From assembly GCA_945865925.1 (NCBI GenBank), contig CAMBFG010000003.1, forward strand, positions 124,001-188,000: DNA of 64,000 nucleotides, in the 5' to 3' direction. Of the stretch, positions 1-64,000 are shown piece after piece. Within the stretch, counting starts at the first letter, position 1, and every line of letters starts with the position of its first letter. A model generated the notes under the pieces. The model was not told the origin of the DNA. It was given only the letters and a program-made list of their open reading frames with translations, and searched no databases. The stretch is from Dehalococcoides mccartyi (GTDB lineage Bacteria; Chloroflexota; Dehalococcoidia; UBA2979). Made by a program: the position numbers and the translations under genes.

Positions 1-1
1 G

Positions 2-796
2 GCACGCTTCGGCTACCGCTACGGCGACGGCGTCCTCGAAGACGGCACGCAGGACCTCGTCACCGACCCCTTCGACAACGTGCCCATGGGCATCACCGCC
101 GAGAACCTCGCCGCGCAGTACGAGGTCTCCCGCACCGTGCAGGACGAGTACGCCCTCCGCTCGCAGGAGCGCGCCATCAAGGCGATCGAGGCTGGCATCT
201 TCGACGAGCAGATCGCCCCCATGGACGTGAAGAAGGGCCGCGACACGATCTCGTTCTCGAAGGACGAGTACCCGCGCGCGACCTCGATGGAGATCCTTGG
301 CAAACTGCGCCCCGCCTTCAAGGGTGACGGCTCGGTGACCGCTGGCAACGCCTCCGGCATCAACGACGGTGCTGCGGCCCTCGTCGTGACCACGGCGCGC
401 AAGGCCGCGGAACTCGGCATCAAGCCGCGCATGCGCATGGTCGCCCGCGCCGAGGCCGGCGTGGACTGGAAGATCATGGGCTCCGGCCCGATCCCCGCGA
501 TCCAGAACGTCATGAAGAAGGCCAACCTCACCGTCGACGACATGGACGTCATCGAACTGAACGAGGCGTTCGCGGCGGTAACGGCAGCCTGCTCGGTCGC
601 CCTCAACCTGCCCGCCGACCGCACGAACCCGAACGGCGGCGCGGTCGCCCTCGGTCACCCCGTCGGCGCGACGGGCGCCATCCTCGCCATCAAGACGATG
701 TACGAGCTGGAGCGCACCGGCGGTCGCTACGGCCTCGTCTCCCTCTGCATCGGCGGCGGCCAGGGCATCGCCACCATCTTCGAACGCGTCTCCTAG
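2..796 (+). CDS. Acetyl-CoA C-acetyltransferase (thiolase), 3' part
   Basis: This is the C-terminal portion of a thiolase, cut by the left window edge. The reading frame is open from base 2, so the ATG at 80 in the ORF track is internal. Family landmarks are visible: NEAFAAV, the HPVGATGA segment carrying the catalytic His, and a CIGGGQG loop with the second active-site Cys. Thiolases condense or cleave acyl-CoA units in beta-oxidation or acetoacetyl-CoA synthesis. Which direction applies here cannot be told from the sequence. A strong hairpin follows the stop codon. Confidence 0.95.
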   Translation, partial: ARFGYRYGDGVLEDGTQDLVTDPFDNVPMGITAENLAAQYEVSRTVQDEYALRSQERAIKAIEAGIFDEQIAPMDVKKGRDTISFSKDEYPRATSMEILGKLRPAFKGDGSVTAGNASGINDGAAALVVTTARKAAELGIKPRMRMVARAEAGVDWKIMGSGPIPAIQNVMKKANLTVDDMDVIELNEAFAAVTAACSVALNLPADRTNPNGGAVALGHPVGATGAILAIKTMYELERTGGRYGLVSLCIGGGQGIATIFERVS

Positions 797-821
797 ACGC
801 CTCGCTGCTCGGCAAACAGGG

Positions 822-845
822 AAGCCCCCGCTCACGCGGGGGCTT
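822..845. terminator. Bidirectional intrinsic terminator between convergent genes
   Basis: A perfect 10-bp stem (aagcccccgc / gcgggggctt) with a 4-base tcac loop lies between the thiolase stop and the stop of the convergent methyltransferase. The stem ends in A/T on both sides, so it can act in both directions. Confidence 0.85.
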
Positions 846-863
846 CTTCGTGTCGTCCCGCCG

Positions 864-1604
864 CTAGTTTCGAGTCGCGACGAAGATCAGTTCCGGACTC
901 TGCGCGCCGACCGGGCTGCGGTCCCAATCGCCGAACACATCCCGCACCTCGAACCCCGCATCGGCGAGCGACCGTTCGAGTTCCGTCTGACTGCGGAACC
1001 GCAACTCGTTCGACGAGACCAATTCCTCGCCGTCCGAGGCGAAGCGGTAGTGGATGTCGTACCGGACGAGGTCACCGGCGACCTCGGTGAGGTCGGACCA
1101 CACGTCGACTGTGCCAAGCGGTGTGTCGAGGCGCTGGCGGGACGCTTCCGGAGTCCAGGCGAGCCACGCGTGCGCCTCGGGGTTGCGGCTCTCGAAGGCG
1201 AGGTGGCCGCCGGGGCGGAGCGCTCGGTGGGTGGCGGCGAGAGTGCTGCGCCAGGCGTCCTGATCGTGGATCACCTGGGCGACGTGCGCCGTCATGATCG
1301 CGAGGTCTGCGGACGGGCCGTCGAGGCCGCTCGCGTCGCCCTCGATCCAGCGCACGAGGTCACCCCCGGGACGGTGGCGTGCCAGCTCCAGCATCGCCGG
1401 CGCGGGGTCGACGCCGGTCACGCGGTAGCCCTGTAGCGCCAGCGCGCAGGTGATCTCGCCGGTGCCGCAGCCGATGTCCACGATGGAGGTCACGGACAAC
1501 ACGGCAGCCAGGCCGAGGTAGAAGGCGGTGTCGGCGCGGTCCGCACCCCATGCGTCGTAGAGGGCGACGAGGCGCGAGTCGTGGAACTCCTGGAACGTCG
1601 CCAC
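864..1604 (-). CDS. Class I SAM-dependent methyltransferase
   Basis: A 246-residue protein with the Rossmann methyltransferase signature: SIVDIGCGTGEIT (motif I, SAM binding) near residue 42 and an acidic residue at the end of strand 2 in VTGVDPAPAML. The C-terminal half fits the small-molecule methyltransferase fold (Methyltransf_11/25 type). The substrate cannot be inferred. Its GTG start lies 2 bases after the tmk stop, so it is probably translated from the tmk operon. Confidence 0.85.
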   Translation of the reverse strand: MATFQEFHDSRLVALYDAWGADRADTAFYLGLAAVLSVTSIVDIGCGTGEITCALALQGYRVTGVDPAPAMLELARHRPGGDLVRWIEGDASGLDGPSADLAIMTAHVAQVIHDQDAWRSTLAATHRALRPGGHLAFESRNPEAHAWLAWTPEASRQRLDTPLGTVDVWSDLTEVAGDLVRYDIHYRFASDGEELVSSNELRFRSQTELERSLADAGFEVRDVFGDWDRSPVGAQSPELIFVATRN

Positions 1605-1606
1605 GA

Positions 1607-2242
1607 CTAGAGCAGTCCCTGCAACCGCCCCCAGATCGCGTGCGTGATCTGCATCTCCGGCTTCGAGCCATCGAGGACCAACCAGCGCTCGGGCTCGGCG
1701 GCAGCGAGTTCGAGGAAGCCACGGCGTACGCGGCGGTGGAAGTCGAGCGCCTCGCGCTCCAGGTAGTCCGTCTTCTTCTTCGCACGGGCGAAGGCCTCGG
1801 CGGGGTCAACGTCGAGGAGGATCGTGAGGTCGGGGACGAGGCCACCGGTCGCGACCGCGATCGCGGCGGCGACGAGGGCGGCATCCAGGCCTCGGCCGTG
1901 TTGCTGGTAGGCAACTGTTGAATCGGCGAAGCGGTCGCAGATCACCACGGCGCCACGCTCGAGGGCCGGGCGGATCACCTCGCGGACGAGTTGTGCGCGG
2001 GCGGCGTTGAACGTCAGCAGTTCAGCCTCGGGCGCCGGGTGCGGCTCGTCCTTCTTCGTCGCGAAGAGGGCGTCTCGCAGCCGTTCGCCGAGGGCGGTGC
2101 CACCGGGCTCGCGGCAGGCGACCGCCTCACGGCCGGCCTCGCTCACGAGGCGGAGTAGCGCCTCGTGCTGCGTGGACTTGCCGGAGTGCTCGCCACCCTC
2201 GAGTGTGACGAAGACGCCTCGACGCTCACCCTTCGACGTCAC
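1607..2242 (-). CDS. tmk: Thymidylate kinase (dTMP kinase)
   Basis: A 211-residue dTMP kinase, the usual family length, phosphorylating dTMP to dTDP for DNA synthesis. Visible motifs are the N-terminal P-loop GGEHSGKST, the DRFADSTVAYQ segment (DR(Y/F) motif contacting dTMP), and a basic LID region containing KKKTDYLERE. The start overlaps the end of the upstream R3H/AAA gene by 4 bases, indicating translational coupling. Confidence 0.95.
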   Translation of the reverse strand: MTSKGERRGVFVTLEGGEHSGKSTQHEALLRLVSEAGREAVACREPGGTALGERLRDALFATKKDEPHPAPEAELLTFNAARAQLVREVIRPALERGAVVICDRFADSTVAYQQHGRGLDAALVAAAIAVATGGLVPDLTILLDVDPAEAFARAKKKTDYLEREALDFHRRVRRGFLELAAAEPERWLVLDGSKPEMQITHAIWGRLQGLL

Positions 2243-4098
2243 CGGGCGCGCCGCCGTCCCTCGTCCGCCCAGGGCAAGCCGCGGTTGGGGCCGGCGGTCT
2301 CCTGCAGGATGGTGACGTAGCGGAATGGCTCGCGCCCGTTCGAGGCGGAGACGAGCGCATGCCTCGCAGCGAGTTCGTGCTGCAGGCGGCGGATGTACGC
2401 GTTCTGCGGCGCCAGGTCGATCTTCGCGTCGCCCTGGTGCGTTACACGACGTACGGCCTCCTCTGCCTCACGCAGCGCGGCGGTCGTCGGGTCATCGGTC
2501 TGGCCGTCGCGCATCGCGAGGAGTTGGCGTTCCATCTGCTCGCTGGTGTTGTTACGCAGCACATAGATCGGGATGCCGCGCTCCTCGGCCTGCTTCAGTG
2601 GGCCGCTCCTGCGCCGGTAGTACGGGCGCAGCGTGATCACCGCGTCGGCCTCCCGCACGGAGTCGACGATCCGTGCGGCCGACCTCGTCTCCATGATCGC
2701 GCGTTCGAGGTGCGTGCGGCTGATGCCGAACGGCAGCACCCGCTTCTCGGGGCCACCGGGTGCGGCGGACAGCGTCCGCCGGCGCTCGACTTGCGGGCGA
2801 GCCTCGAGCGGTTCCTGGGGCGTCGTGCGCAACGGGACGCGCTCGACTGTCGCGATCTGGCCGCCATCGCCGATGACGCGGACCTCCGCCTCGACCTCAT
2901 AGCCACGCAGCAGCGAGTCGACCGTGGCGGCCACGTCGTCGTGGATCGCGAGGCGGTCGAACGACTGGATCTCAATCAGTACATCGAAGGTCGGAGGGGC
3001 GCGTCGTTCGAGGACGGTCTTCTGTGTGCCGCGCCGGCGCGCTTCCTCGTCGGAGAGCGTGACGGACTCGATGCCACCGATCAGGTCGGACAGCGTCGGG
3101 TTCTGCATCAGGTTGGAGAGCGTGGTGCCGTGCGCCGTGCCGATCAGTTGCACGCCACGCTCGGCGATCGTGCGGGCGGCCTCGGCTTCCTCGGCGGTAC
3201 CGATCTCGTCGATGACGACGACTTCCGGCGTGTGGTTCTCCACCGCCTCGATCATCACCTCGTGCTGGCGGTGCGGGCTCGGCACCTGCATCCGGCGGGC
3301 GCGGCCGATGCCGCGGTGGGGGATATCGCCGTCGCCGCCGATCTCGTTCGAGGTGTCGACGATCACGACACGCTTGCTCAGTTCGTCGGCCAGCAGCCGA
3401 GCGACATCACGCAGCATCGTGGTCTTGCCAACGCCCGGGCGTCCGAGCAGCAGGACACTCCGCCCCGCCTCGATCAGGTCGCGCATGATGTGGCCGGAGC
3501 CGGACACCGAGCGCCCGATGCGGCAGGTGAGGCCCACGATGTGGCCCTTACGGTTGCGGATCGCGGAGATGCGGTGCAGCGTGCGCGGAATGCCGGCGCG
3601 GTTGTCCTCGCCGAACTCGGAGACCTGCGCCACCACCTGGCCCAGTTCGAGGTCGGTCACCTCGGACTCATCGAGCGGGGCTTCCTCGCGCTGGTAGCGC
3701 GCGGTCGGCGGCCGTCCGAGGTCGAGCACGATCTCAATGAGGCCCTCAAAGCCCTTGGTGCGGACGGCTTCGGCGACGCGACGCGGCATGATGCCGACCA
3801 GCAGTTCGATCTCGGCGCGCTCTTCCTCGGTCATCTCACGCGGGGCGACCGCCCATGCGGGTTCGATGTGCATGATGCGGCTCGGCGGAATGCCCTCGCC
3901 GTCGTCGTCACTGTCGAGGGAGAAGTCCTCGTCATCGAGGTCGTCGATGTCGTCCATCTCGTCGAGCAGGTCGTCCATGTCCTCTTCGTCGAGATCACCG
4001 TCGGCGGCGTCCCGCGCGGCGCGGGCAGCCTCTCGCTCGAGGGCTTCGAAGATCGCGTCGTCGTTACGCGGCCGGCGGTCCTGCATGCGCTCGTCCAC
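2239..4098 (-). CDS. AAA ATPase with R3H nucleic-acid-binding domain
   Basis: A 619-residue protein in three parts. Residues about 30-75 are extremely acidic (DEEDMDDLLDEMDD and similar). A SpoIIIAA/Ycf45-type P-loop ATPase domain follows, with Walker A GRPGVGKTT and Walker B VVVIDEIG, around residues 185-400. A C-terminal R3H-like domain (RRLQHELAARHAL...GREPFRYVTI) should bind single-stranded nucleic acid. Homologues in cyanobacteria and Chloroflexota are usually annotated single-stranded nucleic acid binding R3H protein; the function is unknown. It heads the tmk operon. Confidence 0.85.
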   Translation of the reverse strand: MDERMQDRRPRNDDAIFEALEREAARAARDAADGDLDEEDMDDLLDEMDDIDDLDDEDFSLDSDDDGEGIPPSRIMHIEPAWAVAPREMTEEERAEIELLVGIMPRRVAEAVRTKGFEGLIEIVLDLGRPPTARYQREEAPLDESEVTDLELGQVVAQVSEFGEDNRAGIPRTLHRISAIRNRKGHIVGLTCRIGRSVSGSGHIMRDLIEAGRSVLLLGRPGVGKTTMLRDVARLLADELSKRVVIVDTSNEIGGDGDIPHRGIGRARRMQVPSPHRQHEVMIEAVENHTPEVVVIDEIGTAEEAEAARTIAERGVQLIGTAHGTTLSNLMQNPTLSDLIGGIESVTLSDEEARRRGTQKTVLERRAPPTFDVLIEIQSFDRLAIHDDVAATVDSLLRGYEVEAEVRVIGDGGQIATVERVPLRTTPQEPLEARPQVERRRTLSAAPGGPEKRVLPFGISRTHLERAIMETRSAARIVDSVREADAVITLRPYYRRRSGPLKQAEERGIPIYVLRNNTSEQMERQLLAMRDGQTDDPTTAALREAEEAVRRVTHQGDAKIDLAPQNAYIRRLQHELAARHALVSASNGREPFRYVTILQETAGPNRGLPWADEGRRRAR

Positions 4099-4107
4099 CT
4101 TCCTCGA

Positions 4108-5037
4108 CTACCCCACGAGCCGGCCGGGCGCGACGGCCCGGACGACGGCATGGGCTTCGTCCAGCACCGGACGGGCGGTCCGGTGACAGAACAGCGTGAA
4201 CTCATTGCCCGGTTCCAGCCCGGCGTCTCGCAACGCGCGCTCCTCCTCGGCGCCGCACGCCGGGACCAGCGCACGGTGGACGGCGGTCTTACCGAGGCGC
4301 TCCGATACGGCGGCCAGCAGCGTCCGCGCCACCTCGGGTTGCCCCGGTTCCACCATCAGCGAGAACTGGCCGCCGGTCCGCGCGACGCGCGCGAGGCCAG
4401 CGATGCGTCCCTCATGTTCTGCAACGAAGGAGCGGCCGCGTTCGTGCCAGCGGCGTTCATGGACGGCGGTGGACTCCTCGCGGGTCATCGCCAGCACAGA
4501 GCGGGCAGTGACGGGGAGGGCGCGGCCGTACAACTGGAAGCAGGCGAGGTCATCATCCTCGTGCCAGTCGCGCACGCCCTCGGCAGTCGCTTCGATCTGC
4601 AGGTGTCCTCCCCACAGCCGCTCGTCCAGCGCCCTCGCGAAGCCCGCACGAGGCGCCTGCCGCGCCGCCGGAGCGTCCGAGGGCGTGCGCAGCAGCACGT
4701 GCGTCACCTTCGCGCGGGCGGCGGAGTCGGCCGCCTGGCGGAGGAGGTCCGCGATGACTCCGGGGTCATCCCCGGCGTCGATCAGCGTATCGACTTCCCA
4801 CGCCGATGGTGTTGATAGTTCGCGCGCGGTCGCGATCCCCACGATCGAGCGACCCTGCACGCTCACCCAGGTCTGCCGGCCAAGGTGCAGCCACTGCTCC
4901 ACGGCTGCCGAGAGAGGACGCGGCGTGCCGGGCGCCTTGCCGAGGCGGTCGCGGGTCACCGCCTGGTTCGCCCGCACCTCGCCGTCGAAGGTCACGAGGG
5001 CGACCAGGTCGGTGGGGCGGGGGGAGCGCGCTGTCAT
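4108..5037 (-). CDS. GNAT-like acetyltransferase-fold protein, function unknown
   Basis: A 309-residue protein. The ORF track begins at 5427, but that extension is an out-of-frame shadow of pdxT. The real start is the ATG at 5037, which overlaps the pdxT stop as ATGA. Two internally similar halves are suggested: each has a (S/V)VQGRSIVGIA or EGRIAGLARV type strand followed by a helix, as in tandem GNAT domains. No substrate can be named. It is translationally coupled to pdxT. Confidence 0.65.
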   Translation of the reverse strand: MTARSPRPTDLVALVTFDGEVRANQAVTRDRLGKAPGTPRPLSAAVEQWLHLGRQTWVSVQGRSIVGIATARELSTPSAWEVDTLIDAGDDPGVIADLLRQAADSAARAKVTHVLLRTPSDAPAARQAPRAGFARALDERLWGGHLQIEATAEGVRDWHEDDDLACFQLYGRALPVTARSVLAMTREESTAVHERRWHERGRSFVAEHEGRIAGLARVARTGGQFSLMVEPGQPEVARTLLAAVSERLGKTAVHRALVPACGAEEERALRDAGLEPGNEFTLFCHRTARPVLDEAHAVVRAVAPGRLVG

Positions 5038-5699
5038 CGACGTGCCCTCGGGCGCGGGGCAGCGGAGGCAGCCTTCGCTTCCGCGACCATCTGGAGGAAC
5101 AGTCCGTGCATACGGCGGTCGTCCGTCAGTTCCGGGTGGAACGAGGTCGCGAGCAGCCGCCCCTCGCGCGCGGCGACGATCGTGCCGTCCTCGAGCGAGG
5201 CGAGCACGTCCACCCCTCGGCCGGCGCGACGGATGATCGGCGCGCGGATGAAGACGGCGCACAGCGGGCCGCCTTCGATCCCGGCGATGTCGAGGTCGGC
5301 CTCGAAGGAGTCGACCTGGCGGCCAAAGGCATTGCGTTCGACGGTGATGTCCATGACGGCGAGCGGGGGACGGTCGAGGTTCGTGACCCGCTTGGCGAGG
5401 AGGATCGCGCCAGCGCAGGTACCCCACACCGGGAGCCCGCCTGCGATCAGGTCGCGCAGGGGCTCAAGCAGGTCGAAGGCGATCAGCAGCCGAGCGATCG
5501 TGGTGCTCTCGCCCCCGGGGATGACGAGGCCGTCCACGGTGCGCAGCTGGTCGAGCGTGCGCACCTCGACGGCGTCAGCGCCGAGCGCGCGCAATGCGAC
5601 GAGGTGTTCGGCGAAGTCACCTTGGAGCGCCAGCACACCAACTCGGACGTCCGCCGGTGCGGGCGTGGTGGCGACGGCAATGCGCGATGCGCGCGGCAT
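5034..5699 (-). CDS. pdxT: Pyridoxal 5'-phosphate synthase glutaminase subunit PdxT
   Basis: A 221-residue class I glutamine amidotransferase that releases ammonia from glutamine and passes it to PdxS for PLP synthesis. It shows GVLALQGDFAEH at the N-terminus, PGGEST (oxyanion loop), GTCAGAILL with the nucleophilic Cys, and a C-terminal SFHPEL with the catalytic His-Glu. It starts 9 bases after the pdxS stop, so the two subunits are co-expressed. Confidence 0.96.
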   Translation of the reverse strand: MPRASRIAVATTPAPADVRVGVLALQGDFAEHLVALRALGADAVEVRTLDQLRTVDGLVIPGGESTTIARLLIAFDLLEPLRDLIAGGLPVWGTCAGAILLAKRVTNLDRPPLAVMDITVERNAFGRQVDSFEADLDIAGIEGGPLCAVFIRAPIIRRAGRGVDVLASLEDGTIVAAREGRLLATSFHPELTDDRRMHGLFLQMVAEAKAASAAPRPRARR

Positions 5700-5708
5700 G
5701 CGGGCTGG

Positions 5709-6824
5709 CTAACTCCCGCGGTGCGCCAGGAGTTCCTCGCGAGGCATGGTGGCGGTCGAGCGGCCGCGCATCGCCTCTTCGGGGATCTCCTCGGAAACGG
5801 CAGCGAGCATCATCGGGTCGTTGAAATGGGTCACGGCCTTCACGATGGCGGTCGCCATCCGGCGCTGCTGGTCGAGTTTGCGGCGCTTGTCCGTGACGTC
5901 CTCGGCGGACTTGAAGATGCCCGAGCCGACGAACACGCCCTCCGCGCCCAGCTGCATCATCAGCGCGGCGTCCGCCGGCGTGGCGACGCCACCCGCGGAG
6001 AAGTTCACGACCGGCAACTTGCCGAGGCGCTTCACCTCGCGCAGAAGGTCGATCGGCACCTGCAGGTCTTTCGCCGTCGTCCACAGTTCGTCATCGCGCA
6101 TGCCCTGCACACGGCGGATCTCTGACCAGAGCGAGCGCATGTGGCGCACGGCCTCGACGATGTCGCCCGTCCCTGCCTCGCCCTTGGTGCGGATCATCGC
6201 CGCGCCCTCAGAGATGCGCCGGAGCGCCTCGCCCAGGTTGCGGCAGCCGCAGACGTACGGCACGGCGAAGGTGTTCTTGTCGATGTGGAACTGGTCGTCG
6301 GCGGGCGTCAGCACCTCGGACTCGTCGATGTAGTCGACACCGAGGGCTTCGAGGATCTGCGCCTCGACGAAATGGCCGATGCGGGCCTTCGCCATGACGG
6401 GGATCGAGACGGCGGCCTGGATCTCTTTGATCTTCTTCACGTGACTCATGCGCGCGACGCCACCAGCGGCACGGATGTCCGCGGGGACGCGCTCGAGGGC
6501 CATCACCGCGACGGCGCCGGCCTCCTGCGCGATCTCGGCCTGCTCCGCCGTGACCACGTCCATGATCACGCCGCCCTTGAGCATCTGGGCGAGCCCGGCT
6601 TTCACGGTCCACGTCGCGGTCGTGCCACGGACGCCAGCCCTGGGTGCGACGCCGTTCGCGTGCGCGCCGTTCGTGCGGCCGTTGGAGGACACCTTGGGGG
6701 CCGCCTTCACGGCAGCGCGTGGCGCAGCCTTCGGGGCGGCCTTCGCCGCAGGCCTGGAGGTGACGCGAGGGGCAGCCCCCCGTGCCGGTCGGGTGGACCC
6801 ATTCTTGGTGCCAGTCGTTGCCAT
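5709..6824 (-). CDS. pdxS: Pyridoxal 5'-phosphate synthase subunit PdxS, with basic N-terminal extension
   Basis: The catalytic PLP synthase subunit, combining ribose 5-phosphate, glyceraldehyde 3-phosphate and ammonia. The conserved (beta-alpha)8 body starts at [18 protein letters not shown] and carries the catalytic lysines in VMAKARIGH and in the DYIDESEV region. The start chosen is ATG 6824, which has GGGGAG 6 bases upstream, rather than 6857. This gives 371 residues against roughly 290-300 for the family. The surplus is a roughly 65-residue Ala/Lys/Pro-rich tail ([16 protein letters not shown]) resembling histone H1-type tails. Confidence 0.95.
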
Positions 6825-6939
6825 GGTGCTCCCCGTACAGGTGAATCGAACCGTCATTGTACCGCCCGACGCGCCTGCGTACGCCCACCCTCGGCACTCG
6901 CCACCAGTCCTTGCGAGGGCGCCTCACCCGCCCCTGCGG

Positions 6940-6945
6940 TACCCT
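6940..6945 (+). promoter_or_regulatory. -10 element (TACCCT) of a likely leaderless promoter
   Basis: A TANNNT hexamer ends 6 bases before the ATG of the phosphoesterase, and no ribosome-binding site is present. The same arrangement recurs before six other genes in this window. Confidence 0.5.
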
Positions 6946-6951
6946 CCCTCG

Positions 6952-7542
6952 ATGCCGGAACTCCCCCCTCGGAAATGGCTCAGCGAACACCAGTTCTCCG
7001 GCCCGATGCTCATCGGCCTGGTCTCCGACACCCACGTCCCGGAAGCCCGCCGCGAGATCTTTGAAGAGGTCTATGCGGCCCTCCGAGGCGTCGACCTGAT
7101 CCTCCACGGCGGGGACATGCACGACGTGTCCGTCCTCGACTGGCTGGAGCGACGCTGTGGGGCGCCCGTCCTCGCCGCCTGCGGGAACGGCGACGATGGC
7201 TCCTCGGGCCGCCAGATCGCACCGGACGACCCTCGGCTCTCCTACAACCAGCTGCTCCACGTCGACGGCCTGCGGATCGGGATGACGCACGACTTCCCCG
7301 ACCGCCCGATCATGGGCTCCGCGAACGTACAGGAGCGGATGGAGCGCCACTTCGGCGGCCCGTGCCACGTGGTGGTGGCGGGGGACACACATGTGCCCAT
7401 CGTCAAAACGTGGGAGGGGACGCTGATCGTGAACTCAGGTTCACCCCTTTACCCCCGCAATCTGCAGACGCAATTGGGGACCGTCGGATTCCTCGATATC
7501 CGGGGCGGACGTGTGGACGCCTGGATCGAGCAACTGCACTAG
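6952..7542 (+). CDS. YfcE/MJ0936-family metallophosphoesterase
   Basis: A 196-residue calcineurin-like phosphoesterase. Metal-binding motifs appear in order: SDTHVPE, LILHGGDMHD, ACGNGDD, MTHDFPD, and a C-terminal GDTHVP. Small proteins of this family hydrolyse phosphodiesters in vitro; physiological substrates are mostly unknown. The ORF track extends to 6448, but that part is antisense to pdxS. ATG 6952 is preceded by a TACCCT element, suggesting a leaderless transcript. Confidence 0.88.
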   Translation: MPELPPRKWLSEHQFSGPMLIGLVSDTHVPEARREIFEEVYAALRGVDLILHGGDMHDVSVLDWLERRCGAPVLAACGNGDDGSSGRQIAPDDPRLSYNQLLHVDGLRIGMTHDFPDRPIMGSANVQERMERHFGGPCHVVVAGDTHVPIVKTWEGTLIVNSGSPLYPRNLQTQLGTVGFLDIRGGRVDAWIEQLH

Positions 7543-7630
7543 CGCACGCGGTCGGGCGGCGAATTCGTTGACGCTCGATCGGGGCGGGCGTAGCGTCAAT
7601 CTCTGTGCTCCACAGGGAGCCGGAGGGTAG

Positions 7631-7807
7631 ATGCGGCGCGGACTCATCGGAGCATTCGTCTCGGCGATGGGAGGCGCGGCCGCACTGGGCCGTGCCGTCG
7701 CCACCGATCAGCCGATCTCCTGGCTCTCTCTGCTCGGCGTAGTCCTCATCGCGCTCGCGGCGGTGCGCTGGCAACTGGCCCGGGACACATCCTCCCGGTC
7801 GAGGTAA
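7631..7807 (+). CDS. Small single-pass membrane protein (58 aa), not in ORF track
   Basis: A short open frame encoding MRRGLIGAF... and ending RDTSSRSR. It has a good ribosome-binding site (ccggagg) 4 bases before the ATG and ends 3 bases before the universal stress protein gene. Residues about 29-46 (ISWLSLLGVVLIALAAV) form a plausible transmembrane helix, with a basic N-terminus. No family is recognised. Coupling to the UspA and RCK genes suggests a role with potassium or stress functions, but that is inference. Confidence 0.6.
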   Translation: MRRGLIGAFVSAMGGAAALGRAVATDQPISWLSLLGVVLIALAAVRWQLARDTSSRSR

Positions 7808-7810
7808 TCG

Positions 7811-8263
7811 ATGGCGAAAGACGCGCTGGACGCCCTGCACACCTACCTGGTCCCGGTCGACGGCACCGAGGCTGGCTACCGTGCTCTCACCGTCGCTGCC
7901 GACCTCGCGAAGAAGCACCGCGCGCACCTCCACCTCGTCCACGTGATCGAAGTGCCCCGCGCGCTCGCGCTGGACGCCGACCTCTCCGCCGCCGTGCGCG
8001 AGGGTGAGCGCGTCCTCCAGCGGGCCGAGAAACTCGCGGAGGACTACGGCGTCAGCGTGCAGGGCGACCTGATCCAGGCGCGCCAGGCCGGGCACGCCGT
8101 CGTGGACGAAGCCGTCGAGCGTGGTGCGGACGTGATCGTGCTCGGCGTCGAGTACAAGCGCCCGCTGGGGCAGTTCGAACTCGGGCGGCTGGCGCAGTAC
8201 GTGCTGGAGCACGCGCCCGTCCTCGTATGGCTGGTGCGCTACCCCTCAGCCGAGGTGCGATAG
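7811..8263 (+). CDS. Universal stress protein (UspA family)
   Basis: A 150-residue single UspA domain: YLVPVDGTEAGYRAL at strand 1 and helix 1, HLVHVIEVPR at strand 2, and ADVIVLGVEYKR before the last helix. The G-2x-G-9x-G(S/T) nucleotide loop is degenerate here (GVEYKRPLGQFELGRLAQY), so ATP binding is uncertain. It is followed by two RCK potassium-channel regulators, a common pairing. Confidence 0.88.
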   Translation: MAKDALDALHTYLVPVDGTEAGYRALTVAADLAKKHRAHLHLVHVIEVPRALALDADLSAAVREGERVLQRAEKLAEDYGVSVQGDLIQARQAGHAVVDEAVERGADVIVLGVEYKRPLGQFELGRLAQYVLEHAPVLVWLVRYPSAEVR

Positions 8264-8293
8264 CACTTCGGTGAGGACGAGCGGAGGAGACCG

Positions 8294-8707
8294 ATGCGCG
8301 TCGTGATCATGGGCTGCGGCCGTGTGGGCGCTGGGCTCGCTCAACAACTGGCAACCGAGGCGCACGAGGTGACGATCATCGACACCAACGCGTTCGCGTT
8401 CCAACGGCTGCTTCCGGAATTCGTCGGCAAGCGCCTCGTCGGGTCGGGCACAGATGACCGCACGCTGATCGACGCGGGCATCGAGCATGCGGACTGCTTC
8501 ATCGCGCTCGCGTCCGGCGACAACCGGAACATCCTCGCCTCCGAAAAAGCGAAAGAGGTCTACGGCGTCAAGACGGTTGTGACACGCGTGCGTGACCCGT
8601 TGCGCTCGGAGATGTTCGGGCGCCTCGGACTGCAGACGTTCAGCCCGACGAAGTTCGGCATCGACCTCGCGCACCAGGCGCTCGTCACCGCCGCCGGGGG
8701 GCAGTAG
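8294..8707 (+). CDS. TrkA-N (RCK) potassium uptake regulatory protein, N-domain only
   Basis: A 137-residue protein with a nucleotide-binding Rossmann domain: VVIMGCGRVGAGLA (GxGxxG), then the acidic residue in VTIIDTN, and a GSGTDDRTLIDAG segment. It lacks the C-terminal TrkA-C ligand domain found in its neighbour. A ribosome-binding site (gcggaggag) precedes the ATG. It probably pairs with the next gene as a KTR/Trk-type gating subunit. No membrane pore subunit is encoded nearby. Confidence 0.88.
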   Translation: MRVVIMGCGRVGAGLAQQLATEAHEVTIIDTNAFAFQRLLPEFVGKRLVGSGTDDRTLIDAGIEHADCFIALASGDNRNILASEKAKEVYGVKTVVTRVRDPLRSEMFGRLGLQTFSPTKFGIDLAHQALVTAAGGQ

Positions 8708-8710
8708 GCC

Positions 8711-9382
8711 ATGTACATCATCGTGGTGGGCGGCGGCATCGTCGGGTACGGGCTCGCACTGGAGCTCCAACGCGTCAGCGACACCGAGGTCACGATCGTC
8801 GAGTTGTCGGCAAGCCGTGCCTCGCAACTTCGAGACGAACTCGGTGAGATGGTCGTCCACGGGGACGGCAGCGAGATCGCGTTCCTCGAACGGGTGGGTG
8901 CCCGACGCGCGGACATGGTGATCGCCGTCACCGCTGACGATGGCGCGAACCTCGTCGCCTGCCAGGTGGCGAAGCACTGGTTCGGCGTGGCGCGCACGGT
9001 GGCGCGCGTGAACGACCCGCGTAACGAGGCGCTGTTCCTCAAACTCGGCATCACCTCGACTGTCTCGGCTGCCGGCGCGGTGATGGCGCAAATCGAGACC
9101 AGCCTGCCGCAGCACACGCTCGTACCGCTGATGGCACTGCAGAGCGCCGGGCTGAAGGTGATGGACATGCGCGTCCAGGACGGCGCCACGGTCGCCGGAC
9201 ACGCCCTCCGTGACCTCAAGTTCCCCACCGGCGTGCTGATCGCGGTGGTCGTCGGCCCGAACGGCGCGCGCGTCCCCGACGGCGACACCGTGCTCACCCC
9301 GGGCGACGAGATCATCGCGGTGATCCCGCACGAGGCGGAACACCTCGTCCGCGCCATGGTCACTGTCAACGACGGCATGTAG
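8711..9382 (+). CDS. TrkA-type (RCK) potassium uptake regulatory protein, N and C domains
   Basis: A 223-residue protein starting 3 bases after its partner. The N-terminal RCK_N domain has IIVVGGGIVGYGLA and VTIVELSASRA. The C-terminal TrkA_C domain (about residues 140-220) has GHALRDLKFPTGVLIAVV and GDEIIAVI, the usual ligand-sensing fold. It is probably the full-length half of a two-subunit RCK assembly regulating potassium transport. The channel or transporter must lie elsewhere in the genome. Confidence 0.9.
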   Translation: MYIIVVGGGIVGYGLALELQRVSDTEVTIVELSASRASQLRDELGEMVVHGDGSEIAFLERVGARRADMVIAVTADDGANLVACQVAKHWFGVARTVARVNDPRNEALFLKLGITSTVSAAGAVMAQIETSLPQHTLVPLMALQSAGLKVMDMRVQDGATVAGHALRDLKFPTGVLIAVVVGPNGARVPDGDTVLTPGDEIIAVIPHEAEHLVRAMVTVNDGM

Positions 9383-9428
9383 TCGAGGGCTACCGAGCCC
9401 GCTGCGGGCGGCTGTCCGGCCGCTCCGC

Positions 9429-9434
9429 TAGACT
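9429..9434 (+). promoter_or_regulatory. -10 element (TAGACT) of a likely leaderless promoter for pheA
   Basis: TAGACT lies 7 bases before the pheA ATG, with no Shine-Dalgarno sequence in between. The same hexamer is found 6 bases before the glycosyltransferase at 62863. Confidence 0.55.
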
Positions 9435-9441
9435 GCCGCCG

Positions 9442-10272
9442 ATGCGAATCTCACACCTCGGCCCTCGCGGAACTTACACCGAGTCGGCGGCGCTCCTCCA
9501 CGAGCCGGCCGCTGACCTGACGCCGCACCCGACCGTCGCGAGCGCGGTGGCCGCCGTGCGCGATGGCACGGCAGACGCTGCCGTCTGCGCCCTCGAAAAC
9601 TCCATCGAAGGCTCCGTCTCCATCGAGACCACCGACCTCCTGCTCGACCCCGCGACCGGCATGCGCGTGCGCGGCGAGGTCGTCCTCCCGATCCAGCATC
9701 TGCTCGTCGGCGCGCCGGGCCTCGATCTCGCGCAGGCGACCACGGTCTACTCCCACCCGAACGCCCTCGGCCAGTGCCGCCAGCACCTCGCGCGGCTGGC
9801 GCCGAATGCGAAGCCCGTCGCGGCACTCTCGACGACGGCAGCCATCGAGGCGGCGCTGGCGCAGCCGGGCACCCTCGCGATCGGCGGCGAGCGGGCAGCC
9901 TCGATCTATGGCGCGCACATCTACGCCCGCGACATTGGCGACGAACCGGGGAACGCCACGCGCTTCGTGGTCCTCGCGCGCGAAGACCACGAGCCAACCG
10001 GCGACGACAAGACCTCGCTCGCGTTCACGACGGCGCACGACCGGCCCGGGTCGCTGGTCGAGGTGCTGCACCGCTTCGCCTCGCGCGGGATCAACCTCAC
10101 CCGCATCGAGTCGCGTCCGACGCGTCGCCAACTCGGCACGTACATCTTCTGGGTCGACATCCAGGGCCATCGCACCGACCCCGACCTCGCCGAAGCGCTC
10201 GCCGAGGTGCAGGCGATCGCCTCCTGGCTGGTCGTCCTCGGCTCCTACCCGCGCTGGTCCGCGGGCGACTGA
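9442..10272 (+). CDS. pheA: Prephenate dehydratase
   Basis: A 276-residue monofunctional prephenate dehydratase converting prephenate to phenylpyruvate in phenylalanine synthesis. The catalytic domain shows LGPRGTYTESAA, ALENSIEGSV and the NATRF motif (TRF triplet near residue 175). A C-terminal ACT domain follows (RPGSLVEVLHRFASRGINLTRIESRP), which contains the ESRP signature of phenylalanine feedback binding. Expression probably starts from the leaderless promoter just upstream. mutM follows after 12 bases. Confidence 0.95.
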   Translation: MRISHLGPRGTYTESAALLHEPAADLTPHPTVASAVAAVRDGTADAAVCALENSIEGSVSIETTDLLLDPATGMRVRGEVVLPIQHLLVGAPGLDLAQATTVYSHPNALGQCRQHLARLAPNAKPVAALSTTAAIEAALAQPGTLAIGGERAASIYGAHIYARDIGDEPGNATRFVVLAREDHEPTGDDKTSLAFTTAHDRPGSLVEVLHRFASRGINLTRIESRPTRRQLGTYIFWVDIQGHRTDPDLAEALAEVQAIASWLVVLGSYPRWSAGD

Positions 10273-10284
10273 GCGAGGCGCGCG

Positions 10285-11100
10285 ATGCCGGAGATCCCTG
10301 ACCTCGAGGCCGTCCGCCACTACCTCATGCCGCGCTTCGAAGCCCTCACGGTCACCGAGGTGGAGACGCCGCTGCCGTGGCTCGTACGCACCGGCGCGGA
10401 CGACCTCGCGACACTGGTGGGGCACCGCTTCGGCGAAATCCACCGGCTGGGGAAGTTCCTGATCTGGTTCGTCGATGACGGGCGTCTGCTCGTCGTGAAC
10501 CCGATGCTCACGGGGCGCTTCCATTGGGTTGAACAGGGCACACGCAAGCCCGGCATGCTCGGCGTCGTCCTCCGCTTCGATGACGGCCACGAGGTGCGCT
10601 ACTCCGACCAGCGCCGCATGGGGCGCTGGTACCTCGTCTCCGGCGACGGCCTCGACCAGGTGCCACAGATGCCGACGCTTGGCCCGGACGCGATGGCGAT
10701 CACGGAGGACGACTTCCTCGCGCGGCTGAAGCCCCGTCGAGGGCAGATCAAGGCCACCCTCACCAACCAGGAGTTCATGGCGGGCGTCGGCAACGCCTAC
10801 TCGGACGAGATCCTCTGGGCCGCCGGCCTCCACCCACATCGACGGCGCGCGACGATGGACGAGGCCGACCAGCGGCGCCTGTACACCTCGATGCGCGCCA
10901 CCCTCGAAGAATCGATCACGATCGTGGACGCGACGGTGCAGGGCGAGGGGCTGGGCAAAAAGGAAGAGTGGCGGCAGCACCTGAAGGTCCACCGGCGCGC
11001 CGGGCAGGATTGCCCAAAGTGCGGCTCCGAGATCCGTGGCCAGGTACGCAGCGGCTCCGAGACGAACTATTGCCTGACCTGTCAGCCGCTCTTCGAGTAG
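10285..11100 (+). CDS. mutM: Formamidopyrimidine-DNA glycosylase (Fpg/MutM family)
   Basis: A 271-residue base-excision repair glycosylase/AP lyase. After removal of Met the N-terminus is PEIPDLE, giving the catalytic Pro and Glu. LGKFLIW supplies the conserved Lys. The helix-two-turn-helix has GVGNAYSDEILW, and the C-terminal zinc finger is CPKCG...CLTCQ. The sequence ends FE after the finger, slightly unlike the usual R-rich end, so specificity for 8-oxoguanine versus oxidised pyrimidines (Nei-like) is not certain. Confidence 0.92.
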   Translation: MPEIPDLEAVRHYLMPRFEALTVTEVETPLPWLVRTGADDLATLVGHRFGEIHRLGKFLIWFVDDGRLLVVNPMLTGRFHWVEQGTRKPGMLGVVLRFDDGHEVRYSDQRRMGRWYLVSGDGLDQVPQMPTLGPDAMAITEDDFLARLKPRRGQIKATLTNQEFMAGVGNAYSDEILWAAGLHPHRRRATMDEADQRRLYTSMRATLEESITIVDATVQGEGLGKKEEWRQHLKVHRRAGQDCPKCGSEIRGQVRSGSETNYCLTCQPLFE

Positions 11101-11144
11101 GCTCGGAAGGCCCGAGCGCACTCGGGCTGCTGGAGGGGGCGGGG

Positions 11145-11855
11145 ATGAAGGTCATCGGCAAAGAGATCGGCACGGCCATCGAGCCGCTGTACCAGGAGAT
11201 CGAGGCGCGACTGCTCGCCGAGACCGAGTGTTCGCTCCGCGTCGAACAGTACGAGGGCGGCGCGCTCTCCGATGTCGACTGGCACAACTCGGGCGTCGTC
11301 GTCATCTCGCTGCTCACCGGCGTCCCCACACACGCCCTCGCACACGCCCTCAGCGTCGCGCTCCAGCACGTGCGCCAGACGCTGGACCACTACCCGGACG
11401 TCATCCTCGGCGAGACCGACTTCAACGGCGGCCCGACCCTGCGCCACGCCCTGCGTGACCTCGTCCTCGGCCCGGAGGCGGAGGCTCGCCTCGCCCCGTA
11501 CGGCATCGAGTCGCAGTGGGAGATCAAGCAGCGTCATCAGGGCATGAAGGGCATCTTGCGCGAGGCGACCAAAGACTGGGAAGACCCCGCCGCGCCTGAC
11601 CATGCCCTCGGTGCGCTCTTCTACGCGCGCTTCGCGCTCGACCACCCCGAGGAGTTGTGGACCGGCCTCAAGAAGGAGTTCACGAAGAAACTCCCCGCCG
11701 TCGCCGAGAGCGGCGAGGGCCTCGCCCAACTCGTCCGCGAGTCCGGCTGGGCCACCCCCGACGCGTGCATCGAAGCCCTCGTCCACGCGCGCGACGAGAT
11801 GGGGATGGTCGAGATCGCAGCGATCGAGGACCGTCGAGACGGGACGCTGCACTAG
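11145..11855 (+). CDS. Conserved hypothetical protein (236 aa)
   Basis: I do not recognise a family. The ORF track starts inside mutM. The better start is ATG 11145, which has a ggaggggg ribosome-binding site. The product is soluble, starts MKVIGKEIGTAIEP, and has a helical C-terminal half rich in charged residues with two Trp-containing turns (TKDWEDP, EELWTGLKKEF). A weak hairpin (cccgag/ctcggg) lies between mutM and this gene. It converges on dapA. Confidence 0.6.
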   Translation: MKVIGKEIGTAIEPLYQEIEARLLAETECSLRVEQYEGGALSDVDWHNSGVVVISLLTGVPTHALAHALSVALQHVRQTLDHYPDVILGETDFNGGPTLRHALRDLVLGPEAEARLAPYGIESQWEIKQRHQGMKGILREATKDWEDPAAPDHALGALFYARFALDHPEELWTGLKKEFTKKLPAVAESGEGLAQLVRESGWATPDACIEALVHARDEMGMVEIAAIEDRRDGTLH

Positions 11856-11872
11856 GCGGGGCCGAAGACTCG

Positions 11873-12769
11873 CTACTTCCCGATGTCGATCGTCACTTGC
11901 GCCATCGCGGCGTCGATGCGCGCACGGGCGGCGTCCGAGGCCTCGATCAGTGGGAGTCGAGGCGGGCCGGCGGGCAGGCCTGCCTTCGCGACGGCGTACT
12001 TCACGGGGATCGGGTTGCTCTCCACGAAGAGCGCGCTGACCAACGGCATCAGGCGGTGGTGGATCGCGGCGGCCTCGGCGGTGCGGCCGCCACACGCGGC
12101 CTCGATCTGTGCGCGGATCTGGCGGCCCACGAGGTGGCTCGCGACGCTGACGACGCCGTAGCCGCCGAGGGCCATGACGAGCAGCGTGTCCGTGTCGTTC
12201 CCGGACCACACCCGGAACCCCGAGGGCGCACGCGCGATGACCTCGCCGATCTGCCCGAACATCTCACTCGACTCTTTGATGCCGACGATGTTCGACACCT
12301 CAGCGAGCCGCAGCGTCGTCTCCGCCGTCATGTTGAGCGCCGAGCGACCGGGGATGTTGTAGAGCACGCACGGCAGGCCCTCGGCGGCATCGGCGATCGC
12401 CGCGAAGTGGCGCACGAGGCCCGCCTGAGGTGGCTTGCTGTACGCGGGCACGGTCAGCAGGACGCCATCGAGGCCCGCCTTCACGGCCTCGCGGGTCAGC
12501 CGGAGCGAGGCACCGTGGTCGTTGTTCGTGGCGCCAGCGATCACGGCGACGTCAGGACCGACAGCCGCCTTCGTCGCGCGCCAGACGGCGACCGTCTCCT
12601 GCTCGGAAAGCGCGGCCGCCTCACCCGTCGAGCCCGTCGAGACGATGCCCTCGGTGCCCGAGGCGACGAGAGCCTGCGCGAGTCGCTTCACGCCGTCGAT
12701 GTCGACGTCCCCGGTGGGGGTCATCGGCGTGATCATCGCAGTGAGCAGCCGGCCGAGCGGTGCGGTCAT
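11873..12769 (-). CDS. dapA: 4-hydroxy-tetrahydrodipicolinate synthase
   Basis: A 298-residue class I aldolase condensing pyruvate with aspartate semialdehyde in the lysine/DAP pathway. Motifs are GSTGEAAALS (substrate loop), LYNIPGRSA (catalytic Tyr) and GIKESS (Schiff-base Lys). ATG 12769 was chosen over the ORF-track start at 12979, because GAAGGA lies upstream and the family N-terminus begins here. It follows asd, the enzyme supplying its substrate, in the same orientation. Confidence 0.95.
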   Translation of the reverse strand: MTAPLGRLLTAMITPMTPTGDVDIDGVKRLAQALVASGTEGIVSTGSTGEAAALSEQETVAVWRATKAAVGPDVAVIAGATNNDHGASLRLTREAVKAGLDGVLLTVPAYSKPPQAGLVRHFAAIADAAEGLPCVLYNIPGRSALNMTAETTLRLAEVSNIVGIKESSEMFGQIGEVIARAPSGFRVWSGNDTDTLLVMALGGYGVVSVASHLVGRQIRAQIEAACGGRTAEAAAIHHRLMPLVSALFVESNPIPVKYAVAKAGLPAGPPRLPLIEASDAARARIDAAMAQVTIDIGK

Positions 12770-12873
12770 GATGGTGCGTCCTTCAAGGGTCGGTCGAGGC
12801 GGGGTCGCGAGCGCACGCGGCCATCCCACCTCGCGGCGGGCGCAGTGTAGCGCGGCCGCGGGGGAGGTGGCCG

Positions 12874-13902
12874 CTAGCGCTTGAGCGCGGGCCGCCGCAC
12901 GAGATTGCGGCGCAGGAGTTCCTCGGCGATCTGGATCGCGTTCGTCGCTGCGCCCTTGCGCAGGTTGTCCGTCACGCACCAGAACACGACGCCGTGGTCG
13001 ACCGTCGGGTCGACCCGCAGGCGTGCCACAAAGGCTTCGTCACGGTTGGCCGCCTGGAGCGGAGTGATGACCTGTGTCGGATCCTCGATCAGCACGACAC
13101 CCGGCATCACCCGGAGCGCGGCCTTCAGCGCCTCGATCGGCGCAGGGCCCTCGAACTCCACGTGGACGGCCTCGGCGTGGCTCAAGGCGACCGGGACGCG
13201 CACGCACGTGGCGGCGAACTTCAGGCCGTCCAGGTGCAGGATCTTGCGCGTCTCGTTGCGCATCTTCAGTTCTTCTTTGGTGTAGTCGTCGTCCGCGAAG
13301 TCGTCGACCTGCGGCAGCACGTTCATCGCGATCTGCTGCGGGTAGACCTCGAGGGCGGGGATGGCGCGGCCGGCGCCGATCGCCTCCACCTGCGCGTTCA
13401 GTTCGCGCACGGCCGCCGCGCCGGTACCGGACACCGCCTGGTATGTCGCTGCGGTGACGCGCTTCAGCGGCGCGACGGTACGCATCGCGTGCAGCGCCAT
13501 GACGAGGGGCGTTGTGGTGCAGTTCGGGATCGAGACGATGCCCTCGTGCCATTCGAGGTCGTCACCGTTGATCTCCGGCACGACCAGCGGGACGTTGGCG
13601 TCCATGCGGTAGGCGGAGCCGTCATCGATCATGACGCCACCCATCTCGCGGACGACCGGCCCCCACTGCTTCGAGACGGACGAGTCCGCGGAGCAGAAGA
13701 CGATGTCGGCGCCCTCGAGGTTGGCGCGCGTCACCTCGTGAACGGTGATCGGCTTGCCGTCGTACATCAGCGTCTTGCCCTCGGACCGGGCGGACGCGAG
13801 GAGCCGGAGTTCCTTCATCTTGAGGTGCCGCTCCGCAGCGACGCGGAGGAAGACATCCCCCACTGCCCCGGTGGCCCCGATCACGGCAATCACTGGCTCC
13901 AC
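12874..13902 (-). CDS. asd: Aspartate-semialdehyde dehydrogenase
   Basis: A 342-residue NADP-dependent enzyme reducing aspartyl phosphate to aspartate semialdehyde, the branch point for lysine, threonine and methionine. It has VIAVIGATGAVG (dinucleotide fold), SIPNCTTTPL with the catalytic Cys, and YQAVSGTGAAAV. The HAEAVHVEFEG segment matches the catalytic-His region. It sits between dapB (upstream) and dapA (downstream), forming a short lysine gene set. Confidence 0.95.
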   Translation of the reverse strand: MEPVIAVIGATGAVGDVFLRVAAERHLKMKELRLLASARSEGKTLMYDGKPITVHEVTRANLEGADIVFCSADSSVSKQWGPVVREMGGVMIDDGSAYRMDANVPLVVPEINGDDLEWHEGIVSIPNCTTTPLVMALHAMRTVAPLKRVTAATYQAVSGTGAAAVRELNAQVEAIGAGRAIPALEVYPQQIAMNVLPQVDDFADDDYTKEELKMRNETRKILHLDGLKFAATCVRVPVALSHAEAVHVEFEGPAPIEALKAALRVMPGVVLIEDPTQVITPLQAANRDEAFVARLRVDPTVDHGVVFWCVTDNLRKGAATNAIQIAEELLRRNLVRRPALKR

Positions 13903-14052
13903 GCTGGTGCTCCTGCTGCCCGGCTCACGCCGGGGACAAAGACGCCGCCCGTCGGCGGCTCGCCATCGATGGTACGGCGCGGGATGGGGTAGCGGCGAGG
14001 GGTGGGTCAGGCGAAGTCCGCAGCCACCCGGTTATTCGACCAACCCGAATCG

Positions 14053-14844
14053 TCACCCCAGCCCCACCAGCGAGGCCAACCCTTCCACGAGGGCGTCTCG
14101 GCGCATCACCTCGCGGACGGCGATCAGGACGCCGGGCATGAAGGAGTCGCGGCCGGTGGAGTCGTGGCGAATGGTCAGGGTCTGGCCGGTGCCACCGAAG
14201 ATGACTTCCTGGCTGGCGACGAAGCCCGAAAGCCGGATCGAGTGGATCGGGATGCCGCCAATCGCACCACCTCGGGTGTCCTCAATATGTCGGAGGTCAG
14301 GGACGTTCGAGGTGAAATCGGTACCTCGGGCGGCGCGCATCATGTGGGCAGTTGTGAGCGCGGTCCCGCTGGGGGCGTCCACTTTGAGGTTGTGGTGGAG
14401 TTCGATGATCTCCGCGCTGTCGAAGAAACGCGCGGCGATCGTCGCCATGTGCATCTCGAGGATGGCGCCGATCGCGAAGTTGGCGGCGACGACGGCGCCC
14501 CGCTTCGCCTCGGCGCTGCCGGCGCGCAGGCGCTCGACAGTCGCCACGTCGACGCCCGAGGTGCCGATGACCGGGCGGACGCCATGCGCGAGTGCAGCCT
14601 CGACGAGACGTGAGGTGAAGGCCGCGTTCGTGAAGTCGATGACGACGTCCGGGTGGACCGAGGCGAAGAGCTCCGCCGGATCGTCGGACAGCGGGTAGAC
14701 CGCACCCGAGTCCCCTCGGAACTCATCCGTCGTGACACCCGTCGGCTCGACGAGGCCCACAGCATCGAGGTCAGGCTGCGCCTCGATGGTGGCGAGGACG
14801 AGGCGGGCCATCTGGCCGGTACCGGTGATCGCGACGCGGATCAT
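14053..14844 (-). CDS. dapB: 4-hydroxy-tetrahydrodipicolinate reductase
   Basis: A 263-residue reductase of the DAP/lysine pathway. The N-terminus VAITGTGQMARLVL binds the dinucleotide, VVIDFTNAAF and GTSGVD follow, and ELHHNLKVDAPSGTA is the family signature with the catalytic His pair and Lys. The first glycine motif is GTGQMA rather than the usual GxxGxMG. The start overlaps the upstream nucleotidyltransferase stop by 4 bases. Confidence 0.9.
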   Translation of the reverse strand: MIRVAITGTGQMARLVLATIEAQPDLDAVGLVEPTGVTTDEFRGDSGAVYPLSDDPAELFASVHPDVVIDFTNAAFTSRLVEAALAHGVRPVIGTSGVDVATVERLRAGSAEAKRGAVVAANFAIGAILEMHMATIAARFFDSAEIIELHHNLKVDAPSGTALTTAHMMRAARGTDFTSNVPDLRHIEDTRGGAIGGIPIHSIRLSGFVASQEVIFGGTGQTLTIRHDSTGRDSFMPGVLIAVREVMRRDALVEGLASLVGLG

Positions 14845-15545
14845 GCCTGACCCCCACTCTCGGACGTGTTGCCGGACCGCAGCCGGTCCATGAGCAGCCG
14901 CTGGTAGAGACTACGCGCCTCGTCGAGCACGTCATCGGGACGTCCGCCGGCAGGGCGTCGAGGCAGCCCGCGCGCCTGCGCCTCCAGCGCTTCCATCTGG
15001 GTCGAGACGGCGGCCCAGCCACCTCGACCGCGCATGTAGGCCTTCACCGCTTTCATCGCCGCATGGAGCGCGTGCGTGAACTCGTACTCGCCGTTATCCG
15101 GCTGTTTGCCTGACCCGATCTCTCGAACAGGTTCAGCATCGCGCCAGAGGAGGTCATGTGCGATCACCTTGTGGCCGCTGACGCCCTCGTCCAGCACCCG
15201 CGCATGCGCCTCAGCGGTGCGGAACGAGAGATCAACTGAGTGGAAGATCGACTCGCCGTACGGCCAGTAACGGCCGGAGGGCAGCGGCAGGTCCGCGAAT
15301 GGGCCGTGCCACCGCAGCGGCATCGACTCTCGCACGAGCCCGATCGCCTCCCACGCGCCCGCCTGGCCCGGCGTCACGCACATCACATCGATGTCTGACC
15401 AGCCGTCATGCGTGCCCGAGGCGAGCGACCCGAACAGCGTGACGCGTGACACCGCGGCACACCGGGCGAGTGCCTCCGCGACATCGAGGGCGATGCGTGG
15501 CGGCGCACTGGCATACGGGTACACGAGGTCGTCCGCGATGTTCAT
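14841..15545 (-). CDS. Nucleotidyltransferase-fold (Pol beta superfamily) protein
   Basis: A 234-residue protein with the minimal nucleotidyltransferase signature near residue 37: LFGSLASGTHDGWSDIDVM, the GS-x-D-x-D pattern that binds metal and NTP. The C-terminal half is helical (FTHALHAAMKAVKAYMRGRGG) and may be a HEPN-like or substrate domain. No substrate can be predicted. It overlaps dapB by 4 bases, an unusual partner for a lysine gene. It is downstream of pnp, separated by a terminator. Confidence 0.75.
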   Translation of the reverse strand: MNIADDLVYPYASAPPRIALDVAEALARCAAVSRVTLFGSLASGTHDGWSDIDVMCVTPGQAGAWEAIGLVRESMPLRWHGPFADLPLPSGRYWPYGESIFHSVDLSFRTAEAHARVLDEGVSGHKVIAHDLLWRDAEPVREIGSGKQPDNGEYEFTHALHAAMKAVKAYMRGRGGWAAVSTQMEALEAQARGLPRRPAGGRPDDVLDEARSLYQRLLMDRLRSGNTSESGGQA

Positions 15546-15580
15546 CGGGTGAGTCTACCGATGGCGCCGGGGATACAACG

Positions 15581-15602
15581 AGGCCCGGCGTGTGCCGGGC
15601 CT
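15581..15602 (-). terminator. Intrinsic terminator after pnp
   Basis: A perfect 9-bp stem (aggcccggc / gccgggcct) with a gtgt loop lies between the pnp stop and the nucleotidyltransferase start. On the minus strand it is followed by CGTTGTAT, a weak U-tract. Confidence 0.75.
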
Positions 15603-15628
15603 CGCGTTCTGAGTCTCCGAATCGAGAC

Positions 15629-18067
15629 CTACCAGCGACGGCCACCGCCGCCGCCAGCCGGGCGCTCACCGCCACCGGCCGGACGGTCTTCGCCCGCGGG
15701 GCGTTCCGGGCGCGGGGCGCGGTCGCCGCCGCCATTCCCGCCGCCATTGCCACTACGGTCACCACCACCACCGCGTGGCGGGCCGCCTCGGTCGTCACGA
15801 CGCGGGCCACGGTCGCCTCCTCGGCCACCGCCGCCACCGCCGCCACCGCCGCCGGGGCGCGGGCCGCCCCGACCACCACCACCGCCGCCGCGCGAGACCA
15901 CACGCGGCTCGCCGCCGCTGCGGGCGTCGTCGTCCGAGAGGCCGACGGTGCCCTCGTCATCCACGCCGCGCATCGTGAGGTTGATGCGACCGAGGTTGTC
16001 GATCTCCATCACCTTCACCTTGACGTGGTCGCCGACCTGGACGACGTCCTCGACACGGTCGACACGGTCCTCGGAGAGTTCCGAGATATGGACCATGCCG
16101 TCCTTGCCCGGGAGGATCTCCACGAAGGCGCCGAAGGACATGATGCGCGACACCGGGCCTTCGAAGACGTCACCGATCATCAGTTCGCGGGTCAGGCCCT
16201 CGATCTGACGGATCGCGGCACGCACGCCGTTGATGTCCGAACCACCGACGAAGACCGAACCGTCCTCCTCGATGTCGATGGAGGCACCAGTCGCGGCGAT
16301 GATGCCGTTGATGACGCGACCGCCCGGCCCAATGACCGCACCGATCTTCGACGGGTCGATCTTGACGATCGTGATCTTCGGCGCGAACTCGCCGACTTCC
16401 TTACGCGGCTCCGAGATCGCCGCGAGCATCACCTCGAGGATCTGCATGCGGGCGACGCGAGCCGCCTCGAACACTTCCTCCAGGAAGTTCGGCGGCAGGT
16501 GGCCGAGTTTGATGTCCAACTGGACAGCCGTGACGCCCTCGTGGGTGCCCGCGACCTTGAAGTCCATGTCGCCGAGGGCATCCTCGACGCCGGCGATGTC
16601 CGTGAGCAGCACGTACTTGCTCTCGTCATCGCTCGTGATCAGGCCCATCGCGATGCCGCCGACCGGCGCGGCGATCGGCACGCCCGCGTCCATCAGCGCC
16701 AGCGTGGAGCCACAGACCGAGGCCTGCGACGTGGAGCCGTTGGAGGAGAGCACGTCCGACACCAGTCGGATCGTGTAGGGGAACTCGTGGAACGGCGGCA
16801 GCACCGGCTCAATCGCCTTCTCGGCGAGCATGCCGTGGCCAATCTCGCGCCGGCCCGGCCCGCGCAGCGGACGCGCCTCCCCGACCGAGAAGGACGGGAA
16901 GTTGTAGTGGTGCATGAACATCTTCCACTCGGTGGGGGCGATGTTGTCCAACTTCGCCCGGTCACGGAGTGCGCCCAGCGTGGCGACGGTCAGCACCTGC
17001 GTCTCACCGCGCTGGAAGAGGCCAGAGCCGTGGACGCGCGGGAGCACGCCCACCTCGGCGGTCAGTTTGCGGATCTGATCCGCCTTGCGGTTGTCCGCAC
17101 GCAGGCCCGTGTTCAGGATGCGGGCGCGCAACGTCTGCTTCAGCACGTACTCGGCAGCGGCACGGACCTGGCCGCCGTTGGCCGGGGCGCCGTCTTCCGC
17201 GCTGATCTGCGCGGTGACCTGGCGGCCGATCTCGTCGATGCCACGGAAGCCCTCGCCCTTGAGCGCGGACATCAGTTCCTCTTCGCGGCCCGTGAGGATC
17301 TTCTTCACACGCTCGCGCAGGGCGACTTCGGCGTCCTGGTTCGGCGCGACCCATGCCGTCTTCGGCTGGCCGAGGGCGGCGATGACTTCGCGCTGGAGGG
17401 CGTTCAGTTCGCGGCAGACCTTCTCGCCATACGCGATGGCGACGATCAGGTCGGCCTCGGAGATCTCCTTCGCGCCGACCTCGAGCATGATGATCGAGTC
17501 ATCAGTCGCGGCGACGGTGAGTTCCAGGTCGGACTGCTCGCGCTCGGCGTATGTCGGGAATGCCTTCAGCACGCCGTTGATGCGGCCGATGGAGACTGAG
17601 GACACCGGCTGCTCGAACGGCAGCGAGGAGATGTTGATCGCGGCGGACGCGCCGATGGTGGCGAACGGCTCGGCCGGGTTCATCCGGTCAGAGGCGATGA
17701 GGAGGCAGGAAATCTGCACCTCGCGCTTGAAGCCCTTCGGGAACAACGGGCGGATCGGGCGGTCGGTCATGCGGGCGGCCAGCGTGGCGTCCGTACCCGG
17801 GCGCCCCTCGCGGCGGAAGAACGAGCCCGGCACCTTGCCGATGGCGTACATGCGCTCTTCGAAGTCCACCGTCAGCGGGAAGAAGTCGATGCCGGGGCGA
17901 GGCTCGCCCTCGCAGACCGTCACCAGCAGGACAGTGTCGCCGTAGCGGATGGTCACGGCGCCGGCGGCGTTCTGCGCCAGGCGGCCCGCGCCGATTTCGA
18001 AGGTCACGCCTTCGATCTCACGGGTGAAGACCTGCGTCTGGGAGCCGGTATTCGTTTCAGTGGTCAT
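15629..18067 (-). CDS. pnp: Polyribonucleotide nucleotidyltransferase (PNPase) with RGG-rich tail
   Basis: An 812-residue phosphorolytic 3'-to-5' exoribonuclease. It has two RNase PH domains, with the catalytic-core motif [10 protein letters not shown] and [20 protein letters not shown] in the second. A KH domain ([15 protein letters not shown]) and an S1 domain ([18 protein letters not shown]...GMVHISEL) follow. The last ~100 residues are a Gly/Arg-rich RGG tail, longer than is typical for PNPase. ATG 18067 has AGAGG upstream. rpsO lies upstream on the same strand, as in many bacteria. Confidence 0.96.
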
Positions 18068-18149
18068 GGTGCCTCTGTCTCTCTCGTCGTCTCAATACGA
18101 CATCGCCGCGTCCACCTCGGACGTCCGGCGGTTACACGTGCAGTTACGG

Positions 18150-18166
18150 GTGTGGGTGTCCCACAC
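18150..18166 (-). promoter_or_regulatory. Hairpin 2 in the rpsO-pnp intercistronic region
   Basis: A 7-bp perfect stem (gtgtggg / cccacac) with a 3-base loop sits closest to pnp. It immediately abuts the longer hairpin at 18171-18194. It is a candidate RNA-processing or regulatory element in the pnp leader. Confidence 0.5.
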
Positions 18167-18170
18167 GAAG

Positions 18171-18194
18171 CGACGCACCCACACGGGTGCGTCG
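18171..18194 (-). promoter_or_regulatory. Hairpin 1 in the rpsO-pnp intercistronic region
   Basis: A perfect 10-bp stem (cgacgcaccc / gggtgcgtcg) with an acac loop, about 100 bases before the pnp start. In E. coli the equivalent region holds an RNase III-cleaved stem used in PNPase autoregulation. An analogous role is inferred from position only. Confidence 0.55.
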
Positions 18195-18272
18195 AAGACG
18201 CTCGGCTGAGCCGAACGTGATGGGCTGAAGGGGGCAAGTTCGACGCATGGCCAACTGCCTCGGCCAGGCAAA

Positions 18273-18290
18273 GGAGCCCGGCCGTGCTCC
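18273..18290 (-). terminator. Weak terminator-like hairpin after rpsO
   Basis: On the minus strand GGAGC and GCTCC pair around an 8-base loop and are followed by TTT, 10 bases after the rpsO stop. It may cause partial termination between rpsO and pnp. Confidence 0.4.
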
Positions 18291-18299
18291 AGGGCTGCC

Positions 18300-18566
18300 C
18301 TACCGGCGCAACCCGAGCGACTGGATGAGTTTGTGGTAACGGTCGACATCCACCTTGCTGAGGTAGCGCAACTGACGACGGCGCTGGCCGACCAGTTTCA
18401 GCAGCCCTCGGCGGGTGGAGAAGTCGTGCTTGTTCTCACGCAGGTGCTGCGTGAGGCGGGTGATCCGGTCCGTCAGCAGGGCGACCTGGACTTCCGGGGA
18501 GCCGGTGTCCGTGCCGTGCGTGCGGTACTCGGTGATGATCTCGGTCTTGCGCTCAAGGGTCTGCAT
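18300..18566 (-). CDS. rpsO: 30S ribosomal protein S15
   Basis: An 88-residue S15, the standard length. It binds 16S rRNA early in platform assembly. Signature segments are [27 protein letters not shown] and [16 protein letters not shown]. It precedes pnp on the same strand. The upstream 270 bases to the divergent DegV-like gene hold no other gene. Confidence 0.97.
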
Positions 18567-18838
18567 GCGGCGTTGTGATCCCGTGTCTGACTCTATGTCT
18601 CGTCGTCTTTACACTCGCGGCGTACCCGGCAGCCGAGCCGAGCGTCCCGGAGGGACAGCGGTGAAGTCGCGCACGCTCGATGTGAGCCGGGGCAGCCTTC
18701 GCCGGTCAGTCCGCTGGGGGAACCGCCGACCGGGGAACCTGCGAGGTGGCTCGCGGGGGCACCCGATACGGTCAACACGCTAACACAGGCCTCGCGCTAG
18801 ACGCCATGCTCACCCGACACCCCACCCAGGAGCCGCCC

Positions 18839-19663
18839 GTGCCCCGCCCCAGATTCGTCCATGTCGTCGTCGATGCCGGCGCCAGCGTCCCGGCCGCCCT
18901 CGCGGAGCGCACCGGGCTGATCCTCGCCCCCACCGACCCCGTCCGGATGGTCGGCTACGAGAGCGTCTCCAGCCTCTCCCTCGATGCTCAGCCCGTCGAC
19001 GCCTCGGCAACCGTCGAGGCCTGTCGGGCGGCCGCCACCACCGCCGATGTCCTCTACGTCTCGGTCGACGACGGCCACGGCGGTGCCTCGGACACCCCCG
19101 ACCTGGCGAGGGCCGCCGTGGAGGCGCAGGGGCGACAGTTCGCCCACCTCGCCACGAACGCCACCCTGATGCAGGCGGGCTGGCCGGCGGTCATCGCCTC
19201 GCAGGCCGCCGCACGGGGCACTGACCTCGGAGCCGCGCTCGCGTCGGGGCAGCAGACCCTCGGAAAGACCGGCATGTTCGGCGTTATCGACCACCCCGAA
19301 CTCGCGAACCCGACCTCCACGAACAACCTCGGAGCGCCGGTCCGGGGCGTCGCGCGCTGGGATGGCCCCCGCCTCGTGGCGCTCCCCCGCCCGCAACGGG
19401 ACGCCGCGCTGGGCATGCTGCGCGACCTGTTCACCTCGAATGTCACCCGCGAGGCTGCCGAGGACCGTGGCGCCCTCCGCGTCGCCGTCATCCACGCGGC
19501 AGCCGCGCCCGCCGCCGAGGCGCTCGCGATCTGGGCGGAGCGGCAGCTGCAGGCCTCGGAGGTCAGCGTGGACGCGGTGACCCGCCATGCGGCCTCGCAC
19601 CTCGGGCCGGGGTTCGTCGCGGTGTCGTGGGTATGGGATCGGGCGCCGTACCAGGCGGAATAG
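18839..19663 (+). CDS. DegV-family-like fatty-acid-binding protein
   Basis: A 274-residue protein resembling DegV/FakB: an N-terminal strand HVVVDAGASVPAALAERTGL, an ALASGQQTLGKTGMFGV middle, and a C-terminal strand pair with HLGPGFVAVSW. DegV proteins bind a fatty acid, and some present it to a fatty acid kinase. The classic STxDL N-terminal motif is degenerate (DAGAS), so lipid binding is not assured. GTG 18839 was chosen because AGGAG lies 6 bases upstream; the ATG at 18806 has no such site. Confidence 0.7.
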   Translation: MPRPRFVHVVVDAGASVPAALAERTGLILAPTDPVRMVGYESVSSLSLDAQPVDASATVEACRAAATTADVLYVSVDDGHGGASDTPDLARAAVEAQGRQFAHLATNATLMQAGWPAVIASQAAARGTDLGAALASGQQTLGKTGMFGVIDHPELANPTSTNNLGAPVRGVARWDGPRLVALPRPQRDAALGMLRDLFTSNVTREAAEDRGALRVAVIHAAAAPAAEALAIWAERQLQASEVSVDAVTRHAASHLGPGFVAVSWVWDRAPYQAE

Positions 19664-19669
19664 CGAGGG

Positions 19670-20485
19670 CTAGCGCGCGACGTCCCGCATCCGCCGCTCG
19701 AGGTCGGACGCCCTCCCCTGGAACCAGCCGCGCAGCCTCGGATAGCCCCCCTGCTGCGCCCACAGGGCAACGGCGAGACCAGCCAGCGAGACGAACGCGC
19801 CCACCACGGCATCGAACAGGAAGTGGTTCGCGGATCCGACCACGGCGATGCACTGCGCCACCAGCACGCTGCAGATCGCGATGCGCGCCCACCGCGCCCG
19901 GGTGGCATCGAAGATCACGATCGCGAGGATGAGTGCCCAGCCGACGTGGAGCGACGGCACCGCCGCGAACGGGTTCACGAACGGACGCATCGACTGCGCC
20001 TGGTACGAGAGGTTGTCGAACTCCGCCAGCGTGTCCACGAAGCCCCACTCCGGCAGGTAGCGAGGCGGGGCGACCGGGAACGTCCAGTACATGACGAGGG
20101 CGAACGCACCCGAGATCAGCAGCGCGTCCCTCAGCACCGTGTAGTGCTGCCGGCTGCGGATGAAGAACAGGACGGCGACCCCCACGATCAGCGGGAAATC
20201 CAGCCAGAAGTATACGAAGTTCACGAAGCGGACGCGCCACGCCGACTCCAGCACCCACTGATTGAGCGTCGGCTCCACGAAGAGGTCCACCGCTTGCTGA
20301 ACCTCGATGACCCAGCGGGCGTTGTCCAGTGCCGCCCCGGCGTCATCGACGACCAGCCCGCGCACGATGAAATAGCAGAGGAACCCGAACGCCGCGAGGC
20401 CGAACTCGATGAGGTCGAACCAGACCACCCCGGTCCGGTCCGGCGCGGTCACACGGTGCAGGTAGCGGTAGAACCTCAGGCGCAT
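19670..20485 (-). CDS. PAP2-superfamily membrane phosphatase/transferase
   Basis: A 271-residue integral membrane protein with about six hydrophobic segments. The PAP2 phosphatase motifs are NPFAAVPSLHVGWAL (PSxH) and SANHFLFDAVVGA (H-x3-D). The topology and the extended ARWVIEVQQAVDLFVEP region resemble the inositol-phosphorylceramide-synthase-like branch. It probably acts on a lipid phosphate; the substrate is unknown. It converges on the DegV-like gene. Confidence 0.85.
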   Translation of the reverse strand: MRLRFYRYLHRVTAPDRTGVVWFDLIEFGLAAFGFLCYFIVRGLVVDDAGAALDNARWVIEVQQAVDLFVEPTLNQWVLESAWRVRFVNFVYFWLDFPLIVGVAVLFFIRSRQHYTVLRDALLISGAFALVMYWTFPVAPPRYLPEWGFVDTLAEFDNLSYQAQSMRPFVNPFAAVPSLHVGWALILAIVIFDATRARWARIAICSVLVAQCIAVVGSANHFLFDAVVGAFVSLAGLAVALWAQQGGYPRLRGWFQGRASDLERRMRDVAR

Positions 20486-20628
20486 CGGCCACCCTCACAT
20501 GGGCCGTCGCCCGCAGGTCAACCCCGCACGCGCAGCGTGAAGGATCGTAGTCGAGCGTCTGGATGATCGAGACTCGCGGGTCTGACGCTTGAGTGCGGTA
20601 TCCTCGCGCCCGCGGGAAGGGTGGCGGC

Positions 20629-22131
20629 ATGTCAGTCACAGTGGCCAGTGGGACGCTCAGCGAGGTGGCCGCGGATATTCACATCGTGATGATTCCCCCC
20701 GGGAGCGCACCCCTCACCGGGGACGCCGCTGCCGCCGACCGCGCCACCGGCGGGGCGATCGCCAAGATGCGCACCAATAACCTGTTCGCTGGGCGCGCCG
20801 CGGAGGTCGCCCTGCTCCCGGTGACCGGCCGGGCGAAGGCGAAGCGCATCGTCCTATTCGGCCTCGGTGAGACCGAGAAGCGCACGCTGGACGCCTTCCG
20901 CACGCAGATGGGCAACCTCTCGCGCCGCCTCCGTGACGCCGGGGGTGGGAGCGTCGCGATCTCGATCGAGGGCCTGGACGGCCTCGACCCGGAGCGTGCC
21001 GGCGAAGCCATCGCCGAGGGCTTCGTGCTGGGCCTCTACCGCTTCGACAAGCACCACACGCGCTCGTCCGACCGCCCGACGCACACCGTCGGCGACGTGA
21101 CCGTGGTCGCGGGGACCACCCGCCGCGCCGCCGCCGTCCGCCGAGGCGTCGAGCGCGGCTCGATCATGGCGGAGATGCAGAACCTCGCCCGCGACCTTGG
21201 TAACGAGCCCGCGAACCTGATGACCCCCACGATCATGGCCGCCCGCGCCCAGCAACTCGCGGCCGAGGTGGGCCTCGAGTGCACGATCATCGAGCGGGCC
21301 GAGGCCGAGCGGCTGAAGATGGGCTCGTACCTCTCCGTCTCGAATGGCTCCGTCCAGCCCCCGAAGTTCATCGTCCTCAACTACCGAGGCGCCGGCCCGC
21401 GCGGCCGGACAATCGCCCTCGTCGGGAAGGGGATCACCTTCGACACGGGCGGCATCTCGCTGAAGCCGCCTGCGGACATGGACGCGATGAAGGGCGACAT
21501 GAGCGGCGCGGCGGTCGTGATCGGTGCCATTGGCGCCATCGCCCGCCTCAAACTGCCGGTAAACGTGATGGTGGTCGCCCCCTGCACGGAAAACATGCCC
21601 TCCGGCTCCGCCACGAAGCCCGGCGACGTGGTCTACGCCATGGACGGCCAGTCCATCGAGGTCATCAACACGGACGCCGAAGGCCGCCTCGTGCTGGCAG
21701 ACGGCATCGCCTACGCGAAGGCGAACGGCGCCACCACGGTGATCGATGTCGCCACGCTCACGGGCGCGGTGCGGGTGGCGCTCGGCACCTTCCGCTTCGG
21801 GATCTTCTGCAACAACGACCGCCTGATGGCGGAGATGGAGCGCGCCGGCGACCTGGCGGGCGAGAAGATGTGGCGCCTCCCTCTGGATGACGAGTACGGC
21901 GAACTGATCAAGTCACCCGTGGCCGACATGAAGAACACGGGCGGCGCTCCTGCCGGCTCGATCACCGCGGCGAAGTTCATCCAGAACTTCGCGGGCGACA
22001 CCCCGTGGGCCCACCTGGACATCGCCGCCATCGACATGGTCGGCACGGAGTCGGGCCTGAACCCCCGAGGCAACACGGGGCGTCCCCTGCGCACGCTCGT
22101 CCACTTCGTGGCGGGGCGAGCCACGAAATAG
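20629..22131 (+). CDS. pepA: Leucyl aminopeptidase (M17 family)
   Basis: A 500-residue cytosolic metallo-aminopeptidase. The catalytic domain shows VGKGITFDTGGISLKP and MKGDMSGAA (metal ligands and catalytic Lys) and the family signature NTDAEGRL. ATG 20629 was chosen over 20593 because GGAAGGG lies 8 bases upstream. The N-terminal domain starts about residue 1 with SVTVASGTLSEV. Confidence 0.95.
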   Translation: MSVTVASGTLSEVAADIHIVMIPPGSAPLTGDAAAADRATGGAIAKMRTNNLFAGRAAEVALLPVTGRAKAKRIVLFGLGETEKRTLDAFRTQMGNLSRRLRDAGGGSVAISIEGLDGLDPERAGEAIAEGFVLGLYRFDKHHTRSSDRPTHTVGDVTVVAGTTRRAAAVRRGVERGSIMAEMQNLARDLGNEPANLMTPTIMAARAQQLAAEVGLECTIIERAEAERLKMGSYLSVSNGSVQPPKFIVLNYRGAGPRGRTIALVGKGITFDTGGISLKPPADMDAMKGDMSGAAVVIGAIGAIARLKLPVNVMVVAPCTENMPSGSATKPGDVVYAMDGQSIEVINTDAEGRLVLADGIAYAKANGATTVIDVATLTGAVRVALGTFRFGIFCNNDRLMAEMERAGDLAGEKMWRLPLDDEYGELIKSPVADMKNTGGAPAGSITAAKFIQNFAGDTPWAHLDIAAIDMVGTESGLNPRGNTGRPLRTLVHFVAGRATK

Positions 22132-22175
22132 ACACACGGCGTCGCGGGCCGCGCGAAGTAGCCCCGGGGGCATCG

Positions 22176-22589
22176 ATGGCTGACGACGGCTTCTTCGGGC
22201 TCGCGGGACTGATGGTGAACACCACGGCGGAGCGCTGGCCGGCGATGCGCCAGTTCTACGTGGACATCCTCGGACTGACGCCTCGGACCGACCGGGACGG
22301 CTTCGTCTCGTTCCAGTGGGGCACTCCGCCGCACGACTGCCGCCTGACCGTGACCGTCCACAGCGAGGTGACCGGCGCGACCGTCGAGCCCGCCCGCTAC
22401 CTCCTGAACCTCGGCGTGGACGCGATCCAGCCGGTTGCGGCGCGGATCGCCGCGGCGGGCGGCACCTTCGTGCGCGAGCCCTCGAAGGAGCCGTGGGGCG
22501 GCTACATCGCCACGCTCATCGATCCGGACGGGAATTACGTCCAGTTGATGCAGCCGGGGCCGCCAGGTGTGAAGGTGCATCGAGGATGA
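22176..22589 (+). CDS. VOC (glyoxalase/bleomycin resistance) superfamily protein
   Basis: A 137-residue single VOC domain: MRQFYVDILGLTP after strand 1 and a C-terminal YIATLIDPDGNYVQLMQP metal-site strand with Glu replaced by Gln. Superfamily members are metal-dependent lyases, dioxygenases or binding proteins; the specific role is unknown. ATG 22176 is the first in-frame start after pepA. It overlaps the next gene by 4 bases. Confidence 0.85.
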   Translation: MADDGFFGLAGLMVNTTAERWPAMRQFYVDILGLTPRTDRDGFVSFQWGTPPHDCRLTVTVHSEVTGATVEPARYLLNLGVDAIQPVAARIAAAGGTFVREPSKEPWGGYIATLIDPDGNYVQLMQPGPPGVKVHRG

Positions 22590-23158
22590 GAATCGGGCTC
22601 GACTTCGACGACACCCTCGCTGACTTCAGCGAGATGCTCGTGCGCCTTACGCAGGAGCGCTTCGGCATCGATCTGCTCGAACTCCACCGGCAGGGCAAGC
22701 CCGGCAAGCCCGAGGTGGGCGCGGAGCGCTGGGACGTGATGCTGAAGGACATGCTGGAGGGCGACCTCACGGTCGACATGGCCCCGAAGCACGAGGCGGT
22801 CGAAATCGCCCAGCGCCTCGCCGCCCGTCACGAACTCGTCATCCTGACGGCGCGCTACGAGCGGGAGATGCCCTCCGCGCTCCGCTGGCTGGAGCGCCAC
22901 GGGATCCCGACCGCGCAGGTGATCTGGACCGACCGAGGGCCGAAGTCGGCCCCTGCCCGTGAGCACGGCCTGGCCGTCCTGTTCGATGACACTGCGAAGA
23001 ACTTCGATGACTTCGTGGAGCACCCGACAGTGCCTGCGCTCTTCCTGGGTGCCACCGTGAGCCCTCGTGCGCAGGAACCGGGCGCGCACGTCCGCCACCA
23101 TCTCAGCCACTGGCGCGAGTTCGAGGCCCTCGTGGAGCGCCTCGAGGCTGAGGGCTAG
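22586..23158 (+). CDS. HAD-superfamily 5'-nucleotidase-like phosphatase
   Basis: A 190-residue protein starting MRIGLDFDDTLADFSE, the HAD motif I nucleophile in DxD form. Motif II is LVILTARY and a late acidic motif is VLFDDTAKNF. This resembles the NT5C-type deoxyribonucleotidase branch. The start ATG overlaps the VOC stop (ATGA). Its stop shares CTAG with the convergent coaBC stop. Confidence 0.8.
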   Translation: MRIGLDFDDTLADFSEMLVRLTQERFGIDLLELHRQGKPGKPEVGAERWDVMLKDMLEGDLTVDMAPKHEAVEIAQRLAARHELVILTARYEREMPSALRWLERHGIPTAQVIWTDRGPKSAPAREHGLAVLFDDTAKNFDDFVEHPTVPALFLGATVSPRAQEPGAHVRHHLSHWREFEALVERLEAEG

Positions 23159-24411
23159 CCCCGCGGCGCGAGCAGCGGCAGGACGCGGTCGAGGATCGCG
23201 TGGCCCACGTCGTACTTCGGCATCAGGGGGAGGTCGGCGCGCCCACCTGCGTCGTCCAGGATCGTCACCCGGTTGTTGTCCACCCCGAAGCCAGCGTCCG
23301 TCGCGCTGACGTCGTTCGCGACGACGAACCGCGCACCCTTCTTCGCGAGTTTGGCCGTGGCGTTCGCGATCAGGTCCTGCGTCTCCGCAGCGAACGAGAT
23401 CTTGGTCAGCCGCCCGCGCTTCGTCTCGAGCGGCGTAGACGCGATGATGTCCGGGTTCTCCAGCAGGTCGATGCTCATGTCGCCGGTCTTGTCGCGCTTG
23501 ATCTTCTGTTCGGCGGCGTCGGCTGGCCGGTAGTCGGCGACGGCGCCTGCCATGATCAGCGCATCCGCATCAGCACACTCGCGGTGGACCGCCTCCATCA
23601 TCTGGAGCGCCGACTCGACCGAGACGACTCGCACGCCCGCCGGCACTGGCAGCGACACCGTGGAGACGATGACCGCCTCCGCGCCACGGTCACGAGCGGC
23701 CTCGGCGACGGCGTAGCCCATTTTGCCGCTGCTGCGGTTCCCGACGTAGCGCACCGGGTCGATCGGCTCACGCGTCCCGCCAGCACTCACCACGATGCGC
23801 CGGCCCACGAGGTCGCCGTGCTCCCGCCCGAGGCGCCAGCGCAACTCCTCGACCAGCCGCTCCGGCTCGACGAGCCGCCCGAGGCCCATCCGCCCGGAGG
23901 CAAGCCGCCCCTGCGCGGGCCCGATGAACTGCACGCCACGCGCCTTGAGGATCTCGACGTTGGCCTGCGTCGCGGGGTTCTCCCACATCTGGCCGTCCAT
24001 CGCTGGCGCGACGAGCAGCGGTGCCGTCGTCGCGAGGGCGGTGAGGGACACCTGGTCGTCCGCGAGTCCATTCGCGAGCCGCGCGAGCGTGGAGGCCGTC
24101 GCCGGGGCGATGAGCATCGCGTCGGCACGCCTCGCGAGCTCCACGTGGGCCTCACCGACGCCGGCGTAGGGCTGCCACATGCTCAGGTAGGGCTCGCGGG
24201 CGGTCAGGGAGCGGAAGGTGAGTGGCGTCACGAACTGAGCAGCGTGCTCGGTCATGGCGATATCGACGATGGCGCCCGCCTGGACGAGGCGGCTAGCGAC
24301 CTCGATCGCCTTGTAGCAGGAGATCGACCCCGTCACGCCGAGGACGATGTGGCGCCCCCGAAGCGGGTCGCCCGGGCGGCCGGGGAGGGTCGGGGTGGGA
24401 TCAGCGTTCAC
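23155..24411 (-). CDS. coaBC: Bifunctional phosphopantothenoylcysteine decarboxylase/phosphopantothenate-cysteine ligase
   Basis: A 418-residue coenzyme A enzyme. The CoaC half binds FMN: VTGSISCYKAIE, a catalytic His in EAHVELARRAD, and PAMDGQMWENP, the PxMNxxMW motif with Asp in place of Asn. The CoaB half has VSAGGTREPIDPVRYVGNRSSGKMG and AEQKIKRDK. The substrate-clamp Cys seen in E. coli is replaced by Ser (LASGRMGLGR). It overlaps coaX by 11 bases, so two CoA genes are coupled. Confidence 0.95.
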   Translation of the reverse strand: MNADPTPTLPGRPGDPLRGRHIVLGVTGSISCYKAIEVASRLVQAGAIVDIAMTEHAAQFVTPLTFRSLTAREPYLSMWQPYAGVGEAHVELARRADAMLIAPATASTLARLANGLADDQVSLTALATTAPLLVAPAMDGQMWENPATQANVEILKARGVQFIGPAQGRLASGRMGLGRLVEPERLVEELRWRLGREHGDLVGRRIVVSAGGTREPIDPVRYVGNRSSGKMGYAVAEAARDRGAEAVIVSTVSLPVPAGVRVVSVESALQMMEAVHRECADADALIMAGAVADYRPADAAEQKIKRDKTGDMSIDLLENPDIIASTPLETKRGRLTKISFAAETQDLIANATAKLAKKGARFVVANDVSATDAGFGVDNNRVTILDDAGGRADLPLMPKYDVGHAILDRVLPLLAPRG

Positions 24412-25204
24412 GGTTCGCCTCGTATACCAGACGGAGGCCCGTCAGATTCAGATCCGGCTCCAGCGCGTCAAAACAGCCAGCTTCCTCGGCAATCATGTGG
24501 GCGTATCCGCCGGTGCCGATGACCACGGCTTCCTCCCCCACTTCCTCCTTGAACCGGCGCACCATGCCACGCACCAGTTCCACGTAACCGAAGAAGATGC
24601 CGCTCTGCATCGAGTGGATGGTGTTGCGCCCGACTGGCCCGTCGGGACGTTCGATTTTCACGCGGTGCAACATCGCCGCACGGCTGAACAGCGCCTCCGA
24701 GGCGAGGCCGATGCCCGGCGCGATGGCGCCACCCAGGTAATCGCCATTCCTCGACACGGCATCGAAGACGGCGGCGGTACCCAGATCGACGATCACGAGC
24801 GGCGGGTCGTACTTGTCCAGGGCGGCCACCGCGTGAAGGATGCGGTCCGGGCCGACCTCGCGCGGGTTGTCGTACAGCACGCGGATGCCGGTGCGCACGC
24901 CCGGCCCGACGACGATCGGTTCGACGCCGAACTGCTCGCGGCACACCTGTTGGAAGGTCCCTACCAGAGGCGGCACGGTGCCCGACATGATGGCGGCGGT
25001 GACGTCATCCGGATCGATCCCCCGCGACCGGAGGAGGCTGCTGAACAGCACGGAGTATTCGTCCGGGAAGTTCTCGCGGTCCGTTGCGACTCGGAAGGTC
25101 GCAGCGATCTCGTCACCGTCGAAGACGCCGACGGCGATGCTGGTGTTGCCGATGTCGATCGCGAGGAGCAGCCCGCCTGCTTCGGGCAAGTCTTGATCAG
25201 TCAT
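24401..25204 (-). CDS. coaX: Type III pantothenate kinase
   Basis: A 267-residue ASKHA-fold kinase catalysing the first CoA step. Motifs are LAIDIGNTSIAVGVF (phosphate 1), MSGTVPPL, GPDRI, VDLGTAAVFD (phosphate 2) and GGAIAPGI. ATG 25204 has GGGAGG 5 bases upstream and fits the family N-terminus; the ORF-track start at 25330 does not. A TATACT -10 element lies about 70 bases upstream. Confidence 0.95.
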   Translation of the reverse strand: MTDQDLPEAGGLLLAIDIGNTSIAVGVFDGDEIAATFRVATDRENFPDEYSVLFSSLLRSRGIDPDDVTAAIMSGTVPPLVGTFQQVCREQFGVEPIVVGPGVRTGIRVLYDNPREVGPDRILHAVAALDKYDPPLVIVDLGTAAVFDAVSRNGDYLGGAIAPGIGLASEALFSRAAMLHRVKIERPDGPVGRNTIHSMQSGIFFGYVELVRGMVRRFKEEVGEEAVVIGTGGYAHMIAEEAGCFDALEPDLNLTGLRLVYEANRER

Positions 25205-25271
25205 ACAACCTCCCGCTCGCGATACGCCGCCGCCGATGCGGTCGGTGTTCACGGGAACCTCAGGGTCGCGC

Positions 25272-25277
25272 AGTATA
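25272..25277 (-). promoter_or_regulatory. -10 element (TATACT) upstream of coaX
   Basis: TATACT on the minus strand, 5 of 6 bases of the sigma-70 consensus, about 70 bases before the coaX ATG. No convincing -35 is seen. The same hexamer occurs upstream of gyrB. Confidence 0.5.
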
Positions 25278-25473
25278 CGTGGGCTGCATCCAGAGGGAAG
25301 GATTGCGGAGGTGGGCTCGGCAATACCCACATCGGACGTCTACTTGACGGCCCCCCGAACGACGGCCATGTGACACGAAGTGTGACAGTTGTGCGAAAAG
25401 TCCTGCGCACTCTACGTAATCGCCTTGATCGCCGAGGCGCGTCAGTGCTACGTTCCCTCGCGGTCGACACCTG

Positions 25474-25492
25474 TTGCTTGTGCGGCAAGCAA
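25474..25492 (+). repeat. Inverted repeat in the dnaA leader
   Basis: A perfect 7-bp inverted repeat, TTGCTTG and CAAGCAA, around a 5-base spacer, about 195 bases before dnaA. It could be a protein-binding site or an RNA hairpin in the dnaA leader. Confidence 0.5.
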
Positions 25493-25687
25493 ACACGACA
25501 GCGGCGACCAACGTGGACGAGTCATCCGGGTTACGAACCCCGAATTTCCCTGGCGGTAGGTCACCGGTCTCGGCCGGCGCGGCGGACGCATCCCCATCAT
25601 GGTGGCGTGTCTCGTCGGGCGTCCGGTTCGGTGTGTCTATCGCCTGCGGAGCGGATCGTGATCAGGGTGGCAGCGGAGGGGGCACTC

Positions 25688-27034
25688 GTGCACGACGATC
25701 CCGCCGCGGTCTGGCAAGCCACCCTCAAGGTGCTCTCCACTGAGGTCTCGCGCGCGAACTATGACACCTGGCTCGAGGGCACCATCGGCACCCGGTTCGA
25801 TGGTGAGACGCTCACGATCGGTACGCGCTCCGAGTTCGTGACCGAATGGCTGCACAAGCGCCTGCGTCCCACCATCCTGCGCACACTCGCCGAACTCCGA
25901 GGCAGTGCGGTCGCGATCGACTTCGAACCGCTGCGCACGCAGGACGACGCCGTGAACGCGCTGCAGACCGCCGCCACCGCCGAGGTGCGTCAGGCCACCC
26001 CGCGACCTCGCCTCCGCGAGCGCTACACCTTCGACAACTACATCGTGGGCCCCAGCAACCGCCTCGCGTTCGCGGCGGCCGAGGGCGTCGCCCGCGACCC
26101 AGGCCACCTCTACAACCCGCTGTTCATCTACGGCGCGGCCGGGCTCGGGAAGACCCACCTGCTGCACGCAGCCGGGCACATGTTCATCGAGCGCGGGTTC
26201 CAGGTGATGTACGTGAGCGCCGAGGCGTTCACGAACCAGTTGATCACCGCGATCCAGAAGCGCGCGATGGACGACTTCCGCGCTCGCTACCGCTCTGCGG
26301 ACGCCCTGCTCGTCGACGACATCCAGTTCATCGCCGGCAAGGAGCAGACGCAGGACGAGTTCTTCTACACGTTCAACGAGCTCTACGAGGCCGGCCGGCA
26401 GATCATCATCACGTCGGACAAGAGCCCGGCACACATCTCCGGCCTCGAGGAGCGTCTGCGCACCCGCTTCGAGTGGGGGATGATCGCGGACCTTCAGGCG
26501 CCGGACATGGAGACGCGCATCGCGATCCTCCGTCACAAGGCGCAGGAGCAGGGCATCCGCGTCCGCGACGACGTGCTGCAGGTCATCGCCGCGCGTTACA
26601 AAAACAACATCCGTGAACTCGAGGGCTCTCTGACCCGCGTCGTCGCGTACTCGCGGCTGACGGGCGAGCCGCTCTCCCCGGAACTCGTCCACTCCGCCCT
26701 CGCGAGCCTGGAGCCGAACGAGCCGCGCCTCCCACCGACGCCGGATCTGATCATCGATGTCGTCTGCCGGTACTTCGACATCGACCGTACGGGGCTGCTC
26801 TCGGAGAGCCGGGAGAAGCGGGTCGCGTACCCGCGCCAGACCGCGATGTACCTCATGCGCGAGCTGGCGCACCGCTCGCTCGTCGAGATCGGTCAGGCCC
26901 TTGGCGGCCGCGACCACTCCACGGTCCACCACGGCTGGCGAAAGATGGAGAAGTCCCTCTCCGTCGATCCGGAGACAAAGCGCGACATGGCCTCGCTCCG
27001 CGAGATGATCGAGCAGTCCCGCCGCATCGCCTGA
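25688..27034 (+). CDS. dnaA: Chromosomal replication initiator protein DnaA
   Basis: A 448-residue AAA+ initiator that binds DnaA boxes and opens the origin. Domain I begins DDPAAVWQATLKVL...NYDTWLEGT. The AAA+ core starts RYTFDNYIVG, with Walker A GAAGLGKTHLL and Walker B LLVDDIQF. Domain IV carries the DnaA signature GGRDHSTVHHGWRK. GTG 25688 was chosen because GGAGGGGG precedes it by 5 bases. GTG 25658 and 25667 are in frame without such sites; the 895-aa ORF-track version is wrong. Confidence 0.97.
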   Translation: MHDDPAAVWQATLKVLSTEVSRANYDTWLEGTIGTRFDGETLTIGTRSEFVTEWLHKRLRPTILRTLAELRGSAVAIDFEPLRTQDDAVNALQTAATAEVRQATPRPRLRERYTFDNYIVGPSNRLAFAAAEGVARDPGHLYNPLFIYGAAGLGKTHLLHAAGHMFIERGFQVMYVSAEAFTNQLITAIQKRAMDDFRARYRSADALLVDDIQFIAGKEQTQDEFFYTFNELYEAGRQIIITSDKSPAHISGLEERLRTRFEWGMIADLQAPDMETRIAILRHKAQEQGIRVRDDVLQVIAARYKNNIRELEGSLTRVVAYSRLTGEPLSPELVHSALASLEPNEPRLPPTPDLIIDVVCRYFDIDRTGLLSESREKRVAYPRQTAMYLMRELAHRSLVEIGQALGGRDHSTVHHGWRKMEKSLSVDPETKRDMASLREMIEQSRRIA

Positions 27035-27101
27035 TCGCGCGCACCGAATCTCGCGCCCGTCGGTTACCCACAACTCGACTCGTTATCCCCAACATCGACT
27101 G

Positions 27102-27215
27102 ATAACTCGTCCTCTCGCTGATCGGCTGCGCGAGTGATCCGATCAGCGGGTAGTTCCGTGGACAACCGGCGGGGTTCTTGTGGACAGGTGTCGAGGGCTG
27201 GCATAACTCGTCCTC
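27102..27215. repeat. 13-bp direct repeat pair ataactcgtcctc
   Basis: ataactcgtcctc occurs exactly at 27102-27114 and 27203-27215, a period of 101 bp, within the putative origin. Confidence 0.7.
27116..27148. repeat. 10-bp perfect inverted repeat in putative oriC
   Basis: cgctgatcgg at 27116-27125 and its exact complement ccgatcagcg at 27139-27148 flank a 13-base loop. It lies between the two pairs of DnaA-box-like sites. Confidence 0.7.
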
Positions 27216-27302
27216 CACTCAGAGCCGTCACCTGGTGGATCTCACCTCGAGAGCCTGCTTACCAACGATGCATCCGATACCCACGAGGAGTCACAGAACA
27301 AC

Positions 27303-27324
27303 CGTTACAGATTCGTCACAGATT
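27303..27324. repeat. Tandem 11-mer in putative oriC
   Basis: cgttacagatt is followed directly by cgtcacagatt, differing at one base. A third degenerate copy (gtcacagaac) lies about 15 bases upstream. The AT-rich character fits an unwinding element, but this is inference. Confidence 0.55.
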
Positions 27325-27437
27325 CACCGTCCACGGAATCCCCACTACGACGATGACGATCAGAGAGTGGCGCCCCGGACACATAACCTCGACTCTGTTT
27401 GGGAGAACCAATTCCTTCGTTCGGAAGTTTGTGTGCA

Positions 27438-28706
27438 TTGATCGACGCCGCCGCTTTTGATGTTGCCGGGGGACGGGGTGGGGACGGCGTCGTGTCGTTC
27501 CGCCGCGAGAAGTTCGTACCGCACGGAGGGCCGGACGGTGGCGACGGCGGGCGCGGTGGAGACGTTGTGCTGGTCGCCAGTGCCCGCCTGAGCACCCTGG
27601 AGGCATTCCGGGACGGCCGGGCGCGTGAGGCCCTCCCAGGGGTCAAGGGAGGCGGCAACCAGAAGCGGGGCGCGTCCGCGGATGACCTTGTGCTAACCGT
27701 CCCCGTGGGGACCGTCGTGTGGGACGAGGCGAACGCTGACGAGCCGCTCGCCGACCTGACTGAGCACGGTGAGAGCGTCATCGTGGCGCGCGGTGGTCGA
27801 GGTGGCTGGGGCAACATGCGCTTCACTTCCCCGACGCGTCAGGCACCGATGTTTGCCCAGAAGGGTGCGGAGCCGCAGCACCGGAGCATCCGCCTCGAAC
27901 TGAAATTGCTCGCGGACGTCGGCCTCGTGGGTCTGCCGAACGCTGGGAAGTCGACGTTGCTCACGGCCTGGAGCCGCGCTCGTCCGAAGATCGGGGCCTA
28001 CCCGTTCACCACGCTCGAGCCTGAACTGGGCGTCGTGCCGCTGGGGTACGACTCGTTCGTGGCCGCGGACATGCCGGGGCTGATCGAGGGCGCCAGCCGC
28101 GGCGTCGGTCTCGGCCACGAGTTCCTGCGGCACATCGAGCGCACTCGAGTGCTCGTCCACCTGCTCGACATGTCGGGCGATGCGCCGCTCGAGGCATACG
28201 CGATGATTAACAACGAACTGGCCGAGTTCGGGCACGGGCTCGCGCAGAAGCCGCAGATCCTGGCGCTGAACAAGGTCGACACCCCCGACGGCGAAGCGCA
28301 GATCGAGTTGCTGCGCGAAGACATCGAGCGGCTAGGCGTGCGCTGGTTTGTGATTTCGGCCGCGACCGGGCAGGGAACGCGAGAACTGGCGCAGGCGTCG
28401 CTCGAAGTGTTGCGGCGCACGCAAGTGGAAGACCGGCAGGTCGTTTCCAACCAGGTGCCGGTGCTCACGCCCGAGCCAGTACGACGCAACCGCTTCGAGG
28501 TGGAGACTGGTCGCGATGGCGTCGTCTCGGTGGACGGCCCGACGCCGAACTGGCTGGCGCAGACGCTGAACCTCGAGCAGTTGGACCCGAGGCTGGAGTT
28601 CCTGGCACGAATGCGACGCATGGGCATCGAGCGTGTGCTGCGCCGGCACGGGGTGGCGACGGGCGACATGATCCGCGTGGGCGGAGTGCTGGTGCGCTGG
28701 GAATAG
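27438..28706 (+). CDS. obg: GTPase Obg/CgtA
   Basis: A 422-residue ribosome-associated GTPase. The glycine-rich Obg fold starts [16 protein letters not shown] and includes [19 protein letters not shown]. The G domain follows with [11 protein letters not shown] (G1), [10 protein letters not shown] (G3) and NKVD (G4). A C-terminal OCT domain ends [19 protein letters not shown]. The start is uncertain: TTG 27438 aligns with the family N-terminus and has GGAAG 10 bases upstream, while TTG 27399 (ORF track) has no visible site. Confidence 0.93.
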
Positions 28707-28728
28707 TCGGGGTGGGGAGTAGTCGAGG

Positions 28729-29334
28729 ATGGCGAGCAACGACGCGCGCTTCGGACTGCTCGGCGGGACCTTCGACCCGCCACACAACGCGCACCTCGCG
28801 CTCGCCGAGGCAGCCCGGTTCTCGCTCGACCTCGACCGTGTGGTCTTCGTGCCAGCGGGTGACCCGTGGCGGAAGGCCTCGCGCGATGTGACCCCGCCCG
28901 CCTCCCGCCTCGAGATGACTCGCGCGCTCGTCGAGGGCATCCCCTGGGCCGAGGTGAGTGCGGTCGAGGTGGAGCGGGACGGCCCGTCCTACACCGCCGA
29001 CACTGTCGAGGTGCTGTCACGGCGCGGCGGCGACTGGTGGGTAATCCTCGGCGCGGACGCGCTCGCTGACCTCGAACACTGGCACGACCCGGCTCGGATT
29101 TTCGCGTACGCGCGGCTGGCGGTCGCGGCACGCCCGGGCACCGTGATCGAGGCGTCCCCCGCACTGCGGGCACTCGTCCCCAACGTTGTCGCGAGCATCG
29201 ACCGCGTGCGCATGGCGGAGGTCGACCTGTCCTCGACCGAAGTACGGCAACGGCTGCGTGTCGGTGCGGAGGTCGACGACGTGCTGCCGGAGCGAGTGCG
29301 CGGTGTCATCGAACGGCTCGGGCTGTACCGCTAG
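28729..29334 (+). CDS. nadD: Nicotinate-nucleotide adenylyltransferase
   Basis: A 201-residue enzyme transferring AMP to nicotinate mononucleotide in NAD synthesis. It has GGTFDPPHNAHL with the (T/H)xxH nucleotidyltransferase motif and a C-terminal DLSSTEVRQRL (SSTxxR). It starts 22 bases after obg, matching the common obg-nadD order. Its stop shares CTAG with the convergent methyltransferase. Confidence 0.95.
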   Translation: MASNDARFGLLGGTFDPPHNAHLALAEAARFSLDLDRVVFVPAGDPWRKASRDVTPPASRLEMTRALVEGIPWAEVSAVEVERDGPSYTADTVEVLSRRGGDWWVILGADALADLEHWHDPARIFAYARLAVAARPGTVIEASPALRALVPNVVASIDRVRMAEVDLSSTEVRQRLRVGAEVDDVLPERVRGVIERLGLYR

Positions 29335-30068
29335 CCCTCGGCTTGAGCCTCGGACCCCTCACCCGGCGGGCGGCCGATCAGGATCGAGGCGCGTGGGATC
29401 GGCGGCAGCAGGAACGGCCGCAAGTCTGCGTCGCGGGTGAAGGTGAAGCCGGCCTCCTCGGCGAGCCCTCGCAGCGTCTTCGTCGAGCGCAGGCGCGGGC
29501 GGCGCACGCCCGTCGAGAGGGTGCGTGCGTTCCAAGCGTCGAGGGCGCGGTGGCCGGTCGGCCCGAACTCCCACACCAGCGCGAGCCCACCTGGCTCCAG
29601 CACCCGGCGCACTTCGATGAACAGCGCGCGCACGTCGTCGTCGTCGAGGTGCTTCACGACGTGTCCGCACAGCACGAGGTTGAACGCACCGTCCGCGAAG
29701 GGAAGCGCCGTCGCGCTGCCCTGCACCAGGCCGGCGCCGCGCTCGAAGTTGTTCTCGTCCGCGTCGGCGAGCCGGAGGACGGTGCGCGAGACATCGAGTC
29801 CGACCGGCGCGCGGTCGCAGGCGAGGGTGTCGTCCAGCATGCGCATGACGGTGCCGCGCCCCGTGCCGATGTCCAGCATGCGGACGGTGTGGTCGAGTTT
29901 GAGGTTGGCCTTCAGCCGATAGAGCGGCGCGTTGGCGAACCACTGCCCGAGCGGCCCCATCCACCATCGAATCCCCCGCGCCGACAGCGAGTCGGAGCCG
30001 AGCCAGCGCTCGTACTCAGCAGCGCGTCGCGCCTGCTCGCCGGGGTCGGAGTGGTGATGTGCCGTCAC
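29331..30068 (-). CDS. Class I SAM-dependent methyltransferase
   Basis: A 245-residue protein with motif I VRMLDIGTGRGTVMRML near residue 63, an acidic strand-2 end PVGLDVSRTV, and the late RRVLEPGGLALVWEF strand. It belongs to the Methyltransf_11/25 type; the substrate is unknown. The start is a GTG with a poor ribosome-binding context. It is the last gene of the gyrB-30101 run. Confidence 0.82.
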   Translation of the reverse strand: MTAHHHSDPGEQARRAAEYERWLGSDSLSARGIRWWMGPLGQWFANAPLYRLKANLKLDHTVRMLDIGTGRGTVMRMLDDTLACDRAPVGLDVSRTVLRLADADENNFERGAGLVQGSATALPFADGAFNLVLCGHVVKHLDDDDVRALFIEVRRVLEPGGLALVWEFGPTGHRALDAWNARTLSTGVRRPRLRSTKTLRGLAEEAGFTFTRDADLRPFLLPPIPRASILIGRPPGEGSEAQAEG

Positions 30069-30100
30069 GCCTCGATGGTGTCACGGGGCAGGGGCGTGGG

Positions 30101-30610
30101 CTAGCGTGGCTCCACCGTCCGAGATTCACGGCGGGGCGCGTCCGGTTCACGCAGGTCGAAGGTCATGCGGACGCGGGCGTTGCGGGCGGTGGCCCAGTCG
30201 CACATCGCGGCGAGCTCGCGGAGGCGTGGGGCCAGGTGCTCGTAGCCGGCGATGAGCGGGGCGAGCGTCTCGTCGGGGGCCTCGATGTGCGCGGCGACCT
30301 CGCGGACGCAGGCGGCCAGGGCGATCGCGGGCTGCCAGGAGCGTTCGAGTTCGCGACGGTCGAGTTCGGAGTCGAAGTCGCGGTCGGCGTACTTGAGGAG
30401 CGGTTTCAGGTCGACCTTGTGCTTCCGCTTCAGGTGCGTCGCGGCGTCGCCGAGTTCGTGCTGGCCGCCGAACTCAGCGGAGTAGGCCCACGAGGCGAAG
30501 AAGAGGATCGAGACCGGGTCGTCCGTGAACGGGAACGGGCAGACCTCGTCGGTGTCGAACTCGACGAAGAAGCGGTGGGGGACGCCGGGCGGGATCGTGG
30601 CGGTGGACAT
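30101..30610 (-). CDS. Hypothetical protein (169 aa) downstream of gyrB
   Basis: No family is recognised. The protein begins MSTATIPPGVPHRFFVEFDTDEVCPF, has an aromatic-rich segment (FFASWAYSAEF), then helical, charged sequence, and ends in a basic tail. GGAG lies 8 bases before the ATG. It starts 17 bases after the gyrB stop on the same strand, so it is probably co-transcribed with gyrB. Confidence 0.6.
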   Translation of the reverse strand: MSTATIPPGVPHRFFVEFDTDEVCPFPFTDDPVSILFFASWAYSAEFGGQHELGDAATHLKRKHKVDLKPLLKYADRDFDSELDRRELERSWQPAIALAACVREVAAHIEAPDETLAPLIAGYEHLAPRLRELAAMCDWATARNARVRMTFDLREPDAPRRESRTVEPR

Positions 30611-30627
30611 CGAGCGCTCCGGCGTCG

Positions 30628-32748
<2,121 letters not shown>

Positions 32749-32749
32749 C

Positions 32750-32755
32750 TAGAAT
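32750..32755 (+). promoter_or_regulatory. -10 element (TAGAAT) of a likely leaderless promoter
   Basis: TAGAAT ends 7 bases before ATG 32763 and overlaps the alternative ATG 32754, which it therefore argues against. Confidence 0.55.
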
Positions 32756-32762
32756 GGCCCGA

Positions 32763-33212
32763 ATGTCCAGTGATTCCGCCTCGATCACGCTTCAGCCGAT
32801 CGGCCTCGTGCGCAACGCCGAGGCCGATGTGGCTCGCCTTGACTGGTCGCGCGTGCGCTCGCAGATCGTGCTCGCCGAGGGGCTCGCGGACGCGCTGCTC
32901 GGGCTCGCGGATTACTCGCACGTGATCGTCGTGGGCTGGCTCCACGAACTGCCCGAGGCGATGCGCGAACGCCGTCAGGCGTATCCCAGCGGCGACGACC
33001 GCTACCCGCTGCAGGGTGCCCTCGCGCTGCGTGGCGCGCGGCCCAACCCGCTGAGCGTGACCGTCTGTCGCCTGCTCAAGATCGAAGGCGTGACCATCGA
33101 GGTCGAGGGCCTCGATCTGGTCGACGGCACGCCGGTGCTCGACGTGAAGCCGTACATCGCGGCGTACGACGCGGTGCCGAAGGCCTCGATCCCTCGCTGG
33201 GCGCGCGGCTAG
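32763..33212 (+). CDS. TrmO/TsaA-like tRNA methyltransferase (UPF0066)
   Basis: A 149-residue protein of the TsaA/TrmO family: LQPIGLVRNAE at the N-terminus, a YSHVIVVGWLHE strand, then RGARPNPLSVTVCRLLKIEG and GTPVLDVKPYI, which are the SAM-binding signature parts. TrmO methylates t6A37 in tRNA, although distant members have other or unknown roles. The Arg-Pro-Asn-Pro motif is kept. It shares one base with the next gene. Confidence 0.82.
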   Translation: MSSDSASITLQPIGLVRNAEADVARLDWSRVRSQIVLAEGLADALLGLADYSHVIVVGWLHELPEAMRERRQAYPSGDDRYPLQGALALRGARPNPLSVTVCRLLKIEGVTIEVEGLDLVDGTPVLDVKPYIAAYDAVPKASIPRWARG

Positions 33213-34012
33213 TGGTGACGACCCGTTCTCCTGGCCGGAGACGCGCTAGCCCGAGTCGAGGGTTGCAGGCTGGGCGTACGGGCCTCGACGGGCGCGAGCC
33301 GGGCCTCGCACGCCGCCCGTACACGAAGCGCGACCTCGACATGATCTACCGCGCGCTGCTTGAGGCGTACGGGCCGCAGCAGTGGTGGCCGACCGCCGCC
33401 GAAGACGGTCCGGCGCAGCGCTTCGAGATCTGCCTCGGCGCGATCCTGACGCAGAACACGGCGTGGCGCGGTGCGGCCGCGGCCCTCGCAAACCTCCAGG
33501 GCGCGGGCGCGACGACACCTGAGGCGATCCTCGATCTGCCGGAGCCGGTACTCGGCGAATTGCTGCGGCCGAGCGGCTACTTCAACGCGAAGGCGCGGAA
33601 GGTGCGCGCGTTCTGCGCCGCCGTCCTCGATGCGGGGGGCATCGACGCGCTGCTCGCCGGCGATGCGGACGAGGTGCGCGCGCGGCTGCTAGCGCTGTGG
33701 GGTGTCGGCCCCGAGACCGCTGACGCGATGACCCTCTACGCCGGGCGGAAGCCGACGTTCGTCGTGGACGCGTACGCCTACCGGCTCTTCGAACGCCTCG
33801 GCCGGCCGCCGGGGAAGCGCGACTACGACACGTACCGCTTGTACTTCCTCGGGAAGTTGGGCGACGACGTGTGGACGCTGAACCAGTGGCACGCGCTGAT
33901 CGTGCGCCACGGTCAGCAGACCTGCCTGCGCACGAAGCCGCAGTGCGGCGCCTGCATCCTGGAACCTCGCTGCGAGTTCGCCCGCGGTGCTGCCGCCAGC
34001 GAGGGAGAGTGA
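33212..34012 (+). CDS. Endonuclease III-like HhH-GPD DNA glycosylase
   Basis: A base-excision repair protein with the HhH-GPD fold: ICLGAILTQNTAWRGAAAAL (substrate pocket), LLALWGVGPETADAMTLYAG (helix-hairpin-helix) and VVDAYAYRLF with the catalytic Asp. It ends with a Cys cluster (CLRTKPQCGACILEPRC), a likely [4Fe-4S] loop. The start is uncertain. GTG 33212 abuts the previous stop but gives 43 unusual residues; family homology begins near MIYRALLEAYG, with ATG at 33341. Confidence 0.85.
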   Translation: MVTTRSPGRRRASPSRGLQAGRTGLDGREPGLARRPYTKRDLDMIYRALLEAYGPQQWWPTAAEDGPAQRFEICLGAILTQNTAWRGAAAALANLQGAGATTPEAILDLPEPVLGELLRPSGYFNAKARKVRAFCAAVLDAGGIDALLAGDADEVRARLLALWGVGPETADAMTLYAGRKPTFVVDAYAYRLFERLGRPPGKRDYDTYRLYFLGKLGDDVWTLNQWHALIVRHGQQTCLRTKPQCGACILEPRCEFARGAAASEGE

Positions 34013-34245
34013 TGGCCAAGCGCTCGATGCGCACGGCGGCGTGGTCGCTCCTGATGGGCCTCGTCGCCGCGCGCTTCGTCAACGAAGTGGCGCCGGTCCT
34101 CGTGCAGGCGGTCGTGGGCGTCGGCGCTGCCGTGGGCACGGACTGGCTGCTGCGCTGGCGCGAGGCACGTCGTGAGGCGCGCATCGATGCGATGGCCGCG
34201 CGCGCGGACGAGGAGCGGGACGAGCGGCTGGGGCGCGATCGGTAG
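34012..34245 (+). CDS. Small membrane-associated protein (77 aa)
   Basis: The ATG overlaps the previous stop (TGATG) and has GGGAG upstream. The N-terminal half is hydrophobic (TAAWSLLMGLVAA and VLVQAVVGVGAAVG), giving one or two possible membrane segments. The C-terminal third is a charged helix (REARREARIDAMAARADEERDER). No family is recognised. It is co-transcribed with the endonuclease III-like gene. Confidence 0.55.
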   Translation: MAKRSMRTAAWSLLMGLVAARFVNEVAPVLVQAVVGVGAAVGTDWLLRWREARREARIDAMAARADEERDERLGRDR

Positions 34246-34319
34246 GCCGGAGGGGCATTTCGCCTCGGCGGTTGCTCGGGCGGGGGACGGGCGACAGACT
34301 GGCGGGCGAGGGGTAACGC

Positions 34320-35417
34320 ATGGAACTCGGCATCATCGGCAAGTCGCGGAGTGGGAAGACCTCGCTGTTCAACGCGGTGACGCGGGGGACGGCGCAGGTG
34401 GGGGCGTACTCGACGGGCACAGAGCCGAACGTCGGCGTGGTGAAGGTGCCGGATCCGAGGCTGGACGCGCTGGCCGAGGTGTTCAAGCCGAAGAAACTCA
34501 CCCCCGCCGAGATCCGCTGGGTGGATTTTCCCGCTGGCTCCTTCGGCAAGGACGCACCCGGCGCGCAGTTCCTCGCGCAGATCGCGAAGGCGGACGCCCT
34601 CGTCCACGTCGTGCGCGCGTTCGAGGACGAGTCCGTGCCGCACCCGGACGGCGGGGCGATCGATCCCCACGGCGACATCGAGGCGCTCGACCTCGAACTG
34701 GCGTTCTCCGACCTGGCGCTGATCGAGCGACGGGTACACCGCATCGATGTGGAGATGCGTGCGATGAAGCCGGCCGACCGTCCGGCGATGGAGACCCACC
34801 AGGAGTTGCTGCGCCGGATGCAGGCGCACCTTGAGGGCGGTGCGGGTCTGCGGTCGATGACCTTCAACGAGATTGAGGACAAGGAACTGCGCGCGTACCA
34901 GTTCGTCACCCGACTGCCGGTGCTGCTGATCGTGAACATCGGCGAGGCCGATGTCGCGAAGGCGGCGGAGATCGAGGCGGAGTTCACCGCGCGCTACGCG
35001 GGTAGCAGCGTCTCGGTCGCCGCGCTCTGCGCGAAGATCGAGGCGGAACTGTCGCAGATGGAGCCGGACGAGGCGGCGGTGTTCCGCGCCGACCTCGGAC
35101 TGGCGGCGGAGTCGCCGCTCGACCGCGCGATCGTGGCGGCGTACGGCCTGCTCGGCCTGCAGTCGTTCCTCACGGCGGGCGAGGACGAGGTGCGCGCGTG
35201 GACCGTCCGCAAGGGCGCCAGCGCCCCCGAGGCGGCGGGCAAGATCCACTCCGACCTCGAACGCGGCTTCATCCGCGCCGAGGTGGCGGGCTGGAATGAC
35301 TACGTGAGCGCGAAGGGTTCCAACGCCGAACTGAAGAAGGCCGGCAAACTCCGCACTGAGGGCAAGCAGTACATCGTCCAGGACGGCGATGTGCTGAACA
35401 TCCTCTTCAACGTCTGA
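34320..35417 (+). CDS. Divergent YchF/OLA1-type GTPase-like protein
   Basis: A 365-residue protein matching YchF in layout. G1 is IIGKSRSGKTSLFNAV, a G domain with an inserted helical segment (about 115-170) follows, and a C-terminal TGS-like domain has RKGASAPEAAGKIHSDLERGFIRAEV. The G3 DxxG is replaced by DFPAGSFGKD, and the G4/NxxE position reads VNIGEAD. It therefore looks like a distinct subfamily rather than canonical ychF. Nucleotide specificity is unknown. GAGGGG lies 7 bases before the ATG. Confidence 0.78.
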   Translation: MELGIIGKSRSGKTSLFNAVTRGTAQVGAYSTGTEPNVGVVKVPDPRLDALAEVFKPKKLTPAEIRWVDFPAGSFGKDAPGAQFLAQIAKADALVHVVRAFEDESVPHPDGGAIDPHGDIEALDLELAFSDLALIERRVHRIDVEMRAMKPADRPAMETHQELLRRMQAHLEGGAGLRSMTFNEIEDKELRAYQFVTRLPVLLIVNIGEADVAKAAEIEAEFTARYAGSSVSVAALCAKIEAELSQMEPDEAAVFRADLGLAAESPLDRAIVAAYGLLGLQSFLTAGEDEVRAWTVRKGASAPEAAGKIHSDLERGFIRAEVAGWNDYVSAKGSNAELKKAGKLRTEGKQYIVQDGDVLNILFNV

Positions 35418-35420
35418 TCG

Positions 35421-35813
35421 ATGCCTGACACCGGCTCGTTCTGGTGGTGGGCACTCCTCGTCGTTGGCTTGTCGATAGTGCTCCTTCTTGCGGCGGGTGC
35501 GTTCGTCTGGTGGCGTTCGCGTCGGCTGCGCCGTGTCGTCCGCGCGCTGAAGGCCCTCGGCTGGCGGCGCGGACTCCGAGGCGCTTGGGGGCTTGCACGC
35601 GATCCACGGACGCCGTGGTCGGTGCGACTGCTGCCGGTGCCCTTGTTCCTCTACCTCGCGATGCCGTTCGACCTCGTGCCGGACTTCATTCCGGTGCTCG
35701 GCCAACTGGACGATGTGCTGATCGTGGCGGCGGTCGCGTGGCTCGTGCTGCGCCTGACGCCGCCCGAGGTGTTGCGGGAACACCTGGGCGTCGATCTCCA
35801 GTCGCTGGAGTAG
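35421..35813 (+). CDS. YkvA/DUF1232 membrane protein
   Basis: A 130-residue protein. One N-terminal transmembrane helix ([24 protein letters not shown]) is followed by a basic stretch and a DUF1232 domain with the signature [18 protein letters not shown]. The family function is unknown. It starts 3 bases after the YchF-like gene. Confidence 0.85.
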
Positions 35814-35829
35814 CCCCGCGTACGCCTCG

Positions 35830-35835
35830 TATGAT
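35830..35835 (+). promoter_or_regulatory. -10 element (TATGAT) of a likely leaderless promoter
   Basis: TATGAT ends 6 bases before the GTG start of the XdhC-like gene. No ribosome-binding site lies between them. Confidence 0.55.
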
Positions 35836-35841
35836 CGGGCC

Positions 35842-36690
35842 GTGCAAGACGCTTCCCCCGGCTCAACCGCGGTCGCCCTCGTCGACGCGATCGAGGCTGC
35901 CCTCGCGGGCGGGCCGCCGGTCGCTGTCGCGACGGTGGTGACGGGCGGCGCGGCGAGCTTGGCTGCTGGCGCGAAGCTGCTGGTGCGCGCGGACGGGCGG
36001 ACGCTCGGCTCGCTGGGAAGCGCCGAGGCGAACGAGGCGCTGCGGGAGATTGCGGTCGCGGCGTTCACGGCGATGCCGCGGATCGTGACCGGCACGTGGT
36101 ACCTCGCTGACGGTGCCGCCACGGACCGTCCGTCGCAGGCGGTCGAGGGCGCTGCCGAAGTGATGCTCCAACTGTTCGAGGCGCCCGCGCGGTTGGTGAT
36201 TGTGGGTGCCGGCCATGTTGGCCTGGCGCTCGCGACGATGGCTGAACTACTTGGGTACGAGACGACGGTGCTGGACGACCGCGTCGAGTTCGCGAACCGC
36301 GAACGGTTCCCGATGGCGCATCGCATCCTCGTCGAAGAGGTCGGCGCCGCGCTCGACTCGCTCACGCTCGACGCCTCGACGGCTGTCGTATTGGTATCGC
36401 GCGGGCACCGGGTGGACGAAGAGGCGCTGCGGCACGCGGTCGGGCGAGGCGCGGGCTACGTGGGGATGATCGGGAGCCGGCGTCGGACACGGACGGTGCT
36501 CGACCACCTCGCCGCCGAGGGGTACCCGGCGGCGGCGCTGGAGGCGGTCTCGACGCCGGTGGGCCTCGATATTGGGGCGGAGACTCCGGAGGAGATCGCG
36601 GTGTCGATCCTGGCGGAGATGACCATGGTGCGGCGCGGTGGCACGGGCACGCGAATGAGTCAGAATCGGTCAGCGGACAGTCCTACATAA
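35842..36690 (+). CDS. XdhC/CoxI-family protein with Rossmann domain, degenerate N-domain
   Basis: A 282-residue XdhC-type protein; this family inserts sulfurated molybdenum cofactor into xanthine dehydrogenase or CO dehydrogenase type enzymes. The C-terminal XdhC Rossmann domain is clear: LVIVGAGHVGLALA, TVLDDR and GAGYVGMIGSRRR...GLDIGAETPEEIAVSI. The N-terminal domain is degenerate: the expected GxIGGGCxE reads GSLGSAEAN, so the Cys is lost. The intact N-domain is encoded separately at 36972. Confidence 0.85.
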   Translation: MQDASPGSTAVALVDAIEAALAGGPPVAVATVVTGGAASLAAGAKLLVRADGRTLGSLGSAEANEALREIAVAAFTAMPRIVTGTWYLADGAATDRPSQAVEGAAEVMLQLFEAPARLVIVGAGHVGLALATMAELLGYETTVLDDRVEFANRERFPMAHRILVEEVGAALDSLTLDASTAVVLVSRGHRVDEEALRHAVGRGAGYVGMIGSRRRTRTVLDHLAAEGYPAAALEAVSTPVGLDIGAETPEEIAVSILAEMTMVRRGGTGTRMSQNRSADSPT

Positions 36691-36721
36691 CGCGCAGCGC
36701 TTATGCTATCGTCCACGCGCC

Positions 36722-36850
36722 GTCGGTTGAAACCGGATTCGGTGAGGCCGCCGCTCCTAAATGCCAGTTCCCTCTGGGGCATCAGGGCCGAGCAATCGGT
36801 CCTGATGCTTTATGGGCCCCTGCGGGTGGGCCCAAGGCATCAGATCCGGC
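36722..36850 (+). ncRNA. Structured RNA element, candidate Moco-type riboswitch
   Basis: A gene-free stretch between two XdhC-family genes with strong folding potential. It has a GGUGAGGCCGCCGCUCC core, an imperfect hairpin atgccag/ctggggcat, and a 13-bp helix 36779-36791/36796-36808 capped by a GCAA GNRA tetraloop. A gggccc/gggccc hairpin follows. The 3' strand CTGATGC of the long helix can instead pair with a second GCATCAG at 36837-36843, suggesting a switch. The Moco assignment rests on the neighbouring genes and partial recall of the motif. Confidence 0.5.
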
Positions 36851-36933
36851 GCGTTTGGGGCGCTCGCCGGTGAGCGTGCGGCCTCTCACGTATTACGTCT
36901 GTCCTCGGCTGACGGATCTCAGGCCTTGCGCCG

Positions 36934-36939
36934 TATGAT
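36934..36939 (+). promoter_or_regulatory. -10-like element (TATGAT) upstream of the small XdhC gene
   Basis: TATGAT with a weak CTGACG -35 at an 18-base spacing. It lies downstream of the structured RNA, so it might give a riboswitch-independent transcript. Confidence 0.35.
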
Positions 36940-36971
36940 CGAGGCGAACCCCAATCGAGCGGGAGACCTGT

Positions 36972-37283
36972 ATGTCCCTGGATCTGTACCGCGAACTCCG
37001 CGAATCCCTGGCGACCGGGCAGCCGCGCGTCCTGGCGACAGTGGCGGACACCCGCGGCTCCACGCCTCGGAAGGCTGGGGCGCAGATGCTCCTGCGGCCG
37101 GACGGGTCGTTCTCCGGGACGATCGGCGGCGGTTGCGGCGAGGCGGAGGTCTGGCAGGAAGCCATGGAGACCATGGCGGACGGGCAGCCTCGGACGGTCG
37201 TGGTGGACCTCACCGAGCCGGTGGACGGCGACGACAAGATTTGTGGTGGCGTGATGCGTGTGTTCGTGGAGCGGATCGGGTAG
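36972..37283 (+). CDS. XdhC/CoxI small N-terminal domain protein
   Basis: A 103-residue protein consisting only of the XdhC/CoxI N-domain: VADTRGSTPRKAGAQML, then GTIGGGCGEAEVW with the conserved Cys, and ICGGVMRVFVE. It complements the upstream protein, whose own N-domain has lost the Cys. The two are likely to function together in molybdenum hydroxylase maturation. GGGAGA precedes the ATG. The molybdoenzyme itself is not in the window. Confidence 0.88.
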   Translation: MSLDLYRELRESLATGQPRVLATVADTRGSTPRKAGAQMLLRPDGSFSGTIGGGCGEAEVWQEAMETMADGQPRTVVVDLTEPVDGDDKICGGVMRVFVERIG

Positions 37284-37287
37284 CGCG

Positions 37288-37863
37288 ATGGATCGGCAGG
37301 CGGCTTCCAAGCGACTACACGAGGTACGCGCTCAGGCCGGTCGCCTGCGGAGCCGTTCCGGTTACCGAGTTCTAATGGACGGAACAAAGGCAAACTTCTC
37401 GTTCGATTCCGAGTCCCAGACTTTCTCAAACGAGTATGTCGGCCTATCGGACGAACAACGAGACGCGCTGGTGGTGGTGCTTCGTCAATTCATTCAGAAG
37501 AGCGATCAGGTTTCTATCCGATCTCTCGCCGAGGTGTTCGAGAGCGGGCTATTTCCCACGGAGCGACGAGAGCGGTTCCGGCGATCCCGGGACGCTATCG
37601 ACCGCGAGCTGGATTCTGACACCTTGATCGTTTCGGACGGCGAGAAGCTTACCTATCGGCGGGTTCTGGATATCTACTTCAACGGCGTAATCGCACACCG
37701 CGACCCGAGGAAGGCTCCACTGGCTGACGCGTGGGCGGACGGCATGGGTCATGCGGCCTATCTGGTGGTTCTGGACCTCGGCCTTCAGTACTTAGTCAGT
37801 AGTGTCGAGTGGCTCGATCGCTTCTGCGGTTTCGCGCTAGAAGAGATTACTGAGGCAGCCTGA
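37288..37863 (+). CDS. Hypothetical protein with atypical base composition (191 aa)
   Basis: No family is recognised. The protein is soluble and charged; the second half carries FNGVIAHRDPRK and ends VEWLDRFCGFALEEITEAA. From about 37370 to 37900 the DNA is visibly less GC-rich and uses AT-ending codons (tct, gtt, aag) far more than its neighbours, suggesting recent acquisition. ATG 37288 begins 4 bases after the XdhC stop with no strong ribosome-binding site. Confidence 0.6.
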   Translation: MDRQAASKRLHEVRAQAGRLRSRSGYRVLMDGTKANFSFDSESQTFSNEYVGLSDEQRDALVVVLRQFIQKSDQVSIRSLAEVFESGLFPTERRERFRRSRDAIDRELDSDTLIVSDGEKLTYRRVLDIYFNGVIAHRDPRKAPLADAWADGMGHAAYLVVLDLGLQYLVSSVEWLDRFCGFALEEITEAA

Positions 37864-37993
37864 CTCCGTGAATCCTTTGCTTCGATGGTTCGCGTACTAT
37901 CACAGAACGGCTGAGGCCGAGGGCGCACGCGGAACCTCGGTGTTACATTCGCTGAGGCTCCTGACGGAGCGCGGACGGGAAAGGTACTGACCC

Positions 37994-38239
37994 ATGCTGG
38001 GAAGCCTCGGCTGGCAGGAACTGCTGATCATCGTGGTGATCCTCGCGCTGCTCTTCGGGGCACAGCGCGTGTCGGGCCTCGGTGGGGCGCTCGGCAAGGG
38101 CATCCGCGACTTCCGCGAGGAGGCCAAGGGGCCGGAGAAGGACAAAGACAAGGCGCCGGCCCTCGAGCGGCCCGCCGGGATGTCCGACGCGGAATGGACT
38201 GAGTACCAGGAGTTCAAGAAGCAGCAGGCCAAGTCCTAG
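37994..38239 (+). CDS. tatA: Sec-independent protein translocase subunit TatA/E
   Basis: An 81-residue TatA-type protein: GWQELLIIVVILALLFGAQR (membrane helix), LGGALGKGIRDFREE (amphipathic helix), then a charged Lys/Glu/Asp tail. TatA oligomers form the conduit for folded Tat substrates. GGAAAGG lies upstream. No tatC is found in the window. A strong terminator follows. Confidence 0.93.
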   Translation: MLGSLGWQELLIIVVILALLFGAQRVSGLGGALGKGIRDFREEAKGPEKDKDKAPALERPAGMSDAEWTEYQEFKKQQAKS

Positions 38240-38262
38240 CCGTTTCCCTGTGTGAACGATCG

Positions 38263-38286
38263 AAGGGGCGCCGCGAGGCGCCCCTT
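38263..38286 (+). terminator. Intrinsic terminator after tatA
   Basis: A perfect 10-bp stem, aaggggcgcc and ggcgcccctt, with a gcga loop, 24 bases after the tatA stop. Confidence 0.85.
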
Positions 38287-38321
38287 CTGCGTAGCCCTCG
38301 ATGCGGGCGCGGGGCGATGCG

Positions 38322-39104
38322 ATGATGCGAGGCATGGCAGAGACGCCGCCCCCACCTCGGATCCGCGCGGTCGTCTTCGACCTGTGGGGGACGCTGATGT
38401 CGGAGCGGCGGGACACGTTCCCGGTGCGCGCGCGGCTGCGGTTCGAGCGATGTGCGCCGATCCTCGCGAAGTACGGGATCGAGACGACGCAGGACGAGTT
38501 CACGAAGCACCACCAGCGCTCCAACAGCACGCTCGCGCGGCTGCAGGAGTACGGGCGCGACGTGAGCAGCGAGGACCGCGCGCGGCACGTCTTCTACCAG
38601 TACCACCCCGGCATCGCGGACCACATCGACGAGGCGGACGCGACGGCGTTCGCTGAGGCGTACGGCGGGGTGATCGAGCACACGCCCCCCGATCTGCTCC
38701 CCGGCGCGCGCGAGGCGATCGAGGAGTGCCGCGCGCGGGGGCTGCGCGTCGGTCTGATCTCCAACACCGGGGTGGCGGGCGGACGCCATCTCCGCCGGGT
38801 CTTCGAGGCGACCGGGATCATCGACCATTTCGACGCGCTGATGTTCAGCGACGAGCAGCGCCGCGCGAAGCCGCATCCGGAGTTGTTCCAGGCCACCCTC
38901 GACAGTCTGGGTGCGACGGCGGCGGAGACGGTGTTCGTAGGCGACACGCCGAGGTACGACGTGGGGCCGCCTCGCCGCTACGGCTGGTGGGTGGTCCAGG
39001 TCGGTGAGCGCGCCGATGGCGATCCGCCCGCGCACGTCCGCGTGGCAAACGTCGGTGAGTTGTTCGTGGGCCTCGAAACGCTCGCGCTGGTGACCGCTTC
39101 GTGA
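38322..39104 (+). CDS. HAD-superfamily hydrolase
   Basis: A 260-residue haloacid-dehalogenase-type hydrolase. Motif I is VVFDLWGTLMS, motif II VGLISNTG, motif III KPHPELF, and motif IV VFVGDTPRYDV. A helical cap lies between residues about 30 and 125. The substrate is unknown. The start is uncertain: ATG 38322 has GGGG 7 bases upstream, while ATG 38334 is also possible. Confidence 0.85.
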   Translation: MMRGMAETPPPPRIRAVVFDLWGTLMSERRDTFPVRARLRFERCAPILAKYGIETTQDEFTKHHQRSNSTLARLQEYGRDVSSEDRARHVFYQYHPGIADHIDEADATAFAEAYGGVIEHTPPDLLPGAREAIEECRARGLRVGLISNTGVAGGRHLRRVFEATGIIDHFDALMFSDEQRRAKPHPELFQATLDSLGATAAETVFVGDTPRYDVGPPRRYGWWVVQVGERADGDPPAHVRVANVGELFVGLETLALVTAS

Positions 39105-39235
39105 CCTCGCCGCCAGCGGGGTAGAGCGCACGGGCGGACTTGCTATGCTCGCGCCGCCCGTTGCGACAGCCTCAGACGCACGGAACCCAGCGCCCGGAAG
39201 CCTCTGTGCACCCGGAGCGAGAGGACGCGCCCCCG

Positions 39236-40306
39236 ATGGAGATCGTGCCCGGTCTGCACCAGTTGAAGACGCCCATGGCAGGCCCCGCGCTGCCGTACAT
39301 GATGCCGTACGCCTTCACCGGCGGTGACGGTGTCTCCCTGTTCGATGCCGGCTTCGGGACGCCCGAGGCGATCGCGGCGATGACGAAGGAACTCGCGACC
39401 CTGGGTTACGAGCCGAAGCACATCAGGCGGCTATTCATCTCGCACGCTCACCCGGACCACATCGGTATGGCGGGGTGGATCAAGGACCAGGCGCCTGACT
39501 GCCAGGTGATCATGTTGGAGCGCGAGTGGCAGTGGATCCAGTCGCGCTGGCTCGACGGCGATGCGTGGACGCGGCTGTCCGACGGCTGGCTCGTGAAGCA
39601 CGGCATCCCACAGGAGGACATCGACGCGGCGCACGAGGCAGGCGCCCTGTCTCCGACCGCGCCCGCGGTGAAGCCGGGTCAGGCAGCGCCGGAGAAGCCG
39701 GCTGGTGGTCCTCGTGCTGGTGGTCCGGGTGGGCCTGGCGGCGGGATGCGCTGGATCGAGCCCGATGTGAAGTTGCAGGACGGCGAGGTGGTGGAGTTCG
39801 ACGGCTGGAAACTGCGCGCCGTCTGGACCCCCGGTCACACGCCTGGCCACATGTGCATGTACGAGCCCAACCACCGGCTGATGTTCACGGGCGACCACGT
39901 CTTGCCGTACATCACCCCGAACGTCTCGCTGCACGCCGACCAGGAGGGGAGCAGCCCGCTCTCCGACTTCCGCGCCTCGCTGCAGAAGGTGTCCTCCTTC
40001 GACACCCAGTGCGCGCTGCCAGCACACGAGTTCACGATCGCCGATCTCAAGGCCCGCTGCGACGTGCTGCTCCACCACCACGATGAGCGGCTGAACGAGG
40101 TGCGTGAGGCGATCGGATCGGGGGAAACCTCAGGTCGGGTGATCAGCCAGAACGTCCACTGGAACACGGGGCCGTTCGACGATTTCAACATCTTCATGAA
40201 GCGGTCCGCCCTGGGCGAGACGCTGGCGCACCTCCGCCTGCTGGAGGACGACGGCCGCGTCGAGCGCATTGAGGCTGACGAACGGCTCTTGTGGCGTAAG
40301 AAGTAG
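39236..40306 (+). CDS. Metallo-beta-lactamase-fold hydrolase
   Basis: A 356-residue MBL-fold enzyme. The metal-binding HxHxDH is in FISHAHPDHIGMAGW; later ligands are in WTPGHTPGHMCMY and FTGDHVLPYITPN, and PAHEF near residue 265. A Pro/Gly-rich insertion (KPAGGPRAGGPGG) interrupts the core at about 140-165. The C-terminal domain is helical, as in the B-type hydrolases related to LACTB2. GAGAGGA precedes ATG 39236, and a TATGCT -10-like element lies near 39144. Confidence 0.85.
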   Translation: MEIVPGLHQLKTPMAGPALPYMMPYAFTGGDGVSLFDAGFGTPEAIAAMTKELATLGYEPKHIRRLFISHAHPDHIGMAGWIKDQAPDCQVIMLEREWQWIQSRWLDGDAWTRLSDGWLVKHGIPQEDIDAAHEAGALSPTAPAVKPGQAAPEKPAGGPRAGGPGGPGGGMRWIEPDVKLQDGEVVEFDGWKLRAVWTPGHTPGHMCMYEPNHRLMFTGDHVLPYITPNVSLHADQEGSSPLSDFRASLQKVSSFDTQCALPAHEFTIADLKARCDVLLHHHDERLNEVREAIGSGETSGRVISQNVHWNTGPFDDFNIFMKRSALGETLAHLRLLEDDGRVERIEADERLLWRKK

Positions 40307-40372
40307 GGCGCGGGACTCGGCTGTACGAAAGCGCGGAGGATTTCCGCTCCGTGACCGTGCGACACTGAAGGC

Positions 40373-41791
40373 ATGGTCGCTACCGAAGGCCCCACGATTC
40401 GTGAGCGCGCCGCGCTGATGCTCGGCCGTGCGGCCGGCACGGCTGCGCGCCGCTTCGGGCGTGGCGGTGGGACGGCGCTTCCGGGGCTCGTCGCGGGGGC
40501 GCTGGCGCCGAGCCTGCTCGAGCGGCTCGCGCAGCAGTCCGGCCAGGGCGTGGTCACGGTCACTGGCACCAATGGCAAGACGACCACGACCCACCTGATC
40601 GCCTCGATCCTGCGGGCGCACGGCGTCGATCCGCTCACGAACCCCTCCGGCTCCAACCTCGAGCGCGGTCTCGTGGTCGCGTACGTCGAGGCCGCTGAGC
40701 CGGGTGGCCGGATCGCCGACGCGGCTTCGCGGGTCGGCGTGTTCGAGGTGGACGAGGCGGTCCTCGCGCGGCTGTTCCCGCGCCTCCGGCCACGGGTCGC
40801 GGTGTTCCTCAACCTCTTCCGCGACCAACTCGACCGATACGGCGAGGTGGACTCGGTCGGCGAGGGGTGGGGCGGCATGCTCGCCTCGGCCGATCCGGGA
40901 TGCACCCTGGTGCTGAACGCGGACGACCCGTCGATCGCGCAACTCGCCGCAGAGACGCGGGCGCAGATCCTGACGTTCGGCATCGACGACCGCGAGGTGC
41001 GACTGGCGCAGGCGGACCACGCCTCGGATGCGCGGTTCTGCCGCTGCGGTGGCCGCTTCGCCTACGAGGCGATCTTCATGGGGCACGTCGGCATCTGGGC
41101 ATGCACCTCCTGCGGTGAGCGTCGTCCCAACCCCCGGGTCTCCGCGCGCCGCATCGAACTGAGTGCCGAAGGCTCGCGCGTCGAGGTGAGCATCGATGGT
41201 GCGCTCGTGACCCTCGAGATCCCCATGGCGGGGCTGTACTCCGTCTACAACGCGCTCGCCGCGGCCGCCGCCGCCCATGCCCTCGGCGTCCCGGTGACGA
41301 CGATCGCGCGTGCCATCGCGGACGCGGGCCCGGCGTTCGGACGGCAGGAGCGCTTTGAGGTGGACGGCCGCTCGGTGCGCGTGCTGCTCGCGAAGAACCC
41401 GGCTGGGATGAACGAGCTGCTGCGCGCTCTCGTGGCCGGGTCGCGTGACAGTCAGCCCGTCCACCTCCTCGCGATGCTGAACGACGGCATCCAGGATGGC
41501 CAGGATGTCTCCTGGATCTACGACGCCGACATCGAGGTGCTGGCGGGCCGCGATGTCACGGTGACCTGTTCCGGCGACCGCGCGGACGACTTCGCGCTGC
41601 GCTGGCACCTCGCGGGCATCGACCCCGCGGCTGTCATCCCCGACACCGAGGCAGCCCTCGACGCCGCGCTCGGACGCACCCCCCGCGGTGCCCGCCTCGA
41701 TGTGGTCGCGACGTACACCGCGATGATCGACGTGCGCGAAGCCCTCGCGCGTCGCGCTGGCGTGGGTTCGTACTGGGAGGTCGCACGATGA
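40373..41791 (+). CDS. murT: Lipid II isoglutaminyl synthase subunit MurT
   Basis: A 472-residue Mur-ligase-like subunit that, with GatD, amidates D-glutamate of peptidoglycan lipid II. The ATP-binding motif is VTGTNGKTTTTHL near residue 65. A Cys4 zinc ribbon is inserted in the central domain (FCRCGGRF ... CTSCGERR). The C-terminal DUF1727 domain contains LLAKNPAGMNELL and DVSWIYDADIE. It overlaps gatD by 4 bases. Confidence 0.93.
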   Translation: MVATEGPTIRERAALMLGRAAGTAARRFGRGGGTALPGLVAGALAPSLLERLAQQSGQGVVTVTGTNGKTTTTHLIASILRAHGVDPLTNPSGSNLERGLVVAYVEAAEPGGRIADAASRVGVFEVDEAVLARLFPRLRPRVAVFLNLFRDQLDRYGEVDSVGEGWGGMLASADPGCTLVLNADDPSIAQLAAETRAQILTFGIDDREVRLAQADHASDARFCRCGGRFAYEAIFMGHVGIWACTSCGERRPNPRVSARRIELSAEGSRVEVSIDGALVTLEIPMAGLYSVYNALAAAAAAHALGVPVTTIARAIADAGPAFGRQERFEVDGRSVRVLLAKNPAGMNELLRALVAGSRDSQPVHLLAMLNDGIQDGQDVSWIYDADIEVLAGRDVTVTCSGDRADDFALRWHLAGIDPAAVIPDTEAALDAALGRTPRGARLDVVATYTAMIDVREALARRAGVGSYWEVAR

Positions 41792-42579
41792 CCTCGAAGC
41801 CCGCGCGCTCGATCCGCGTCGTGACGCTCTATGACGATGTAATGAACGTCTACGCCGACCGCGGCAACGAGATCGCGCTGCGCGTGCGTGCCGCGGAGCA
41901 CGGGGTGAATGTCGAGGTGACCTCGGTCAGCCTGGGCGATCCACTGCCCGCGGAGGCCGACCTCGTGCTGATCGGTGGCGGGCAGGACCGCGAGCAGCGC
42001 CGCATCGCGGACGAACTTGCGGCGCGCGGGCCGGCACTGCGCGCGTGGGCCGAGGACGACACGGCAATGCTCGCGGTGTGCGGCGGCTTCCAGTTGTTCG
42101 GCCGCTGGTACCGCGACGCCTCCGGCACGGAACTCCCCGGTGCGGGTGTCTTTGATGTCACCACCCTTGCGCCGGGCCCGGGCGCGGCGCGCTGCATCGG
42201 CGACATCCTCGCCGCCGCGCAGATCGAGGGCGTGCGCGAAGTGGTGGGCTTCGAGAACCACGGCGGGCGCACCTATCTCGGACCCGGAGCCCGGCCGTTC
42301 GCGCGCGTCGAGTACGGGCGCGGCAACAATGGTGAGGACGGCACGGAGGGCGCGGTGTTCCGCAACGCGATCGGGACCTACCTCCACGGGTCGCTGCTGC
42401 CGAAGAACCCCGCGCTCCTCGACTGGCTGATCGCGGCGGCACTGCGCCATCGCTACGGCGCGGGCACGCCCGAGGCGCATATCGACATGCTGCCCGCGCC
42501 CTATGCGGAGCGGGCTCACGCGGCCTCGATGGCGGTCGCCCGACGGCGGTCACCGAAGTTCGAGCCGGTGGTGAAGTGA
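41788..42579 (+). CDS. gatD: Lipid II isoglutaminyl synthase glutaminase subunit GatD
   Basis: A 263-residue class I glutamine amidotransferase-like subunit giving ammonia to MurT. It begins VVTLYDDVMNVYADRGN, has the nucleophile in LAVCGGFQLFG, GFENHGGRTYLG in the middle, and the catalytic His in GTYLHGSLLPKNP. Stop and start overlap with the M23 lipoprotein gene (TGATG), making a three-gene cell-wall unit. Confidence 0.93.
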   Translation: MTSKPARSIRVVTLYDDVMNVYADRGNEIALRVRAAEHGVNVEVTSVSLGDPLPAEADLVLIGGGQDREQRRIADELAARGPALRAWAEDDTAMLAVCGGFQLFGRWYRDASGTELPGAGVFDVTTLAPGPGAARCIGDILAAAQIEGVREVVGFENHGGRTYLGPGARPFARVEYGRGNNGEDGTEGAVFRNAIGTYLHGSLLPKNPALLDWLIAAALRHRYGAGTPEAHIDMLPAPYAERAHAASMAVARRRSPKFEPVVK

Positions 42580-43391
42580 TGGACGAGTCACGTCACGGCC
42601 CGTTGAGCTCACGTCGTGCGTTTCTCACGCGGAGCGCCTTCGCGGCCGGCGGCCTGCTGCTGTTCGCGTGCGGCGGGGATGACGAGGCTCCAGCAACCGC
42701 GACCGGGACAGCGACCATACCGCCGGCGAAGGCGACCGAGACCCCTCGAGCGAGCGCCACACCGACGGCGAGCGCCACGCCAACCGCCGCCGCTTCGGCG
42801 CCTCCAGCCGCGACACCGGCACTCACCGGGCCGACCGGATTCGCATATCCGATCGCTGGCGCCTGTATGCCTGCGGGCGATCAGTTGATGCCGAATGCAC
42901 CGCGCACATACCGGAACGGTATTCACGAGGGCCTCGACTTCTACCCGGGGCTCGCGTGCGCGCCGATCCAGCGTGGTACGCCGATCCTCGCGGCGAAGGA
43001 TGGCACCGTGGTGCGCGCCGACCTCGCGTACCAGGACATCACCCTCGCGCTGGTCCAGGAACTGGACGCGCGGACCAAGGCGCAGGGCTTCTCCGACCCG
43101 GTCACCCTCGACATCTACCGAGGGCGCCAGGTGTGGGTCGACCACGGCGGCGGGATCGTGACGCGTCATTGCCACATGCAGTTCATCGACCCCGCGATCA
43201 AGGTCGGCGTCGCGGTGAAGACCGGTAGTGTCCTGGGTGGCGTCGGCGAGTCGGGTACGCCCGAGTTCATCACGGCGCCGAACACCGAGCTGCACCTGCA
43301 CTGGGAGTTGCGCGTCGGCGAGTCGTTCCTTGGCAGCGGCCTGCCGCCCGCTACCGTGCGCGCGCTGTATGAGCGGGTGTTCACCCGCTAG
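42579..43391 (+). CDS. M23/LytM-type peptidase lipoprotein
   Basis: A 270-residue secreted protein. The N-terminus has a Tat-like SSRRAFLTRS followed by a hydrophobic stretch and lipobox LLFACGG, so it should be lipid-anchored. A Thr/Ala/Pro linker follows at about 30-85. The M23 domain has GIHEGLDF (H-x3-D zinc ligands), KDGTVVRADLAY and HLHWELRVG (HxH). It probably binds or cleaves peptidoglycan. The lipid-transferase gene lgt is next. Confidence 0.85.
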   Translation: MDESRHGPLSSRRAFLTRSAFAAGGLLLFACGGDDEAPATATGTATIPPAKATETPRASATPTASATPTAAASAPPAATPALTGPTGFAYPIAGACMPAGDQLMPNAPRTYRNGIHEGLDFYPGLACAPIQRGTPILAAKDGTVVRADLAYQDITLALVQELDARTKAQGFSDPVTLDIYRGRQVWVDHGGGIVTRHCHMQFIDPAIKVGVAVKTGSVLGGVGESGTPEFITAPNTELHLHWELRVGESFLGSGLPPATVRALYERVFTR

Positions 43392-43433
43392 GCGCGCTAC
43401 CGTAGAGCCACTACCACCACCCGAGGAGCGCCT

Positions 43434-44300
43434 GTGCCCGGCCTCGTCTTCCTGGCCATCGACATCCCGTTCGACCCGCGCATCATCACGATCGGTGGAG
43501 TGATCCTGACGTGGCACGGGCTGTTCACGGCGATCGGCATCCTCGGCGGCGTGCAGATCGCACTGTGGTTCGGGCGTCGCCACGGCTATGACGAGGACGA
43601 CGCGTACACCCTCGCGCTGATCGGTATTCCGAGCGGCATCCTCGGTGCGCGACTCCTGTTCGTCGCGGAGCATTGGTCGTTCTACAGCGATACGCCGCTC
43701 CAGATCCTCGCCCTGACCGAGGGCGGGATTTCCGTCTGGGGCGCTGTCCTCGGCGGAGTGGCGGGGCCGCTGCTCTTCGCGTGGTGGAAGCACTACGACA
43801 TCCCGCTGGGCCTCGACATGGGTGGGCTCGGGCTCATCCTCGGCATGGCGATCGGACGCCTCGGCGACGTCGTGAACGGCGAGCACCTGGCCAAGGCGAC
43901 GAGCCTGCCGTGGGGCGTCGTCTACACCGACCCCGATTCGCCGGCGTACGCGCACTCGCTATTGGTGGGCGCGCACCATCCCGCGACGACCTACGAGATG
44001 CTCGGCGACCTCCTGATCCTCGCCGCGATGCTCTGGCTGAAGGCGGGGCCACTGCGCTGGCGGCACGGGCTGACGTTCACGTTCTTCTTCGCCTCGTATG
44101 CCGTGATGCGCTTCTTCGTCTCGTACCTCCGAGTCGACTCGGCGGAGACGTTCATCTTCAGCATCACGTGGCCCCAGATGGTGTCGCTGTTCGGCGCGCT
44201 CGCGATGATCCCCGTCGGGTGGTACTTCTGGCGTCGTGGCGAGACGCGCCCAGCCGCCGCCGCCACCCCGGCCGGCCGCGTCCGCGTGCGCCGCAAGTAG
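43434..44300 (+). CDS. lgt: Phosphatidylglycerol-prolipoprotein diacylglyceryl transferase
   Basis: A 288-residue polytopic membrane enzyme adding diacylglycerol to lipobox Cys. The signature is MAIGRLGDVVNGEHLAKATSLPWGV, with Asp in place of the usual Asn in GRxGN. WHGLF and YEMLGDLLIL are further landmarks. It starts with GTG, with GAGGAG 6 bases upstream. It ends in a short Ala/Pro/Arg-rich tail. Its neighbour upstream encodes a predicted lipoprotein substrate. Confidence 0.93.
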   Translation: MPGLVFLAIDIPFDPRIITIGGVILTWHGLFTAIGILGGVQIALWFGRRHGYDEDDAYTLALIGIPSGILGARLLFVAEHWSFYSDTPLQILALTEGGISVWGAVLGGVAGPLLFAWWKHYDIPLGLDMGGLGLILGMAIGRLGDVVNGEHLAKATSLPWGVVYTDPDSPAYAHSLLVGAHHPATTYEMLGDLLILAAMLWLKAGPLRWRHGLTFTFFFASYAVMRFFVSYLRVDSAETFIFSITWPQMVSLFGALAMIPVGWYFWRRGETRPAAAATPAGRVRVRRK

Positions 44301-44306
44301 ACCTCG

Positions 44307-44588
44307 ATGCCCGGCGCGCCGAACGAGGTCGACGTCGTCTTGTACGTGGGCACGGACTGCCACCTCTGCCAGATCGCACGCCACCTGCTGCTCGCGCTGC
44401 GCCGCTCGATCCCGTTCCACCTGCGCGAGGTGGAGATCTCGAGCGACCCGGATCTCGAGCGGCGCTTCCTCCTCGAAGTCCCGGTGATCGAGGTGGACGG
44501 CGAGCTCGCGGCACAGGCCCCTGTGGAGATCGAGGCGGTGCGCGCGGCCGTCGTGCGCGCTCGGCTGCGGCGGGCCGCCCTCGGCTAG
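44307..44588 (+). CDS. Glutaredoxin-like thioredoxin-fold protein (DUF836)
   Basis: A 93-residue protein with the redox motif YVGTDCHLCQIARHLL (CxxC), the cis-Pro strand EVPVIEVDGE, and a short C-terminal helix. It matches the glutaredoxin-like DUF836 family, presumed thiol-disulfide exchange proteins. It is 6 bases downstream of lgt. Confidence 0.87.
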   Translation: MPGAPNEVDVVLYVGTDCHLCQIARHLLLALRRSIPFHLREVEISSDPDLERRFLLEVPVIEVDGELAAQAPVEIEAVRAAVVRARLRRAALG

Positions 44589-44618
44589 ACTGCGCGCTCC
44601 GAGGCCGAGGAGACGCTG

Positions 44619-44972
44619 ATGCCGAGTCCGCTCGTCTACTTCCAGATTGCCACCCCGGACACCGAGGCGGCCCGAGCCTTCTACAGCACACTCTTCGATT
44701 GGAAATGGGGCGAGCCGGGTGGGCGCAGCCAGTCGGTCGATGCGCAAGGCCCGGGCGACTTCGACCCCAAGGGCTCGATGCTCCAGTTGGCGGAGGGTGC
44801 CGCGCCCTTCGTGACGCCGTGGTTCCGGGTGGACGATCTCGTTGCGACGGTGGAGCGCGCGCTGGCGCTGGGTGCCCAGGTGCTCATTCCCATTCGCCAG
44901 GGTGCGACCGGTACGCACACATGCCTCGTCCGAGGACCGGACGGTCAGACGCTCGGCATCGTCCAGGCGTAG
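44619..44972 (+). CDS. VOC-superfamily protein
   Basis: A 117-residue protein with one VOC module: YFQIATPDTEAARAFYSTLFDWKW, WFRVDDLVATVERALALGAQVLIP, and RGPDGQTLGIVQ. It resembles the PA2721-like glyoxalase-related proteins of unknown activity. GAGGAG lies 7 bases before the ATG, and a TAGACT -10-like element lies about 30 bases upstream. Confidence 0.85.
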   Translation: MPSPLVYFQIATPDTEAARAFYSTLFDWKWGEPGGRSQSVDAQGPGDFDPKGSMLQLAEGAAPFVTPWFRVDDLVATVERALALGAQVLIPIRQGATGTHTCLVRGPDGQTLGIVQA

Positions 44973-45027
44973 GTGGTGCTGCGATTCGCGTGATGTAGCC
45001 TGTCGAGGCGAAGGTGGGAGTGCCTCG

Positions 45028-46311
45028 GTGGTCGCAATGCAGATCGAACCAATCGCAGCGCCGTTCGACGCCGTCGTCGAGTTGCCGGGTTCGAAGTCCT
45101 ACACGAACCGTGCGCTGCTGATCGCGGCGCTCGCACGAGGGCACTCCGAGATCACCCAGGCGCTCGCGTCTGACGACACCCACTACATGCACGCAGCGCT
45201 CGAGGCGATGGGTGTACGCATCGAAGACCGGGACGCACACACGTTCCTCGTCACCGGCGTCGACGGGCAGTTCCCCAGTGCGGGTGCGTCGCTGATGGTC
45301 GGCAACGCCGGCACCGCCACGCGTTTTCTCACGGCGGCGGTGGCGCTGGGCCACGGCACCTTCACCGTGGATGGGTCCGAGGCGATGCGGAAGCGCCCGA
45401 TCCACCCGCTGATCGAGGGGCTGCGGCAACTCGGCGTGGACATCGAAAGTCGGGATGGCACCGGCTGCCCGCCGGTCGTCGTGCGCGCGCGGGGCATCCC
45501 GGGCGGTCGGGCGGTGATGCGGGGCGACATCTCCAGTCAGTACTTCAGCGCGCTGCTGATGGCCGCGCCGTATGCCGCGAGCGACGTCGAGATCGAGGTG
45601 GACGGAGACCTCGTCTCCTCGCCATACGTCACCATGACTCTTTCGACCATGGCCGAGTTCGGCGTACACGCGGAGCGAGACGGCGACCGCCGCTTCCGCG
45701 TACGGGCTGGCCAGCGATACGAGGGGCGAACGTATGCCGTGGAGCCGGATGCCTCGGCAGCGTCCTACTTCTTTACCGCTGCGGCAGTGACGGGTGGGCG
45801 CGTCGTGGTGCCGCGGCTCGGGAGCCGGTCGGCGCAGGGCGACCTCGGCATTCTCGAAGTGCTCGAGCGGATGGGGTGTCGGGTGCGTATCGGCGAGGAC
45901 TCGATCGAGGTACAGGGGCCAGCCCAACTGCGGGGGGTGGATGCCGACTTCACGCAGATGGGCGACGTGGCCACCTCGTTGATGGCGATCGCGCCGTTCG
46001 CGGACGGCCCGACGACCGTCCGAGGCATCGCGCAGACCCATTACGAGGAGAGCGACCGGCCTGTGGCGGCGGCTACCGAGTTGCAGCGGATGGGCCTGCG
46101 GGTCGAGAGCGAATGGGACTCCGTCACCATCTACCCCGGCATACCCCAGCCCGCCGAGATACAGACCTACGGCGACCACCGCATCGCGATGAGTTTCGCG
46201 GTCACCGGGCTGCGCGCCCCCGGCATTGCGATCGCGAATCCGGAGTGCGTCTCCAAGACGTTCCCGGAGTACTTCGAAGTGCTCCGCGGGCTGACCAGCC
46301 GCCCGCGTTAA
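45028..46311 (+). CDS. aroA: 3-phosphoshikimate 1-carboxyvinyltransferase (EPSP synthase)
   Basis: A 427-residue shikimate-pathway enzyme joining phosphoenolpyruvate to shikimate 3-phosphate. Motifs are LPGSKSYTNRALL, GNAGTATRFLTA (PEP site), SSQYFSALLM and the C-terminal TYGDHRIAMSF. GTG 45028 was chosen because GGGAG lies 7 bases upstream; ATG 45037 is 16 bases away, and the ORF-track start overlaps the VOC gene. Confidence 0.95.
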   Translation: MVAMQIEPIAAPFDAVVELPGSKSYTNRALLIAALARGHSEITQALASDDTHYMHAALEAMGVRIEDRDAHTFLVTGVDGQFPSAGASLMVGNAGTATRFLTAAVALGHGTFTVDGSEAMRKRPIHPLIEGLRQLGVDIESRDGTGCPPVVVRARGIPGGRAVMRGDISSQYFSALLMAAPYAASDVEIEVDGDLVSSPYVTMTLSTMAEFGVHAERDGDRRFRVRAGQRYEGRTYAVEPDASAASYFFTAAAVTGGRVVVPRLGSRSAQGDLGILEVLERMGCRVRIGEDSIEVQGPAQLRGVDADFTQMGDVATSLMAIAPFADGPTTVRGIAQTHYEESDRPVAAATELQRMGLRVESEWDSVTIYPGIPQPAEIQTYGDHRIAMSFAVTGLRAPGIAIANPECVSKTFPEYFEVLRGLTSRPR

Positions 46312-46345
46312 CGGGCTGATCGAGCGCACCAGGGCCATCCCCGGA

Positions 46346-46375
46346 TTGACAGCGAGAACGAGGCCCGCCTAGCCT
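46346..46375 (+). promoter_or_regulatory. Sigma-70-type promoter driving the SAM riboswitch operon
   Basis: A perfect -35 TTGACA (46346-46351) and a -10 TAGCCT (46370-46375) are separated by 18 bases. This is the best -35 in the window. It places the transcript start about 20 bases before the riboswitch aptamer. Confidence 0.8.
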
Positions 46376-46403
46376 CGGTGTCAGTCGCTGGCCTTGGCTG
46401 GCG

Positions 46404-46522
46404 GTTCATCCAGAGCGGGGGAGGGCACCGGCCCTGCGAACCCGCCGCAACCGGCCCCCTTCGCCAGGGAGGACACGGTGCGAATTCCGGCCCGTCAGCA
46501 CTCGGCTGGCGGGAAGATGAAC
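46404..46522 (+). ncRNA. SAM-I (S-box) riboswitch
   Basis: The S-box core is plain to read: ccagagcgggggagggcaccggccc, tgcgaacccgccgcaacc, ggtgcgaattccggcccg and gggaagatgaac. P1 closes as a perfect 7-bp helix, gttcatc (46404-46410) with gatgaac (46516-46522). S-box RNAs bind S-adenosylmethionine and usually turn off methionine or SAM synthesis and uptake genes. The regulated operon here is the threonine-synthase-like gene, the NIL protein and a sulfur carrier. Confidence 0.95.
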
Positions 46523-46597
46523 GGAAGGCGCCGGAACCCATGACACACCCGATACCCGCGCTGGCAGCACCCTCCATGGGCCGCATGGTGATGCGCT

Positions 46598-46634
46598 AGC
46601 CCGAAGGCGCGCGACACCGCGCGGACTTCGGGCT
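46598..46634 (+). terminator. Riboswitch expression-platform hairpin
   Basis: A long hairpin: agcccgaag pairs with cttcgggct, and cgcgcg with cgcgcg inside it, loop acac. It lies between the SAM aptamer and the first gene. It has no U-tract, so it may be a terminator of low-U type or a block to translation. Confidence 0.55.
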
Positions 46635-46678
46635 CCTCCCGCACACCGACCAGCACCCGTCCATCGAGGATCCGACAC

Positions 46679-47932
46679 ATGTCCTTTGCCAAAGCGCTCC
46701 GCTGCCGTGAATGCGGCCGGGAGTATCCCCTCGACCCCATCTTCTCCTGTGAGTTCTGCTTCGGCCCGCTCGAAGTCGCCTATGACCTCGATGGCATCCG
46801 GGCAGCGGTGAGCCGCGACTCGATCGCGGCTGGGCCAGCCACGATCTGGCGCTACGCGCCGTTCCTGCCGTGCGACCCGCAGTACAAGGTCGACCTCGGT
46901 ACCGGTTACACGCCGCTGATCAAGGCCGACCGCCTCGCGAAAGCGATCGGCCTCGACACGCTGTGGATCAAGAACGACACCGTGAACCCCACGTGGTCGT
47001 TCAAGGATCGAGTCGTGTCGATCGCCATCGCCCGCGCGCGGGAGTTCGGCTTCACCGCGATCGCCTGCGCCTCCACCGGCAACCTCGCGAACTCGGTCGC
47101 GGCACATGCGGCCGGGGCGGGGATGGAGTGCTTCGTCTTCATCCCGGACGACCTGGAGCAGGGCAAGGTCGTCGGCTCCGGCATCTACAACCCCACCGTC
47201 GTGAAGGTGCGTGGGTCGTACGACGACGTGAACCGCCTCTGCACCGAACTGTCGATGCAGTACCCGTGGGCGTTCGTGAACATCAACGTGCGCCCGTACT
47301 ACGCCGAGGGCTCCCGCACGATCGGCTTCGAGATCGCGGAGCAACTCGGCTGGCGCACCCCGGATCACATCGTCGCGCCGATGGCGTCCGGATCGATGTA
47401 CACGAAGATCTGGAAGGCGCTGCAGGAGTTCAACAAGGCTGGCCTCATCGACGCGCCGAAGACGCGCATGTCCGGGGCGCAGGCTGCGGGCTGCTCGCCG
47501 ATCACGACGGCCTTCGAGAAGGGCACGCTGAACTTCACGCCGCAGAAGCCGAACACCATCGCGAAGTCGCTCGCTATCGGGAACCCCGCAGACGGCTACT
47601 ACGCCCTCAAGCAGATGCAGGAGACCAACGGCGGCGCTGAGATGGTCACCGACGACGAGGTCATCGAGGGCATCAAGTTGCTCGCGGAGACCGAGGGCAT
47701 CTGGGCCGAGACTGCTGGTGGCGTCACCATCGGCTGCCTGAAGAAGATGGTCGCCTCCGGATTCATCAAGCGCGGTGAAGAGACCGTCGCGATCATCTCC
47801 GGTGGCGGCCTGAAGACCCTCGAGGCTGTCGTGGGCGCCGTCGAGGAGCCGCTGCACGTGGACCCGCGCATCGCGTCGTTCGAAGAAGCCAACCGGGCAC
47901 GCAAGGGCGTGCTCGTCGGCGCACAGGCATAA
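46679..47932 (+). CDS. Threonine synthase-like PLP enzyme under SAM control
   Basis: A 417-residue fold-type II PLP enzyme annotated by similarity as threonine synthase (O-phosphohomoserine to threonine). An N-terminal zinc ribbon CRECG...CEFC (residues 9-27) is followed by the PLP-Lys motif NPTWSFKDR and a phosphate loop ASTGNLANSVAA. Canonical threonine synthases have NPTGSFKDR and STGNTS. Given the S-box riboswitch and the coupled NIL and sulfur-carrier genes, it may instead make homocysteine from O-phosphohomoserine. That is inference. Confidence 0.85.
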   Translation: MSFAKALRCRECGREYPLDPIFSCEFCFGPLEVAYDLDGIRAAVSRDSIAAGPATIWRYAPFLPCDPQYKVDLGTGYTPLIKADRLAKAIGLDTLWIKNDTVNPTWSFKDRVVSIAIARAREFGFTAIACASTGNLANSVAAHAAGAGMECFVFIPDDLEQGKVVGSGIYNPTVVKVRGSYDDVNRLCTELSMQYPWAFVNINVRPYYAEGSRTIGFEIAEQLGWRTPDHIVAPMASGSMYTKIWKALQEFNKAGLIDAPKTRMSGAQAAGCSPITTAFEKGTLNFTPQKPNTIAKSLAIGNPADGYYALKQMQETNGGAEMVTDDEVIEGIKLLAETEGIWAETAGGVTIGCLKKMVASGFIKRGEETVAIISGGGLKTLEAVVGAVEEPLHVDPRIASFEEANRARKGVLVGAQA

Positions 47933-47945
47933 AGGAGGCCCGGCG

Positions 47946-48194
47946 ATGGAGAAGCATGTCCGGCTGACCTTTGGCCCGGAATCTGTGAAGCAACCGCTGG
48001 TGTACCAGTTGGGCCACCAGTTCAAAGTAGTGACCAGCATTCGCATGGCGGACGTGGACAAGTCCGTCGGCTGGGTCGTCCTCGGCCTCGAGGGTGACGC
48101 TGACGAGATCGAGCGCGCGCTCGCCTGGGCGCGCTCGCAGGGCGTCCGCGTGGACGAGGCGACACTGGGTGACGTGGTGGAGGGCGGCGCGTAG
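47946..48194 (+). CDS. NIL-domain protein
   Basis: An 82-residue stand-alone NIL (ACT-like) domain: HVRLTFGPESVKQPLVYQLGHQF, a strand WVVLGLEGDADEIERALAWARSQGVRV. NIL domains occur at the C-terminus of methionine transporter ATPases, where they bind methionine, and on ferredoxins in homocysteine synthesis of methanogens. An AAAGGAGG ribosome-binding site precedes it, 13 bases after the PLP enzyme. It may sense methionine or assist sulfur transfer. Confidence 0.88.
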   Translation: MEKHVRLTFGPESVKQPLVYQLGHQFKVVTSIRMADVDKSVGWVVLGLEGDADEIERALAWARSQGVRVDEATLGDVVEGGA

Positions 48195-48253
48195 GCGCTG
48201 CCCGTACCTCGACCGACAGACCGACAGCACTGACGACAACGAAGGAACCGATG

Positions 48254-48532
48254 ATGGCCGTGACTGTGAAGATCCCCACTCCGCTTCGAGGCCTGACGCT
48301 GAATCAGGACACCGCCTCCGTGGAGGCCGCCGACGTCACCGCGTGCGTGGCCGCCCTCGAAGGCCTCTTCCCCGGGATGCGCGAACGTCTGGTGGACGAG
48401 GTCGGCGAGATCCGCCGCTTCGTGAACATCTACGTGAACGGTGAGGACGTCCGCTTCCTCTCCGGCACGACGACACCCCTCAAGTCAGGTGACGAGGTCT
48501 CGATCGTGCCTGCCGTGGCCGGCGGCGCGTAG
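48254..48532 (+). CDS. MoaD/ThiS-like sulfur carrier protein 1 (ends GGA)
   Basis: A 92-residue beta-grasp protein of the MoaD/CysO type: VKIPTPLRGLTL, RRFVNIYVNGEDVRFLSG, GDEVSIVPAVAGGA. The carrier Gly-Gly is followed by one extra Ala, so the thiocarboxylate site would be masked until trimmed. ATG 48254 has GAAGGAA 6 bases upstream; ATG 48251 is also possible. It is third in the SAM-regulated operon and is followed by a terminator. Confidence 0.88.
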   Translation: MAVTVKIPTPLRGLTLNQDTASVEAADVTACVAALEGLFPGMRERLVDEVGEIRRFVNIYVNGEDVRFLSGTTTPLKSGDEVSIVPAVAGGA

Positions 48533-48570
48533 CACCTCACGGCACCTCCTGACCGCTGAACGACGATGGC

Positions 48571-48595
48571 GACGGCCGGGGCGATCCCGGCCGTC
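48571..48595 (+). terminator. Terminator of the SAM-regulated operon
   Basis: A perfect 10-bp stem, gacggccggg and cccggccgtc, with a gcgat loop, about 40 bases after the carrier gene. The following tgcgtgtctgg is only weakly T-rich. Confidence 0.7.
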
Positions 48596-48669
48596 TGCGT
48601 GTCTGGGCGTTGTGGTCGTCTCTGTCTGCGTACTCTGGTAGCGGACGGACCGGACGACGTGAGGCAGCG

Positions 48670-49110
48670 ATGACGACTGGCCAGCGCCCACGACTTCAGC
48701 CCGGAACTGTCACGGGCACCGTCGCAGGGATCCTCGCGGGTCTCGCCTCGACGTATTACCTGGTGGTGATCTGGGGCCCTGAGCCGCCTGACGACCGCAA
48801 GGCTGCCACGCTCGTCTCGCTGATGATGCTGGCCGCGACCGCCGAGGTGCTCGTCGGCGCCTGGGCCACCGCCACGCGCCTGCGCATCCTTGCGAGCGCG
48901 TCCGCGATGGGGATGCTGCTCACGGCGGTGCTGATCCCGAGCGTGATGAGTTTCCTGTTCGCACCCGCGGCATTCGTCGCCTCGATCGCATCGCTCAAGA
49001 TCACGTTCGCCGCCGCAGAGGCGGATCGGAGCGCCTGGAACCTGCTGACCTTCGGTGCGTTTGGCGGGGTCGGAGCGGTGATCGTGATCACCGTGGTCAC
49101 CTACCTGTGA
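48670..49110 (+). CDS. Small polytopic membrane protein (146 aa)
   Basis: Four probable membrane helices: GTVAGILAGLASTYYLVVIWG, AATLVSLMMLAATAEVLVGAW, LRILASASAMGMLLTAVLI with the following segment, and AFGGVGAVIVITVVTYL. No family is recognised. GAGGC precedes the ATG. It overlaps the next membrane protein gene by 4 bases, and the two share a similar layout, so they may form a pair. Confidence 0.65.
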   Translation: MTTGQRPRLQPGTVTGTVAGILAGLASTYYLVVIWGPEPPDDRKAATLVSLMMLAATAEVLVGAWATATRLRILASASAMGMLLTAVLIPSVMSFLFAPAAFVASIASLKITFAAAEADRSAWNLLTFGAFGGVGAVIVITVVTYL

Positions 49111-49580
49111 ACGTGACACGCCTCGTCCCGTTGGTCGCCGGCTTCGGTTCCGCCGTGATCACGATCCTCTACATCGTGATCATGGCGAGGCAGCGAGACT
49201 CGGGCGACACCGTCAGCGTCGCGCTGATCGCCACGACCTTCGCGTCCGCGGCAGCCACCTTCCTCGCGGGCGCATGGGCGAGAGGTCCGAGGGAGCATGT
49301 GGCATTGCTGACCTGGGGCGCGACGGTCGCCCTGTTCTGGACGCTCCTGCTCAACACCCTGACCCCGTTGTGGCTCCCGATCGCCGTCATCGGCTGGGTC
49401 GCGGCGATCCGGGCGGTCCGTGCCCTGAATCGAGAGTCCGAGGGCAACAGCGGCTGGGTGGTCCTCGGCGGGACGTGGGCCATGTGCGTCGCCGTCCTCG
49501 CGCTCGTGATCAGCGGCACCATCGATTCGCATCGGTCGTCTGAGAACGGCTCAGGGCAGGGGATCGCGGCGCCGCGCTAA
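49107..49580 (+). CDS. Small polytopic membrane protein (157 aa)
   Basis: The GTG start overlaps the previous stop. Four hydrophobic segments are seen: LVPLVAGFGSAVITILYIVIM, TFASAAATFLAGAW, a long central ALFWTLLLNTLTPLWLPIAVI, and WVVLGGTWAMCVAVLALVISG. No family is recognised. It sits between two sulfur-assimilation operons, without evidence for a link. Confidence 0.65.
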   Translation: MNVTRLVPLVAGFGSAVITILYIVIMARQRDSGDTVSVALIATTFASAAATFLAGAWARGPREHVALLTWGATVALFWTLLLNTLTPLWLPIAVIGWVAAIRAVRALNRESEGNSGWVVLGGTWAMCVAVLALVISGTIDSHRSSENGSGQGIAAPR

Positions 49581-49620
49581 TGCTGCCGGCGGGGGCTCCG
49601 AGGCGGTTCAACCATCCCGA

Positions 49621-49635
49621 GTCCCCTTGGGGGAC
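49621..49635 (+). terminator. Short hairpin before the Rrf2 promoter
   Basis: gtcccc and ggggac pair perfectly around ttg. It lies 41 bases after the membrane-protein stop and just upstream of the Rrf2 promoter. It is a possible weak terminator; there is no clear U-tract. Confidence 0.35.
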
Positions 49636-49651
49636 TTGCCAGCGATGTTGT

Positions 49652-49666
49652 TGAGTGATTTACTCA
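49652..49666 (+). promoter_or_regulatory. Candidate Rrf2 operator overlapping the promoter
   Basis: A perfect palindrome TGAGT-gattt-ACTCA lies about 57 bases before the Rrf2 gene. It overlaps a possible promoter, TTGCCA (49636-49641) and TTTACT (49659-49664) with a 17-base spacer. Autoregulation by Rrf2 is inferred from position. Confidence 0.45.
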
Positions 49667-49722
49667 GGTATGTGACTTTTGAGGTTCGATGAGATTCAGA
49701 TCGACTGCGGGGGGGGTCCGAC

Positions 49723-50169
49723 ATGCTGCTGAGTACGAAAGGCGACTACGGCGTCCGCGCCATGATCGACCTCGCGAAACACGTGGGCGAGGGCCCCGTG
49801 CAGCGCTCCGAGATCGCCCGGCGCCGGCAGATTCCCGAGTCGTACCTCGACCATTTGTTGGCCCAACTGCGACGCGCCGGATTCATCCGGAGCACCCGCG
49901 GCCCCCACGGCGGGCACGAACTGGCGAAGCCAGCGGATGACGTCGCGCTCCTCGGCCTCCTGGAGGCCCTCGAAGGGTCGCTGACGCCGCTGGGGTGTCT
50001 GGAGCCCGCAGCGGGTGACGAGGCGGCGGAGTCGATCTGCGGGCAGAACTGGGTGTGGCAGGAGATCTACGACGCGATGCGCGCCCGGCTGGACGCGGTC
50101 TCGCTCGCGGAACTCGTGGAGCACGAGCGCGAACACGAGCGCCAGGCGGTCATTACCTACAACATCTAG
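49723..50169 (+). CDS. Rrf2-family transcriptional regulator
   Basis: A 148-residue winged-helix regulator starting MLLSTKGDYGVRAMIDLA, with IPESYLDHLLAQLRRAGFIRSTRGPHGG as the DNA-binding region. Only two Cys are present (LGCLEP and SICGQ), not the three-Cys cluster of IscR, so it is more like CymR-type cysteine regulators. A gggggggg ribosome-binding site precedes the ATG. It heads the cysteine/sulfur-carrier operon and probably controls it. Confidence 0.9.
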   Translation: MLLSTKGDYGVRAMIDLAKHVGEGPVQRSEIARRRQIPESYLDHLLAQLRRAGFIRSTRGPHGGHELAKPADDVALLGLLEALEGSLTPLGCLEPAAGDEAAESICGQNWVWQEIYDAMRARLDAVSLAELVEHEREHERQAVITYNI

Positions 50170-50235
50170 ACAACGGTGGGACGCGATGCTGGATCAACTT
50201 CCGGCACCGCGCTTCGGCATCGAGGGTGGGCGAAC

Positions 50236-51192
50236 GTGGCTGAACAGACGCGGCAGGATGGTGGGGCGAGCGCGTTGCAGCGTCCGTTAATAGCTGACTC
50301 CGTGCTCGACCTCGTCGGGCGGACGCCGCTCGTGCGCCTCACGAAGGTGGTGCCCACCGGTGCCGCCGAGGTGCTCGGCAAGTGGGAGGTCGCCAACCCC
50401 GCCGGCAGCGTGAAGGACCGCATCGCGCGCTCGATGGTCGAGGCCGCGGAGCGCGACGGGACGCTGAAGCCCGGCGCGACGCTGATCGAGCCAACCTCCG
50501 GCAACACCGGTATCGGCCTCGCGATGGTGTGTGCCACCAAGGGCTACCACCTCGTGCTCACGATGCCCGAGGACTACAGCGTGGAGCGCAGCCGCCTCCT
50601 CGAACGGCTGGGTGCGGAACTCGTGCTCACGCCGGCGATCGAGGGGATGACGGGCGCGGTCTACGCCGCCGAGCAGTTGGTGAAGCGCAAGGGCTACGTG
50701 ATGCTTCAGCAGTTCGACAACCCGGCGAACCCGGAAGCGCACCGCCAGACCACTGGCCCGGAGATCCTTGAAGGGACCGGCGGGCGCCTCGATGCGTTCG
50801 TGGCGGGCGTCGGTACGGGGGGTACGATCACCGGTGTGGGTGAGGTGCTGCGCGGCGCGGGCCTCACGGTGCGGATCGTGGCAGTCGAGCCGGCCCGTTC
50901 GCCGGTGCTGCAGGGCGGTCGCGCCGGCGTCCACGGTATCCAGGGCATCGGGGCCTCGTTTGTGCCGGGCGTCCTCAACCGCGATATCTACGACGAGGTG
51001 CTGAGCGTCCGCGACGAAGACGCGACGGCGATGACGCGCCGCCTCGCTCGCGAGGAGGGGATGCTGCTGGGCATCTCGGCTGGCGCGAATGTGTGGGCGG
51101 CGGTGAAGGTGGCGCAGGAACTTGGGCCAGGCAAGCGTGTGGTCACGATGTTGTGCGACACCGGCGAGCGATACCTCAGTGTGGCGATATAG
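50236..51192 (+). CDS. cysK: Cysteine synthase (CysK type)
   Basis: A 318-residue fold-type II PLP enzyme: NPAGSVKDRIA with the PLP Lys, EPTSGNTGIGLA (substrate loop), GTGGTITGVGE (phosphate loop), and IGASFVPGVLN. The family makes cysteine from O-acetylserine and sulfide. It ends shortly after GERYLS, as CysK does. GTG 50236 was chosen because GAGGG lies 8 bases upstream. Here it may accept sulfur from a carrier protein. Confidence 0.92.
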   Translation: MAEQTRQDGGASALQRPLIADSVLDLVGRTPLVRLTKVVPTGAAEVLGKWEVANPAGSVKDRIARSMVEAAERDGTLKPGATLIEPTSGNTGIGLAMVCATKGYHLVLTMPEDYSVERSRLLERLGAELVLTPAIEGMTGAVYAAEQLVKRKGYVMLQQFDNPANPEAHRQTTGPEILEGTGGRLDAFVAGVGTGGTITGVGEVLRGAGLTVRIVAVEPARSPVLQGGRAGVHGIQGIGASFVPGVLNRDIYDEVLSVRDEDATAMTRRLAREEGMLLGISAGANVWAAVKVAQELGPGKRVVTMLCDTGERYLSVAI

Positions 51193-51220
51193 CGTTTCAA
51201 GATCGGGCGAGGAGGTCGGG

Positions 51221-51514
51221 ATGGGCGTCTCTGTCTACATCCCCTCGCCGTTTCGACGGCTCACGGCTCAGCGCGAGTACGTGGACGTGGAGGGTGCGAC
51301 GGTGGGTGAGGTGCTGGACGCGCTGGAGCGTCAGTACCCCGGCTTTGGTGACCTGGTGTACGACCGGAACCGGAAGGTGCCAGCGCACATCAACATCTAC
51401 TTGAACAACCAGGAGATCCACGACCTGCAGGGCGTGGACACGAAGGTATCGGAAGGCGACCAGGTCGCCGTGATCCCCGCGATGGCGGGTGGCGCAGACG
51501 GAGGAGACCGATGA
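51221..51514 (+). CDS. MoaD/ThiS-like sulfur carrier protein 2 (GG followed by ADGGDR)
   Basis: A 97-residue beta-grasp carrier: VYIPSPFRRLTAQ, HINIYLNNQEIHDLQG, GDQVAVIPAMAGGADGGDR. Six residues follow the carrier Gly-Gly, encoded by bases that also form the GGAGGAG ribosome-binding site of the overlapping ThiF-like gene. Trimming would be needed to expose the Gly-Gly. GGAGG lies 5 bases before ATG 51221. Confidence 0.88.
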   Translation: MGVSVYIPSPFRRLTAQREYVDVEGATVGEVLDALERQYPGFGDLVYDRNRKVPAHINIYLNNQEIHDLQGVDTKVSEGDQVAVIPAMAGGADGGDR

Positions 51515-52371
51515 GCGAACAGACGACAACCCGTTCGGACGCGATGACGCCCGACGAGGTGATGCGGTACTCGCGGCACATCATCATGGCGCAGGTCGGC
51601 CCGCAGGGTCAGCGGAAACTGCGCGACGCGAAGGTGCTGGTGATCGGCGCGGGCGGCCTCGGCGGTCCGGTGGCGCTCTACCTCGCGCTCGCGGGCGTCG
51701 GCACGATCGGCATCGTCGAGTTCGACACCGTCGACCTCTCGAACCTCCAGCGCCAGGTCCTGCACCAGACGCCGGACATCGGCAAGCCGAAGTTGCAGTC
51801 CGCCAAGGAGAAGTTGGCGGCACACAACCCGCACGTGAAGGTGATCGGCCACAACATGCCGATCACGTCCGACAACGCGATGGAGATCATCAACCAGTAC
51901 GACATCGTCGTGAACGGTGCTGACAACTTCGCCACGCGCTACCTCGTGAACGACGCCTGCTATCTGGCCGGCAAGACGCTGGTGGACGGCGCGATCCTGC
52001 TGTTCGATGGCCAGGCGACGGTCTACGAGCCTGGCAAGGGCTGCTATCGCTGCCTCTACCCGGATCCCCCGCCGCCAGGCCTCGTCCCCTCGTGCGCCGA
52101 GGCCGGCGTGCTGGGTGCGATCACGGGCATCGTCGGTTCGATCCAGGCGACCGAGGTCTTCAAGCGGATCCTCGGCATCGGGAACCCGCTGACCAACCGG
52201 CTGCTGCTGGTGGACGCACTCACCATGGAGTTCCGCACGATGAAGTTGCGGCGCGACCCGACGTGCCCGCTCTGCGGCGACAACCCGACGGTCAAGGAAT
52301 TGATCGACTACGACCAGTTCTGCGGGACGCCGCCGCTGGTGTTCGAAGGTGCGGCGGCAGCGGCGCACTAG
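51511..52371 (+). CDS. E1-like sulfur-carrier adenylyltransferase (ThiF/MoeB/MoeZ type)
   Basis: A 286-residue E1-like enzyme that adenylates the C-terminus of MoaD/CysO-type carriers. ATP-binding is in VLVIGAGGLGGPVALYLA. The DTVDLSNLQRQVLH segment, the VNGADNFATRYLVND stretch and two CxxC pairs (CYRC, CPLC) for zinc are visible. Unlike mycobacterial MoeZ it has no rhodanese domain; a separate rhodanese is encoded at 53715. It overlaps carrier 2 by 4 bases. Confidence 0.93.
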   Translation: MSEQTTTRSDAMTPDEVMRYSRHIIMAQVGPQGQRKLRDAKVLVIGAGGLGGPVALYLALAGVGTIGIVEFDTVDLSNLQRQVLHQTPDIGKPKLQSAKEKLAAHNPHVKVIGHNMPITSDNAMEIINQYDIVVNGADNFATRYLVNDACYLAGKTLVDGAILLFDGQATVYEPGKGCYRCLYPDPPPPGLVPSCAEAGVLGAITGIVGSIQATEVFKRILGIGNPLTNRLLLVDALTMEFRTMKLRRDPTCPLCGDNPTVKELIDYDQFCGTPPLVFEGAAAAAH

Positions 52372-52447
52372 GTACGCCGGACACTCCGTCGCGCGCACGG
52401 CCTCGCTGGCCGGCGCGACCTCGAGGGGTGATGGAAGGGATACGTCG

Positions 52448-52726
52448 ATGGCGGTGACCGTGAACGTCACCTCGGTGATCCAGAAGGTCGTCAACGGCCA
52501 GCGTGCGTTCGCTTCCGAGGGCGGGACGCTGGGCGCGTTGATCGAGAACATCGAGCGTGACTACCCCGGGTTCGCCGGGCAGATCATGGACGACGGCGGG
52601 GAGATCCGCCGCTTCGTGAACGTCTATCTGAACGACGAAGACGTGCGCTACCTCGGTGGTAAGGCCACGCCGCTGAAGGACGGTGACACCGTCTCGTTCC
52701 TGCCCGCCCTCGCGGGCGGGCTGTAG
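52448..52726 (+). CDS. MoaD/ThiS-like sulfur carrier protein 3, CysO-like (ends GGL)
   Basis: A 92-residue carrier: VTVNVTSVIQKVVNG, RRFVNVYLNDEDVRYLGG, GDTVSFLPALAGGL. A single Leu follows the Gly-Gly. It lies 16 bases before cysM, as mycobacterial cysO precedes cysM. GGAAGGGA precedes the ATG. The RRFVNVY and RFL/RYL motifs make it close to carrier 1, suggesting a duplication between the two operons. Confidence 0.9.
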   Translation: MAVTVNVTSVIQKVVNGQRAFASEGGTLGALIENIERDYPGFAGQIMDDGGEIRRFVNVYLNDEDVRYLGGKATPLKDGDTVSFLPALAGGL

Positions 52727-52742
52727 GCGTCGAGGGGGCGTG

Positions 52743-53678
52743 ATGCTGTACGCGGGGCTGCTCGATCTGATCGGCAACACGCCGCTCGTTGACATCTCAG
52801 CGATGTCGCCGAACCCGCGCGTCTCGATCTACGCGAAGTTGGAGGGGCAGAATCCCACCGGCTCCGGGAAGGACCGGATCGCGAAGTTCATGATCGAGGA
52901 CGCCCTGAAGTCCGGGCGGCTGAAGCCCGGTCAGACGATCCTCGAACCCACGTCCGGCAATACCGGCATCGCCCTCGCAATGATCGGGAGGCTGAAGGGC
53001 CACCCGGTCACGGTAGTGATGCCGGATGCCGTCTCGTCCGAGCGCATCCAGCTGCTCGAGGCGTTCGGCGCCGAGATCATCTATTCGCAAGGCGACCTCG
53101 GCACCAACGGTTCCGTACAGAAGGCACGCGAGGTGGCGGCGGAGCACCCGGACTGGTTCATGCCGTTCCAGTACGAAAATCAGGAGAACCCGCGCGCGCA
53201 CTACGAGACGACGGGGCCCGAGATCATCCGCGACCTGCCGGACCTCGATGCGTTCGTGTCAGGCCTCGGCACCGGCGGGACGCTCACCGGCGTCGGGCGG
53301 CGGCTGAAGGAGCACAACGCGGCGATCAAGGTGATCGCGGCGGCGCCGCACCCTGGCGACATGGTGCAGGGGCTGCGGGCACTTGAGGACGGCTACATCC
53401 CGCCGGTCTTTGATGACCGCGTGCTGGATGGCCGGATCGTCGTTGACTCGGCGACCTCGTTCCGCACAACGAAGGAACTGACGCAGCGCACTGGGGTGTT
53501 CGCCGGGATCTCGAGCGGCGCGGCCGTGCGAGCGGCGCAGCGCACCGCGGAGCGGATGGAGTCGGGCAAGGTGGTCTGTCTGCTCGCGGACGGCGGCTGG
53601 AAGTACCTGTCGAGCGGCCTCTGGAGTCGTGACTACGACGACATTCGCGAAGACGTTGAAGAAAAGATGTGGTGGTAA
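52743..53678 (+). CDS. cysM: CysM-type (O-phosphoserine, carrier-dependent) cysteine synthase
   Basis: A 311-residue PLP enzyme resembling mycobacterial CysM: NPTGSGKDR with the PLP Lys, EPTSGNTGIALA, GLGTGGTLTGVG, and the CysM-type end GGWKYLSSG...EEKMWW. The Arg in VQGLRALEDGY appears to align with Arg220 of M. tuberculosis CysM, a determinant of O-phosphoserine use. It should accept sulfur from a CysO thiocarboxylate. Confidence 0.92.
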   Translation: MLYAGLLDLIGNTPLVDISAMSPNPRVSIYAKLEGQNPTGSGKDRIAKFMIEDALKSGRLKPGQTILEPTSGNTGIALAMIGRLKGHPVTVVMPDAVSSERIQLLEAFGAEIIYSQGDLGTNGSVQKAREVAAEHPDWFMPFQYENQENPRAHYETTGPEIIRDLPDLDAFVSGLGTGGTLTGVGRRLKEHNAAIKVIAAAPHPGDMVQGLRALEDGYIPPVFDDRVLDGRIVVDSATSFRTTKELTQRTGVFAGISSGAAVRAAQRTAERMESGKVVCLLADGGWKYLSSGLWSRDYDDIREDVEEKMWW

Positions 53679-53714
53679 TCGCCTGCTTCGGCAGGTGCGG
53701 CTAGGGAGACATCG

Positions 53715-54536
53715 ATGGCTGACAAACTGGTAACCGCTGACTGGGTGCAGCAGCACAGGGCTGACGCCGGCGTGCGTCTCGTCGAGGTGGACGTGGACAC
53801 CGAGGCGTACAAGGACGGCCACATTGAGGGCGCGGTCGCGTGGAACTGGACGACGCAACTCCAGGACCCGGTGCGGCGCACCATCCTCGACAAGACCGCG
53901 ATGGAAGCGCTGCTCTCGAAGTCCGGGGTGAAGCCGGACACGCACGTGGTGCTCTACGGCGACAACAACAACTGGTTCGCCGCCTACGCGCTCTGGCTGC
54001 TGGAGATGTACGGCCACACGAACGCCTCGCTGATGGACGGCGGACGCGTGAAGTGGCTCGGCGACCAGCGCCCGATGACCACGGCGGAGCCCGCCGTCGG
54101 GGCGGCTGCCTACACGGCGAAGGCACCGGACCCGGCCACGCGCGCGAAGCGCGACGAGGTCATCAAGGCCCTCGAGGGTGGCACTCAACTCGTCGACGTG
54201 CGGTCGCCCGCCGAGTTCTCCGGCGACATCATCGCGCCCCCGGGCATGACGGAGACGGCGCAGCGCGGCGGGCACATCCCGGGTGCGAAGAACATCCCGT
54301 GGGCCCGCGCGGTCAACGAGGACGGCACGTTTCGCTCCAAAGAAGAACTGCAGGCGCTCTACGGTGGCCAGGGCCTGAAAGCCGATGAGCCGACGATTGC
54401 CTACTGTCGGATCGGTGAGCGATCGAGCCACACGTGGTTCGTGCTGAAGTACCTGCTCGGCTTCAAGAACGTGAAGAACTACGACGGCTCCTGGACCGAG
54501 TGGGGCTCCATGGTGGACGTCCCGATCGAGCGTTAA
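53715..54536 (+). CDS. Thiosulfate sulfurtransferase (rhodanese), CysA2/SseA-like
   Basis: A 273-residue two-domain rhodanese. The N-terminal domain is inactive; the C-terminal domain carries the active loop YCRIGERSSHTWF with the persulfide Cys, as in mycobacterial CysA2/CysA3. It probably supplies persulfide sulfur to the E1-activated carriers, replacing the rhodanese domain missing from the ThiF-like protein. It is 36 bases after cysM. Confidence 0.93.
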   Translation: MADKLVTADWVQQHRADAGVRLVEVDVDTEAYKDGHIEGAVAWNWTTQLQDPVRRTILDKTAMEALLSKSGVKPDTHVVLYGDNNNWFAAYALWLLEMYGHTNASLMDGGRVKWLGDQRPMTTAEPAVGAAAYTAKAPDPATRAKRDEVIKALEGGTQLVDVRSPAEFSGDIIAPPGMTETAQRGGHIPGAKNIPWARAVNEDGTFRSKEELQALYGGQGLKADEPTIAYCRIGERSSHTWFVLKYLLGFKNVKNYDGSWTEWGSMVDVPIER

Positions 54537-54562
54537 CGAGCCTTCGAGGATCGGACGAGACG

Positions 54563-54949
54563 ATGGCCGATCGTGCGGGTGCGCTGCAGCAGGTGCTGTT
54601 GCGGCGCATGCTCGCCTCGGGTGATGGGCTGCTGCTGCCGCTGCGCTTCAGCGCAGAGGTGGTGGAGAAATACCGTGCCATCGAGGGAGCGCAGGTGATC
54701 CGGACCCGCACGGTCGGCCGCGTCGCGCTGCGCGGCCTGTGGTCGCTCGACATGGGGATCGCGGATGATGCCCCCGGGGGCGCCGAGGTGCAGGTCACGC
54801 TCGGCGACCTCGTCCAGCGGCTGCCGGAGCGGGAGCGCGATCACTGGATCGCGCACCTGGTCGCCGAGCCGGTGAGCGAGAATTTCATCCAGATGAAGAT
54901 GGCGGCCAACGCCTGCATCGACGACGGTGACACGGTCGCGTGGACGTAG
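54563..54949 (+). CDS. Unknown protein in the sulfur-carrier operon (128 aa)
   Basis: No family is recognised. The protein starts MADRAGALQQVLLRRMLASGDG, has a segment GRVALRGLWSLDMGI and ends DDGDTVAWT. It is soluble, without Cys apart from one near the C-terminus (NACIDDGD). It lies between the rhodanese and the JAMM peptidase genes, 26 bases from each, so a role in carrier sulfuration or processing is possible. Confidence 0.6.
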   Translation: MADRAGALQQVLLRRMLASGDGLLLPLRFSAEVVEKYRAIEGAQVIRTRTVGRVALRGLWSLDMGIADDAPGGAEVQVTLGDLVQRLPERERDHWIAHLVAEPVSENFIQMKMAANACIDDGDTVAWT

Positions 54950-54974
54950 GGCCGACCTAGATCGGGAGCCGCTG

Positions 54975-55403
54975 GTGTCTCGGATCCCCCGCGCCATCAT
55001 CGATGAGATGGTCGCCCATGCCCGTGAAGACCTGCCGAACGAGGCGTGCGGGATGGTGCATGCAAAGGACGGCATGCCGGTCGCCGTACACCGCGTGAAG
55101 AACGATGCCGCCAGCCCCTACCGCTACGAGATGAACCCACCCCAGGTGATGCGTCTGGAGATGGGACGTGACGCCTCGGGGGAGTCGTTGTTCGCGATCT
55201 ACCACTCGCATGTGGGCTCACCCGCCCGTCCGTCGCCGACCGACGTGCGGACCGCCTTCTTCGGCGCCGAGGTCGGTACCGATCTCCTCTTCCCCGGCTC
55301 GATGTATATCCTCGTCTCACTGGCCTCGGAGCCGCCGGACGTGCGTGCGTTCTGGATCCGCCCGGCCGGCGAGGTCGTCGAAGAACCGATCGAGATCACC
55401 TAG
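54975..55403 (+). CDS. JAMM/M67 metallopeptidase, Mec-like
   Basis: A 142-residue JAB1/MPN-type zinc peptidase. The JAMM motif is complete: Glu in LPNEACGMV and HSH followed by VGSPARP then SPTD (HxHx7Sx2D). Mec of M. tuberculosis releases cysteine from the CysO-cysteine adduct; QbsD removes C-terminal residues from a carrier pro-form. Both activities would fit this operon. GTG 54975 has GGGAG upstream and was chosen over 54927. It shares one base with folP. Confidence 0.93.
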   Translation: MSRIPRAIIDEMVAHAREDLPNEACGMVHAKDGMPVAVHRVKNDAASPYRYEMNPPQVMRLEMGRDASGESLFAIYHSHVGSPARPSPTDVRTAFFGAEVGTDLLFPGSMYILVSLASEPPDVRAFWIRPAGEVVEEPIEIT

Positions 55404-56290
55404 TGTTCTCCTGGCTGCGGAAGCCCATGGACCCCACGTCACCCGTCGACACTGGCCCGCACCCGCCCGCGATGACGATCGGGAAGACTCGATTCGCCTG
55501 GGGTGCGCGCACCTTCGTGATGGGTGTCGTGAACGCGACGCCTGACTCGTTCTCCGGCGACGGCATCGTCGACCCCGCCGCCGCGGCCCGCCTCGCGGAG
55601 GCAATGGTCGAGGCTGGCGCGGAGATCATCGACATCGGCGCCGAGTCGACACGGCCGGACTTCCCGCCGGTCGACGCTGACGAGGAGTGGAAGCGCCTCT
55701 CCCTCGTCCTTCCCGCGGTCCGTCGCGCTGTGAAGGGTGTCGCGATCACCGTCGACACCAGCAAGGCCTCCGTCGCGAAGCGCGCCATCGAGGCCGGCGC
55801 GGATGCCATCAATGACGTGACCGGCTTCCTCGGCGACCCGGAGATGGCAGGCGTCATCGCGCGCGCGGGCGTCCCGGCGATCGCGATGCACAGCCAGCGC
55901 GGCCGCGAGTTCGGTGGCGATGTGATCGAGGACATCCGCAACGGCTTGCGCCGCTCGATCGCCATCGCCGAGGCGGCGGGCGTCCCGCGTGACCGGCTGA
56001 TCCTCGACCCCGGCTTTGGCTTCGGATGGGGGCCTGTCCAGTCCTACAACCTGCTGCGCCGGCTCAGCGAACTGCGCGACCTCGGCTGCCCGTTGCTCAT
56101 CGGTACCTCGAGGAAGTCCGCGATCGGCTACGTGACCGGGGGTGCGGCGAAGCAGCGGACATGGGGCACGGCGGCCACGGTCGCCCTCGCGGTCGGCCAG
56201 GGTGTCGATATCGTCCGCGTCCACGATGTCGCCGAGATGGTGCAGGTCACCCGCGTCGCCGACGCCGTCGTGCGCGGCGTACTGCCCTAG
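55403..56290 (+). CDS. folP: Dihydropteroate synthase
   Basis: A 295-residue folate enzyme joining p-aminobenzoate to the pterin pyrophosphate. Motifs are GVVNATPDSFSGDG, IIDIGAESTRPD, ITVDTSKASVA, NDVTGF, and LLIGTSRKSAIG. The start GTG overlaps the peptidase stop (TAGTG). ATG 55427 is a possible alternative. folK follows after 5 bases. Confidence 0.96.
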   Translation: MFSWLRKPMDPTSPVDTGPHPPAMTIGKTRFAWGARTFVMGVVNATPDSFSGDGIVDPAAAARLAEAMVEAGAEIIDIGAESTRPDFPPVDADEEWKRLSLVLPAVRRAVKGVAITVDTSKASVAKRAIEAGADAINDVTGFLGDPEMAGVIARAGVPAIAMHSQRGREFGGDVIEDIRNGLRRSIAIAEAAGVPRDRLILDPGFGFGWGPVQSYNLLRRLSELRDLGCPLLIGTSRKSAIGYVTGGAAKQRTWGTAATVALAVGQGVDIVRVHDVAEMVQVTRVADAVVRGVLP

Positions 56291-56295
56291 CCGCG

Positions 56296-56829
56296 ATGAC
56301 CTCGGTGCCGCCCCCCGCGCGCCGCGTCGCACTCGCCCTCGGCTCTAACCTCGGCGACCGGGAAGCCCACCTGCGCGCTGCCGTCGAGGGCCTACGTGCT
56401 GGTGGCGTGACGATCAAGGCGGTGTCGTCGATCTACGAGACGCCACCGTGGGGCGTCGTCGAACAGCCCGCCTTCCTCAACGCTGCGCTGGTCGGCGTGA
56501 CCTCGATGTCCGCGCGCGACCTGCTGCTGCTCGCCAAGCGGATCGAGGCCGCCGCCGGCCGCAACTTCGACGCCGAGCGCTGGACGGCGCGACCGATCGA
56601 CGTCGATCTCGCGCTGATCGAGGGCGAAACGGTCGCCGATCCGGATCTGGTGGTGCCGCACGTCCTGCTGACGGAGCGTTCGTTCGTCCTCGTGCCGCTG
56701 GCGGAGGTCGCCGGTGGCTGGGTACACCCCCACCTCGGCGTGACCATCGCGACGCTGCGTGACGCACGGCCGGCCGAGGAGCGTGCGGAGGTGGTGCCGG
56801 TGCGCGGGTCAGAGTGGGTGGCGGACTAG
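56296..56829 (+). CDS. folK: 2-amino-4-hydroxy-6-hydroxymethyldihydropteridine pyrophosphokinase
   Basis: A 177-residue HPPK, pyrophosphorylating the pterin substrate of FolP. It shows LALGSNLGDREAHL at the N-terminus, SSIYETPPWGV, and the signature RWTARPIDVDLALI. The ATG lies 5 bases after folP; no folB is found here. Its stop shares CTAG with the convergent small membrane protein. Confidence 0.95.
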   Translation: MTSVPPPARRVALALGSNLGDREAHLRAAVEGLRAGGVTIKAVSSIYETPPWGVVEQPAFLNAALVGVTSMSARDLLLLAKRIEAAAGRNFDAERWTARPIDVDLALIEGETVADPDLVVPHVLLTERSFVLVPLAEVAGGWVHPHLGVTIATLRDARPAEERAEVVPVRGSEWVAD

Positions 56830-57095
56830 CCCTCGGAGGCGTCCGGGTCGAAGTCGGCGGGCGCGTCCCAGTCGAGCACGGTGAGCGTGAAGCCAGCCCA
56901 CAGGCCGAGCGCCACCGCGGGCAGCAGCAGCGGCGCGAGCAACATCGAGGTCACGGGACGCCGCGTCAGGCGGCGGAGCCACCAGAGCGCTGCGAGCGCG
57001 GCCACGCCCATCAGGCCACGGCCGAGCCAGCGCGACCGCTCGACAGTCATCGGGCGCGTGACAAGGTCGGGGAGCACGTCCATCGGGTTGGGCAC
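56826..57095 (-). CDS. Small membrane protein (89 aa)
   Basis: Two membrane helices are likely: LGRGLMGVAALAALWWL and VTSMLLAPLLLPAVALGLWAGFTL, followed by an acidic tail (DAPADFDPDASEG). The GTG start overlaps the Trm112-like stop by one base. No family is recognised. Confidence 0.6.
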   Translation of the reverse strand: MPNPMDVLPDLVTRPMTVERSRWLGRGLMGVAALAALWWLRRLTRRPVTSMLLAPLLLPAVALGLWAGFTLTVLDWDAPADFDPDASEG

Positions 57096-57304
57096 TAGTG
57101 GGACGCCGTCTCCGCCTCCATCGCCCGACGCATTTCGGGCGGTAGGAGGTTCGGGATGCCCTCGCTGATCGGGTAGTCGACGGCGCAGGCGTCGCAGCGG
57201 AGTGCGCCATCGAGGATTTCCGCGCCATCCTCGCGCGTGGCGGTGAGCGTGAGCGTCCCCTTGCAGACGGGGCAGGCGAGGATGTCCATCAGGTCACGTC
57301 GCAT
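57095..57304 (-). CDS. Trm112-like zinc-ribbon protein (YcaR/UPF0434 type)
   Basis: A 69-residue protein starting MRRDLMDILACPVCKGTL, with a second CDACAVDYPISEGIPNLL pair, the two CxxC knuckles of the Trm112p family. In eukaryotes Trm112 activates methyltransferases; bacterial single-domain members have unclear roles. ATG 57304 was chosen since GGAGG lies 4 bases upstream. Confidence 0.88.
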   Translation of the reverse strand: MRRDLMDILACPVCKGTLTLTATREDGAEILDGALRCDACAVDYPISEGIPNLLPPEMRRAMEAETASH

Positions 57305-57356
57305 GGGGCCTCCGACGGCGCTACATGCCAGATCGTACCTCAGCGCCCGCCGCACC

Positions 57357-57362
57357 TACGAT
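57357..57362 (+). promoter_or_regulatory. -10 element (TACGAT) upstream of the 57.4-kb membrane protein
   Basis: TACGAT ends 7 bases before an in-frame GTG at 57370. This matches the leaderless pattern, although a second GTG at 57388 has a strong ribosome-binding site. Confidence 0.4.
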
Positions 57363-57387
57363 TCGAGGGGTGGCGAGGAGGCGGCGC

Positions 57388-58032
57388 GTGGCGGTCGAGC
57401 GGATAGCCCTGCAGCGCTCCTTTGTGCGGATCACTCCGGACGAGATCGCGGTGAAGCCAGCGCGCGCCACCCTCGTCGGCCCGCTGGTCCAACTCGCGCT
57501 CACCGGGATCGCCTCATGGGCGATCGCGACGTATATCGCCTCGCTGCCGCTCTGGGTGCTGATGGTGCTGTTCGTGTTCGTGCTGATCTCGGGGCCCACG
57601 GCGGTGCTGGGGCTCGTCTACAACGTGATGGGCTCGGCGTTCGTCATGGAGCGCCAGAAGCGCACCTGCCGCTTCCAGCAGGGCTTCCTCGGCCTGGGCC
57701 TCGGCACCCGCGAACTGGTGCCGTTCGACCGGATCGCGCGTATCGAGGTGGGTGGCGACTTCGAGTCGGAACTGGGCTCGGGCGACCTCCAGGACGTGGT
57801 CCGCTGGGAGATCCGCCTCGTGAAGGACAACGGGCGCGTCCTCCCCTTCGCCTCGATCATTTCCGCTCGCCCGATGGCGGACGAAGCGCTGGAGCGCGCC
57901 AACATCGTTGCCCGCGCCACGGCGGAGATGTGCGGGGCGCCGGTCGCCGAGGCGGCGCTTCCCGAGTGGGCCATCGTGGAGGCCGTTGACGAGGGCTCCG
58001 AGGAGCCTCAAGAGCCCGCTTCCGAGGAGTAG
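57388..58032 (+). CDS. Membrane protein of unknown function (214 aa)
   Basis: Two adjacent transmembrane helices (LVQLALTGIASWAIATYIASL and WVLMVLFVFVLISGPTAVLGLVYNVM) are followed by a cytoplasmic-type beta-rich domain (PFDRIARIEVGGDFESELGSG), resembling membrane PH-like domains. Two starts compete: GTG 57388 has GAGGAGG 5-6 bases upstream, and GTG 57370 has the leaderless -10. The C-terminus is acidic. Confidence 0.7.
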   Translation: MAVERIALQRSFVRITPDEIAVKPARATLVGPLVQLALTGIASWAIATYIASLPLWVLMVLFVFVLISGPTAVLGLVYNVMGSAFVMERQKRTCRFQQGFLGLGLGTRELVPFDRIARIEVGGDFESELGSGDLQDVVRWEIRLVKDNGRVLPFASIISARPMADEALERANIVARATAEMCGAPVAEAALPEWAIVEAVDEGSEEPQEPASEE

Positions 58033-58035
58033 GCT
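58030..58035 (+). promoter_or_regulatory. -10 element (TAGGCT) of a likely leaderless promoter
   Basis: TAGGCT overlaps the stop codon of the upstream gene and ends 6 bases before the GTG of the CoA-binding protein. Confidence 0.45.
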
Positions 58036-58041
58036 GGATAG

Positions 58042-58473
58042 GTGACTACACCAGCACCCACTCCCCAGGCCGACCCGATCCAGACGATTGCCGGCGCGCG
58101 CACGATCGCTGTCGTGGGGGTGTCCTCAGACCCCTACCGGCCCTCGAATGACGTGGCCAGGTACCTGATCGAGGCGGGATACACGGTGTATCTGGTCAAC
58201 CCGACGGAGACGGAAATCTTTGGGCGCCCGGTATACGGCTCCGTGCGTGACCTCCCAGAGACCGTCGACATCGTGGACGTGTTTCGGCGTTCCGCAGACG
58301 TGCCGCCCGTGGTGGAGGACGCCATCGCGGCGGGCGCGCGGTGCGTCTGGCTGCAGTTGGACATCGTGAACGAGGCCGCGGCCTCCCGTGCCGCCGGGGC
58401 CGGTCTGAGCGTGGTGATGGACCGCTGCACCAAGATCGAGCACCTGCGCTGGAGGGCCCAGCAGACCCGGTAG
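58042..58473 (+). CDS. CoA-binding domain protein (YccU type)
   Basis: A 143-residue CoA_binding_2 protein: TIAVVGVSSDPYRPSNDVARYLIEAGY (nucleotide loop), VYLVNPTETEIFG, and GARCVWLQLDIVNEAAA with VMDRCTKIEH near the end. Members bind CoA; the specific role is unknown. The start is GTG without a ribosome-binding site. Confidence 0.88.
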   Translation: MTTPAPTPQADPIQTIAGARTIAVVGVSSDPYRPSNDVARYLIEAGYTVYLVNPTETEIFGRPVYGSVRDLPETVDIVDVFRRSADVPPVVEDAIAAGARCVWLQLDIVNEAAASRAAGAGLSVVMDRCTKIEHLRWRAQQTR

Positions 58474-58559
58474 CGCTCCGTTTGCCCTCGCGAGCCGCTA
58501 CCGCTCCGGGTGGTACACTCGATGTCTCACGGGCTTACCGAGGGGACACCAGCACGAAC

Positions 58560-60029
58560 GTGCATGGGCCGCGCGAAAAGTGCGGGATCTTCGGCGTTTT
58601 CGCCCCAGGCGAAGACGTGGCTCGCCTCACATTCTTTGGTCTCCACGCACTGCAACACCGCGGACAAGAATCCGCCGGTATTGCGACGACCGATGGCCGC
58701 AAGATCAACATCTTCGCGGACATGGGCCTCGTCGCGCAGGTGTTCGACGAGGACACGCTTGCTGGCCTGCCGGGCCACGCGGCCATCGGCCACACGCGCT
58801 ACTCGACGACCGGGTCGAGCATCCAATGCAACGCGCAGCCGTTCCTGATCAAGGGCGCGCTGGGTGAACTGGCGATCGCGCACAACGGCAACGTCGTGAA
58901 CGCCGACATCATGCGCAGCGACCTCGAGCAGCGCGGCGTGCGCTTCGAGACGACCACGGACACCGAGGTCCTTGGTGCGCTGCTGGCCGAGGCGCCGGCG
59001 AGCCACTGGCAGGACGGCTTCCAGGAGATGATGCGGCGCGCCGTCGGCGCGTACTCGCTCGTGATCCTGTCGAAGGACGCGATCTACGGCGTGCGCGACC
59101 CACTGGGGATCCGCCCGCTGTGCATCGGACGGCTGAACGGGACTGGCTGGGTGCTGGCTTCCGAGACCTGCGCCCTGGACCACCTGGGTGCGGACTTTGT
59201 CCGCGAGGTCGCGCCGGGCGAGGTCGTGCGGATCGATGCCGATGGGCTGACCTCGACGTTCCCGATCGGGCCGTCCACGCAGCAGGCACTCTGCCTGTTC
59301 GAGTTCATCTACTTCGCCCGGCCGGACTCCAAACTCGATGGCCAGTTGCTGCACCCCGTCCGCATGCGGATGGGCGCGCGACTGTCCGAGGAGTATCCGG
59401 TGGATGCGGACCTCGTAATCGGTGTGCCGGACTCGGCGACGGCGGCGGCGATCGGCTACGCGGCCGCCTCGGGTATCCCGTACGCCGAGGGCCTGGTGAA
59501 GAACCGCTACGTCGGCCGGACGTTCATCCAGCCCGACCAGCGCCTCCGTGAGCGCGGCGTGCAGTTGAAGTACAACCCCCTGCGCGAGGTGATCGAGGGC
59601 AAGCGCGTCATCGTCGTGGACGACTCGATCGTGCGCGGGACGACGACGCCGCGTGTGGTGAAGATGCTGCGCGACGCCGGCGCGACCGAGGTGCATATGC
59701 GCATCACGTCGCCGCCGATCACGCACCCGTGCTTCTACGGCGTGGACATGGCGACGCGCGGCGAATTAATCGCGGCGAACAAGTCCGAGGACGAAATCCG
59801 CGACCACATCGACGCGGATTCCCTCGGCTACCTGTCGCTGGAGGGCACCATTGCCGCCACCGGGCTGCCGAACGGGCGCCATTGCACCGCCTGCTTCTCC
59901 GGGCAGTACCCCTCGGAAGTGCCGCTCCAGTTCGACAAGTTCGCCCTGGAGTCCGAGGCGGGGCGCCCCGACCATCAGATTCCCGTGATCACCGCGCGTC
60001 CGGCCACCATCCCGCTGACCGCGCGGTAG
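58560..60029 (+). CDS. purF: Amidophosphoribosyltransferase
   Basis: A 489-residue first enzyme of purine synthesis, converting PRPP and glutamine to phosphoribosylamine. The only plausible start is GTG 58560, giving a 7-residue propeptide before the nucleophilic Cys (VHGPREK/CGIFGVF). ALQHRGQESAGI and HTRYSTTG follow. The phosphoribosyl site is VIVVDDSIVRGTTT. Cys in HPCFYG and CTACFSG indicate the Fe-S type, as in B. subtilis. TACACT near 58514 may be its -10. Confidence 0.95.
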   Translation: MHGPREKCGIFGVFAPGEDVARLTFFGLHALQHRGQESAGIATTDGRKINIFADMGLVAQVFDEDTLAGLPGHAAIGHTRYSTTGSSIQCNAQPFLIKGALGELAIAHNGNVVNADIMRSDLEQRGVRFETTTDTEVLGALLAEAPASHWQDGFQEMMRRAVGAYSLVILSKDAIYGVRDPLGIRPLCIGRLNGTGWVLASETCALDHLGADFVREVAPGEVVRIDADGLTSTFPIGPSTQQALCLFEFIYFARPDSKLDGQLLHPVRMRMGARLSEEYPVDADLVIGVPDSATAAAIGYAAASGIPYAEGLVKNRYVGRTFIQPDQRLRERGVQLKYNPLREVIEGKRVIVVDDSIVRGTTTPRVVKMLRDAGATEVHMRITSPPITHPCFYGVDMATRGELIAANKSEDEIRDHIDADSLGYLSLEGTIAATGLPNGRHCTACFSGQYPSEVPLQFDKFALESEAGRPDHQIPVITARPATIPLTAR

Positions 60030-60113
60030 GCCCAGGCCCTCGCGACCCCGTAGCCCGCGTCTCCACTGCCAGATACGCTTCCAGCAGGCACTCCCCGCCT
60101 CGAAGGCCGCGCG

Positions 60114-61178
60114 ATGAGCGACCGCGATCCTCAGCCCCTCACCTACGCCGCTGCTGGCGTCGATGTCGCCGCGCGCGATGCCGCTGCACGCCGCTATGGC
60201 GAGGTCGCGCGGACCACGCACGGGCCTGAGGTGTTGCGCCTCGGCGGGGGCTTTGCGGGCCTCTTCCACCTCGGCCAGCGCATGCGCGATCCGGTGCTCG
60301 TCGGCGCCACCGACGGCGTCGGTACCAAGGTGCTGCTGCAGGCCGCCCTCGACCGTTACGAGGACGCGGGGCGTGACGTGGTCACGAACAACGTGAACGA
60401 TCTCATCGCGATCGGTGCCGAGCCGCTGTTCTTCCTCGACTACATCGCCACGAACGCGCTGCCGGCCGAGGCGCGCCTGCGCGTCGTCGAGGGTGTCGCT
60501 GCCGCCTGTCGTGAGCAGGGTGTCGCGCTGATCGGCGGCGAGACCGCGGACATGCCGGACATCTACCGTCCGAAGGACTTCGACCTTGCGGGCTTCATCG
60601 TCGGCGCTGTCGAGCGCGACGGGATGATCGATGGCTCCACGATCGCGCCCGGCGACGCGCTGGTGGCGTTGCCCTCGACGGGGCTGCACACCAACGGCTA
60701 CTCGCTCGCGCGGGAGGTCTGGGGCCTCGGCAAGGGCCTCGGCGACAACCACGACCGCGAGGTACTCGCACGTGAAGTCGAGGAGTTGCACGGGACGCTG
60801 GGGGACGCGCTCTGCGCGCTCCACCAGCCGTACTGGCCCATGCTGCGCGAGGCGTTTACGGGCGGCTACCTGAAGGGCATCGCCCACATCACCGGCGGCG
60901 GGATCCACGGCAACCTGCCGCGCATCCTGGGCGACGGTGTCGCTGGCCACATCGACCGTTCGACGTGGACGGTGCCGCCGCTGTTTGCGCTGATCCAGGG
61001 CGAGGGCCACATCACCGATGCCGAGATGTTCCACACGTTCAACATGGGCATTGGCATGATCCTCGTCGTTGCGGAGGCGGACCTCGATGCCGCGCTCACG
61101 CTTCCCGGTGCGTGGCGTGTCGGGAACGTCGAGGCGCGCGGCACGGATGGCGCGGTGCGAGGACTGCCGGATCGCTAG
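60114..61178 (+). CDS. purM: Phosphoribosylformylglycinamidine cyclo-ligase
   Basis: A 354-residue AIR synthetase. Motifs are YAAAGVDVAARDAAARRY, VGATDGVGTKVLLQ, NDLIAIGAEPLFFLDYIA, GGETADMPDIY, GLHTNGYSLAR and ITGGGIHGNLPRIL, characteristic of the PurM/PurL fold. A TACGCT element lies about 40 bases upstream, so it may have its own promoter. purH follows after 21 bases. Confidence 0.96.
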   Translation: MSDRDPQPLTYAAAGVDVAARDAAARRYGEVARTTHGPEVLRLGGGFAGLFHLGQRMRDPVLVGATDGVGTKVLLQAALDRYEDAGRDVVTNNVNDLIAIGAEPLFFLDYIATNALPAEARLRVVEGVAAACREQGVALIGGETADMPDIYRPKDFDLAGFIVGAVERDGMIDGSTIAPGDALVALPSTGLHTNGYSLAREVWGLGKGLGDNHDREVLAREVEELHGTLGDALCALHQPYWPMLREAFTGGYLKGIAHITGGGIHGNLPRILGDGVAGHIDRSTWTVPPLFALIQGEGHITDAEMFHTFNMGIGMILVVAEADLDAALTLPGAWRVGNVEARGTDGAVRGLPDR

Positions 61179-61199
61179 CAATCACTGGAGATGAGACCG

Positions 61200-62777
61200 A
61201 TGACCCATCGCGCTGTCCTGGCCGTGTACGACAAGCAGGGGATCGCTGACCTCGCACGCGGGCTGCATGCGATGGGCTGGGAACTCGTCTCGACCGGTGG
61301 CACCGCACGCGCCGTCCGCGAGGCGGGCATCCCGGTGATCGAGGTTGCGGAGCTGACGGCCAGCCCGGAAATGTTCGGCGGCCGTGTGAAGACGCTGCAC
61401 CCGAAGGTGCATGGCGGCATCCTCTATCGGCGCGGCCTCGCCGAAGACGAGGCACAGGCCGCCGAGTACGGCATCCCCAACATCGACATGGTCGCGGGCA
61501 ACCTCTACCCCTTCGTCGAGACCGTCGCAGGCGACCCATCGTTCGAGGACGCGATCGAGCAGATCGATATCGGCGGGCCGGCGATGATCCGTGCCGCCTC
61601 CAAGAACCACCAGTGGGTGCTGCCGATCATCGATCCCGCCGACTACGCCTCGATCCTCGAGGCGCTCCAGGCGGCGGGCGGCGACCCGGCGGGCATCGAT
61701 GGCGCGTACCGGCGCCGCCTGGCAGCGAAGGCGTTCCAGCACGTCGCACACTACGACACGGCAGTCGCCGAGTACCTGCGCACGCCGGACGATGTGTTCC
61801 CCGCGCAACTCACGGTCGGCATGACCCGCGTGCAGGAGATGCGCTACGGCGAGAACCCCCACCAGCAGGGCGCCTTCTACACCCTCGACTCCGTGCGCAC
61901 GCCGATCGAGGGCATCGGTGCGATGCAGCAGCACCATGGGAAGGGGATGTCGTACGTCAACTTCCTGGACGCGGACGCCGCCTTCAACGTGGTGTGTGAC
62001 TTCGAGGGGCCGGCGGTCGCAATCATCAAGCACACCAACCCCGCCTGCCTCGCAGCCGGTGACGCGCCACTCGCGCGGCTGTACGAGCGAGCGCTGACCG
62101 AGGGCGACTTCGTCTCGGCCTACGGGGGCATCGTCGCCGTGAACCGCGTCGTCGACATGGACCTCGCGGTCGCGTTGCGCGACGTCCTGTCGCCCGAGTC
62201 CGGCGTGCGGATGTTCTACGAGATCGTGATCGCGCCGGGATACGAGCCGGACGCGCTCGACCACCTCAAGAAGAAGTCGAAGGACATCCGCATCCTCGAA
62301 GCCCCGATCGGCGATCCGCATCGCGAGCGCCTCGAGGTGCGTGGGGTGCGCGGCGGGATGCTCGTGGAGACCGCCGACGTGTCGCTCGACACGCGCTTCG
62401 ATGTGGTGAGCGAGCGCCAACCCTCGAAGCAGGAGATGGCCGACCTGCAGATCGCCTGGCGCGTGTGCAAGCACGTGAAGTCGAACGCCGTTGCGTTCGT
62501 GAAGGACGGTGTGCTCATCGGCATGGGCGCGGGCCAACCGAACCGCGTGGGCAGTGCCGAGATCTGTAAGGCCCAGGCCGGCGAGCGTGCCCGCGGCGCG
62601 GTCGCTGCCACCGATGCCCTCATCCCCTTCCCCGACACCGTCGAGGTGTGCGCGAGCGCCGGCTGCACCGTGGTCGCCCACACGGGCGGCTCCATCCGTG
62701 ATGACGAGTCGGTCGCCGCCGCGAACCGCCTCGGCGTGACACTCATCGTGACCGGCGTCAGGCACTTCCGGCACTAG
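61200..62777 (+). CDS. purH: Bifunctional AICAR transformylase/IMP cyclohydrolase
   Basis: A 525-residue enzyme for the last two purine steps. The N-terminal MGS-like domain has LVSTGGTARAVREAGIPV and GGRVKTLHPKVHGGIL. The transformylase half has MRYGENPHQQGAFY and IIKHTNPACLAAG with the catalytic Lys-His. ATG 61200 was chosen over 61191, which abuts the GGAG directly; spacing to 61200 is 9 bases. Confidence 0.96.
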   Translation: MTHRAVLAVYDKQGIADLARGLHAMGWELVSTGGTARAVREAGIPVIEVAELTASPEMFGGRVKTLHPKVHGGILYRRGLAEDEAQAAEYGIPNIDMVAGNLYPFVETVAGDPSFEDAIEQIDIGGPAMIRAASKNHQWVLPIIDPADYASILEALQAAGGDPAGIDGAYRRRLAAKAFQHVAHYDTAVAEYLRTPDDVFPAQLTVGMTRVQEMRYGENPHQQGAFYTLDSVRTPIEGIGAMQQHHGKGMSYVNFLDADAAFNVVCDFEGPAVAIIKHTNPACLAAGDAPLARLYERALTEGDFVSAYGGIVAVNRVVDMDLAVALRDVLSPESGVRMFYEIVIAPGYEPDALDHLKKKSKDIRILEAPIGDPHRERLEVRGVRGGMLVETADVSLDTRFDVVSERQPSKQEMADLQIAWRVCKHVKSNAVAFVKDGVLIGMGAGQPNRVGSAEICKAQAGERARGAVAATDALIPFPDTVEVCASAGCTVVAHTGGSIRDDESVAAANRLGVTLIVTGVRHFRH

Positions 62778-62789
62778 GCCTTAGCCCCG

Positions 62790-62814
62790 AGTGCCGGTGA
62801 GCAGCGTCGGCACT
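62790..62814 (+). terminator. Hairpin after purH
   Basis: agtgccg and cggcact pair around an 11-base loop, between purH and the glycosyltransferase. No U-tract follows, so terminator function is uncertain. Confidence 0.35.
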
Positions 62815-62850
62815 AATCGTCCGTGAGCAGGTCTCGCCACGATGGGCCGT

Positions 62851-62856
62851 TAGACT
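62851..62856 (+). promoter_or_regulatory. -10 element (TAGACT) of a likely leaderless promoter
   Basis: TAGACT ends 6 bases before the ATG of the glycosyltransferase, with no ribosome-binding site. Confidence 0.55.
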
Positions 62857-62862
62857 CGGCTC

Positions 62863-63603
62863 ATGGCCACCGTTGACCTCGTCATCCCCGTCTATAACGA
62901 GGAGCATGTGCTCGCCGGGAGCATCGAGCGTGCCCTGGGGTACCTCGACGGGCACCCGGAGCATCGCTGGCGGCTGGTCGTCGCAGACAACGCCTCGCGT
63001 GACCGGACGCTTGAGGTCGCCCGAGGGCTCGAGGCGGCGCACCCGGGGCGGGTGATCGTCCTCCACCTGCCGGTGAAGGGCCGAGGGATTGCCCTCCGGA
63101 ACGCCTGGCTGACCTCAGACGCCGACGTCCTCGCCTATATGGACGTGGACCTCTCGACCGACCTCGGGCACCTCCAGGCGCTGGTCGACCCGATCGCGGC
63201 GGGCCAGGTGGACGTCGCCTACGGTTGCCGCCTCGGGAAGGGCGCGGTCACCAACCGCTCGTTCAAGCGGGAGCTCATCAGCCGCAGTTACGTCTTCATC
63301 CTGAACTGGGCCCTCGGCCTGCGGGTGACGGACGCCCAGTGCGGGTTTAAGGCCATCTCCCGGGAGGCCGCGAGGGCGCTCGTGCCGCTGACGCACGATA
63401 ACAAGTGGTTTTTCGACTCAGAACTGCTGTGGGTGGCCCAGAAAAACCGCTTCCGCCTGCGCGAGGTACCCGTCCGCTGGATCGAGGATCCCGACACCCG
63501 CGTGAAGATCGTCCGTACCGCCATTGAGGATCTCCAGGGGATCTGGCGTCTGAGGCGGCATGCCGTCCCGCGAGTGCCCGGACGGGCCTCCCGAGGGGTC
63601 TAG
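62863..63603 (+). CDS. Family 2 glycosyltransferase (dolichyl/polyprenyl-phosphate sugar synthase type)
   Basis: A 246-residue GT2 enzyme: VDLVIPVYNEEHVL (nucleotide-binding strand), VVADNASRDRT, LAYMDVDLSTDL (DxD-like metal motif), RSYVFILNWALGLRVTDAQCGFKAISR and WFFDSELLWVA. The layout resembles dolichyl-phosphate glucose or mannose synthases (ALG5-like). It lacks C-terminal membrane helices, so it is a soluble or peripheral form. Confidence 0.88.
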   Translation: MATVDLVIPVYNEEHVLAGSIERALGYLDGHPEHRWRLVVADNASRDRTLEVARGLEAAHPGRVIVLHLPVKGRGIALRNAWLTSDADVLAYMDVDLSTDLGHLQALVDPIAAGQVDVAYGCRLGKGAVTNRSFKRELISRSYVFILNWALGLRVTDAQCGFKAISREAARALVPLTHDNKWFFDSELLWVAQKNRFRLREVPVRWIEDPDTRVKIVRTAIEDLQGIWRLRRHAVPRVPGRASRGV

Positions 63604-63810
63604 CAGCCCAAATCTCGACGCTGGCGCCACCCGGAGATCAGCGGGATCATGGGCCACGGTCGGTGGAGGTCGGGCTCGCGGGCAACGTTCGCGTTGACCG
63701 TATCTGGGCGGCCTCGCTACATTCGCGGCGGCCCCGCAGCCTCGGCTGCGCGTGCCTTGTGGCGGTCGCGGCCAATCTGGGCGACGCGGTCGCGGGCTTC
63801 GGAGGTCGGC

Positions 63811-63912
63811 ATGCTGGGTGAAGGCGAAGGCCTCGAACTCCTCGGTGTGTTCATCACGTTCATCTTTGGTCTGGGTGTGATGGTGGTCTTGGGGAAGTGG
63901 TGGGAGGCGTAG
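63811..63912 (+). CDS. Very small membrane protein (33 aa)
   Basis: An open frame with a strong ribosome-binding site (GGAGG, 5 bases before the ATG) encoding MLGEGEGLELLGVFITFIFGLGVMVVLGKWWEA. Residues about 9-28 form one transmembrane helix. The ORF track shows it only as the tail of a longer frame with an implausible N-terminus. No family is recognised. Confidence 0.5.
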   Translation: MLGEGEGLELLGVFITFIFGLGVMVVLGKWWEA

Positions 63913-64000
63913 TCACGCCTCAACCCGCCTAACGGTGGGTCCCACAGAGTGGCAGCGGTCCCCGGGGTGCCGGGGGTGGATGGCGAGGCAGGCATGGCGG

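Follow-up and report, generated by a model that had tools for sequence, protein, structure and literature searches.

A covarying two-hairpin RNA between xdhC genes in a family of Dehalococcoidia: a candidate small RNA gene

Two genes of the XdhC family lie one after the other on the + strand of the window, by which we mean the whole 64,000-nt stretch of Dehalococcoides mccartyi DNA that was analysed. The upstream gene, xdhC_up (35842..36690, +), carries the Pfam domains XdhC_CoxI and XdhC_C, and the downstream gene, xdhC_dn (36972..37283, +), carries XdhC_CoxI only. Pfam thus confirms the family assignment that an earlier, sequence-only reading of this DNA had made on both sides. On the + strand, the fold of the 281-nt stretch between the genes is modestly better than that of its shuffles (z = -2.1); on the - strand it is better still (z = -4.1). 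Its folding signal is concentrated in positions 36762-36814, where the + strand reaches -31.6 kcal/mol (z = -6.0) and none of 200 shuffles folds as well.

This segment holds a conserved two-hairpin RNA core (36762..36812, +, as delimited by covariance model R2). The window sequence scores 78.9 bits with model R1 and 71.7 bits with R2, and the core consists of a hairpin (H1), a longer helix (H2) and a short U tail, in that order. H1 (36764..36777, +) pairs CCAG (36764-36767) with CUGG (36774-36777) around the loop UUCCCU (36768-36773). H2 (36779..36808, +) is a terminator-like helix of 13 bp, with arms GCATCAGGGCCGA (36779-36791) and TCGGTCCTGATGC (36796-36808), one G-U pair and a GCAA loop (36792-36795). 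The first U of the tail (TTT, 36809..36811, +) is at least 90% conserved across 28 copies. At its 3' end, the core therefore presents a strong hairpin with only about three U, and a simple terminator scan calls no terminator there. Given so short a U tail, H2 may not terminate transcription efficiently.

Comparison among relatives makes it almost certain that the element is a structured RNA of the + strand. Across 28 distinct copies, 97.5% of cells are paired (99.2% in H2), and double compensatory changes occur at 8 pairs, seven of them among the 13 pairs of H2 and one in H1. Shuffles give a mean of 3.7 such pairs, and none of 500 comes as high. The covariation score is likewise raised, at 0.368 compared with 0.201 in shuffles and at most 0.121 in slid controls. 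The sequence-only reading had proposed a structured RNA between two xdhC genes, with a 13-bp helix capped by a GCAA tetraloop, and had named covariation among homologues as a check. The eight double-change pairs provide it, and because H2 covaries, the helix is real, far beyond chance. Further, the + strand of 25 copies shows 30 G-U/U-G pairs and no A-C/C-A pair, so the selected molecule is the + strand RNA. This asymmetry also bears on the idea of a DNA-level palindrome or dispersed mobile repeat, which would account for the presence of more than one copy in several genomes. A DNA palindrome, however, would not keep G-U while never showing A-C; the window's own genome has a single credible copy, and 25 genomes from 11 genera have the element at one and the same site. 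We regard such a repeat as scarcely credible.

The loop of H1 is invariant in the 28 copies while its flanks diverge. TCCCTC and the GG right after it are the same throughout, and in the alignment GCCAGTTCCCTCTGGGGC is followed by a helix of variable sequence with a GGGCCGA...TCGGCCC top. The CCAG/CUGG form of H1 is backed by one double change (CCGG/CCGG, in L102). RNAalifold favours CCC-UCU-GGG for H1, a pairing that never varies and that would hide UCCC; in the form described here, UCCC lies within the loop in 28 of 28 aligned copies. Genera g3, g4 and g12 carry a variant, GGGGGTATCCCTCTGGGGC, with an extra helix between an upstream CCAG and the loop. This inserted helix changes with pairing kept, for example from CCGAG/CUCGG to CCAAG/CUUGG in L117, and it belongs to the minimum-energy structure of most, not all, variant sequences folded alone. 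In L114, degenerate remnants of the motif in tandem (ATTCCCTCCGTGGCATGG, CTTCCTTCTGTGGCATGGGGCCGG) lie 3' of the main copy.

Two further features of the window sequence were rejected after comparison. A leader peptide from ATG 36761 does not keep its frame: there is no conserved ORF in the RNA, L126 and L128 have a TAG that breaks the frame, and L103 lacks one base. A pseudoknot between UUCCCU and a downstream GGGA fails because that GGGA is not conserved.

A DNA-level comparison with 40 relatives showed positions 36746-36812 to be conserved in several genera that share the window's family. Model R1 matches 28 of 44 family genomes (E up to 0.01) and R2 matches 25 of 44 (E up to 0.001). In 25 genomes from 11 genera of this one Dehalococcoidia family, the RNA sits between xdhC_up and xdhC_dn in sense orientation. 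Outside the family, matches in 393 class-wide and 400 phylum-wide genomes are marginal and mostly plain hairpins. Five loci from other families or classes (L097, L098, L115, L219, L220) have H2-like hairpins without H1 and were set aside as probably ordinary terminators. In L221, TTCCCTC precedes a hairpin, a marginal match (E 1e-4, one of 400 genomes). An exact scan for CCAGTTCCCTCTGGGGC across 84,980 species genomes returned 34 stretches; roughly two in three belong to Dehalococcoidia or Chloroflexota, and the rest are scattered singles. As far as searched, then, the element is specific to one Dehalococcoidia family.

In six genera that have xdhC_dn, the RNA was not found beside it. Among motif-lacking loci, L149, L157, L158, L161, L167 and L168 show a short spacer with one -10-like element between the xdhC genes; in other motif-lacking genera the adjacency is lost or the gap is longer. 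These MAG assemblies are incomplete, which makes absence from a single genome weak evidence and absences that agree across whole genera better evidence. Mapped on a tree of both XdhC proteins, presence of the RNA takes 3 changes compared with 5.6 in shuffles. This agrees with an early gain followed by losses, in a direction that the tree does not fix.

The guess of a molybdenum-cofactor (Moco) riboswitch, first made from the neighbouring genes for molybdenum-enzyme maturation, found no match: a cmscan that accepted E values up to 10 over 36500-37200 did not return RF01055. It gave only mir-2320 (a eukaryotic miRNA) and adapt33_3 (a lncRNA), both far below threshold, and Rfam 15 scans of the whole window and of the loci in relatives gave nothing at the motif locus at gathering scores. 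The single hit in the window at those scores lies elsewhere. It is a SAM riboswitch (RF00162, 70.3 bits, 46403-46523, +) found 5' of an ORF (46679-47932) that is labelled threonine-synthase-like from its sequence. Beyond the lack of an Rfam match, the core measures about 50 nt and has no multi-stem junction, and other copies lie beside genes unrelated to molybdenum. We consider a Moco/Tuco riboswitch, or another ligand riboswitch of known class, very improbable despite the adjoining genes. The suggestion that the RNA could be a new class has fared better, as it matched no known Rfam family. A literature search found no xdhC riboswitch, no C-rich sRNA of Dehalococcoidia and no described regulatory RNA for this family.

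A built-in alternative helix had also been proposed, in which a second GCATCAG competes for the partner of the same sequence in H2. The second GCATCAG does exist (36837-36843, +), exactly 58 bases downstream, and the alternative helix is possible in the window sequence, at about -26 kcal/mol with its inner hairpin. It is not conserved, however: GCATCAG at +58 occurs in the window genome only, and L123 and L132 keep an identical GCATCAG arm without the repeat. An exact downstream copy of the arm is present in 3 of 24 homologous loci, at distances of 58, 92 and 137, and no conserved pair of mutually exclusive helices emerged from these 24 loci.

Promoter-like elements lie on both sides of the RNA, as judged by counting patterns in the sequence. 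On the 5' side is P1, a -10 region TATGCT overlapping the extended -10 TGCTATCGT (36702..36712, +), with no clear -35. The extended -10 pattern TGnTAnnnT occurs within about 130 nt 5' of the motif in 20 of 33 copies, compared with a mean of 1.1 and a maximum of 4 in first-order (dinucleotide) random controls and 0 on the opposite strand. These counts suggest that the RNA has its own promoter. In L114 and L105 the -10 directly abuts the motif, so that the core alone would be the transcript. On the 3' side is P2, the putative -10 of xdhC_dn (TATGAT, 36934..36939, +), and of 24 loci, 22 have a -10-like hexamer in the interval from the motif to xdhC_dn, where random controls give 3.9.

The upstream region of xdhC_dn also contains a TACG-N16-GGATCT element (36894..36919, +). 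It occurs with strict spacing in most motif-bearing xdhC loci, at a varying distance from the -10. Since it is absent from RNA copies away from xdhC, it belongs to the promoter region of xdhC_dn and not to the RNA. It is probably a DNA site separate from the RNA, and possibly the site of a regulator. Just 5' of it, a second partial copy of GTTCCCTCTG (L126, L128) or of GGGGGTATCCCTCT (L113) can be seen, each matching its own genome's variant.

As an alternative to a free-standing RNA, the element might be an attenuator leader of xdhC_dn. Transcripts from P1 would then run through H1 and H2 into that gene, H2 would be a conditional terminator, the choice would be set by H1, with its UUCCCU loop, or by a protein or ligand that binds H1, and P2 would supply a basal level. 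The location between both xdhC genes, in sense with xdhC_dn and kept in 25 genomes, fits this, as does the short spacer before xdhC_dn in the six motif-lacking loci named above. A pairing is possible between UGCC, 5' of H1, and GGCA at the base of H2, some copies elsewhere are 5' of a gene (L105, L107, L109, L110), and the L102 copy is near a convergent cluster with a molybdenum-hydroxylase subunit. Yet any cis switch for xdhC_dn is weakened by the conserved -10 between the RNA and that gene, and by copies with no sense gene downstream (L102, L104). The distance from the motif to the start codon of xdhC_dn is variable, from 92 to 273 nt, and there is no conserved alternative helix. A long-range helix around the motif was rejected as a common feature, with a mean score over all loci of 33.8 compared with 32.2 in shuffles and some loci without room for it; such a helix looks good in genus g1 (GAGGCCGC/GCGGCCUC) and in genus g9 (L122, L125, L121), where 13 bp (GAGCGACGGUCGG/CCGACCGUCGCUC in L125) enclose the RNA, a trait that is not family-wide. 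We hold a leader to be unlikely, and give it weight because the site beside xdhC is so well kept.

A second copy, away from xdhC, is present in several genomes (L100-L105, L107, L109, L110), and genomes with at least two copies keep the same loop. L107-L110 are weak matches, at 29-37 bits (R1), and L104 is intermediate, at 44 bits (R1) and 52 bits (R2). Three copies follow a stop codon, in L101 (solute-binding protein), L102 (thiolase region) and L103 (ABC permease). Others lie 5' of a gene, in L105 (carboxyl transferase), L107 (NUDIX) and L109/L110 (CMD). The L102 copy stands between the thiolase region and a convergent Ldh_2 gene, behind which lies a molybdenum-hydroxylase FAD subunit. In L104, the copy is between two antisense genes, with no sense gene downstream; L102 and L104 are thus exceptions to any rule that would place the RNA, in every case, in a sense gene's 5' UTR. 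The L100 copy is in a stretch without a convincing gene, with TTGACC-N17-TATTAT upstream. No common function was found among the neighbours of these copies.

The copies of L101, L102 and L103, shortly after a stop codon, would also suit an element that serves the upstream gene as a specialised terminator or stabilises its 3' end, in which H1 binds a protein and no separate regulatory RNA is made. The strong GC helix and the short U tail after it point the same way, and in L228 an H2-like hairpin with the same GAGCAAUC top follows an upstream stop codon without H1. A terminator, however, needs no invariant CCAGUUCCCUCUGGGGC, and would not call for the promoter-like element between xdhC_up and the motif. 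In L104, L107, L109 and L110 no sense gene ends just 5' of the motif, and the window's own genome does not use the exact GGGCCGA-N-TCGGCCC hairpin at other sites. On balance, we find this explanation unlikely.

We propose, with a probability of about 0.5, that the element is a lineage-specific family of small RNA genes, marked by an invariant loop that contains UCCC and by a hairpin resembling a terminator. This is the best fit because the element has its own promoter-like sequence, a short body, an invariant loop and a strong 3' hairpin with a short U tail, and because some genomes have more than one copy with no fixed downstream gene. Transcription would start at P1, just after xdhC_up, and give an RNA of about 100 nt, or about 50-60 nt where the -10 abuts the motif. 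The RNA would end at H2 or be protected by it. H1 would present the invariant UUCCCU loop, which may pair with purine-rich sequences of the AGGGA type, such as the Shine-Dalgarno regions of target mRNAs, and so repress them; this last step is suggested by analogy with known small RNAs. Against a small RNA gene, its constant place between the xdhC genes of 25 genomes suggests a role in cis, the motif of L101, L102 and L103 lies close after a stop codon, as a terminator would, and roughly half of the loci have GGGA at the ribosome site of xdhC_dn. There is also a small chance that the RNA is a new cofactor- or protein-sensing class that links molybdenum-enzyme maturation, through the xdhC pair, with further metabolic genes in trans, by way of a UUCCCU-loop regulon that includes the copies elsewhere.

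Whatever its role, the element adds a covariation-supported structured RNA, unmatched in Rfam 15, to what is known of a family of uncultured Dehalococcoidia. Its invariant loop and fixed site beside xdhC make it testable through metatranscriptomes. Among known systems, it resembles the Moco RNA motif (RF01055) in its proximity to molybdenum-enzyme maturation genes, but it is far smaller, shares neither architecture nor covariance-model match, and has no conserved switch. The top of H2 and the short U tail recall intrinsic terminators whose hairpins have GGGCCGA...UCGGCCC tops, such as the one that follows an rplL-like gene end in L097, but these are without H1 and the invariant UUCCCUCUGGGGC stretch. 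The Chloroflexi-1 RNA (RF01698), one of 104 candidate structured RNAs of 2010 and reported from Chloroflexus aggregans only (PMC2864571), is likewise a lineage-specific candidate from comparative genomics in the same phylum; Rfam 15, which lists that motif, gave no match here.

The closest parallel to a small RNA gene is offered by the UCCC-motif sRNAs of low-GC Gram-positive hosts, namely LhrC of Listeria, RsaE and other Rsa RNAs of S. aureus, and FsrA of B. subtilis, whose UCCC loops pair with Shine-Dalgarno regions (PMC4132741, PMC5826253). Like them, the element would be a short RNA that carries UCCC in a loop beside a terminator-like hairpin, and it is present in several copies in some genomes. 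Unlike them, it is a predicted RNA with a weaker U tail and a GC-rich Dehalococcoidia host; it shows no detectable sequence homology to them and no Rfam match. Should it prove to be a trans-acting sRNA that works through a UCCC loop, the use of C-rich loops as a strategy would reach into a GC-rich lineage of Chloroflexota.
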